Below are positions 1 through 39,513 of a stretch of 39,513 nt of DNA, piece after piece. Numbering within the stretch: the first letter of the stretch is position 1; each line of letters starts with the position of its first letter. The notes under the pieces were generated by a model. It was not told the DNA's origin. It worked only from the letters and a program-made list of their open reading frames with translations, and searched no databases. A program made the position numbers and the translations under genes. The DNA is from a virus, in the IMG/VR virus record IMGVR_UViG_3300013094_000122, positions 1-39,513 of that record, one strand, 5' to 3'.

Positions 1-1
1 A

Positions 2-592
2 CACAACAACAAGTTGTGGAATTCTGGTATTGAAGCCAACAAAGAAATCGTCCGTAAGCAAAAACGTAAGTTGAATTACATTGCTAACGTGTATATCGTT
101 TCTGATCCTAAGCATCCAGAGAATGAAGGACAAGTTAAATTGTTCAAGTTCGGTGCCAAGATTTTTGAGAAGATTACAGGTGCAATGAATCCTGCTTTCG
201 AAGATGAAGTTGCTATCAACCCATTCGATATGTGGACTGGTGCAAACTTCAAGTTGCGTATCACTAAAGTTGCTGGTTACCAAAACTACGACAAGTCTGA
301 ATTTGCCGCACCATCTGTCCTATTGGAAGATGACGATGAATTGGAAAAGATTTGGAAGGCAGAACACTCTCTTGCAGAGTTGGTTGCAGAGAAAGAATTC
401 AAGTCTTATGATGACTTGAAGGTTCGTCTTGAAAAGGTTCTTGGTCTTAATGGTGAAACACCAGTAGCAAAAACTACTGTTGAAACTATCAAAGAACAAG
501 TTCGTAAAGCACCTAAAGTAGAAGCTGATGATCCTCCATTTGAGACAGAGGATGATGACTTGGCTTACTTCAGCAAGTTGGCTGAAGATTAA
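2..592 (+). CDS. 32: Single-stranded DNA-binding protein gp32 (5' end missing)
   Basis: This is the C-terminal 196 residues of the T4 gp32 family, which coats single-stranded DNA during replication, recombination and repair. The frame is open to the left edge, so the N-terminal basic region and the zinc-binding part of the core lie outside the window; the first TTG (position 14) is an internal Leu codon, not a start. Visible family features are the KRKLNYIANVYIVSDPKHPENEG segment split around the 'DPKHPENEG' turn, the later 'GANFKL' and 'NYDKSEF' motifs of the core, and a strongly acidic tail (DDPPFETEDDD) like the T4 tail that binds partner replication proteins. It ends in TAA overlapping by four bases the stop of the convergent gene on the other strand. 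Identification is from recalled family sequence; function is by homology. Confidence 0.93.
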   Translation, partial: HNNKLWNSGIEANKEIVRKQKRKLNYIANVYIVSDPKHPENEGQVKLFKFGAKIFEKITGAMNPAFEDEVAINPFDMWTGANFKLRITKVAGYQNYDKSEFAAPSVLLEDDDELEKIWKAEHSLAELVAEKEFKSYDDLKVRLEKVLGLNGETPVAKTTVETIKEQVRKAPKVEADDPPFETEDDDLAYFSKLAED

Positions 593-2499
593 ACTCTACG
601 TATATTAGTCTCAATGATCCAGCGTAATGTTGGATCAACTTCTCTTACGTTGAAGTTATCACCATAACTCACAGTATCATCGGACTTAGCAGTTCTGTTG
701 ATACTCTTAGAGTTGTCGACCACAATAGGTTTTAATGAACCTGTTGTGGTTTTTTCATTTTGGTTCTCAGCAATTGCTGCTTGCACTCTTGATGACACAG
801 CACTCGGTGATGATCCAGCCGGTGTTGCGGTCATAGAACCTACGGTTGGTGGTGAAACAAAGCCTCTACCTGCGCCTGCGGAAGAGGCAGGAGAAGTACT
901 ACCGGCAGTAGGTGTAGGTGATGGTGTGGTCGTTGCAGATGCAGTTTTAGGAGGTGCAATAGGTGTACTTTCAACCTTTGTTGCAGTTTCAGTGCCTGTA
1001 ATCTCTTTGATAGAATCCGAAATGTCTTGCAGTCTAGCACTTGATGCTCTTGGATCATCATCTTCAGGGAATACACCATAAGTTTCTTTATAGATGTCTC
1101 TGGCCATCAGTGCAACATCTATTGCAACAGAACCAGCAGTACCGACACCAGGAATAGTACCAAGTGCACCAGATGTTGCTTCAGCAGCCGCACCTTTGAA
1201 ATCGCCCGCCATTGCACGGTCAGCAGCAAACCAAAGACCTGCGCCAAGACCAATCAATGGTATCTTTTTAACTATCGATTTGCCTGCGGCACCTAAAGCC
1301 TTGGTGACTGCCTTCTTAATCAATGTCTTATCTGCAACTTTTGATGCTGCTTTGCCAACAGATTCAGCGGCTTCTTTTCCTGCAACTTTACCTAAGCCTT
1401 TTGCTGCGGCTCTTTGTGCAATCTTTTCTTCAGCAGTCATTAAGAAACCAGGTTTCTCAGCAATCTTGGTTACGGTTGTTGCAGACTTGCTTGCAACTTC
1501 AGTGGCAACCTTTTCACCAGCAGAACCAGTTAAGAATTTACCAAGTTTACCAATGCCTTTACCAACCGAACGATTGGCACGTAGAACAGATTTGACCAAG
1601 TTTCTACCAATCTTGGTCTTTAACATTCTTTTAAGTGCAAACTTACCGCCTTGATATGCGGCAACACCTTCAATTATGTCACCAACTACACTACTACTAT
1701 CACCTTCACCACCGGCACCACCGACACCAACTGGTGTGGCAGTTTTACCACCAGCGGATTTGATGACTTCTTTATTCCATTCAGTGCGTTCTTTCTTACG
1801 TGCCTTTTCTTCATCACGGTCTAGTTCATGTTGCTTGATATCTTCCTCATGATACTTCTTCATAAGGTTAAGTAATCGTGCCATTAAGTCACCAGTACCG
1901 TCACCTTTACGGAATCTACGTTGCTGGTTTTCAGAAACAGAAGTATATGTTGCAGTGTCTAATGCACCAACTTTCTTGCCTGTTGTAGCAGGATTACTTA
2001 CTGCTTTAATTTTTGATTTTGTACGTCTACGACCAGTGAAATACTCCAAGTCATTATCACTACGACCAGTGGCCAAACCCAAAATGGTCGCACCAAGTGG
2101 ACCAGTAAATCTTCTTGCAATACTCAATGGGTCAAATGCCTCTTGGAACCCCATCATTTTGGCTTCAAAAGATTCTGATAAAGTCTTTGTTATGGCACCA
2201 AAACCATGACCTTCTAATAGATTTTCTCTAAACAGGTCTTTCAATCCGGTGTTTCTAATTGCACGGCCTTTGTTACGAGACATGCCACCTTCAGTTTGTG
2301 TTTTATCTTGAGGTTTTTCTGCCTCTTTATTTTCAATTGGTGTGTTTGGATTACCCAAAACTTCTTTTTCTTTTCTACTTGCCAAACGTCCAAAACCACC
2401 TTTTTTGTGCACCTCGTACCATGCACCCTTACCTCCAAAGGCCTTTTTGTCCCAAAGGAAATCTTTTTTACCTGCTTTTCTTACTATTGGTTGGTCCAT
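589..2499 (-). CDS. 636-aa virion protein, tape-measure/hub candidate
   Basis: No firm family match. It is the last gene of the minus-strand operon, two genes downstream of the gp26 chaperone, where tape-measure or hub proteins are usual. The N-terminal third is basic; residues about 174-245 hold a conserved 'KKVGALDTATY...RKGDG' block followed by a charged helical stretch, and the same block occurs in the 506-aa protein upstream. Residues about 270-470 are Ala/Gly/Lys-rich with hydrophobic helices (about 412-432 and 445-465), as in tape measures that contact membrane. Residues about 510-575 are a Ser/Thr/Pro/Ala-rich low-complexity linker, then a short folded C-terminus. If fully helical its length would suit a tail near T4's (T4 gp29 is 590 aa); this is inference. 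The ATG overlaps the upstream stop (TAATG), suggesting coupled translation. Confidence 0.55.
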   Translation of the reverse strand: MDQPIVRKAGKKDFLWDKKAFGGKGAWYEVHKKGGFGRLASRKEKEVLGNPNTPIENKEAEKPQDKTQTEGGMSRNKGRAIRNTGLKDLFRENLLEGHGFGAITKTLSESFEAKMMGFQEAFDPLSIARRFTGPLGATILGLATGRSDNDLEYFTGRRRTKSKIKAVSNPATTGKKVGALDTATYTSVSENQQRRFRKGDGTGDLMARLLNLMKKYHEEDIKQHELDRDEEKARKKERTEWNKEVIKSAGGKTATPVGVGGAGGEGDSSSVVGDIIEGVAAYQGGKFALKRMLKTKIGRNLVKSVLRANRSVGKGIGKLGKFLTGSAGEKVATEVASKSATTVTKIAEKPGFLMTAEEKIAQRAAAKGLGKVAGKEAAESVGKAASKVADKTLIKKAVTKALGAAGKSIVKKIPLIGLGAGLWFAADRAMAGDFKGAAAEATSGALGTIPGVGTAGSVAIDVALMARDIYKETYGVFPEDDDPRASSARLQDISDSIKEITGTETATKVESTPIAPPKTASATTTPSPTPTAGSTSPASSAGAGRGFVSPPTVGSMTATPAGSSPSAVSSRVQAAIAENQNEKTTTGSLKPIVVDNSKSINRTAKSDDTVSYGDNFNVREVDPTLRWIIETNIRRV

Positions 2500-4019
2500 T
2501 ATACGTAACTCAGTTTATTTTGTAATAGTTGTGGTGCGTCAGACATGGGTGGTCGTTGAACGATGTTGACAGTTTTTGGTCTTATTGTATTATTTACAAC
2601 AGTTGAATTGTTCACTAAAGCCAAAGTGCCACCGTCAGAATCTTTCTTCATGTCGGAGTTCTCGGTAGAAACCTTATTTAACTGTTGACCAACAGAAGGT
2701 GCGGTTGTTTGTGGTGTAACAACTGCCACCCTAGTTGGTTCTGGTGATCCTGGTGTTGTTGAACCATCTGGTTTTACAATAGCAACTCTACCAGGAGTGA
2801 AACCTTCAACTTTTTCAGAAGCTTTCAACCATGCTTGTTTTTGACTCTCATTCAAACTTGCAACTGCTGTTGAATCTGGTACACCAATAGCAGTAGTCAC
2901 TTGTTTTATGTAATTCTCTGTATTGTTTTCTGAAGGTGGTGCATATTTGCTTATTGCTTGACGAACACTAAGATTCTTATACAAGTTTGAATTAAACAAA
3001 AGATTATATCTTGCCTTTTCACCTGCCTCTAGTGTTGGGAAAACAGCAAAACCACCTGATTCACCAATAGAACCATTCTCTTTAGCAATAGAACCATTTC
3101 TTAAATTTCCAGGATTATTGTTGCGCCAAGAGATTGTTCCACCTTCACGTGATTCAACTGAACCATCAGGTAAAGGAATCTTAGTAAAAATACCAGCATT
3201 CAAAAATTTACCCGATGCAACACCTTTTGCTGCCAAGGTTGCACCGGCTGCACCAGCAGCTGCGGCACCAACTGGACTACTCAACACAGAACCAATACCA
3301 CGGGAAACTGCACTAATGCCTCTTGAGGTTGTAGATAAAGCGAACTTAGCAACACTACTCAATACACCTTCTTTTGGTTCTGGTTTACCGAAATTTTGTA
3401 ATGGATGACCAGCAGAAGCAGGTGTTGCGTTTGTCTGAGTAACTCTCTGTACCACCTCAGGATGTTCTTCTGCACCAATTTTGGAGACTTTCTCCAACGT
3501 GGCACCTTTGCGTGTCAATGATTGTTCTTCTGGTTCCCTATCACCTTTAATTTGACGCAATAGAGATTCATGTGCACGTTTTTCTTTTTCGTGTTCTTCT
3601 TTTTTAAAGTCTCTGGTCAACTCTCGTTGAGTTTTTGTTTGTTCACGAGCAGCCTTCATGAAGTTGATTACTTTGGCAACAACATCGGCAACACCGTCAC
3701 CTTTTCTCATTCTTTGTTTCTGGTCTTCAGAAATTGAAGAATAGTTGGCAGTGTCTAACTTACCAACTTTTTTACCACTATTTGGTGCAACCTTGATTGG
3801 GTCTTTTTTATCGTCTTGACCAGTCAACTTATTGACAGTATCATCACCCAATGGTTTGCCCATGGCATTTGACATCGTTTGTGGGTCAAATTTCTTTTTG
3901 ATTTTGTTGACCGTATTGACAGTCTTTTCACTTGGCTTCGGTTTGAACAAGGCAGGAGTCTGCCCCGAAATCTTGTTCGGTTTAGGACCCCCACCAAGTA
4001 ATGAAGCTATCTGTGTCAT
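2499..4019 (-). CDS. 506-aa virion protein with putative peptidoglycan-hydrolase domain
   Basis: The protein starts by ATGA overlap with the tail-chaperone extension frame, so it occupies the canonical tape-measure slot. Regions: a basic N-terminus; residues about 82-160 with 'KKVGKLDTANY...RKGDG' and a charged coiled coil, shared with the 636-aa protein; an Ala/Gly-rich hydrophobic stretch about 225-270; residues about 293-410 with 'WRNNNPGNLRNG', 'FPTLEAG' and 'YAPPSENNTENYI'; then a Pro/Thr linker and a short Asn/Val C-terminus. I recall the NNPGN...EAG...YAP..EN.T.YI pattern from phage and prophage proteins annotated as virion peptidoglycan hydrolases, so this may be the particle-borne wall-degrading activity that the split gp5 here lacks. 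Whether it is the tape measure, a hub protein or both is open. Confidence 0.6.
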   Translation of the reverse strand: MTQIASLLGGGPKPNKISGQTPALFKPKPSEKTVNTVNKIKKKFDPQTMSNAMGKPLGDDTVNKLTGQDDKKDPIKVAPNSGKKVGKLDTANYSSISEDQKQRMRKGDGVADVVAKVINFMKAAREQTKTQRELTRDFKKEEHEKEKRAHESLLRQIKGDREPEEQSLTRKGATLEKVSKIGAEEHPEVVQRVTQTNATPASAGHPLQNFGKPEPKEGVLSSVAKFALSTTSRGISAVSRGIGSVLSSPVGAAAAGAAGATLAAKGVASGKFLNAGIFTKIPLPDGSVESREGGTISWRNNNPGNLRNGSIAKENGSIGESGGFAVFPTLEAGEKARYNLLFNSNLYKNLSVRQAISKYAPPSENNTENYIKQVTTAIGVPDSTAVASLNESQKQAWLKASEKVEGFTPGRVAIVKPDGSTTPGSPEPTRVAVVTPQTTAPSVGQQLNKVSTENSDMKKDSDGGTLALVNNSTVVNNTIRPKTVNIVQRPPMSDAPQLLQNKLSYV

Positions 4020-4255
4020 CTACTGTTGTTTTTCTGCTTAATTTTTTCGTTTTCTTCTTCAATGTATTGTGTAAGCATAACAACGTAAATATCTCTTTCC
4101 CAAGGCATCATCGATTCAAGTTCTGTCAAACTATACTTGTGGTGTTGCATCAATGCAAAATTTGTAGTATAGTAATTCCTTAGGGTATCATGACGAAATG
4201 TTAACCGAAAAAATCTTCTAGCCCTTCCACTTCTATGTGGTGTTGGAATCCACAT
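4016..4255 (-). CDS. Tail assembly chaperone C-terminal extension, read by -1 frameshift from gp26
   Basis: This frame opens inside the 3' end of the gp26-like gene; its first ATG (4255) is out of frame within gp26 and has no ribosome-binding site. The first 16 residues simply translate gp26 codons in another frame and look unnatural (RSGRARRFFR), so an independent start there is unlikely. It is in the -1 frame relative to gp26, and a T-TTT-TTC heptamer lies 3 nt before the gp26 stop. Slippage would give a fusion of about 303 residues: 240 of gp26 plus 63 from this frame. The C-terminal part (YSLTELESMMPWERDIYV..., then a Glu/Lys-rich tail) resembles the short second domain of tail assembly chaperones (lambda G-T type). 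The stop overlaps the next start as ATGA. An internal ATG at 4150 also lacks a clear Shine-Dalgarno. Confidence 0.72.
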   Translation of the reverse strand: MWIPTPHRSGRARRFFRLTFRHDTLRNYYTTNFALMQHHKYSLTELESMMPWERDIYVVMLTQYIEEENEKIKQKNNSR

Positions 4256-4926
4256 TTCTTACATGTCATATCCAACGTTTTCACCATTCTTGGAAGGTTG
4301 TTAAAGAAATTCTCAATCTTAGAAAACTGTTCCTGACTTAACGATTCAACAAAGTCATTCAATTCAGACGGATCAGTTTCATTTGCATAGTAATACTGTT
4401 CACTATCAGTAATGTATTCAATGCTCTCAATAATCATATTGAAAGCCATATCTGTTGCCAATGCAAATTTATTAGCAGAGGAAACAATAGAATACTGTGG
4501 GTATCTCAACTTAACAAAAATCTTATCATTAATTTGAATCAAATCGTCTGGTGTGTTACTCATGTCAACCTTGATATCCAACAGGTTAACATCAGCTTCC
4601 ATCATTCCACCACAAGGTTTGTCTTCAACTATGTTCTCACAACGATATTTATTGGTAACGATTTCACCAACAGAACGTGCACGTAGATTCAAAAAGTAAA
4701 ACTCAACATCAAGAATTGGCAACTTATCGATATCCAAATCTTCTGTCAAAGTACAATTATGTAAAATCTGTTTGATGTTCTTCTCGATGGTGTCTTTGTC
4801 GTCAGACTCCATGGCCATCAATAAGTTACGTTGTTCTTTGACCAAGAAAGGTCTAAATCTAATATGTTTCTTTGATAAAGGTAGGTCTATCTCATAGACC
4901 GGCGCATCAATTTTTGGTAAAGCCAT
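4201..4926 (-). CDS. 26: gp26-like baseplate hub / tail assembly chaperone
   Basis: The 241-aa product matches the T4 gp26 family (Pfam 'T4 bacteriophage base plate protein'): 'LPKIDAPVYEIDLP', then 'RFRPFLVKEQRNLLMAME' near the N-terminus are its hallmarks. T4 gp26 (about 208 aa) is needed for hub assembly. Two cysteine pairs (C96...C105 and C222/C225 in 'CKKCG') could bind a metal. The start ATG follows ATGGAGATTTATA, with GGAG eight bases upstream, and 30 nt separate it from the gene before. Its position just upstream of the presumed tape-measure genes, plus the slippery heptamer at its end, suggests that it is the zero-frame product of a frameshifting tail-chaperone gene, like lambda gpG. 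Family assignment is firm; the chaperone role is inference. Confidence 0.85.
   Translation of the reverse strand: MALPKIDAPVYEIDLPLSKKHIRFRPFLVKEQRNLLMAMESDDKDTIEKNIKQILHNCTLTEDLDIDKLPILDVEFYFLNLRARSVGEIVTNKYRCENIVEDKPCGGMMEADVNLLDIKVDMSNTPDDLIQINDKIFVKLRYPQYSIVSSANKFALATDMAFNMIIESIEYITDSEQYYYANETDPSELNDFVESLSQEQFSKIENFFNNLPRMVKTLDMTCKKCGFQHHIEVEGLEDFFG
4207..4213 (-). other. Probable -1 ribosomal frameshift slippery heptamer (T TTT TTC)
   Basis: In the gp26 reading frame the last codons are GAT TTT TTC GGT TAA, giving an X-XXY-YYZ heptamer T-TTT-TTC. After slipping one base back the ribosome reads CGG TTA ACA and continues for 63 codons to 4016. Eight bases upstream lies a Shine-Dalgarno-like GGAAGGG. 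I found no strong stem-loop immediately downstream; a small TTGCA/TGCAA hairpin occurs about 50 nt further on. Confidence 0.75.
4222..4228 (-). promoter_or_regulatory. Internal Shine-Dalgarno-like element upstream of the slippery site
   Basis: GGAAGGG lies in gp26 codons, eight bases before the T-TTT-TTC heptamer. In E. coli dnaX an internal Shine-Dalgarno about ten bases before the slippery site stimulates -1 shifting, so a similar role is plausible here. It does not precede any usable start codon at normal spacing. Confidence 0.45.
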
Positions 4927-4956
4927 TATAAATCTCCATTAAAAAATCAATTATTC

Positions 4957-5679
4957 TTACGAATTTACTGAACCTGGTGTTCCTGAATTTGGTAAACCTA
5001 TCTGGTCTGCTGCTGAAATTGGTGGTGGTGGACTTGGTGGTTGTCCAGTGGGTATTGCACCCAATGTTTCATATGATGCTTGAAATAGTGAAGATAAACC
5101 AGTAGGTACATTAGTTGTATTTGCCAATGGCACAAAAGAACCAACATAACTATTCTTAACAACACTATTTTGCCAATAGTCGTATGCAAAAACAACAGTC
5201 AACTTATGTACACTATCTGTGGACCAATCTAAGTCTAGTTGATTTACTGTGATTGGATATGCGTTATACAAGATACATTGATACGTTGTGTTTGAGGCCA
5301 AATCATATTGATTCACATAAATTGTAGCCTGATACTGTTCTTTGTAAGTAAAGTCAAATGTTACGGTTGGATTAATCAATTCCATCCAGTTATCGAAGAA
5401 AACTTTCTCTGACATATCACCAGAAACAATAAAACTCAAAGTCAAATCATTATAAGATGAGTGTATTGGATATTTCTGTGTTGGATTGGAACCAAACTTC
5501 TGGTCAACAGTACCAAAAGTTCTACTCGGCAACTCAGCAGTCTCGCAACGTAAGGTTAACTGTCTTAACAGACTTGGACTTGCAATTGTTGAAATTGGAA
5601 TGATAGTAACATCAAACTTACTCGGACGTGCCAACTCTTTTTTAAATGAGTTTATAAATGAAGACATTTGTACTGACAT
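4957..5679 (-). CDS. T4 gp19-family tail-tube-fold protein (tube or tube-initiator)
   Basis: The 240-aa protein carries the pattern of the T4 gp19 tail-tube family: 'LARPSKFDVTI' near the N-terminus, 'CETAELPSRTFGTVDQKFG', 'YPIHSSYNDLTLSFIVSGDM', 'FFDNWMELINP', and 'YPITVNQLDLDWSTDSVHKLTVVFAYDYWQ' near residue 170 onward. The last about 40 residues are a Pro/Gly/Ser-rich tail. The main tail tube gene of T4-like phages usually sits beside the sheath gene, which is not in this window, so this copy may instead be a tube-like baseplate ring (gp54-like); that is inference. It starts one base after the stop of the 210-aa gene; a second ATG at codon 5 is an equally possible start. The gp26-like gene follows after 30 nt. 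Confidence 0.72.
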   Translation of the reverse strand: MSVQMSSFINSFKKELARPSKFDVTIIPISTIASPSLLRQLTLRCETAELPSRTFGTVDQKFGSNPTQKYPIHSSYNDLTLSFIVSGDMSEKVFFDNWMELINPTVTFDFTYKEQYQATIYVNQYDLASNTTYQCILYNAYPITVNQLDLDWSTDSVHKLTVVFAYDYWQNSVVKNSYVGSFVPLANTTNVPTGLSSLFQASYETLGAIPTGQPPSPPPPISAADQIGLPNSGTPGSVNS

Positions 5680-5680
5680 T

Positions 5681-6313
5681 TTATTCTTCTTCTGTGTTAA
5701 AGTGTTTCATGTGTTCTTTCCATTCCAATACAGAATCTCTCCACACTTCTTGCGGTTTGGCACCCCTAAACTGTTGTATTGGTAACATTGTGGCCACATC
5801 CCATTCATCCGGCTGAACCATCAACAACTTAGAACGAACATGACTGTGTAAGTATCTCTTTAAACATGGTCTAAATTCTGCAAACTTCTTAGATGCATCC
5901 AAAATATCATAAGAAATTCTCATTCTTTTAATATCATGGTCTGGTGTCAATTGTGCATATCTCATCAACTTGGTTAGAAATGCTACACGCCATTTGACTG
6001 GAAGATAATGCAAATTCAGTCCTAAGAAACCATCGTTATATCTTTCCAACACCAAAACCATGGGGAATCTATCCCAATAAGGCAAATCTGCCTTAGTTTT
6101 TGGGTCATAATAGAAACAATACATCATTCCCAGCCTAAACTGAGACATTTGTCTAAACTTCTCACGATTTATCGTAGAAGGTATTTGTTGTATCTGACCT
6201 CTTTTTAACTCGTTAATCTTATCCTGCAACCATACGGTGGCATCTTTAGACATAGTTTTATGTCCTGCTACCTTTTTTGCTTCTGCGAGTGATGTTAGTC
6301 TAGATGTTGCCAT
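5681..6313 (-). CDS. Conserved T4-like phage protein, function unrecognised (210 aa)
   Basis: I do not recognise a named T4 homologue with confidence. The protein is basic, with no signal peptide or membrane segment. It has well-formed segments that look strongly constrained: 'LGMMYCFYYDPKTKADLPYWD', 'FPMVLVLERYNDGFLGLNLHYLP' and 'PDEWDVATMLPIQQFRGAK'. The middle part recalls conserved proteins that T4-like phages of aquatic bacteria encode next to gp4. It lies 11 nt after gp4 and 1 nt before the tube-like gene in the same operon, so a role in head completion or in head-to-tail joining is possible but unproven. An AGAAG Shine-Dalgarno lies directly before the ATG. Confidence 0.7.
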   Translation of the reverse strand: MATSRLTSLAEAKKVAGHKTMSKDATVWLQDKINELKRGQIQQIPSTINREKFRQMSQFRLGMMYCFYYDPKTKADLPYWDRFPMVLVLERYNDGFLGLNLHYLPVKWRVAFLTKLMRYAQLTPDHDIKRMRISYDILDASKKFAEFRPCLKRYLHSHVRSKLLMVQPDEWDVATMLPIQQFRGAKPQEVWRDSVLEWKEHMKHFNTEEE

Positions 6314-6324
6314 CTTCTATTTAG

Positions 6325-6759
6325 TTACAGTCCGAGATGGTCTTCTGTGAAGATTTTGAATTCCCATCCACGGTCAAGACAATATTCATTTGCTGCTTTC
6401 CATTTGGCTTGATTGACACCATAAGTTGCCACTTCTTGAATATATTGTTTGGTAACACGTTTCTTTTTCTCTGGTTCAACCGTTTGTTTTTTAGGTTTGA
6501 CTTCAATCATCATGGTCTTTAACTTACCATCTTTGGTCCTAACTTTGACCAGGAAGTCAGGAAAGTATCGGTGGTACTTTCCATCGACAGGAGATATATA
6601 AGGTATGATGAGTTCTTCGGACGCCCAAGAGATAACATCAGGGTTTTTGTCCAACCAGGTCATGACCTTAGCCTCCCAAGTTGACCGGTAAATAATGTTT
6701 TTATAGTCACCCACATACTTTTGTGGATTCTTAGGTGTAAATCTTCCAGAATAAGCCAT
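6325..6759 (-). CDS. 4: Head completion protein gp4 (nuclease-like fold)
   Basis: A 144-aa protein of the T4 gp4 (gp50/4) head-completion family, needed in T4 before tails can join filled heads. The start at 6759 (MAYSGRFTPKNPQKY) is chosen because T4-like gp4 proteins begin this way; an upstream in-frame ATG at 6840 would run into the divergent gene and adds sequence with no family match. Motifs: 'YRSTWEAKVMTWLDKNP' (E29), 'WASEELIIPY', 'HRYFPDF' (P67-D68) and 'IEVKPKKQT' (E86-x-K88). Together these form a PD-(D/E)xK-type site like that of the TnsA-type endonuclease fold, so nuclease activity on DNA ends is plausible. First gene of the minus-strand operon, with AGAGGGA about 13 nt upstream of the start. 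Confidence 0.9.
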   Translation of the reverse strand: MAYSGRFTPKNPQKYVGDYKNIIYRSTWEAKVMTWLDKNPDVISWASEELIIPYISPVDGKYHRYFPDFLVKVRTKDGKLKTMMIEVKPKKQTVEPEKKKRVTKQYIQEVATYGVNQAKWKAANEYCLDRGWEFKIFTEDHLGL

Positions 6760-6790
6760 AAATAGTAATATTCCCTCTTGAGAGAAATAA
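6760..6790. promoter_or_regulatory. 31-bp divergent intergenic region between gp4 and the tube initiator
   Basis: The only place in the window where transcription diverges. It contains CTCT-TG-AGAG, a short dyad whose two arms give a purine-rich AGAG on each strand: upstream of ATG 6791 on plus (AGAGAAATAA) and upstream of ATG 6759 on minus (AGAGGGAATATT). It is too short to hold two conventional promoters with leaders, so at least one promoter may lie inside the opposite gene. No perfect TATAAATA late promoter is seen. Confidence 0.4.
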
Positions 6791-7810
6791 ATGCCAGCAT
6801 CAATATCGATAACACCCACAAACATAGTACCTGGTTTCACTGGACAAAATCAAAATGCCCAAGGTCCTTTGGCGAGCCTTTATCAAAAAACAGGACTTAA
6901 CACAATCTATAATTATCCATCGGATTTAGGTTCAGGAACAAAAAATCACTATGTGAAGTTTTGGGTAAAACAAATTGTGCCGCAAAAGACTGATGTTACA
7001 CCAGTTCCAGGTGCCAATGTTAGTGATAAGGTTGGTGGTCAACAATTACTTGGCGTTCAAATTCAACCACAAACATATCAACCTAGGGCAGCCATATCGT
7101 TATATATGCCAGACACACTAAACGCCAGTTATAGTGCATCTTATGATGAATTAAGTCTAACAAATGAAATGGGTGGTGGTTTACGTGGTCTTCAAGGCAT
7201 TTCAGAATTCGCTAGTGGTAAACTATCCAACACCGGTTCTGCATACGCATCCGATGCTGCGGTACAGAAACTAAAATCTACAATTGTTGGATTTGCAGGT
7301 GGTGAATTAGGCGGAAATGAACAGACAATTAGTGATGTTAATTTGCAAGGTAATGGTTTTGCGATTAATCCACAGTTGCAAATGTTGTATCGTGGTGTTG
7401 GTTTCAGACAATTTCAGTTAACTTTCACATTCACACCAGCTTCAGCAACAGAAGCACAAATCGTAAACGATATTATTGGAACATTTAAGTATCATTTTGC
7501 ACCAGACCTATTGCTTGGTTCTGCAAGTGATGCTGGTATGTTCCTTGTTCCACCATCATTCTTTAACATCGAGTTTATGATTAACTCACAAGAAAATCCA
7601 TTCTTACCAAAATATGGTGACTGTGTTCTTTCAGAAATAGATGTTAATTATGCACCTAACGGTTTTGCAGCTCACGTTGATGGTGCACCAGTTCAGACAC
7701 AATTGAACCTAACATTTAAAGAAGTTGAAATTGTCACTAAAGCAAAATTGCAGGCAGGTTTCAATAATACATCTTACTCTGGAAGTGGTTCAACAGGAGG
7801 ATTAAGATAA
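6791..7810 (+). CDS. Baseplate tail-tube cap/initiator (gp48/gp54-like)
   Basis: A 339-aa protein of the gp48/gp54 type, which in T4 closes the hub dome and starts tube polymerisation. Supporting segments: 'YPSDLGSGTKNHYVKFWVKQI' near residue 40; 'AAISLYMPDTLNASYSASYDELSL' near 110; 'INPQLQMLYRGVGFRQFQLTFTFTP' near 200; 'FKYHFAPDLL', 'VPPSFFNIEFMIN' and 'VLSEIDVNYAPNGFAAHVDGAPVQTQLNLTFKEVEIVTK' towards the end. Length is close to T4 gp48 (364) and gp54 (320); I cannot choose between them. First gene of the plus-strand baseplate operon, preceded by AGAGAAATAA. Its stop overlaps the gp53 start by one base. Confidence 0.8.
   Translation: MPASISITPTNIVPGFTGQNQNAQGPLASLYQKTGLNTIYNYPSDLGSGTKNHYVKFWVKQIVPQKTDVTPVPGANVSDKVGGQQLLGVQIQPQTYQPRAAISLYMPDTLNASYSASYDELSLTNEMGGGLRGLQGISEFASGKLSNTGSAYASDAAVQKLKSTIVGFAGGELGGNEQTISDVNLQGNGFAINPQLQMLYRGVGFRQFQLTFTFTPASATEAQIVNDIIGTFKYHFAPDLLLGSASDAGMFLVPPSFFNIEFMINSQENPFLPKYGDCVLSEIDVNYAPNGFAAHVDGAPVQTQLNLTFKEVEIVTKAKLQAGFNNTSYSGSGSTGGLR
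7795..7800 (+). promoter_or_regulatory. Strong Shine-Dalgarno for gp53 inside the preceding gene
   Basis: AGGAGG lies nine bases before the ATG at 7810, embedded in Gly-Gly codons at the end of the upstream gene. It supports the overlapping TAATG start of gp53. Confidence 0.7.
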
Positions 7811-8472
7811 TGCAATACTTTGCTCAATTCCCAATCATAGGCACAAGTGATTACAATGGTAATAGTGTGAGTGTTGTGAATATTATGGAACGTGTTGAAA
7901 TTATTCCACAACTTTTGAAAAATTCTCTGTTATTCTATTCGTATAACATTCAAGAAGAAGACACACCAGATACTGTTGCGAGTAAGTATTATAACGATAG
8001 TTACAGATACTGGATGGTTCCATTTGCAAATCAAACACTAGACATACAAGCGGATTGGCCAATGAGCCAAAGTATGTTCAATGATTACCTTCTTGACAAA
8101 TATGCCAATACTGTCTCACAAATTTTAAACATCCCTGTGGCAAATGTTTCTCTGCAAAATGTGTTTTCTTATACTGATTCCACAATACAGAGTTACATAA
8201 AGACGGTAACAACATACGATAGTTCTACTTCAAACACAACAGTTATGAATTATATCATTGATGTTACTGCATATAACAACACAATGCCAGTTACAAACAC
8301 AGCATATTTTGCTGGTACATCACAATACGTAACAAAAACTGTGTCAAAATCAACACAAACTATTTTTCAATATGAGGTTGCTTTGAATGATAGTAAACGA
8401 AACATTAGTCTGTTGAATGCAAGTTATGCATCTCCATTAGAAAAACAATTTACATCAGTATTGAACACATAA
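7810..8472 (+). CDS. 53: Baseplate wedge subunit gp53
   Basis: A 220-aa homologue of T4 gp53 (196 aa), a wedge protein that helps to clamp wedges around the hub. The diagnostic LysM-like part is 'YNIQEEDTPDTVASKYYNDSYRYWMVPFAN' at about residues 45-75, matching T4 gp53's 'YYIKGSPRPEELANAIYGNPQLYWVLLMCN', followed by 'DWPMSQSMFNDYLLDKY'. The C-terminal half is Thr/Asn-rich and less conserved. The start overlaps the preceding stop and has an AGGAGG ribosome-binding site; the hub gene follows after one base. Confidence 0.85.
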   Translation: MQYFAQFPIIGTSDYNGNSVSVVNIMERVEIIPQLLKNSLLFYSYNIQEEDTPDTVASKYYNDSYRYWMVPFANQTLDIQADWPMSQSMFNDYLLDKYANTVSQILNIPVANVSLQNVFSYTDSTIQSYIKTVTTYDSSTSNTTVMNYIIDVTAYNNTMPVTNTAYFAGTSQYVTKTVSKSTQTIFQYEVALNDSKRNISLLNASYASPLEKQFTSVLNT

Positions 8473-8473
8473 C

Positions 8474-9832
8474 ATGGCAGGTATACGTAATCCAAAGGAC
8501 TATGCATTAGTCAACTTAACACTGCTGACGGCCGTGGGTGCTTTAGACATTCGTTATCTAATGAATGAGGTATCGTATCAAGAAGATTTATTTAAGAATA
8601 CTGTTCACGGTTATGTGTTGTTGACTGAAGGTGTTGGTTATGCCGAAATACTTAACTTAACAGGTAATGAAACTTTACAACTGACATTCAATAAATCTGG
8701 AAATGGAAGTTCTGCAAAATTGGGTGAACAGGTCGATAAGACATTCCGCGTATACAAGATTGACAAGAGAGCCTTATCTGGCAATATGTACACCGAACAA
8801 TATTGTTTGTACTTTTGCTCAGAAGAAATGGTACTATCAGAACAATATAAGATTAGTAAATCATATCCAAACAAAGATATTGCATCAAACATCACGGACA
8901 TATGCAAAACATATCTTGGCATTCCAGACAAAAAATTAAACATCGATCCAACATATGGAACATATAGCTTTGTTGTACCAAACATAAAACCATTTGATGC
9001 CATTAATTGGATGTCAACTTATGCAAGACCAATGGCGCCGGTACCTGGTGCAGATATGTTGTTCTTTGAAAATAAGAATGGTTTTAATTTCAAGTCTTTA
9101 CAAAACTTAATGGACAGTCAAAACACTGTTGCATATGGTAGTTATAGATATGATCCTAAAAATACAAACCAATCTAATTTGGAAGAAGAAGCAGAAAACG
9201 TTACAACATATGAAGTGATGAGTACATATGATGCCTTGAGTGCTGTAAATTCAGGTTTGTTTGCAAATCAATTGATATCGGTTGACATACTAACTCGTTC
9301 AAAAAAGGTAACTAATTTTGACTATTTTGACTACTGGAATAACCAACCATCGTTGGGTTTGAACAAGTATCCAATCACAAACAATTACAAAAACAGATTC
9401 GGCGACCAAATGAATCAAGCAGAGCAATCTGTCTTGAAATTGGTATTCTCCAACTTTGATGAAGCCAATAACTCAGTTGTACAAGCCAATCCAGGTTCTG
9501 TTGCACCAAACATCTTTGCAGAGACATACATACCATACAGAACAGCACAGTTGGCACTATCTAACTACACCAGAGTTAAGATGTCTGTACCTGGAGACCC
9601 AAACTTATCTGTTGGATATACAATTGAGTTTGAATTATTGTCACGAAATCCAAATCCGCAACAAAAAATACCAGATGCATTTTTGTCTGGTGATTATTTG
9701 GTGACTGCGGTAAGACATATGATTACACAATCTGACTATAAAACAGTCATGGAAGTAGCAAAAGATAGTGTACCAACTCAATATGCTAGTATATCTACAA
9801 CATCTTCATTGAATAAAACGGTGGTTAGTTAA
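8474..9832 (+). CDS. 27: Baseplate hub protein (gp27-like)
   Basis: A 452-aa protein in the slot and size range of the gp27 hub (T4 gp27 is 391 aa), the trimeric ring linking the spike to the tail tube. Segments that match phage hub proteins are 'VSYQEDLFKNTVHGYVLLTEGVGYAEILNLTGNETLQLTF', 'FRVYKIDKRAL...YCLYFCSEEM', 'DICKTYLG', 'FDAINWMSTYARP' and the long region ending 'AQLALSNYTRVKMSVPGDPNLSVGYTIEFEL'. The context, followed at once by the OB-fold part of gp5, makes the call firm, because gp27 and gp5 form one complex in T4. The stop overlaps the next start as TAATG. Confidence 0.82.
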   Translation: MAGIRNPKDYALVNLTLLTAVGALDIRYLMNEVSYQEDLFKNTVHGYVLLTEGVGYAEILNLTGNETLQLTFNKSGNGSSAKLGEQVDKTFRVYKIDKRALSGNMYTEQYCLYFCSEEMVLSEQYKISKSYPNKDIASNITDICKTYLGIPDKKLNIDPTYGTYSFVVPNIKPFDAINWMSTYARPMAPVPGADMLFFENKNGFNFKSLQNLMDSQNTVAYGSYRYDPKNTNQSNLEEEAENVTTYEVMSTYDALSAVNSGLFANQLISVDILTRSKKVTNFDYFDYWNNQPSLGLNKYPITNNYKNRFGDQMNQAEQSVLKLVFSNFDEANNSVVQANPGSVAPNIFAETYIPYRTAQLALSNYTRVKMSVPGDPNLSVGYTIEFELLSRNPNPQQKIPDAFLSGDYLVTAVRHMITQSDYKTVMEVAKDSVPTQYASISTTSSLNKTVVS

Positions 9833-10164
9833 TGAAAGCAGTAAATAATTTTGCCGGTTTAAATGGATTTGTTTGGTGGGTTGGTGCCGTAGAGAACAGG
9901 GCAGACCCATTAGGTCTTGGTCGTTGTCAAGTTCGTATCTTTGGTTGGCACACAGACAACATATCTTTAATTCCAACAACAGATTTGCCATGGGCACATC
10001 CAATGAACTCAATAAATACTGCCAAACAGTTTCAACCACTAGAGATTGGTGATTGGGTTGTTGGATTTTTCATGGACGGTGAGAGTGGTCAATTTCCAAT
10101 AATGATGGGTGTATTGCCTGGTTTCTCAGGTGAGACTTCAGGAACCGGAGCTTCAAAGGTATAA
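9832..10164 (+). CDS. 5: gp5 N-terminal OB-fold domain as a separate protein
   Basis: A 110-aa protein equal to the OB-fold domain at the start of T4 gp5, which joins the spike to the gp27 hub. Motifs: 'GFVWWVGAVENRADPLGLGRCQVRIFGWHT', 'LPWAHPMNS' and 'EIGDWVVGFFMDGESGQFPIMMGVLPGF'. T4 gp5 continues into a lysozyme domain and a beta-helix (575 aa total), but here the frame stops after the OB fold; no lysozyme segment follows, and the beta-helix is two genes downstream as its own reading frame. There is no sign of a frameshift or decay: each piece has its own start. TAATG overlap with the hub gene. Confidence 0.87.
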   Translation: MKAVNNFAGLNGFVWWVGAVENRADPLGLGRCQVRIFGWHTDNISLIPTTDLPWAHPMNSINTAKQFQPLEIGDWVVGFFMDGESGQFPIMMGVLPGFSGETSGTGASKV

Positions 10165-10165
10165 C

Positions 10166-11017
10166 ATGGCAGAAGCAAATTCATCAGTAGCATTTGTTAA
10201 TAATGCAACAACTCAGATAGTAAATGGCATACTAAAAGAGATTAATCCACCACAATGGCCTGCTGCATTTGGTGGCAACTATCTGACACAAGGCATTCAA
10301 ACAACACCAGGTGTTGCTCGTGGTGCATTGACAAACACAGGTGTTGCATATTCAAATGCCAACTTAGCACACGCTTGTGACTTTAAATTTCAACTTGATA
10401 TTAATATTGGTGCATTGATTGGTGCAGATTTATCCGCATTAGTTGGTGCAATCAAAGCAGGCAAATTGGCTGCAGCTAATCTTATTCGAGCATCAATTCT
10501 TCAATTGCAACAAGAGTTTAATGCAGCAATCACTGCAATACTTTCTTTGTTAAATCTCGATACTTCTGGTATAGCATCATTATCTGTATCTTTGGTTTAT
10601 GATACAGGTATACGTATACAAGAAATTATCAACCAAGCTGCACAGATTCTTTATGATGTTTCTTTAGTTGCAAATTTAGTGAAAGATTTACAACAAATCA
10701 TACAATGGATTGAAAGTTTACCTGCACAATTACAAAACTTATTGAAACAATGTTTGTCAAACTTTCAAAGTTCATTAAATTCTGCAAAAAATTCTTTGTC
10801 TGTGGCATCAAACTTAGGTCAATCATTTAGTCTGGCAGCAGCAACAGCAAGTGCAACCACATCACAAACGGGAACACCTTCAGCTGCACTAACTATTACA
10901 ACATCACCATCACAACAAAATATTGGTCAGTTGCAATCATACATAACAAGTGTCACAACAAGTAGTGTGGCAACCACATCAACAAGTACACAATTTAAGA
11001 ATTCGTCAAGTCCATAA
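10166..11017 (+). CDS. Helical baseplate-hub-associated protein between gp5 parts
   Basis: A 283-aa protein without a named T4 counterpart, starting one base after the OB-fold gene; the start at 10166 (MAEANSS) follows AAAGG, whereas the longer frame from 10109 would overlap the OB gene. After an N-terminal segment with 'AHACDFKFQLDINIGALIG', residues about 85-215 are predicted helical by eye, with heptad-like Leu/Ile spacing ('ANLIRASILQLQQEFNAAITAIL', 'LVKDLQQIIQWIESLPAQLQNLLKQC'). The last 60 residues are Ser/Thr-rich. I recall similar proteins in the same position in aquatic T4-like phages. It may take a place in the hub or spike neck that the gp5 lysozyme domain fills in T4; this is inference. 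Confidence 0.72.
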   Translation: MAEANSSVAFVNNATTQIVNGILKEINPPQWPAAFGGNYLTQGIQTTPGVARGALTNTGVAYSNANLAHACDFKFQLDINIGALIGADLSALVGAIKAGKLAAANLIRASILQLQQEFNAAITAILSLLNLDTSGIASLSVSLVYDTGIRIQEIINQAAQILYDVSLVANLVKDLQQIIQWIESLPAQLQNLLKQCLSNFQSSLNSAKNSLSVASNLGQSFSLAAATASATTSQTGTPSAALTITTSPSQQNIGQLQSYITSVTTSSVATTSTSTQFKNSSSP

Positions 11018-11018
11018 T

Positions 11019-11843
11019 ATGATAGCAAAACCAGATTTTTTTACTGCATGGACAGAACCTGAATCCGCAGCCAATTCACAATATCAACCGGTATACCCAT
11101 ATAACCATGCAACACAGACCACCAGTGGTCACTCATTCGAATTGGATGATACTCCAACGAGGGAACGAGTACGACTAGAACACCGCACTGGTACTTTTAT
11201 TGAAATGCATCCTAATGGTGACGAGGTGCATAAAATCATCGGTGATGGTTATGAAATTATTCTTAAAGATAAGAATATGTTGGTGCAAGGTAAACTTAAT
11301 ATCACAGTTATTGGTGATGCCAACTTCCATATTCAAGGTGATAAGATAGAACAAGTTGATGGTAATGTAGAACAACACATCAAAGGCAACTTTACACAAA
11401 CTGTAGAGGGTATGGCAACATATACCACACAAGGTGACACACGTATTGTTGCTGGTGGCATTGGTGTTAGTGGTCTTAAAATTACTGCACCAGTTACATC
11501 GATAACTGGACAAAATATGTCAGTCAATGCAGACTTTGTGGCTGAAAAGATTACATCAAGAGGTAGAATTGATGCAACCACAGGTGTTAGTGCAGGACCA
11601 TTAGGTTTTGTAACTGTGACTGGTGGTGTTTCTGTTGGTATACCTGCAGCTGTACCAACAGAAATCAATGCAATTGGACCAATCAATTCATTGGTGTCTA
11701 TGTCTGCACCATTAGGACAATTTGCTGTGATGCAGGCAGTGTGGGCATATGATACAGTGAATCTATCGATGCACAATTCACACATTCACATCTCACCAAA
11801 AGGACCAACTGGTCCTCCAATTCCTTTGGAAATAGGAGCTTAA
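11019..11843 (+). CDS. Tail spike beta-helix (gp5 C-terminal part) as a separate protein
   Basis: A 274-aa protein equal to the C-terminal needle of T4 gp5, the membrane-piercing triple beta-helix. It begins at 11019 (MIAKPDFF), directly after the upstream stop. Residues 55-80 contain 'HRTGTFIEMHPNGDEVHKI' and 'GDGYEIIL', and then seven eight-residue repeats of the type V/I-x-G-x-x-x-x-x run through residues 89-144 (VQGKLNIT, VIGDANFH, IQGDKIEQ, VDGNVEQH and so on), as in T4 gp5. The end holds 'SHIHISPKGPTGPP' with H-x-H at 255-257, which could bind a metal ion at the tip. No lysozyme domain is present. Confidence 0.85.
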   Translation: MIAKPDFFTAWTEPESAANSQYQPVYPYNHATQTTSGHSFELDDTPTRERVRLEHRTGTFIEMHPNGDEVHKIIGDGYEIILKDKNMLVQGKLNITVIGDANFHIQGDKIEQVDGNVEQHIKGNFTQTVEGMATYTTQGDTRIVAGGIGVSGLKITAPVTSITGQNMSVNADFVAEKITSRGRIDATTGVSAGPLGFVTVTGGVSVGIPAAVPTEINAIGPINSLVSMSAPLGQFAVMQAVWAYDTVNLSMHNSHIHISPKGPTGPPIPLEIGA

Positions 11844-11849
11844 TATATT

Positions 11850-12668
11850 ATGAGTAGCATTTACGCAAGATTGGGATTCAATTCTAGTGATCCAACAACA
11901 AACGCAACTGTATCAACCTACAACAGTAACGTACAGACACAGTTGGCCATGGTGCCACCATTACTAAAACCTTGGCAAGCAAACGCCGTTGGTTCTGGAG
12001 CTGTAACCAATTTGTTTCAAAATCCAGTGGCCAACATAACACAAAGTATCTGGAATGTTTCTAATACATTGGTTGTGTTGGCAAATAATCTAACATCTTC
12101 CGTGTCTGGTACAATTACCACACAATTGGCAAACGTAAATACAAATGCATTGTTGATATCTACCACTTCAGCAAACGCATATCTTTACATAACAAACAGA
12201 CAATCTAATGTTGTTCCACCAAACTCAGATAATGTAACACCACACTACGTTTCAGCCATTTCTCAAAGTAAAACATTATCTTACTTGGTACACCAGTCTG
12301 ACGGTGTGCAAAACAACTCTGTTATTATGGGTAACTTTACAAGTATTACTTTGGGTAACACTTTAACTTCATTGTATAACACAATGAATACAGTTACAAA
12401 TATTTTAAAGACAACAATTACTTATGGTGTCTCAAACACAACATCAATTGATGCAGCAAATGCATCATTATTGGCAAATTCTGTATATGGAATTAACCAA
12501 TTAATGACTGTATACCCAGCACAAGATACACAGTTTTTCCAAAATTCAGCAAATGTTTTGAATGATTTTGCATCGGTAACTCAATTTAGTAACTTAGGAC
12601 AATCACAAATGTATTTGTTAACAAATTATATTGGCACAGCCAACCTAGTCTCCAATTTGAACTCATAA
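11850..12668 (+). CDS. Baseplate-region structural protein, function unknown (272 aa)
   Basis: Not recognised as a named family. The protein is Asn/Thr/Ser-rich, with helical-looking segments such as 'SIWNVSNTLVVLANNL' and 'SLYNTMNTVTNILKTTI', and no signal peptide or membrane segment. It lies between the spike gene and gp25, with AGGAG about 14 nt before the ATG, so it should be part of the hub-wedge interface or an assembly factor. Aquatic T4-like phages often have an unassigned protein at this point. Function not assigned. Confidence 0.7.
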   Translation: MSSIYARLGFNSSDPTTNATVSTYNSNVQTQLAMVPPLLKPWQANAVGSGAVTNLFQNPVANITQSIWNVSNTLVVLANNLTSSVSGTITTQLANVNTNALLISTTSANAYLYITNRQSNVVPPNSDNVTPHYVSAISQSKTLSYLVHQSDGVQNNSVIMGNFTSITLGNTLTSLYNTMNTVTNILKTTITYGVSNTTSIDAANASLLANSVYGINQLMTVYPAQDTQFFQNSANVLNDFASVTQFSNLGQSQMYLLTNYIGTANLVSNLNS

Positions 12669-12671
12669 ATA
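12664..12671 (+). promoter_or_regulatory. T4 late-promoter-like octamer CATAAATA before gp25
   Basis: CATAAATA differs from the T4 late consensus TATAAATA by one base and covers the stop of the upstream gene. It is only five bases from the gp25 ATG, so a transcript starting here would have almost no leader; chance in AT-rich DNA is possible. Confidence 0.25.
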
Positions 12672-12675
12672 GTAG

Positions 12676-13068
12676 ATGGCAAATTTACAAAAAATATACG
12701 CAGACCTGGACTTAACGTTCAGAAAATTACCAGGGACAAGAGATGTGGCCTTGCGTTATGACGAGCAGGCCGTAATTGCATCTGTTAGAAACTTACTGTT
12801 AACAAATTTCTACGAAAGACCTTTTCAACCAGATGTGGGTTCTAACTTGACTGCATTGTTATTTGAACCTGCAACAAACATTACTGCTAGTTTATTGTCA
12901 AATGAAATACAAAATGTCATTACAAATTATGAACCTAGAGCAACAATACAGAACATTTCAGTAAATTTAACACCTGATGGTAATGGTTTCCAAGTGACTT
13001 TAAGTTTCTTTATTGGCAACAATACAATACCATCTAATGTAAATCTTCTTCTTCAAAGGTCCAGATAA
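12676..13068 (+). CDS. 25: Baseplate wedge subunit gp25
   Basis: A 130-aa protein of the GPW/gp25 family, almost exactly the T4 length (132). Gp25 binds gp6 and gp53 at the inner baseplate and mimics a sheath strand to start sheath polymerisation. Motifs: 'DVALRYDEQAVIASVRNLLLTNFYERPFQPDVGSNLTALLFEP' and the conserved Glu-Pro-Arg of 'NYEPRA' at residues 86-88. The stop overlaps the gp6 start by one base, so the two wedge proteins are likely translated together. Confidence 0.95.
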   Translation: MANLQKIYADLDLTFRKLPGTRDVALRYDEQAVIASVRNLLLTNFYERPFQPDVGSNLTALLFEPATNITASLLSNEIQNVITNYEPRATIQNISVNLTPDGNGFQVTLSFFIGNNTIPSNVNLLLQRSR

Positions 13069-15152
13069 TGGCATCTAATACACAAATTCAAGTTGCAAGC
13101 CTAGATTTTGGTGGCATCAAGCAAAACTTTATCAATTATTTGCAGAACCAGCCCAATAGTCCTTTCAAAGACTATAACTTTACTGGTTCGGCAATGTCTA
13201 CTCTGTTGGATGTTTTGGCTTACAACACACAATACAATGCATTTTACTTGAACATGGTGGCCAATGAGATGTTCTTGGACTCTGCACTGCAACGTTCTTC
13301 TGTGGTGTCACATGCCAAGTTGTTAAACTATGTTCCACAATCTTCAATTGGTGCTGTTGCACAAGTTAATGTTGCGTTTACAGGTGTTTCTACTGGAACA
13401 TACACAGTTACCATTCCACAATACACCAATTTCTTGTCAGAACCAATCAATGGTGTCAACTATAACTATGTGACAACAGATTCTACCACAACTTCGGTGT
13501 CTGGCGGTAATGCAAATTTCTATGCACTTGAAATTAAACAAGGCACCCATCAAAAATATACCTTTACTGCTGACAGTGTAGGTAATCCAACATCTTTGTT
13601 TGAAATTCCCGATCCAAATATTGATACATCCACAATGGTTGTCTCTGTATACCAATCATCTTCAAACAGTAGTTATCAAATTTTCTCACCAACAACAGAC
13701 TATTTGCAATTGACACCTACAAGTCCAGTGTATTTTTTACAAGAAGCAGTGGACGGAAACTACCAAATTTATTTTGGTGATGGTGTATTGGGACAACAGT
13801 TGAGTAGTGGCAATATCATTGTTATTGATTATATTTCAACCAATGGTACCGCTGGTGGACTTGCAAATAACTTTGTTTTAATGGACAGTATTGCAGGTGG
13901 TGCAACAGTTTCAACATATTTGACAGCAACACAAGGTCAAGATAAAGAAGCAATTGAATCCATTAAGTTTCAGGCACCTAAAGCATTTGCATCACAAAGT
14001 CGTGCAGTAAGTAAGAATGATTATATCACAATCTTACAACAAAACACATTAGGAATTCAGTTTGATGCTGTTTCAGTATGGGGTGGAGAAGAAAATACAC
14101 CACCTGTTTATGGTCAAGTTTTCATTTCTTTAAAACCAAAGGGTGCATACGACTTAACCGAAACACAAAAGAGCTTGATTATCAACAATGTTCTAAAACC
14201 AATTAGTGTTGTTACAGTTGAACCTACAATTGTTGATCCGGATTATGTTTACTTGCAAATTGCAGCAAACGTTTTGTATCAACAATCGCAAACAACATTG
14301 ACACCAGGTTCTATGCAGGCGAATGTCACCTCGGCAATCTATGGTTATGCAGCAAACAACCTAAACACATTCAATGCAACATTCAGCTCATATGAATTAT
14401 TGAGTGCCATCAATGCAGTTGACAGTTCTATTGTAAGTTCAGATTTCACTTTGCAAATGCAAAAGAAATTCTATCCAACTTTCAATGCACCAGTAACATA
14501 CAACTTGTATTTTAACACATCAATCAAAAGAGGAACATACGGAAGTACACTAACAAGTAATCCAGGTTTCACGATTATTGACCCAAATAATCCAAGTAAC
14601 ACAATCGATAACGTGTTTTTGGCTGAAGTTCCATCAGCAACAAGTAATGTTGAGTCGGTTTCGGTTGTCAATAGTGGTTACAACTACACAGCAACACCAA
14701 CTGTTGTTATCACAGGTGACGGAACAGGCGCTACAGCAGTTGCAACTATGATTAATGGTTATGTTACAGCAATTACTGTCACAAATCCTGGTACCGGTTA
14801 TACATCAGTTACAGCATATATTGTTAATGCAGCTGGCGATACATCAGGTACAGGAGCTTCTTTGAGTGTTGTGTTAAATAACCAATATGGATCAATCAAA
14901 GCATACTACAACGATCCAGTCAAAGGACAAGTTGTTGTGGGTTCAAATGTTGGTTCAATAGATTATGTAAACGGCATAATTACGTTGTATGGTTTTTCTC
15001 CCGTTGATATCCCACAAAACCCATTGGGTCAATTATCAATAGGTGTGCAACCAACAACAACAATTATTCCATCATCATACAACAGAATCGTAACGATAGA
15101 CCCATATGATCCAAGTGCTGTCACAGTTATTGCAAACGCTAAAAGAAGTTAA
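13068..15152 (+). CDS. 6: Baseplate wedge subunit gp6
   Basis: A 694-aa homologue of T4 gp6 (660 aa), which forms the continuous ring holding the baseplate together. The N-terminus ('VASLDFGGIKQNFINYLQ...FKDYNFTGSAMSTLLDVLAYNTQYNAFYLNMVANEMFLDSALQRSSVVSHAKLLNY', here in parts) is the gp6/gpJ-type signature, followed by 'YQIYFGDGVLGQQL' and 'AVSKNDYITIL'. Near residues 528-605 lies an insert with 'GYNYTATPTVVITGDGTGA' and 'VTNPGTGYTS', a Gly-Tyr module also present in gp7, gp8 and the 725-aa protein. Starts by TAATG overlap with gp25. Confidence 0.93.
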   Translation: MASNTQIQVASLDFGGIKQNFINYLQNQPNSPFKDYNFTGSAMSTLLDVLAYNTQYNAFYLNMVANEMFLDSALQRSSVVSHAKLLNYVPQSSIGAVAQVNVAFTGVSTGTYTVTIPQYTNFLSEPINGVNYNYVTTDSTTTSVSGGNANFYALEIKQGTHQKYTFTADSVGNPTSLFEIPDPNIDTSTMVVSVYQSSSNSSYQIFSPTTDYLQLTPTSPVYFLQEAVDGNYQIYFGDGVLGQQLSSGNIIVIDYISTNGTAGGLANNFVLMDSIAGGATVSTYLTATQGQDKEAIESIKFQAPKAFASQSRAVSKNDYITILQQNTLGIQFDAVSVWGGEENTPPVYGQVFISLKPKGAYDLTETQKSLIINNVLKPISVVTVEPTIVDPDYVYLQIAANVLYQQSQTTLTPGSMQANVTSAIYGYAANNLNTFNATFSSYELLSAINAVDSSIVSSDFTLQMQKKFYPTFNAPVTYNLYFNTSIKRGTYGSTLTSNPGFTIIDPNNPSNTIDNVFLAEVPSATSNVESVSVVNSGYNYTATPTVVITGDGTGATAVATMINGYVTAITVTNPGTGYTSVTAYIVNAAGDTSGTGASLSVVLNNQYGSIKAYYNDPVKGQVVVGSNVGSIDYVNGIITLYGFSPVDIPQNPLGQLSIGVQPTTTIIPSSYNRIVTIDPYDPSAVTVIANAKRS

Positions 15153-15156
15153 GTAA

Positions 15157-18100
15157 ATGATACAAAGTAATCAGAAGACCTCGTTACTGGTTCCTTATCA
15201 ACTCCCTAAGTTTATTAGTGAGGATCCAAACTACGAAAATTTCACTTTGTTCCTTAAAGCTTACTATGGGTGGCTGGAACAAAGTGGAAACGTCCAGGAC
15301 GTAGCAAAGAGTCTGTTGGAATATATGGACGTGGATACAACCACGGAACAGTTCCTACAGTATTATGTTAACGACTTCATGGCTTATTTTCCACAAGAAA
15401 TACTTGCGGATAAAACAAAAGCAATCAAGATAGCAAAACAACTTTACCAGAACAAAGGTAATCCTGCGTCTTTTGAGTTTTTATTTCGAATTCTATACAA
15501 CTCCGATGTTGACTTTTTCTATACTAAAGATGCGGTGTTTAAAGCTTCATCAGGTAATTGGTATGTACCGAGAAGTTTGAAATTAGCCACAAATGATCCT
15601 AATTTTTTAGCAATTAACAACCTAAGATTGCTTGGACAATCATCAAAGTCTATTGCAACAGTTGAAAATGCAACATATGATGGTAAAAAGACTGAAGTAT
15701 TCATCTCAAACATTGAACGATTGTTTCAATCTGGAGAATATGTTACAGTAGTTGATAATAGTAATCAACCAGTGTGGTTCTTGAATGACCAAATTGTTCC
15801 AGCAGGAACATATGGTGCAGAAATTCTGTCAGCACTTATTGTTGGTCAAATTAGCCAAATTCTTATTGACCCTAAAAACAGAGGGTTAAACTATGTTACC
15901 GGTGACCCCGTTGTTATCTATGGTGGTTTAAACCCTAACGTTGCTTTTCCTGTTGGTGCAACAGCATTAGTTGGTTCTGTCGAATCTGGTGGCGTTACAC
16001 GTGTTACAGTTGAAACAGGAGGTTATGGTTATTCAAATACTTCTCAACAACTAACACGTTCTGGTGCATCGAACACTCAAATTACATTTTCAAATTTGGT
16101 TGGTCCCACAACAACAAGTAAAGTTGCAACACCTATTGCCGTGGTCGGCGGTGGTGACCCAGCAGGTTATCAATTAGCATCATTCATTCCTATTGATAGC
16201 ATTTACTATAAATTAAATTATTACATTGGCAATATTGCATCTAGTTATGGTGCAGTACAATCATATTCAAACACAACAGAAACTTTCACCACAAACGACC
16301 CATACAACTTTGCAAACACATACTCTGGTGGTATATTTCATGCTAATGCAAATACCACATTAGCAAATGCATTTACATTTACATCGTTTGGAACATATCC
16401 AATATCTTCTATCGTGGTTGAAGACCAAGGTAGTGGTATGAGTCAAGCACCTTCAGTATCAGCAACTGCCGAATATACAACAGACTTTGTTGAACCTGTT
16501 GGTTATTCAACTACCGACATACAGAATTTAGGTATTCTTGCTAAAATTCAAATTGTAAATCCTGGTCAAAATTATGCAAACGGCGACACCTTAGTTTTCA
16601 TTGGTGGTTCAGGCCGAAGTGCATATGGTAATGTGAAAGTTAATTCTGCTGGATCAATTGTGACAGCAAATTATGTGTATAAGAGTGGTGTTACAGCACC
16701 TTTGGGTGGCATGGGTTACACAACAAGTGTACCAATTATTGCAATCGCCAATACTGCAACGGGTACTATCACAGCAAGTAACACAAGTAATTTAGTTGTT
16801 GGTTCTTCTACAGCAACATTTACAACACAATTAAATGTGGGTTCATATTTGGTTACAACATCCAATGTAGTTGTTGGTCAAATCAGTTCTATTGCAAACT
16901 CAAATACATTGTACTTGTCATCGAATGCATCAAACAATTTTACAACATCATCGTTCTATAAAGCTTCTGCACAGTTGGTTGTTCCTGGTATTTTAGGTAC
17001 CGGTGCAACATTTACAGACATTGTGTATAACGTTGGTGCGGTAACCACAATTAACATCACAGATAACGGTGAAGACTATATTTCTGCACCAGGCGTTTCA
17101 TTGGCAGTTCAAGACATTGTTGTACAAAATGTAAATCCAATTTTACTTCCTGCTGCTGGCGATGCAATCTATCAAGGTGCAAACGTTAACGTTGCAACAT
17201 ATACAGCTACAGTTGATTCTATCTTTGTGGTTCAACCAGACATAAATCCAGCAAACTCGGTATATCAACTAAGAGTTTATAACTATACATCTATTCCTGT
17301 TCAAAATACGGCTGGTGTTATTGTTCCATTGAAGATAGATTCTATTGGTGCCACACTAAACATTTATACAGGGTTTAACAATACAAAACAAGTTAATACA
17401 AAATTAACATTTGATAATACTGATGCAAGATTCGGTAAAGTATCTCCTGGTGTTATTACTTATGGTGATGGACATGCAAAGGCAAAATCAACATTCTTGA
17501 ATGGTCTGGTGATTGGTGCAGGACAATATCTAGACACTGTTGGTCAACCAAGTTCGTTTAGTGTTCTACAAAATCAAGAATACAACAACTACACATATCA
17601 GATTACACTTTCAAAAGAAATTGAAAAGTACCGTGACGTGTTGTTGAATCTATTGCACCCAACAGGTATGCAAGTTATTGGTCGTATTGCAATGTCATCG
17701 AACAATAACATGAACTATACGACTGTTGATGCATTGGCCAACGGGTTACCAATCAATGACTATTACAATTCAGGACCTACTGCAACAATTGTTGGTGGTA
17801 CCGCAGCAAATCCAAGTAACAACATCATTGCCTTCACCAATTTGGGATTTGGTGGTTCATTGACTACCGCATTTACTGCAAATCAATCTATCATCAACTT
17901 CACATATGGCACAAGACCTACTGACGTTATTGGTGGACTGGTAACAAAAGTAACACAGAATAACCTGACAATTCAAAGTAACGTATGGACTTATTTTGCT
18001 AATGTGGCTGTTGGTGTTTCACCAGCAGGAAACAACAAACAATTCTATGTTAGTTCATTGACAGGAAGTTATGACATTGTTAACAATGGAAATTATAGTA

Positions 18101-18639
18101 ATCCATATGCTCCACTAATTGACGTAATTAGAGTTGGTGATGTTATTAGTGTAAATGGTGCATCACAAACTGTACAAACAGTATCACCTGTTGTGTTTGA
18201 ACAAACAACAACTGCTGTTGGCACAATCACCTCTCATTCAAATAGTAACACAATTATTGGAACATCAACAGCATTTACACAACAATTGTCGGTTGGAACA
18301 TATTTGGTAACAAGTGATTACAAATATCTTGGTACAATTACTAATATTGTAGATGACCAAACACTATACTTATTAACAAATGCATCACAATCAGTAAATT
18401 CAAACAATTTCTTTGTAAACGTTGGAACATTAAGTAATACATATTATGGTATTGTAACGTTGAGTAATTCATTGACCAATGGTGCAAACGGTTTGGTGTC
18501 AGTAAGTAGAACAATGACTTCAATACCAGGCCAAATTCAAATTTATAACTCAGTCGGAACACAGTATTTCTTGGAATTAACTACTGAAAACGGAAACGTA
18601 TTGACAGACGAACAAGGAAACGCACTTCTAATAGGATAA
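15157..18639 (+). CDS. 7: Baseplate wedge subunit gp7
   Basis: A 1160-aa protein matching the gp7 wedge family (T4 gp7: 1032 aa), which with gp6 builds the wedge core. The N-terminus 'YQLPKFISEDPNYENFTLFLKAYYGWLEQSGNVQDVAKSLLEYMDVD' and 'IKIAKQLYQNKGNPASFEFLFRILYNSDVDFFYT' is the recognisable part. The middle contains at least three Gly-Tyr type repeats (about residues 230-300, 420-530 and 625-645). A module of about 65 residues starting 'GTITASNTSN' (residue 535) is repeated as 'GTITSHSNSN' (residue 1021), each ending in 'TLYL..NAS'. 'KEIEKYRDVLLNLLHPTGMQVIG' (about 825) is another family segment. Four bases separate it from gp6. Confidence 0.88.
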   Translation: MIQSNQKTSLLVPYQLPKFISEDPNYENFTLFLKAYYGWLEQSGNVQDVAKSLLEYMDVDTTTEQFLQYYVNDFMAYFPQEILADKTKAIKIAKQLYQNKGNPASFEFLFRILYNSDVDFFYTKDAVFKASSGNWYVPRSLKLATNDPNFLAINNLRLLGQSSKSIATVENATYDGKKTEVFISNIERLFQSGEYVTVVDNSNQPVWFLNDQIVPAGTYGAEILSALIVGQISQILIDPKNRGLNYVTGDPVVIYGGLNPNVAFPVGATALVGSVESGGVTRVTVETGGYGYSNTSQQLTRSGASNTQITFSNLVGPTTTSKVATPIAVVGGGDPAGYQLASFIPIDSIYYKLNYYIGNIASSYGAVQSYSNTTETFTTNDPYNFANTYSGGIFHANANTTLANAFTFTSFGTYPISSIVVEDQGSGMSQAPSVSATAEYTTDFVEPVGYSTTDIQNLGILAKIQIVNPGQNYANGDTLVFIGGSGRSAYGNVKVNSAGSIVTANYVYKSGVTAPLGGMGYTTSVPIIAIANTATGTITASNTSNLVVGSSTATFTTQLNVGSYLVTTSNVVVGQISSIANSNTLYLSSNASNNFTTSSFYKASAQLVVPGILGTGATFTDIVYNVGAVTTINITDNGEDYISAPGVSLAVQDIVVQNVNPILLPAAGDAIYQGANVNVATYTATVDSIFVVQPDINPANSVYQLRVYNYTSIPVQNTAGVIVPLKIDSIGATLNIYTGFNNTKQVNTKLTFDNTDARFGKVSPGVITYGDGHAKAKSTFLNGLVIGAGQYLDTVGQPSSFSVLQNQEYNNYTYQITLSKEIEKYRDVLLNLLHPTGMQVIGRIAMSSNNNMNYTTVDALANGLPINDYYNSGPTATIVGGTAANPSNNIIAFTNLGFGGSLTTAFTANQSIINFTYGTRPTDVIGGLVTKVTQNNLTIQSNVWTYFANVAVGVSPAGNNKQFYVSSLTGSYDIVNNGNYSNPYAPLIDVIRVGDVISVNGASQTVQTVSPVVFEQTTTAVGTITSHSNSNTIIGTSTAFTQQLSVGTYLVTSDYKYLGTITNIVDDQTLYLLTNASQSVNSNNFFVNVGTLSNTYYGIVTLSNSLTNGANGLVSVSRTMTSIPGQIQIYNSVGTQYFLELTTENGNVLTDEQGNALLIG

Positions 18640-18642
18640 AAA

Positions 18643-20073
18643 ATGTCACAAGTAAAGATTTCACAATTACCAGTATTCAATACAATTAACGCCAATACAG
18701 CAAATACTTTGTTTGTGGGTGTTGATGTTCCCACAGATGTAACTTTTCAAATGACTGCACACACCTTAGCACAAGGTTTGTATTCAAATGAAAATCTGAA
18801 TGTTGGTAGCAATCCAAATACATTACCCAATACTGTTGCACAGTTTGTTCAGGGTGGTGATTCTTACATTCAAACAAATTTGGTCAACACTAATGATGGT
18901 GGTTCTGCTGACATTGTGGTTACTGCAAATGCTGGTTCTGGTGGTACAGACTCTGCATACTTCATTGATATGGGGTTTGTCAATAAAAATTATCAACCAG
19001 GTTCTGAATTTAATAACATTGGCACAGCAGTATCTCCATTGGATGGTTACTTGTATGTTCAAGGCGGCGCGATTGGTGCACCTGGCGGTCCAGGCGGCAA
19101 CTTGATTGTTGGTACAACAACCGCAAATACTGAACTTAGATTTATAGTTGGTGGCGGAACTTCAAGTAATGTTGTTGCAAAAATGAATAGTAAAGGCTTG
19201 GTGTTGACAGGTAATGTGACACCATCAGGCACAAATGCATATTCTTTAGGTACATCCACATTACGCTGGGGTGATATTTGGATTGGACCAAACACTATCA
19301 ATATTACAGATACGGTGACAGGAAATAATGCAGGATTAACTGTTGCAAATGGCATTTTACAAATACAAGGTGCAAATCAACTACAGGTTGGACAATTAAA
19401 GTTTGTTAATAATACAATAGAATCAACCACAGGTAATGTTGACATACAGATTGATTTAACAAGCAGTAGTGCAAATTTGGTTCTAAACCGAAACGTAGTA
19501 ACTGCTGCCGGTAAAACAATAGGATTAATTGATGCTACCACAAACGTTGCCGCAACACTATCTTCAAACAATGGAACGATAGTTATTGCAGGAGCAACTG
19601 GTATATTGGTGGGCAATATTAAAATTTATGGAAGCACGATTGAATCTTCTGCACTTTCAACAGATATTCAACTTGGAGATCCTGCGGCTTCTGCAAATTT
19701 GGTAATAAATCGTAATACAATTTTTACAAAAAATATTACATCCAACAACATAACAACAAATGGTTTAGAATTCATTCAACCTAATTATATCAACATAACC
19801 GCACCAAGTTCAAATGTTCAATTGAGTAACACTGTATCACATAACATTTTAATAACAAATAATAGTTCAAATCCAACAATCATAATGCCTGCAAATCCTA
19901 AAGAAGGACAAATTTGTAGTTTTACGAATGCTGGACCGAATACGGTCGCCCTATACAGTTCATCATCAAATCCAACCATAATCCCATCATTTGTTGGTTC
20001 TCCCCCTGCAAAAGGATATATGTTGAAATATGTCTGGAATTCAGCAAACACACAATGGATAGTTTGTCCTTAA
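18643..20073 (+). CDS. Fibre-like baseplate protein between gp7 and gp8
   Basis: A 476-aa protein with phage-fibre style: 'MSQVKISQLP' at the start; a Gly-rich segment 'GGAIGAPGGPGGN'; 'SLGTSTLRWGDIWIG', a motif common in tail-fibre shafts; Asn/Thr-rich beta-repeat stretches; and a C-terminal domain with 'IIMPANPKEGQICSFTN' and 'YVWNSANTQWIV', which looks like a small knob. T4 has no such gene between 7 and 8. It may decorate the wedge edge or help attach fibres in place of the T4 gp9-gp12 set, none of which I can recognise in the window. Function inferred from composition and position only. Confidence 0.62.
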   Translation: MSQVKISQLPVFNTINANTANTLFVGVDVPTDVTFQMTAHTLAQGLYSNENLNVGSNPNTLPNTVAQFVQGGDSYIQTNLVNTNDGGSADIVVTANAGSGGTDSAYFIDMGFVNKNYQPGSEFNNIGTAVSPLDGYLYVQGGAIGAPGGPGGNLIVGTTTANTELRFIVGGGTSSNVVAKMNSKGLVLTGNVTPSGTNAYSLGTSTLRWGDIWIGPNTINITDTVTGNNAGLTVANGILQIQGANQLQVGQLKFVNNTIESTTGNVDIQIDLTSSSANLVLNRNVVTAAGKTIGLIDATTNVAATLSSNNGTIVIAGATGILVGNIKIYGSTIESSALSTDIQLGDPAASANLVINRNTIFTKNITSNNITTNGLEFIQPNYINITAPSSNVQLSNTVSHNILITNNSSNPTIIMPANPKEGQICSFTNAGPNTVALYSSSSNPTIIPSFVGSPPAKGYMLKYVWNSANTQWIVCP

Positions 20074-20077
20074 TAAG

Positions 20078-20085
20078 AATAAATA
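20078..20085 (+). promoter_or_regulatory. Late-promoter-like AATAAATA upstream of gp8
   Basis: One base away from the T4 late consensus TATAAATA, in the short gap before gp8. No clear Shine-Dalgarno lies between it and the ATG at 20090, so this is weak evidence. Confidence 0.25.
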
Positions 20086-20089
20086 AATC

Positions 20090-21550
20090 ATGAACAATCC
20101 CAATCTAAACATACTCACAAACATGGCCAAGGTGGCTCAAGTTGAATTGGAATACTATCTTCCAATTGCAACAGTTCTTGGCCAACAAGTTGGTTCAATT
20201 TATGCGTTTCTTGGCCAAGAAGACCCATGGCCATATGTGAATGGTGTAGAAACTCCGATTCAACCAACAGAAGACCAATATTATTTGAAGAAAACCTTCA
20301 AGAATATGTTTGCTTTGAAACTTCTCAATTCAAACAACTTGAGTCCTGTTATTCAAAGAATTGATTGGGCAAATAACACCAACTATTTTGCATATTCTGA
20401 CACGCAAAACAACTATGCAAAAGATGCCAACGGATTTTTGATTAATAATTTCTACGTGAGGAACCGTTACGACCAAGTTTTCAAATGTTTAGCTAACAAT
20501 CAAGGTGCACTATCCACATACGAACCATACTTCCAACCAGGTTCTTATGGTACCAATAACATCTATGAAGGTCCAGACCTTTATAAATGGAAATATATGT
20601 ACACAATCGATGCTGGATCCAAGAATAATTTTATGGATTCTGTTTGGATGCCTGTGCCGGTTGGTGCAAACACACCACAACCTTACATGACACAAGCAGG
20701 TTGCGGTGATGTTGAAGTTATTAATATAACTAATGGTGGTTCTGGTTATGACGCACTAAATGATTATATTGTTGTTACTGTATCGGGAGATGGAACCGGA
20801 GCAGTTGGCGCTATAACTCCTTCACAAGTTGTTGGTGGAAGTATTGTAGATGTTACTGTTCCACAAGGTGGTTCTGGAAATAACTACACCTTTGCTAATG
20901 TATCAATCACTGCATATACTTCATCGAATCAAAAATTTTTGGCACCAATTACATCCAGAGCCACAGCAATTGCACCAGTTTCACCTGTTGGTGGCCACGC
21001 ATATGACTGTGTTTCTGAATTAGGTTGCAGTCATATTATGTTTTCAGTTGAATTTAATGGTTCGGAAGGTGCTGGTGTAAATTCTATTCCAACAGATGGT
21101 GTTGTTTATCGTCAAGTTGGACTTCTTATCGATCCCCAAATGTATGGTACAACCGGTGCAGTATTGGCCAATGGTGCAGTGTATAATACAACAACACAAA
21201 TTCAATTGCCATCAGGTACAGGAATATATTATTCAGACGACCTTGTTTTTCAAGGTAAGTCAGTGGATACAACATCCAAACAAACAATCATGAACACCGC
21301 TTCATTCTATGGTACGGTTTTGAATTTCAATACGTCTACCAATATATTACAACTGATAAATACAACAGGTGAATTAACGTTGAATCAATCCATCATAGAT
21401 TTCCAAACAAATGAGTCTAGAGTTGTTTTCAGTTATTCAAATTCTCCAATAATTCCATTTTCTGGATACATCACATATATAGAGAATCGAGCTGGTGTTC
21501 AGAGAAGTGCAGACGGTATAGAACAATTCAAATTCGTTCTTGGGTATTAA
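20090..21550 (+). CDS. 8: Baseplate wedge subunit gp8
   Basis: A 486-aa member of the gp8 wedge family, longer than T4 gp8 (334 aa). Signatures: 'AKVAQVELEYYLPIATVLGQQVGSIYAFLGQEDPWP', 'YYLKKTFKNMFALKLLNSNN', 'FYVRNRYDQVFKCLANNQGALSTYEPYFQPGSYGTNNIYEGPDLYKWKYMYTID' and 'GSKNNFMDSVWMPVPVG' (each seen in part). An insert at about residues 205-285, with 'NGGSGYDALNDYIVV', 'SGDGTGAVG' and 'QGGSGNNYTF', accounts for part of the extra length and belongs to the Gly-Tyr module family also seen in gp6, gp7 and the 725-aa protein. In T4 gp8 sits on gp7 and contacts gp10. Confidence 0.92.
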   Translation: MNNPNLNILTNMAKVAQVELEYYLPIATVLGQQVGSIYAFLGQEDPWPYVNGVETPIQPTEDQYYLKKTFKNMFALKLLNSNNLSPVIQRIDWANNTNYFAYSDTQNNYAKDANGFLINNFYVRNRYDQVFKCLANNQGALSTYEPYFQPGSYGTNNIYEGPDLYKWKYMYTIDAGSKNNFMDSVWMPVPVGANTPQPYMTQAGCGDVEVINITNGGSGYDALNDYIVVTVSGDGTGAVGAITPSQVVGGSIVDVTVPQGGSGNNYTFANVSITAYTSSNQKFLAPITSRATAIAPVSPVGGHAYDCVSELGCSHIMFSVEFNGSEGAGVNSIPTDGVVYRQVGLLIDPQMYGTTGAVLANGAVYNTTTQIQLPSGTGIYYSDDLVFQGKSVDTTSKQTIMNTASFYGTVLNFNTSTNILQLINTTGELTLNQSIIDFQTNESRVVFSYSNSPIIPFSGYITYIENRAGVQRSADGIEQFKFVLGY

Positions 21551-21568
21551 TATACAAAGGTTAAATAA

Positions 21569-24500
21569 ATGGCTATCAATTTTAATTCTACTCCATACTA
21601 TGACGATTTTGACCCAACAAAGAATTTTCATCGCATTTTGTTTAAACCTGGATATGCAGTTCAAGGTCGTGAATTAACTCAATCTCAAACAATTCTTCAG
21701 AATCAAATTTCTGAGTTTGCTTCGGCAATTTATTCACAAAATACTCCCGTATCTGGTGGACAAGTTACAACAAACTTGAATTGTTATTACATCAAGTTGA
21801 ACCAGACAAATCCTAATGGTTTGACAGTCACTGCTGCAAACTTTGCAAACCAAGTTATCACAGACCCAGCAGGTGTTGTTATCGCTAGAGTTATTGGTAC
21901 AATTGAAACAACAAGCAGCGGCTCTACTGTTGGTGATCCACCAACTTTGATTGTTTCTTATGTTTCAGGTCAACATTTTACTGATGGTATGACATTGACA
22001 ACATCAACACTAGCAATTCCACAATCCGCTACTGTTGCAACATCTTCAGATTCTACTGGTCCATCTACAGGTTTGTCATCTACCGCATCTGTTGCTAATG
22101 GTGTTTTTTACATTGTTAATGGTTATTCTGTTTCTCCAACAACAGGCCAAGAATATTCAATTGGTAATTTTGTAAATGTCAATCCCCAAACAATTGTTCT
22201 AGACAAATACGACAATACACCAACATATCGTATTGGTTTGCAAATCAATGAAACAGTTTATGACTATGTGACAGATTCTTCATTGTTAGATCCAGCTATC
22301 GGATCAACAAACTTCCAAGCACCAGGTGCGGACCGATATGTCATTACATTGACATTAACAACATTACCATTGACCATCGGTAATGACCAGGGTTTTATTG
22401 AATTGGTCCGTATCGTCAACGGTCAAATTCAAAATCAAGTCAACGGCACCTCTTATTCATCCATCGATGATTATTTTGCAAAACGTGATTATGAAACGAA
22501 TGGTGATTACATTGTTAATGATTTCACATTAACACCTTCTGCAAACACATTAGGAGATACATCATCGTATGATTTGGGTATCAGTAAAGGTATAGCATAC
22601 GTTCACGGTTATCGTATTGAAGCTCAATCTGGTTCAACATTAACAATACCAAGAGCACAAAGTACAAACGTAATCAACAACAATGATGTTTTTGTTGATT
22701 ATGGAAACTATTTTGTTGTCGATACTGTTGGTGGTTTGTTTGACGTTGGTCAAGTTCCACAAATTGATTTACATGCTGTGACTGCGGCAAATATTGCCAC
22801 AGGAAGTATCAACGGATACAATTCTACTAAAGCTGGTACAGCATTTATTAGAAACTTACAATACGTATCTGGATCAGGTTCAACCACAAAATCTTACATC
22901 TACAATGCTTACGTTTCAGATTTTGTTGGAACAACGCTATCTGGAACAGCAACAAATTCTAGTACCGCAAACACAATTGTTGTCACAGATACCGCAGCAA
23001 CATTCTCTAACGTTGCCAATGCATACTATGGTGCAACAATCACCACAACCAATTCAGGTAGTGCAGTTTCGGACACTTTGGTGATTACAAATTACACCGT
23101 ATCTGGAACAACCAAAACCTTCTATACTTCTGGTTTCCAAATCACGCCAACCACCAGCACATCATTCACATTGTCATTTGGTACACAATCTGTTGATTCT
23201 CTAGTTGTTCCAAATGGTTCTGGTGGTTACACAGCTAATGCAAACATCAACATTGCCTTGGGTAAAAACCTTGGTGTTGCAACGAACCCAACACTATTTA
23301 ATAATCCAGGTGCTTCTGAACTAATTTTCCCAATTGGTTACCCATATGTTTCCAACGTTTCAAGTTCAACATATTTCACACAACGTGTGTATCGTAGTAT
23401 AACATTGAATTCTCCATATACCTTGGACGCAACAGACGGTCAAGGTAGTGCAAGTCCATTCAGATTTGAAGGTTCCAACAATTCTTCTGGAATGATTGTT
23501 ATTGATAGTTCATCTGGAAACGTATTGGATTTTTCAACTTCTGGAAACACAATCACATTCTCATCAGACAAGACTTCTGCTAAATTCACATCATCAACAT
23601 GGAATGGTAAGAGTGTTAATATTATTGCACAGGTTTCTATCAACAATGCTGATACTGCAACATATGTTTTGAAATCGAAACATTTGGTTAATGGTAACAC
23701 CGCATATGGTAGTTCTTCAATGACATCAATTGGTTACACCGGAACTTCTGTTGATATCAATGCAGTACAGACATTAATCAATAAAGCAAACGTTGCTTCT
23801 GGTATTAAAATGTCTCTATACTGCACAGACATTAAAAATATTGTAAAAGTGTATGATACAGGTACATCAGCTTGTACAGCATCAGGAACAGTATTGTCTA
23901 CTCTAACAGACATTACAAACTTCTACAGTCTGGATAATGGTCAACGTGATAACTACTATGACTTTGGTTCAGTTTCATTGGTTCCAGGAGCACCTCTGCC
24001 ATCTGGAAACATTTTGGTTGTATTTAATTATTACTCACATACAAAAGATACATCTGGAGACGGTTACTTTAGTATTCAATCATATGCAAACACCGGTTCT
24101 GCATATGGTGGTGTATCAACCGCAGGTGAAGCATATCAACAAATCCCAGTGTATACATCAAAAGATGGTAATGTGTATGCATTGAGAGATTGTTTAGACT
24201 TTAGACCAGTTCGTGCAAATCCAGGTCAAACAAACTTCTCTGCAACAGCTTACAATTGGGAATTCTCAAATAAACAAGCACCAGGTACAACCAATATCAG
24301 TATCTTGTTGCCACAAAACAACACAAACTACCAAAGTAACTATGGATACTACTTGGGTAGACAAGACCGTTTGGTGTTGACTAAAGATAAGAGTTTCCAA
24401 GTTATATCTGGAACACCTTCAGTAACTCCAATTCTACCAACACAACCTGACGGCACATTGTTGTTAGCTAACCTGTTGCATGACCCATACACCGGTTATG

Positions 24501-26791
24501 TTCCAGGTGAAGGACCTCCTGGTGTTACACCAAATTTGTCTATCAACAAGATTCTACACAAACGCTGGGCTAAATCTGACATTACAGATTTGGAAACACG
24601 TATCAACAATCTTGAATACTACACATCACTAAGTCAATTGGAAGCAGCTGCATCATCAACTCAAGTTCCAGACAGTCTTGGTGTGACAAGACCAAATCTT
24701 GGTATTTTGGTTGATGCATTTAATTCTTACTCTACCGCAGATACTGGAAATGCAGATTATGCTGCCAATATTAACGTAAGAAAGAATCAATTAACACCAA
24801 TTTCTATTGTTAATAACTATCAGTTGCAAAATCCTGTTGTGTTGTCATCTTTGGGAACATTGACTGAAACAAACACATACACAATTAATACAATTAATGG
24901 AACAAATTCAACTGTATATACTTTGCCTTACACAGCAGCAAATTTAATTGTTCAACAATATGCAACAGGTGCAGTTTCTGTTAACCCATTTGCGGTTACT
25001 ATACAACAAGGTGTGGCACAATTAACTCCACCAATGGACAATTGGGTAGACAATACTCAGGCGCCTCCAATCTTGGTAACTGACCCATCGATGCAAGTCT
25101 ATCAACAGACAAACGGTGTCAACCTAACCAATTCTGGTGACTTCCAAACCATTCCTGGTACAGCAACTACTGTATCAAGTTCTGTTTCTGTTGTTAATCA
25201 TGGTAACCCAGCCGTTAATAGTCCATTTGGTTCTACTGTTGGTTATACTGCAACAACAACTTCAACATACGCAAGTCAAATCCAAAATGTGACAGGCAAT
25301 TCTTACCAACCAGTTTCATCCACATTTGGTCAGAATAATGGTTACTTGACAAACATTGCAGTATTGCCATATATTCGTCCACAACAACTCATCATTCAAG
25401 CAAGTGGTTTGTTGACTAACCAAAATGTGACAACATGGTTCGATGGACAACAAGTTGACCAATACATGCAATCACCAAACACCATCGAAGTTAGTGGTGT
25501 ATCTGGAACATTTAACAATGGTGATATTGTTGGTTTCTATTTGTCCAACCAGTTCTATCCTGTAGCTCGTGTCATTTCTATCTACCACTATCCAAATGGT
25601 ACACAAGTTCGTTTGTATGTGGCCGATATTATCACACCTTTGAACAGTGTTGGTACAACTACATTACAAAATGGTTTCTATGATGCAAACGGAAACTATT
25701 CCGGCACAACCGCATCTGGAACAATCAGTTCAGGTATCATTGATATCAGCATGAGTGGTGAAGTTGCTGGTGTTGGTGGTGGTTACTCAAACACATTCAA
25801 TGGAAGTGCTACAACACACCTGTACTCAATACCAGTTGTGCAAGGTTACAGTTCTTTCTTGAATCAATATGGTGTTTGGGGTGATCCAAACAACAGTACA
25901 GCATTTAATCCTGTATACTCTGTAAATATTCCAGCAGGAACATATACAGTGCAGGTTGCTTCATCTGGAACAGGGACAGTAAGTTTCTGGTCAACAAGCA
26001 CTCCAGGAACATTGTTAACAACAGTTTCCGCACCAGTCAATACACCATCTTCAGTAACAACATCATCAGTTACATTTGCTTCTGCTGTATTGTCTCTTGG
26101 TTATTCTGCAACAAGTTCAGGATCAACACAATCAGCTTTCGCTTTAGTCATTAAAGACTCTAGTGGTAATGTTGTATATTCATCTATAACTCCTCCTGGT
26201 TTGAGTGGACAATATTTGAATGCCGGAACAGAAGTAAATATGTATCAAGGTGGTGCATGGTTTGTGGGTGCAACACAGTTATATCTTGGACCAAATGCAT
26301 CTTCTTCTACAAATTATTATGCTGGTTCACAAATTACAATCACATCCAAATATTTGAATGCTGTAAATGTGGCTGCAACGTATGTTCCTCCACCACCACA
26401 ACCAAGTCCAGGACCAAATCCAGGTTACGGTTGCGTAGTTGCAACTGAATTGGCAAAACAAAATAATGGATGGTCCAAACGTGATATGTTGCGTTTGATG
26501 AGTTGGTCGTTTAAAGAATTGGACAAATCAACTATTGGCAATATCTTACACAAAGGTTACCAAGTTATTGGTCCTAATTTCTTGTTACCAATTGTTAAGA
26601 AGCGTGGATCTACTGCCGCAAAATATATTAAATGGTCTTTCAATCAGTCGATAAATATGTTACAAGGTAAGAAATATAATAAAGTTTCTATACCAAACAG
26701 TTTAGCTTGGATGTCTATTATGATTGTGACTGGTTTATATGTTGTAACCAAAGAACAAGTTAAAGCACTTTACGAAAAATTGGAAAAATAA
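21569..26791 (+). CDS. Large DUF4815-type virion protein with C-terminal cysteine-led domain
   Basis: A 1740-aa protein. Its N-terminus 'FNSTPYYDDFDPTKNFHRILFKPGYAVQGRELTQSQTILQNQI' matches the start of DUF4815 proteins, large structural proteins of T4-like phages of aquatic bacteria, probably at the baseplate edge. The region near residues 260-330 ('RDYETNGDYIVNDF', 'GIAYVHGYRIE') also fits. The long middle is Thr/Ser/Asn-rich beta sequence. A Pro-rich linker (about 1605-1618) leads to a domain starting at Cys1622 ('GCVVATELA...') with basic helices and a hydrophobic segment near 1712-1725. This last domain resembles the cysteine-led 'CFI-box' C-terminal domain of some bacterial proteins. 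Preceded by AAAGG; the next gene begins directly at the stop. Confidence 0.8.
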   Translation: MAINFNSTPYYDDFDPTKNFHRILFKPGYAVQGRELTQSQTILQNQISEFASAIYSQNTPVSGGQVTTNLNCYYIKLNQTNPNGLTVTAANFANQVITDPAGVVIARVIGTIETTSSGSTVGDPPTLIVSYVSGQHFTDGMTLTTSTLAIPQSATVATSSDSTGPSTGLSSTASVANGVFYIVNGYSVSPTTGQEYSIGNFVNVNPQTIVLDKYDNTPTYRIGLQINETVYDYVTDSSLLDPAIGSTNFQAPGADRYVITLTLTTLPLTIGNDQGFIELVRIVNGQIQNQVNGTSYSSIDDYFAKRDYETNGDYIVNDFTLTPSANTLGDTSSYDLGISKGIAYVHGYRIEAQSGSTLTIPRAQSTNVINNNDVFVDYGNYFVVDTVGGLFDVGQVPQIDLHAVTAANIATGSINGYNSTKAGTAFIRNLQYVSGSGSTTKSYIYNAYVSDFVGTTLSGTATNSSTANTIVVTDTAATFSNVANAYYGATITTTNSGSAVSDTLVITNYTVSGTTKTFYTSGFQITPTTSTSFTLSFGTQSVDSLVVPNGSGGYTANANINIALGKNLGVATNPTLFNNPGASELIFPIGYPYVSNVSSSTYFTQRVYRSITLNSPYTLDATDGQGSASPFRFEGSNNSSGMIVIDSSSGNVLDFSTSGNTITFSSDKTSAKFTSSTWNGKSVNIIAQVSINNADTATYVLKSKHLVNGNTAYGSSSMTSIGYTGTSVDINAVQTLINKANVASGIKMSLYCTDIKNIVKVYDTGTSACTASGTVLSTLTDITNFYSLDNGQRDNYYDFGSVSLVPGAPLPSGNILVVFNYYSHTKDTSGDGYFSIQSYANTGSAYGGVSTAGEAYQQIPVYTSKDGNVYALRDCLDFRPVRANPGQTNFSATAYNWEFSNKQAPGTTNISILLPQNNTNYQSNYGYYLGRQDRLVLTKDKSFQVISGTPSVTPILPTQPDGTLLLANLLHDPYTGYVPGEGPPGVTPNLSINKILHKRWAKSDITDLETRINNLEYYTSLSQLEAAASSTQVPDSLGVTRPNLGILVDAFNSYSTADTGNADYAANINVRKNQLTPISIVNNYQLQNPVVLSSLGTLTETNTYTINTINGTNSTVYTLPYTAANLIVQQYATGAVSVNPFAVTIQQGVAQLTPPMDNWVDNTQAPPILVTDPSMQVYQQTNGVNLTNSGDFQTIPGTATTVSSSVSVVNHGNPAVNSPFGSTVGYTATTTSTYASQIQNVTGNSYQPVSSTFGQNNGYLTNIAVLPYIRPQQLIIQASGLLTNQNVTTWFDGQQVDQYMQSPNTIEVSGVSGTFNNGDIVGFYLSNQFYPVARVISIYHYPNGTQVRLYVADIITPLNSVGTTTLQNGFYDANGNYSGTTASGTISSGIIDISMSGEVAGVGGGYSNTFNGSATTHLYSIPVVQGYSSFLNQYGVWGDPNNSTAFNPVYSVNIPAGTYTVQVASSGTGTVSFWSTSTPGTLLTTVSAPVNTPSSVTTSSVTFASAVLSLGYSATSSGSTQSAFALVIKDSSGNVVYSSITPPGLSGQYLNAGTEVNMYQGGAWFVGATQLYLGPNASSSTNYYAGSQITITSKYLNAVNVAATYVPPPPQPSPGPNPGYGCVVATELAKQNNGWSKRDMLRLMSWSFKELDKSTIGNILHKGYQVIGPNFLLPIVKKRGSTAAKYIKWSFNQSINMLQGKKYNKVSIPNSLAWMSIMIVTGLYVVTKEQVKALYEKLEK

Positions 26792-28969
26792 ATGACAACA
26801 CAAGTATTCCCGGCCAAATACACATATACAGCAAATATAACTGCATATGATGCCACTACAAAAATTGTGACACTTGATAAACCTGTAAATATCTCTATGG
26901 GTTACAACCAACAATTTGGTGATATCACATCGTTATATTCTATTAGAGGTACTGCAACAAGTATTGCAAATGCCATAAACGCTGGTGGTGCACCAAAATT
27001 ATCAACAGACGAGGGTGGTAATTTTGTTGGCATTTTCAATATACCTAGTACTAAATTCCAAACTGGTTCTAGAGTATTTCGTATTGATAATAGAACTGTT
27101 TTGGGTGACCAAACTACTGCAACAACATATGCAGAAGCAACATTCACCGCATCTGGATTGGCCACAAACTCACAACAACTAAATTTTGGTGCATCGGTTG
27201 ATTCATCTGGAACAACCTTTACACAAGTTAGCCAGACACCACAACAACTTGTAAGTACAATTACAACATATTCACCATATGATCCTGTTGCTCAATCGTT
27301 CTTGGTTGACCCAGCAAATTATCCAAATGGTGTGTTTTTGAATTCTATTAAATTGTTCTTTGCAACCAAACCAACAACCAACATGCCAATCACGGTGTCT
27401 ATTGTACCAACTGTGAATGGATATCCTAAAGGCAAAGCTTTGGATTATTCAACAGTAACATTGCAAGCAAATCAAGTTGTTACGAGTTCTAGTCCTTATT
27501 ATTTGGATTCTTCTACTTACACAGAGTTTATGTTTAATGCTCCGGTGTATATTCAATCTGGTGTTTTGTATGCAATTTTGATTAAGGCATCTTCTCCAGA
27601 TTATACCTTATATTATGCAGAACAAGGTAAGGTTGTAAGTCCAACATCAACAGCTAAATCAAGTGCTAGTGCAGCTGCACCTTCGCAAGCCAATGCACCA
27701 AAAATTGGCCAAGCACCATATGTCGGTGCATTGTTTGAATCACAAAATTCTATCACATGGACAGCAGACCAAACTAAAGATTTGATGTTTGTTATCGATA
27801 GATGTGTATTCCAAACAGGTTCGGCAACAATTCCTTTTGTTATTCCACAAGGCGCACCCGCAAGAAAACTAGGTCACAATGATGTAAGATATAAGATTGA
27901 CCCAACTATTATGAATAATACTTTGGGTAATTTTGGTACATATCAATATTTGGATGCATTGAATGTATCCACAACAGATTTCACACCAACCGATACATCA
28001 ATCACATATGCATATCAATCAACATTGGCATCAACAAATGCGGCAACAGCTCTTACACCTATTACACCAGCGAGTAAGGGTACTGCAATGCCTGAGAATG
28101 TTTATTTGAATGATGGTTTAGGCGAACGTGTTATAAATCCAGCTTTGTCAAACACATTTACTTTGCAGGCAACATTGCAATCCGCTGACGCTAACGTTTC
28201 TCCTATCATTTCTGATGATGCCGTATCATTGTTTGCAGTGAAGTATATCATCAACAATATGGGTATTGGCAACAATGTCATCAGCGTTGCAAATACAGGA
28301 TATGGTTATAACGTACAAACCGCTTCAATAAGCATTTCAAGTCCTGATGTTCCAGGATCAAATTCTGCCACATTAGGTTACACAGCAAATGCTAACGGCG
28401 CAATTACTTCTGTTTATGTCATTACTCCAGGTTCTGGATATCTGACAAGTCCAACTATCACCATTTACGATCCAACAACAAGAAGCGGAAATGCAAACGC
28501 CTCTATCATTGTTCGTGGTGAAACAGGATCATCTGGTGGTAATTCTTGGGCAAAATACTTCACCAAGAAAGTTGTTCTTGCACCAGGTAATGACGCAGGC
28601 GACTTACGTGTTTATCTGAATGCATATCAACCATTGGGTTCTGGAATTTATGTTTACTATAAGATTCTAAGTTCACAAGATGGTGGTGCTAAGTTTGAGT
28701 CTGGTAACTGGCAATTGATGACATGCACAAACAACTATAATACATATTCAACCGATAGAACAAATGTGATTGAGTATGAATATGCACCAGGTGTATTCAA
28801 CACACACCAAGCAAACAATTATATTTCATACACCAATGCTAGTGGCCAAACATTCTCAACATTTATACAGTTTGCAATCAAGGTTGTTATGGCAACAAAC
28901 GATAAAACAAATGTTCCATATGTGGCCGCACTGAAAGCTCTTGCTCTACCACAAGGAACAGGACTGTAA
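26792..28969 (+). CDS. Large peripheral baseplate/virion protein (725 aa)
   Basis: A structural protein that follows the 1740-aa gene with no gap. 'YDPVAQSFLVDPANYPNGVFLNSIKLFFATKP', 'MPITVSIVPTVNGYPKG', 'FMFNAPVYIQSGVLYAILIKASSPDYTLYYAEQGK' and 'ALFESQNSITWTADQTKDLMFVIDRCVF' are segments I recall from the C-terminal half of very large cyanophage-type structural proteins carrying DUF4815, so the two genes may be a split version of one protein. Residues about 495-580 contain two Gly-Tyr modules ('NTGYGYNVQTASISIS', 'TPGSGYLTSPTITIYD'). The C-terminal region ('WAKYFTKKVVLAPGNDAGDLRVYLNAY', 'FIQFAIKVVMAT') resembles a beta-sandwich cap. No signal or membrane segment. Confidence 0.75.
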   Translation: MTTQVFPAKYTYTANITAYDATTKIVTLDKPVNISMGYNQQFGDITSLYSIRGTATSIANAINAGGAPKLSTDEGGNFVGIFNIPSTKFQTGSRVFRIDNRTVLGDQTTATTYAEATFTASGLATNSQQLNFGASVDSSGTTFTQVSQTPQQLVSTITTYSPYDPVAQSFLVDPANYPNGVFLNSIKLFFATKPTTNMPITVSIVPTVNGYPKGKALDYSTVTLQANQVVTSSSPYYLDSSTYTEFMFNAPVYIQSGVLYAILIKASSPDYTLYYAEQGKVVSPTSTAKSSASAAAPSQANAPKIGQAPYVGALFESQNSITWTADQTKDLMFVIDRCVFQTGSATIPFVIPQGAPARKLGHNDVRYKIDPTIMNNTLGNFGTYQYLDALNVSTTDFTPTDTSITYAYQSTLASTNAATALTPITPASKGTAMPENVYLNDGLGERVINPALSNTFTLQATLQSADANVSPIISDDAVSLFAVKYIINNMGIGNNVISVANTGYGYNVQTASISISSPDVPGSNSATLGYTANANGAITSVYVITPGSGYLTSPTITIYDPTTRSGNANASIIVRGETGSSGGNSWAKYFTKKVVLAPGNDAGDLRVYLNAYQPLGSGIYVYYKILSSQDGGAKFESGNWQLMTCTNNYNTYSTDRTNVIEYEYAPGVFNTHQANNYISYTNASGQTFSTFIQFAIKVVMATNDKTNVPYVAALKALALPQGTGL

Positions 28970-28970
28970 T

Positions 28971-29192
28971 ATGGCTTTGGTTAAGGTTACTGGCACCAAT
29001 TTTATCAGAGATACTGCAAGTATGGCCATTTTGCCACCAGACACAACTCTAAAAAATGATTATTTTGCTAGAGTCCGTGTGGCAAAGGCCCAAAAAGATG
29101 AAATAAATAACATTAAGTCTGAAATAGACGTTATCAAAACAGATATGGGTGAAATCAAAAGTCTGTTAAAGCAACTAATAGGTAAAGAATAA
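28971..29192 (+). CDS. Small coiled-coil structural protein (73 aa)
   Basis: A short conserved-looking protein: an N-terminal 'VKVTGTNFIRDTASMAIL' segment followed by a helix with heptad pattern ('KDEINNIKSEIDVIKTDMGEIKSLLKQLI') that should form a coiled coil. The start at 28971 is one base after the upstream stop; a longer frame from 28941 would overlap that gene and adds unmatched residues. The stop overlaps the start of the large fibre gene as TAATG, suggesting a role in fibre attachment or assembly. Similar small proteins sit next to fibre genes in other aquatic phages, as I recall. Confidence 0.75.
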   Translation: MALVKVTGTNFIRDTASMAILPPDTTLKNDYFARVRVAKAQKDEINNIKSEIDVIKTDMGEIKSLLKQLIGKE

Positions 29193-32100
29193 TGGCAAAT
29201 ACAGTTCCAATTTTAGGTTATGCTAACACTTTTGGTGATTGGGTCACTTCAACCAATGCAGGTTCGAATGAAATTAACTCCATTGGTGAGGCCGATTGGG
29301 TTAAAGACTCTGGTATTTTGTTCCTTAATGGTTATCCAACAAGTATGCAGGCAAATAATACTGCCTTGTTCAGTGGTTATTTGCACGTCACTGGTGGTGC
29401 TTCTTCAGCAAAGGTTGATAACAACTTAACTGTTGGCGGCCAAGTATACTTCTCCAATACAGTATCAACATTATATGCAAATGGTGCCATGTATGCCAAT
29501 GGTACCATATACGCTGGTAACTCATATTACGGTCTAGTTGTTGGTAACAATACATTGTTATCTGGATATGTAAACATCGGTGGCAACACCACAATTTCCA
29601 ATACAGTTAATGTAACAGGTTATGCAAACCTAAATAGTAATCTTTCTGTTTATGGACCAACTGTTCTATCCAATACATTAAATGTTACCGGTCTAACAAC
29701 AATTTCCAATAATGAAATTGTTACAGGTTACATTACAGGCCAAAGTACACTACAAATTTATAATGGCGCAACAGTAAATTACCTACAATCAAATACCGCA
29801 GTCAATACAAACACAGTATCTGCAACATCATTGGTTTATGGTAATGCAGTCCAAGCCAATAGTCAAGTCAATACTGCAACAATTTCTGTTACAGGTACAG
29901 GTTATTTAAACTATGTACAGGCCAACTCTACTGTTAATACAACTACACTATCAGCAACCGGTACCGGTTTTGTAAACTATTTACAAGCAAACAGTGTAGT
30001 AAACACAACAACTGCATCTGTTACAGGTACTGCTTTTGTAAATTACTTACAAGCAAATAATGCAATTAATACACAAACAATTAATGCAAACGTATCTATC
30101 GGTAATGTAGTACAGGCCAACTCTACCGTTAATACTACATCATTAGTTGCATTTAGTAATGTGACAACTGGTATTGTCCAAGCAAACACAAGTGTTAACA
30201 CCACTTCATTGATTGCTTTCAGTAACGTCACAACAAATACAATACAAGCTAACTCAACAATCAATACAACATCATTGATTGCTTTCAGTAACGTCACAAC
30301 AAATACAATACAAGCTAACTCAACAATCAATACAACATCATTGATTGCTTTCAGTAACGTGACTACTGGTGTTGTTCAAGCCAACTCATTGGTTAATACA
30401 ACAGTAATTAGTGCAACTGGTAACATATACGTTAACTCAGTTGTTGCAAACTCTGCTGTCAATGCTGCAAATTTATTTGTTTCCGGTAAAACTGTATTGA
30501 CAGGACAAGCCAATACGGTAAATGATTTGGGTGTTGGTGGTAATCAGTATGTAACTGGTTCCGCAAACTTTAATACTACAATTACAGTTAACACTGGTGC
30601 CACAATTGGTGGTATTAATATCACACCTTACGCCATATCATCCTATAATCAAGCAAACGCATCATATGCTTCACAAAACGTTACAGCTAACGTTGCTAAT
30701 GCATCGTATGCATCACAAAATATTACCGCAAACTTTGCCAATTCTGCATACACTTTATCAAACAATATTGTAACGGGTTCACAAACACTTACAAATGTAA
30801 CCGTATCTGGTATAACTACATTAAACGGCAAGTCGAATACAGCAGATATTGGTGTTGGTGGTAACATATACATGGGTCCATCAAGCACATTGAATGTACC
30901 AAATTATTTGGATATGCACACATCAACATCAAGTGCAAATATCTATAACTTGTCTGTTGGTTCTGGTGGTCTAAGTGTATTGGGTAACTTTACAATCAAT
31001 GGAACAACCATTTACAATACTAGAACTTTTGTATTGAGTGCAGGTACTCCAATGACAACCGGCACATATGCACAATTTGGTGCATATAGAACATCAACCG
31101 GTGGCACTTCAGCCAACTCTTATATTCGTTGGAATGAAACAGCTGCTCGTTGGGATGCAACAGCAAACTCTGATCCAAACTCTGGTGCAAATTATTATAA
31201 CTTGTTGTGGACAAATGACTTATCAGATTCTGTAACAACAACAAGTTCTACAACTGTTGCAAGTGCTACAGCAGTTAAAACTGCAAATGCATTAGCACAA
31301 GCTTCTTATAATTCACAAAACATTACAGCAATTTTTGCTAATAGTGCTTTTGGTCAAGCTAATAGTGCCGCTTCTTTTGCCAATGGTGCTTTTGGCCAAG
31401 CAAACACTGCTGCATCGTTCGCTAATGGTGCTTTCGGTCAAGCTAATAGTGCTGCATCGTTCGCTAATGGTGCGTTTACTGCTGCAAATACTTGGACAAC
31501 ATTTAAAACAACTGGTGGTGTAATTGCTGGTGCTGTTGGTATAACAGGTGACTTGGGTGTCACAGGTAATTTAGCCATCAACGGTTCTGTAGTATATTCA
31601 AACGTTGCTACATTCCAAACCGTAGACTCATTGATTGAATTGGCAGCCAATAACTTGACCGATACAGTTGATATTGGTTTTTACGGACAATATGTAAATA
31701 GTGGCACATACTATACTGGTTTGACCAGAAAAGCTGGCGGCAATTATTATTTGTTCCAAGGTTTAACCTGTAACCCAACAGGTAATAATATTGGTACAAT
31801 TTGTGCTTCGCAATATGCAACTCTTTATGCTAACTATTGTGGTTGTGCTGCAGGTATAACATGCGTACCAAATGCTGCGTTGGTGAACCCTTCATTGACC
31901 GTTAACGGCATTGCAATTAGTTTGGGACAATCTTGTACTGTAACTGCGGCCGCAGGAACATTGACAGGTTCAACATTAGCATCTGGTGTAACAACATCTT
32001 CTCTAACAACAGTTGGTACACTAACATCAGGTGCAATTGGTTCTGGTTTCACCGCAATTCCAAATACTGCATTATCAAATAGTTCTGTAACAGTTAATGG

Positions 32101-33700
32101 TGTTGCAATTGGTTTAGGCCAATGTTGTACTGTAACTGCTGCAGCTGGTACATTAACTGGTTCAACATTGTCATCTGGTGTAACACAATCATCATTGACC
32201 TCAGTTGGTACAATTGGAACAGGTACATGGAACGGTTCTGTTATTAGTGCTTGTTATGGTGGCACTGGCGTAGCAGGTACATTAACAGGTGTATTATATG
32301 GTAATGGAACTTCTGCACATACTTGTGCAACTGCTGCACAAATTGTTGGTGCAATAGGAACAACAGCAGTATGTTGCGCTTCTATAGCAGGATCAGCTGG
32401 TTGCGCCACATATGCTGGTTGTACATGTGGTAACGTAACTGGTAGTGCATCATCTGCAACCTATGCTTCCTGTACTTGTGGTAACGTGACTGGTTGTGCA
32501 TCATCTGCTACATATGCTTTGTGCACATGTGGTAATGCAGCAACTGCAACATATGCTGGTTGTACTTGTGGTAACGTAACTGGTAGTGCATATAATATCA
32601 CTGCATATACAATTAACCAAAATTTAGGAACATCAAATACTCCAACATTCTGCAATGTCTGTGCATCTACTTTTTATGCAAGTAGTGGTGTTAATACTGC
32701 AAGTGTTGCTTCTCCTGCCGCAAATTTAGTAAACGCTGTCGGTAATGGTTATTGCCAACAGTTCCTTGTTAATGGAACTCAAATATTTGCTGTTTCTTCA
32801 AGTGGTATTTCTATGTGCAGCGGAAACATTACTGGATCATTATCTGGTTGTGCCACATGTTCAGGATATGCAGCACTTGCTGGTAACGTTTGTTGTAACC
32901 AATACGCAAGCACAGGAACCTATCCAATGGCTTGGTTCTCAGGCACAACAATGTATGCAACAACCGGCGTTTGTGTATGTCCAGTTTCTTGTGCAATTAT
33001 TGCTGCTTGTTTATGTGGTGGTGCAACCTATGCTTCTTGTACTTGTGGTAATGCAGCATCTGCAACTACTGCTACATATGCTGGTTGTACATGTGGTAAC
33101 GTAACTGGTACTGCATATAATATTACTGCATATACAATTAACCAAAGTGTAGGTACTGGAAATGATGTTCAACACAATTCCTTAGGCCTTGGTACTGCTG
33201 CTTCAGGAACATCTGGTGCATTAAATGCAGTTGGACCAATTCAAATTTCTTCCACAGGCAGTATTAAACTATCTGGTGGAACTATTGGAAGTCCTTACTA
33301 TTCTTATTTTACTGCTTATAATATTTCAGTAAGTTCACCATCTCCCGCATACTCAATTACTGTCAATAGTAATTGTTACAGCTTTGACACATCAGGTAAC
33401 TTTACTGCGCCAGCGAATATTACCGCTTACTCTGATGCAAGATTGAAAACTAATGTTAAGACAATTGAAAATGCATTAGACAAAACAATGAAACTACGTG
33501 GTGTAACTTTTGATAAAGACGGCAAAGCAGGAATTGGTGTTATCGCTCAAGAAATTCGTGAAGTTCTTCCTGAAGTTGTTGTTGAAGCTAAAGATGATGA
33601 CAAGACATTATCAGTCGCTTATGGTAACGTTGTTGGTTTATTGATTGAAGCAATCAAAGAATTGAAGGCAGAAATTGAAGAACTAAAGAAAGGTAAATAA
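29192..33700 (+). CDS. Large tail fibre with C-terminal S74 intramolecular chaperone
   Basis: A 1502-aa fibre. Residues about 200-415 are a 22-residue repeat array (…QANSTVNTTSLIAFSNVTT…), two copies of which are identical at DNA level. Residues about 714-765 hold a 14-residue repeat (SFANGAFGQANSAA). Residues about 790-870 contain 'SLIELAANN...VDIGFYG', shared with the 645-aa fibre. Residues 860-1301 are packed with about 39 cysteines, including six CTCGN boxes, whereas residues 1-859 have none. The last 89 residues, from Ser1414 ('SDARLKTNVK', then 'IGVIAQEIREVLPEVV' and a coiled coil), are a peptidase S74 chaperone, which helps trimer folding and may cut itself off before that Ser. Probable host-recognition fibre. 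Confidence 0.9.
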   Translation: MANTVPILGYANTFGDWVTSTNAGSNEINSIGEADWVKDSGILFLNGYPTSMQANNTALFSGYLHVTGGASSAKVDNNLTVGGQVYFSNTVSTLYANGAMYANGTIYAGNSYYGLVVGNNTLLSGYVNIGGNTTISNTVNVTGYANLNSNLSVYGPTVLSNTLNVTGLTTISNNEIVTGYITGQSTLQIYNGATVNYLQSNTAVNTNTVSATSLVYGNAVQANSQVNTATISVTGTGYLNYVQANSTVNTTTLSATGTGFVNYLQANSVVNTTTASVTGTAFVNYLQANNAINTQTINANVSIGNVVQANSTVNTTSLVAFSNVTTGIVQANTSVNTTSLIAFSNVTTNTIQANSTINTTSLIAFSNVTTNTIQANSTINTTSLIAFSNVTTGVVQANSLVNTTVISATGNIYVNSVVANSAVNAANLFVSGKTVLTGQANTVNDLGVGGNQYVTGSANFNTTITVNTGATIGGINITPYAISSYNQANASYASQNVTANVANASYASQNITANFANSAYTLSNNIVTGSQTLTNVTVSGITTLNGKSNTADIGVGGNIYMGPSSTLNVPNYLDMHTSTSSANIYNLSVGSGGLSVLGNFTINGTTIYNTRTFVLSAGTPMTTGTYAQFGAYRTSTGGTSANSYIRWNETAARWDATANSDPNSGANYYNLLWTNDLSDSVTTTSSTTVASATAVKTANALAQASYNSQNITAIFANSAFGQANSAASFANGAFGQANTAASFANGAFGQANSAASFANGAFTAANTWTTFKTTGGVIAGAVGITGDLGVTGNLAINGSVVYSNVATFQTVDSLIELAANNLTDTVDIGFYGQYVNSGTYYTGLTRKAGGNYYLFQGLTCNPTGNNIGTICASQYATLYANYCGCAAGITCVPNAALVNPSLTVNGIAISLGQSCTVTAAAGTLTGSTLASGVTTSSLTTVGTLTSGAIGSGFTAIPNTALSNSSVTVNGVAIGLGQCCTVTAAAGTLTGSTLSSGVTQSSLTSVGTIGTGTWNGSVISACYGGTGVAGTLTGVLYGNGTSAHTCATAAQIVGAIGTTAVCCASIAGSAGCATYAGCTCGNVTGSASSATYASCTCGNVTGCASSATYALCTCGNAATATYAGCTCGNVTGSAYNITAYTINQNLGTSNTPTFCNVCASTFYASSGVNTASVASPAANLVNAVGNGYCQQFLVNGTQIFAVSSSGISMCSGNITGSLSGCATCSGYAALAGNVCCNQYASTGTYPMAWFSGTTMYATTGVCVCPVSCAIIAACLCGGATYASCTCGNAASATTATYAGCTCGNVTGTAYNITAYTINQSVGTGNDVQHNSLGLGTAASGTSGALNAVGPIQISSTGSIKLSGGTIGSPYYSYFTAYNISVSSPSPAYSITVNSNCYSFDTSGNFTAPANITAYSDARLKTNVKTIENALDKTMKLRGVTFDKDGKAGIGVIAQEIREVLPEVVVEAKDDDKTLSVAYGNVVGLLIEAIKELKAEIEELKKGK
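29790..30440 (+). repeat. 22-residue (66-bp) imperfect repeat array in the large fibre gene
   Basis: About ten degenerate units, each carrying QAN-x-x-(V/I)NT-(T)-x-(S/A) spacing, run through this part of the fibre shaft. Units drift in both DNA and protein except for the perfect pair listed separately, so the array is old with recent turnover. Edges are approximate. Confidence 0.7.
30206..30337 (+). repeat. Perfect 66-bp tandem duplication
   Basis: Two copies (30206-30271 and 30272-30337), identical base for base, each starting TCATTGATTGC; the third copy begins at 30338 and matches for about 23 bases before diverging. The unit encodes 22 residues in frame, so copy-number change would lengthen or shorten the fibre without breaking the frame. 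Confidence 0.95.
31331..31488 (+). repeat. 42-bp repeat encoding SFANGAF-type 14-residue units
   Basis: Four consecutive units of the form S/I-FANGAF-GQAN-S/T-AA, with mostly synonymous differences between copies. Related single units occur in the last gene of the window (about 38669-38700, 38782-38820 and 39478-39513). Confidence 0.85.
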
Positions 33701-33701
33701 A

Positions 33702-34067
33702 ATGGCCGCAGGTTACTCAGACCAATACCTAGAACAAGGTTCTACATTTTCTTCTCAACTAACGTTAGCAGATTCATATGGAAACCCATATAACCTAACG
33801 GGGTTTACCATTTCTAGTAATGCCAAGAAGTCTTATATTTCTTCGACTATCGCTTTTTCATTCTCAACGTCTGTAGCAAATTCTAATAACGGCATTGTAT
33901 TGTTGGGATTAGATGCACCTACGTCAGCAAATGTACCGTATGGCACATATGTTTACGATGTTATTGTAAAAGATGCCGCAAATACCGTATCTCGTGTACT
34001 TGAAGGCAAGGTTTATGTCGCACCTGGTGTAACTGGTGTTAACACTTCATATGGTACAGATGTATAA
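33702..34067 (+). CDS. Small fibre-associated structural protein (121 aa)
   Basis: A single beta-rich domain: 'YLEQGSTFSSQLTLADSYGNPYNLTGFTISSNAKKSY' and 'VPYGTYVYDVIVKDAANTVSRVLEGKVYVAPGVT'. Proteins of this shape (an Ig-like or BppU-N-like domain starting 'LxQGxxF') occur beside fibre genes in many aquatic phages, often with unassigned function; they are thought to be virion parts. It follows the large fibre gene after one base with AAAGG upstream of the start, and its stop overlaps the next start as TAATG. Confidence 0.75.
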   Translation: MAAGYSDQYLEQGSTFSSQLTLADSYGNPYNLTGFTISSNAKKSYISSTIAFSFSTSVANSNNGIVLLGLDAPTSANVPYGTYVYDVIVKDAANTVSRVLEGKVYVAPGVTGVNTSYGTDV

Positions 34068-34813
34068 TGCCGAACGTTATAGTAACTCCACCGTCAGTCA
34101 TAACCGTAAGGGTTGGGCCAGCGGCACCAGCTGAAGTACAATCAACTGCACAATTTTATGGTGCATCGGATCAACTTCCATTAATTCAAGAGGCATTAAA
34201 CACCGCCAATCTTGCGTTAGCCACTGCAAATTCGGCCAATGCGGAAGTTCAAGGTGCAGCATACACAGCAAACGTTGCTTTGGGTATTGCATATGAACTA
34301 TCAAATAATTCAAATAAGTTAATTAATTCTTCTAATGCACAAGCAATATTAGAAGCCAATAATAACTTAACCGTTCCAGGAAGTATTATTCTTCCTAGTA
34401 ATGGAGCTTTGAATTTTGCAGGCGAAACAGTAACAGTATTAACATCTAACGTTTATAACGATATAACTGGATTATATCTAGAAGATGGTGGTGTTGCTGC
34501 GTTATATGCTAACAGTTATATTGTTATTCAAACAGGTGAGGCTAATCCGAATGGATCACCAACTTGGGTTTTCAATGCAGACGGATCATTATCATTTCCA
34601 GACAATTCGTTACAGAGTACAGCTTTCAACGATGCATACATCAGTAAAATTAATACCACAAGTAATGTTGCCGCATATGCAGCAAATAAAGCAAATAATG
34701 CATTGGCTAATACATCTGGAACATTTGGTGGCAACTTAACCATTTCTGGAAATACAACAGTTTTCGGTACAATCTTTGGTAATGTGGCAACAATTGATGC
34801 GGGAACTTTTTAA
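34067..34813 (+). CDS. Short tail-fibre protein (248 aa) ending in DAGTF
   Basis: After 'VIVTPPSVITVRVGPAAPAEVQS', a short N-terminal segment typical of fibre adaptors, comes an Ala/Asn-rich helical or coiled region (about residues 40-100), then a beta region with 'LTVPGSIILPSNGALNFAG' and 'GSLSFPDNSLQSTAF', the latter being a standard fibre motif, and a C-terminal shaft ending '...IDAGTF'. The same kind of C-terminal ending closes the next two genes. No chaperone or knob domain is visible, so it may be a fibre segment joined to other proteins. TAATG overlap with the previous gene. Confidence 0.75.
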   Translation: MPNVIVTPPSVITVRVGPAAPAEVQSTAQFYGASDQLPLIQEALNTANLALATANSANAEVQGAAYTANVALGIAYELSNNSNKLINSSNAQAILEANNNLTVPGSIILPSNGALNFAGETVTVLTSNVYNDITGLYLEDGGVAALYANSYIVIQTGEANPNGSPTWVFNADGSLSFPDNSLQSTAFNDAYISKINTTSNVAAYAANKANNALANTSGTFGGNLTISGNTTVFGTIFGNVATIDAGTF

Positions 34814-34819
34814 TAAATA
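34812..34819 (+). promoter_or_regulatory. Late-promoter-like AATAAATA in the gap before the 645-aa fibre gene
   Basis: One mismatch to T4 TATAAATA, 29 bases before the ATG at 34849, which leaves room for a leader and an AAGGGA Shine-Dalgarno (34835-34840). This is the best-spaced late-promoter candidate I see in the window. Confidence 0.4.
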
Positions 34820-34848
34820 GAAGATAAGAATAATAAGGGAACCAAAAC

Positions 34849-36786
34849 ATGGCCAGCTCAAATACCAGTATCCTGATTAAACGTTCAAGTGTAACAAGTA
34901 ATCCAGGAACTCTTAAAGCGGGTGAATTAGCATATTCATACATATCAAACACCTTGTATTTTGGTACAGTTGGTGGTAACGGATCATTCAACATTGGTGG
35001 TCAATACTATACCAGTACCGTTGACGCCGCAACCAATGCAAATACTGCAAGTACCCTAGTTAAACGTGACGTTAATGGTGCATTCCAAGGCAACTTGATT
35101 GGTAGTTCATCAAACACTTACGCATTAATCAACTCACAGAACTTCTCAATCACTGGTGGTGATATTTCTGCATCAGCTGTTGGTTTCAACGGCACTGGTG
35201 CGGTTGCATTAAATGCTTCTTTGAACTCAGTATCTGGATTGTCCGCAGGTTATTATGGTGGATCCTCAACAGGCACATCAACAATTCCTGTTATCCAAGT
35301 TGCTGCAAACGGTCGTATCATGGCCATTGCAAATACAACTTCAACAAGTTCATTGACCATTTCAGATGGTGCAAATAGTAACACAATTTATTCTGGCACC
35401 ACACTTTATATTGAAGGCGCCAACGGTATCACAACAGTTGTATCTGGAAATACAGCAAAAGTCTATACAGACAATACAGTTCTACGTGCAAACGTAACAT
35501 CTGCCGGTAAACAAGTTATTTCCACAGATTTGACTGTTGCAGGTAATTTGATTGTTGCAGGTTCACAAACATACATTAACACATCAAGTTTCCAAACAGG
35601 AACTTCTTTAATTGAGCTTGCAGCCAACAATTATATTGGTGATGTTGTTGATATCGGTTTCTACGGCATGTCGAATGTTGCTGCATCGAACGTATATCAC
35701 GGTTTGATTCGTGAAGGTTCTGGTGGTTCTAACTCCGGTTCTTTCTACTTGTTCAAGAACTTGACAACTGCACCAACAGGAAATACAGTTAACTATGCAG
35801 GACTTACAAAGGCAACCTTGTTTGCTGACTTGACAGGTTCTACTGGATTACCAATCTCAACCGGTATTTCTGGTCTTGCATCTGGTGCGGCCACATTCTT
35901 GGCAACACCTACCAGTGCAAACTTTGCATCGTTGGTAACAGATGAAACTGGTTCTGGTTTAGTTGTATTCAACAATACACCAACTTTCATCACACCAAAC
36001 TTAGGTGTTGCAAATGCTACATCATATAACATTGGTACTTTAACTTACACTGCATCAAACCCATTCTCATCATTACAAAGTAGTGTAAACAGTTACTCAC
36101 AAGTTATTCTACAAAACTCAAATACAGGAACACAGGCTTCTGTAGACTTTATTGTTTCTACTAACATCAGTACCGACTCTACCAATTACGGCGACTTCGG
36201 TATGAACGGACAGAACTTTAGTGGTACAGGTTCTTTAGCTCAAGCAAACAATGTTTACATGTATTCTCAAGGTGTTGACCTTGCAATTGGTACAACAAGT
36301 GCCAACCCAATTCACTTTGTGGTAAACAACGGTGCAACTGATGCATTGAAGATTGATGCTAACGGTTTCATTTCGACAGGACAGTCCCTAACAACACCAT
36401 TTGGTGGTACTGGTCAGTCGTCATTCACCGCAGGTGGTATACTTGTTGGTAACGGTTCTGGTGCACTCCAACAATTGTCTAACACAACATTTGTCACAAC
36501 TGGTTCTTCTGCACAAAATAATACCGTAACCTCTGTGACTGTTGATGCATATGGTAGAACAACTGCATTGACATATTCACAAATTCTTGGTTTGACCGTT
36601 GGTCAAGGTGGTACCGGTGTTTCAACATTCACCACAAACGGTATCACATACGGTAACGGAACAGGACCAATGCAAGTTACTGCTGCGGCCGGGTCTTCTG
36701 ACCAATCGTGGTCCAACCAAATATTGACAGTAACAAATGCTGGTGTTCCAGTTTGGTCTTCTGCATTAGATGGAGGTACTTTCTAA
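34849..36786 (+). CDS. Tail fibre protein (645 aa) ending in DGGTF
   Basis: The N-terminus 'SILIKRSSVTSNPGTLKAGELAYSYISNTLYFG' matches the start found in many phage receptor-binding proteins (Mtd N-terminal type, '...GELAY...LY.G'). It is followed by 'STLVKRDVNGAFQGNLIG', a shaft with 'SFQTGTSLIELAANN...VDIGFYG' shared with the 1502-aa fibre, and 'TPFGGTGQSSFTAGGILVGNGSG', a common fibre repeat that recurs as 'GGTGVSTFTTNGITYGNGTG'. It ends '...VPVWSSALDGGTF'. Cysteine-free. It has its own promoter-like gap and AAGGGA ribosome-binding site. Likely part of host recognition; no recognisable catalytic domain. Confidence 0.85.
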   Translation: MASSNTSILIKRSSVTSNPGTLKAGELAYSYISNTLYFGTVGGNGSFNIGGQYYTSTVDAATNANTASTLVKRDVNGAFQGNLIGSSSNTYALINSQNFSITGGDISASAVGFNGTGAVALNASLNSVSGLSAGYYGGSSTGTSTIPVIQVAANGRIMAIANTTSTSSLTISDGANSNTIYSGTTLYIEGANGITTVVSGNTAKVYTDNTVLRANVTSAGKQVISTDLTVAGNLIVAGSQTYINTSSFQTGTSLIELAANNYIGDVVDIGFYGMSNVAASNVYHGLIREGSGGSNSGSFYLFKNLTTAPTGNTVNYAGLTKATLFADLTGSTGLPISTGISGLASGAATFLATPTSANFASLVTDETGSGLVVFNNTPTFITPNLGVANATSYNIGTLTYTASNPFSSLQSSVNSYSQVILQNSNTGTQASVDFIVSTNISTDSTNYGDFGMNGQNFSGTGSLAQANNVYMYSQGVDLAIGTTSANPIHFVVNNGATDALKIDANGFISTGQSLTTPFGGTGQSSFTAGGILVGNGSGALQQLSNTTFVTTGSSAQNNTVTSVTVDAYGRTTALTYSQILGLTVGQGGTGVSTFTTNGITYGNGTGPMQVTAAAGSSDQSWSNQILTVTNAGVPVWSSALDGGTF

Positions 36787-36794
36787 TAACGTAG

Positions 36795-36802
36795 ACTAAA
36801 TA
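36795..36802 (+). promoter_or_regulatory. Late-promoter-like ACTAAATA before the coiled-coil gene
   Basis: Two mismatches to T4 TATAAATA, 22 bases before the ATG at 36824, in a 37-bp gap that also holds a strong AGGAG. The same octamer lies on the minus strand at 6318-6325, before the 210-aa gene. Confidence 0.3.
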
Positions 36803-36812
36803 ATTGATTAAT

Positions 36813-36817
36813 AGGAG
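36813..36817 (+). promoter_or_regulatory. Shine-Dalgarno AGGAG of the 165-aa gene
   Basis: AGGAG six bases before ATG 36824, one of the clearest ribosome-binding sites in the window and consistent with strong independent translation of the coiled-coil protein. Confidence 0.7.
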
Positions 36818-36823
36818 TTTGAA

Positions 36824-37321
36824 ATGAGTAATGAAAGATTTACAAAACATTATATTGATATCATCAATTCTACGTTGTCAGATACAGTTCTTCGTAACAT
36901 AACACTACAAGCCAACGCACAATTTGTGGACGAACTTGTAGGTGAAATGAATGCAGAAAATGAATCTTTGAAAAAACAAATCCAGGAAATGGGTGAAGAT
37001 ATTCAAAGAGTTATAACTGAAAATAACACTACACTGATTGAAAAACAAAAACAAATTGATGAGTTCAACAGAACAAAAAATGAAATTGAAAATGTTAGAC
37101 ATCAGGTAGCACATTTAGATACCTTTAGAAATCAATTGGTTAAAGCAAACAAAACAATTGAAGAACAAAGTATTGAAATAGAACAACTGAAAAAGACAAT
37201 TGAAGATTTGCAATCACCTCCTAAAAGAAAAAAGACAATTGCATTGCCTAAGGCCTTAGAAACATCCATAGAGCCTGATACAGTGCAAGATAATTCGGTT
37301 AAGGACGGCGGGACATTCTAA
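36824..37321 (+). CDS. Coiled-coil protein among fibre genes (165 aa), ends in DGGTF
   Basis: Not a recognised family. It has an N-terminal segment 'RFTKHYIDIINSTLSDTVLRNITLQANAQFVDEL', then a long charged helix (about residues 40-128) with heptads rich in Glu, Lys, Gln and Ile/Leu that should form a coiled coil, a basic 'SPPKRKKTIALPK' link, and an acidic end closing '...VKDGGTF'. The body is unlike its fibre neighbours (charged, few Thr/Ser), yet it shares their C-terminal five residues. It may be a trimeric rod or an assembly partner acting on fibres; this is inference. Strong AGGAG upstream; the next gene starts three bases after the stop. Confidence 0.78.
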   Translation: MSNERFTKHYIDIINSTLSDTVLRNITLQANAQFVDELVGEMNAENESLKKQIQEMGEDIQRVITENNTTLIEKQKQIDEFNRTKNEIENVRHQVAHLDTFRNQLVKANKTIEEQSIEIEQLKKTIEDLQSPPKRKKTIALPKALETSIEPDTVQDNSVKDGGTF

Positions 37322-37324
37322 TAA

Positions 37325-38524
37325 ATGACTATTGCAAATACAATTTTAATTCATAAAAAGTCGGGTGTATCAGGAAACGTACCTTCTACACTGGCTAATG
37401 GTGAGTTGGCCATCAACTACGCCGATGGAAAGTTGTATTATAAAAATTCATTAGGTACAATTACCTCAATTTCATCAAGCGGTGCAAACTCTTTTGCAAC
37501 CATTAACGCAAGTGGTACGTTAGTTTTTGCCACATCAAACAATGATATTTTAACATTTCTTGGTACAAACGGTGTATCAATATCTGCTTGCAGCACATCC
37601 AAAACAGTAACGATTGGTGACGGCGTAACATTTAACGTTGCCAACTCTAAGACACAAACATATTACCAAAACAATTCACCAAGTTCACCCAATGCAAATG
37701 ATTTGTGGGTGGCAAATACTGGTGTCATGTATGAGAACTTTGGTAACACTTCTTATCCTGTTTGGGCAGAAGTAGGACCAACAGGCACAATATCAAACAG
37801 TGCGCCAGGCATAATTAATGCAACGTCAATAAGTGCATCAAGTGAAACAATAACGTACACACCAGCAACCACAACAGGTGCAGGTATAACAATTTCTGCA
37901 GCCAACACTCAAGGTGGTACAGGTTATGCTGACGTATTGAAATTCACAAACATTTCCGGTGGTGCAACTAACGCAAACAAAACTATTCGTTTAGATGGTA
38001 CAGGTAACTTGCAAGTGGTTAACAGTACATATCAATCAACATCACTATCATTGACCGATAATGGCGATATGACTCTTTCTGGAAACTTAACAGTCAACGG
38101 TATCAATGCTGGTTATGCACCAAATCGTCCTGCATTCCGTGTATCAGGTAATGGTGGTTCTATTAGTGCCACAACAACAGTTGCTGGTGGTTATTTTGTT
38201 GTTGATTACAATCAAGGTGGTTATCTAAATACATCAACAGGTTATTTCACTGCACCGCTTGCAGGACTTTATCAAGTTGATGTCGTGGTTAGAACATACT
38301 CAAATACTAATAGTGGTATCAACCAAATCATTATTAGAAAAACTTCTGGTGTAACTACAACATCACAGATTATGGTTGAATTTGGAATTAACACCACTAT
38401 GAATCATGCTGGTGGTGCCAGCATAGTAAAACTTGCAGCAGGAGATACTTTGAGATTTGATGTGACCTCAGGAACAATTATTTTTGATGGTAACGATAAT
38501 TGGTCAGTTGCGTACATAGGATAA
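37325..38524 (+). CDS. Tail fibre protein with C-terminal C1q-like domain
   Basis: A 399-aa protein. The N-terminus 'ILIHKKSGVSGNVPSTLANGELAINYADGKLYYKNSLGTI' is again of the receptor-binding-protein (GELA...LYY) type. A shaft follows, with 'SPSSPNANDLWVANTGVMYENFG' and 'NKTIRLDGTGNLQVVN'. Residues 264-399 ('PAFRVSGNGG', 'YFTAPLAGLYQVDVVVRTY', 'KLAAGDTLRFDV', 'WSVAYIG') fit the C1q/TNF-like jelly roll used as a trimeric binding head in some phage fibres. Unlike its three neighbours it does not end in GTF. Likely a receptor-binding tip. Confidence 0.82.
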   Translation: MTIANTILIHKKSGVSGNVPSTLANGELAINYADGKLYYKNSLGTITSISSSGANSFATINASGTLVFATSNNDILTFLGTNGVSISACSTSKTVTIGDGVTFNVANSKTQTYYQNNSPSSPNANDLWVANTGVMYENFGNTSYPVWAEVGPTGTISNSAPGIINATSISASSETITYTPATTTGAGITISAANTQGGTGYADVLKFTNISGGATNANKTIRLDGTGNLQVVNSTYQSTSLSLTDNGDMTLSGNLTVNGINAGYAPNRPAFRVSGNGGSISATTTVAGGYFVVDYNQGGYLNTSTGYFTAPLAGLYQVDVVVRTYSNTNSGINQIIIRKTSGVTTTSQIMVEFGINTTMNHAGGASIVKLAAGDTLRFDVTSGTIIFDGNDNWSVAYIG

Positions 38525-38527
38525 TAA

Positions 38528-39513
38528 ATGGATCTAATCAATTTTCCAGTATCACCGTCAATCAACCAAACATTCACCTTAGGATCTAAGACATGGATTT
38601 GGAATGGTTACGCATGGGATTTACAGTTAGTTAACGTAGGACCAATATTCACTCAAGCAAATAATGCAGCTTCATTTGCGAATGGTGCCTTTGTACAGGC
38701 GAACAACATATCTGCATATGCTAATGCTCAAATAGCAATCACTCAAGGCGTTGATGCAACTCAAAACACAAACATTGCTTTGGCTGCATCTTTTGCTAAT
38801 GGTGCATTTACAAAAGCCAATTCTTCTGTACAATTAAATGCCAACTCACAAACGATAACTGGCAACCTTATCATCAATGGTGCACTGAACGTTACAGGTA
38901 ACGTCACATTATCTGGCAACGTCACACAAGTTTCTGGCAATTCTGGTCAATTCTTTGGATATGGTGCTAACGGATTCAATGCATTATATACCGGTATTCC
39001 AGTTGGTTATCTATTGGAACCACAAATTGTCACACAAATAACCAGCAATTATAATGGTTATGCTGGTGGCATTAACATGCAGAACATCAATTCTGGTTCT
39101 AATGCTTCATCAGACTTGTTTATCTCAGCCGATAACGGCACATTATATGATGGTTTCTTAGACATTGGTTTAGGTTCATCAACATATTCATATCCAGGTT
39201 ACACGTTAATTGGACCAAATGATGGTTACTGGATTGTAACCGGTAACACCATCACCAATGGTGGTAACATGATTTTGTCCACAGGATACAATAATGATAT
39301 CATTTTTGCACAAGGTGGAACATCAACAGGTAATGAGGTTGCTCGATTCAAATATAACGTAGGTCTTGTATTTAAGAGTAACGGTATAACATTTGCAGAT
39401 TCGACAACACAAAATACTGCGGCTGCACCTTATGGTTATTCTAATGCTTCATATAGCAAAGCCAATAGTGCAGGTTCTTTTGCTAACGGTGCATTCGTAA
39501 CGGCCAATAGTGC
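38528..39513 (+). CDS. Tail fibre protein, 3' end beyond window
   Basis: The frame is open from ATG 38528 to the window edge (328 codons seen). The start 'INFPVSPSINQTFTLGSKTWIWNGYAWDL' is a widespread N-terminal module of phage fibres (…FP.SP..GQ.....G..W.WNG.AW). Then come 'ASFANGAFVQAN' units like those of the 1502-aa fibre, a 'LIINGALNVTGNVTLSGNVTQ' shaft, a beta domain with 'GLVFKSNGITFADSTTQNTAA', and another 'SFANGAFVTAN' at the edge. Which C-terminal domain it ends with cannot be seen. It starts three bases after the preceding stop. Confidence 0.85.
   Translation, partial: MDLINFPVSPSINQTFTLGSKTWIWNGYAWDLQLVNVGPIFTQANNAASFANGAFVQANNISAYANAQIAITQGVDATQNTNIALAASFANGAFTKANSSVQLNANSQTITGNLIINGALNVTGNVTLSGNVTQVSGNSGQFFGYGANGFNALYTGIPVGYLLEPQIVTQITSNYNGYAGGINMQNINSGSNASSDLFISADNGTLYDGFLDIGLGSSTYSYPGYTLIGPNDGYWIVTGNTITNGGNMILSTGYNNDIIFAQGGTSTGNEVARFKYNVGLVFKSNGITFADSTTQNTAAAPYGYSNASYSKANSAGSFANGAFVTANS

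Follow-up and report, generated by a model that had tools for sequence, protein, structure and literature searches.

A gp26-family gene that very probably yields a putative short and long tail chaperone pair by -1 ribosomal frameshifting

The stretch of viral DNA analysed here (the window) comprises 39,513 nucleotides of the IMG/VR record IMGVR_UViG_3300013094_000122. A row of tail genes on its minus strand runs from a tail-tube-family gene through a gp26-family gene and an overlapping extension frame to a gene in the tape-measure slot (Table 1). The gp26-family protein matches Pfam PF12322 (T4_baseplate) over its whole length (E 3.9e-58, profile 3-218 of 219) as well as phrog_150 (E 6.3e-62), and the tail-tube-family gene matches PF06841 gp19 (E 1.1e-8) and phrog_45 tail tube (E 3e-37). 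By its position, the 506-aa protein encoded in the tape-measure slot is a tape measure candidate; its PHROG matches, which include phrog_2276 tail length tape measure (E 7.4e-15), are confined to a lysozyme/transglycosylase-like segment at residues about 260-410. Elsewhere in the window, on the plus strand, the gp5-like hub/tail lysozyme gene (9832-11843) is divided among three successive genes, each opening with an ATG of its own: an OB domain (9832-10164), a middle part from the ATG at 10166, and a C-terminal part from the ATG at 11019. Of 80 related loci, at least 70 show this three-way division.

Table 1. Features of the gp26 locus, in coordinates of the window
Feature	Position	Strand	Remarks
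Tail-tube-family gene	4957..5679	-	240 aa; same gene row, just upstream of gp26
gp26-family gene, putative short tail assembly chaperone (TAC-N)	4201..4926	-	241 aa
Second-frame ATG, probably unused	4253..4255	-	By-product of gp26 KCG codons
Internal Shine-Dalgarno-like GGAAGGG, putative stimulator	4222..4228	-	8 bases 5' of the heptamer; codon bias
Slippery heptamer T_TTT_TTC	4207..4213	-	Zero-frame register; sequence and conservation in relatives
-1 frame extension (gp51 C-terminal domain, TAC-C)	4016..4207	-	63 codons and stop, read after predicted slippage
Predicted frameshift product	4016..4926	-	303 aa: gp26 through FF (residues 239-240) and 63 residues of the -1 frame
Tape-measure-slot gene	2499..4019	-	506 aa; ATG overlaps the -1 frame stop

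The gp26 frame closes with GAT TTT TTC GGT TAA, which contains the slippery heptamer noticed in the first-pass annotation, and the overlapping frame lies, as had been claimed, exactly in the -1 register. This second frame stays open as far as a TGA (4018-4016) that shares bases with the ATG (4019) opening the next gene, in the ATGA arrangement already described. In the predicted slippage, the C at 4207 would be read twice, placing EDFFRLTFR across the junction, and the product computed from this junction has the length of about 303 residues anticipated for it.

The extension is related to a known T4 protein. Among the PHROGs it hits phrog_634, annotated "baseplate hub assembly catalyst" (gp51), with an E value of 4.9e-30, and additionally the C-terminal portion of the gp26 family profile, phrog_150. 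To the latter the fusion aligns almost along its full length in a single alignment (residues 1-286 against profile positions 5-277 of 282, E 1.2e-72). In the separate gp51 proteins of T6 and Aeromonas phage 31, a complete PF12322 domain precedes the C-terminal domain that also makes up the extension, and the frameshift product would therefore be collinear with T4-type gp51. In the window, a single gp26-like domain is shared with the gp51-type end through the overlapping -1 frame. The 39.5-kb record, which is possibly incomplete, holds one copy of PF12322, and we found no separate full-length gp51 with a gp26-like domain of its own in it. The gp26 genes of T6 and STML-198, phages with a full-length gp51, end without the heptamer. 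Straboviridae gp26 and gp51 cluster together in the tree with moderate support (86/91), a grouping compatible with a gp26/gp51 duplication within the Straboviridae lineage, with due caution about long branches. The Pfam and PHROG matches between gp51 and gp26 are strong, although hhalign of the gp26 alignment against T6 gp51 returned a probability of just 12%.

The second frame lies in the -1 register in every one of 164 related loci with both parts, counted apart from the window. Dereplication of this set left 103 loci, where the -1 relation again holds in 103/103 and the slip site reads T_TTT_TTC in 98, T_TTT_TTT in four, and T_TTT_TTG in one, so that T_TTT_TTN is found throughout (103/103); it stands 10 bases ahead of the gp26 stop in 95 of them. 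Given how these genes use their codons, the joint frequency expected for T_TTT_TTN is about 0.13, and at the level of sequence the combined recurrence of the -1 relation and this motif across the 103 loci is far above chance. One of the two locus searches used a pattern touching the slip site, which could bias the count; with gp26 patterns not touching the site, 31/31 dereplicated loci carry T_TTT_TTC. Excess synonymous conservation peaks at the three heptamer codons (1.0 versus 0.60 expected for TTT), and synonymous suppression in gp26 is not clearly raised beyond these codons and the first codons of the gene. Right after the slip site, the codon periodicity of conservation follows the -1 frame, with codon positions ranked 2>1>3 (1.48/0.98/0.68 bits). 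A sequencing error or a pseudogene is ruled out by the conservation in the 103 dereplicated loci.

A Shine-Dalgarno-like GGARGG recurs about 9 bases 5' of the heptamer across the relatives. The GGAAGGG of the window had already been pointed out, eight bases upstream of the heptamer, and the comparison with relatives adds that the element is under codon-level selection: GTG is used in 37/56 cases against a baseline of 0.125 (p 1e-20) and GAG in 47/89 against a baseline of 0.208 (p 3e-11). The mean energy of the duplex with the anti-Shine-Dalgarno sequence is -7.3 kcal/mol, versus -1.9 kcal/mol in controls. A conserved 3' stimulatory stem is unsupported, folding against dinucleotide shuffles giving mean z values of -0.3 to -0.9. 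The U-run heptamer in the zero-frame register, the Shine-Dalgarno-like element about 9 bases upstream, and a stop one codon downstream fit programmed -1 ribosomal frameshifting with an internal Shine-Dalgarno stimulator.

An alternative is that the second frame is a small gene apart, with a start codon of its own or with reinitiation by ribosomes that have terminated at the gp26 stop. Cyanophage annotations treat it in this way, for example gp51 of P-SSM2, which starts just past the gp26 stop; an ATG or GTG does lie near that stop in 25/103 loci, where coupled reinitiation would be possible, and Vibrio members of the Ackermannviridae have TAATG and no heptamer. Between the upstream stop and position +33, however, ATG, GTG, and TTG are all absent in 44/103 loci, and ATG and GTG in 66/103. 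Moreover, most annotated starts lie downstream of the slip site, where the conserved peptide begins. In the window, the surroundings of the gp26 stop offer no start. Its sole candidate, an ATG 42 bases 5' of the heptamer that opens a 79-aa ORF, was overlooked when the first-pass annotation described the second frame as lacking a plausible start. This ATG arises incidentally from the gp26 codons that encode a conserved K-C-G (AAA TGT GG). It is not conserved as a start, the -1 frame being closed by a stop between its position and the heptamer in 88/103 relatives, which upholds the substance of the earlier description. A separate gene would also leave the conservation of both the heptamer and the Shine-Dalgarno-like element without a reason, and we consider this explanation very unlikely.

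Still more improbable is that the long product arises during transcription, by polymerase slippage on the T6 run, and not by ribosomal frameshifting. The site is indeed a homopolymer run, extended to T8 in two records (HTVC008M and Melnitz), but polymerase slippage would require neither the fixed zero-frame register nor a selected Shine-Dalgarno-like element, and a run of six T ending in C is rather short for such slippage. A different doubt concerns function: frameshifting may be real while its product serves as a structural or hub-specific factor and not, as in the G/GT pair, as a chaperone for the tape measure. The long-standing names "baseplate hub" and "hub assembly catalyst" point in this direction, as does the outcome of the structural search. 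The AlphaFold2 model of gp26 is confident (mean pLDDT 86), and its fold search against the PDB gave no match at E <= 0.001. Of solved tail chaperones, to which no sequence similarity was shown either, HK97 gp13 (2ob9) came up at rank 30 with an E value of 5 and a probability of 0.20, too weak to use; among predicted viral structures the model matched mostly other gp26, baseplate hub, or unnamed proteins. Against a hub-specific role stand the short/long pair itself, the gene position between the tail-tube-family gene and the tape-measure slot, the chaperone status of T4 gp26 and gp51, which are listed as hub assembly chaperones with gp51 absent from the final particle (PMC3004832), and the identification of T4-like tail assembly chaperones by Vladimirov, Gautam and Davidson (2022, Virology 566:9-15), as cited in PMC10274946 and PMC12846349. 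A hub-specific or structural role seems unlikely to us, though less so than the two alternatives to ribosomal frameshifting.

We are confident that the gp26 gene yields two proteins by -1 ribosomal frameshifting, presumably a short and a long chaperone, and the virus of the window very probably makes the long form by a -1 slip near the gp26 3' end. Most ribosomes would stop at the TAA and release the 241-residue short chaperone, whereas a minority, probably paused by the internal Shine-Dalgarno-like sequence, would slip back one base on U_UUU_UUC and read 63 more codons into the protein collinear with T4 gp51. Sequence comparison establishes the slip site, its register, the selection on it and on the Shine-Dalgarno-like element, and the homology of the extension to the gp51 C-terminus; slippage itself, its rate, and the chaperone function are inferred. 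By analogy, the tape measure protein might be coated by many short and few long copies, with the C-terminal domain of the long form recruiting tail tube subunits in tail and hub assembly. A tail chaperone function of the G/GT type is suggested for gp26 and its long form by the homology to T4 gp26/gp51, the gene order, and the lambda G/GT precedent (PMC5009743).

The same arrangement reaches well beyond the closest relatives. In the alignment of related gp26 genes proposed in the first-pass annotation, the heptamer, the -1 frame, and a PWERDIY-type segment have been retained jointly throughout the clade; the trio extends, in diverged form, to cyanophages and to phages of Pelagibacter, Sinorhizobium, Vibrio, Aeromonas, and Acidovorax. 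The slip site recurs unchanged in Aeh1, Aeromonas phage 65.2, AS-szw, Vibrio D482, Acidovorax ACP17, SRB7757, and Stenotrophomonas Moby, and as T_TTT_TT[T/G] variants in phiM12, HTVC008M, Melnitz, and P10VF. The distant Ackermannviridae and related Vibrio phages (L171, L178, L181-L187) keep the gp51-type -1 frame and have ATT TTC, GTT TTC, or CTT TT[TC] in place of the canonical heptamer. In four Vibrio members of the Ackermannviridae, the gp26 stop reads TAATG; with the heptamer absent as well, the second frame may therefore be a separate gene there, which suggests a change in its mode of expression. A missing heptamer combined with a separately started second gene, a pattern that had been named as evidence against frameshifting, was encountered only in these distant Ackermannviridae, most clearly in the Vibrio subgroup.

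Many deposited T4-like genomes misannotate or omit the gp51-type extension protein. Aeromonas phage Aeh1 (L179, 1501-1668) has an unannotated -1 extension with T_TTT_TTC after gp26, and in S-PRM1, ACG-2014e (L163, L164), L165, and L166 the extension is unannotated or its start truncated in the deposited genomes. According to Sullivan et al. (2010, PMC3037559), Aeh1 lacks gp51 and cyanophages have a truncated one, and the frameshift extension offers a reason for both the "missing" Aeh1 gp51 and the truncated-looking cyanophage gp51.

Several known systems resemble the one proposed here. The closest, the T4-like gp26/gp51 chaperones, belong to the same protein families, T4 having a separate full-length gp51 where the window and its clade have an overlapping -1 frame. 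The comparison with lambda gpG/gpGT made in the first-pass annotation is reasonable, even though the fold search did not connect gp26 to solved tail chaperones. Lambda likewise makes a short form and, by a -1 shift close to the 3' end, a minor extended one from a gene preceding the tape measure slot, and the window shares with the G/GT type an in-register slip site at the 3' end of the first ORF, a conserved -1 extension, and a position between the tail-tube-family and tape-measure-slot genes. The lambda heptamer, G_GGA_AAG, differs from T_TTT_TTC. Escherichia coli dnaX also has an internal Shine-Dalgarno-like stimulator 5' of its slip site, about 10 bases upstream, and in addition a 3' stem-loop stimulator, of which no conserved counterpart was found in the clade of the window. 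In Vandenendeviridae/Andersonviridae (Pseudomonas phage Adele, PMC12846349), a myovirus tail chaperone likewise has a T-rich -1 site, and annotations routinely get its extension wrong, but the motif is GTTTTT and the phage families are others, whereas the window has T_TTT_TTC with the Shine-Dalgarno-like element.

The link between gp26 and tail chaperones, put forward in the first-pass annotation, is supported by our analysis, but as an idea it was preceded by Vladimirov et al. (2022). A 2025 paper (PMC12846349) credits that study with the poly-T -1 frameshift signal in T4-like TAC-N genes, and some T4-like phages have separate short and long genes in place of frameshifting (PMC10274946). As far as these citing papers represent it, neither the frameshift device in T4-like phages nor the link of gp26/gp51 to chaperones is new; what we add is detail on the Shine-Dalgarno-like element, the annotation gaps, and the exceptions. 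It is possible, and we propose it tentatively, that the gp26 frameshift, with a U-run, an internal Shine-Dalgarno sequence, and no 3' structure, was the ancestral state of the T4-like supergroup and was lost at least twice, some Straboviridae having replaced it by a duplicated full-length gp51 and the Vibrio Ackermannviridae by a separately started short gene. Strong comparative evidence now places gp26 and gp51, long known from T4 as "baseplate hub" proteins, within the general scheme of tail chaperones.
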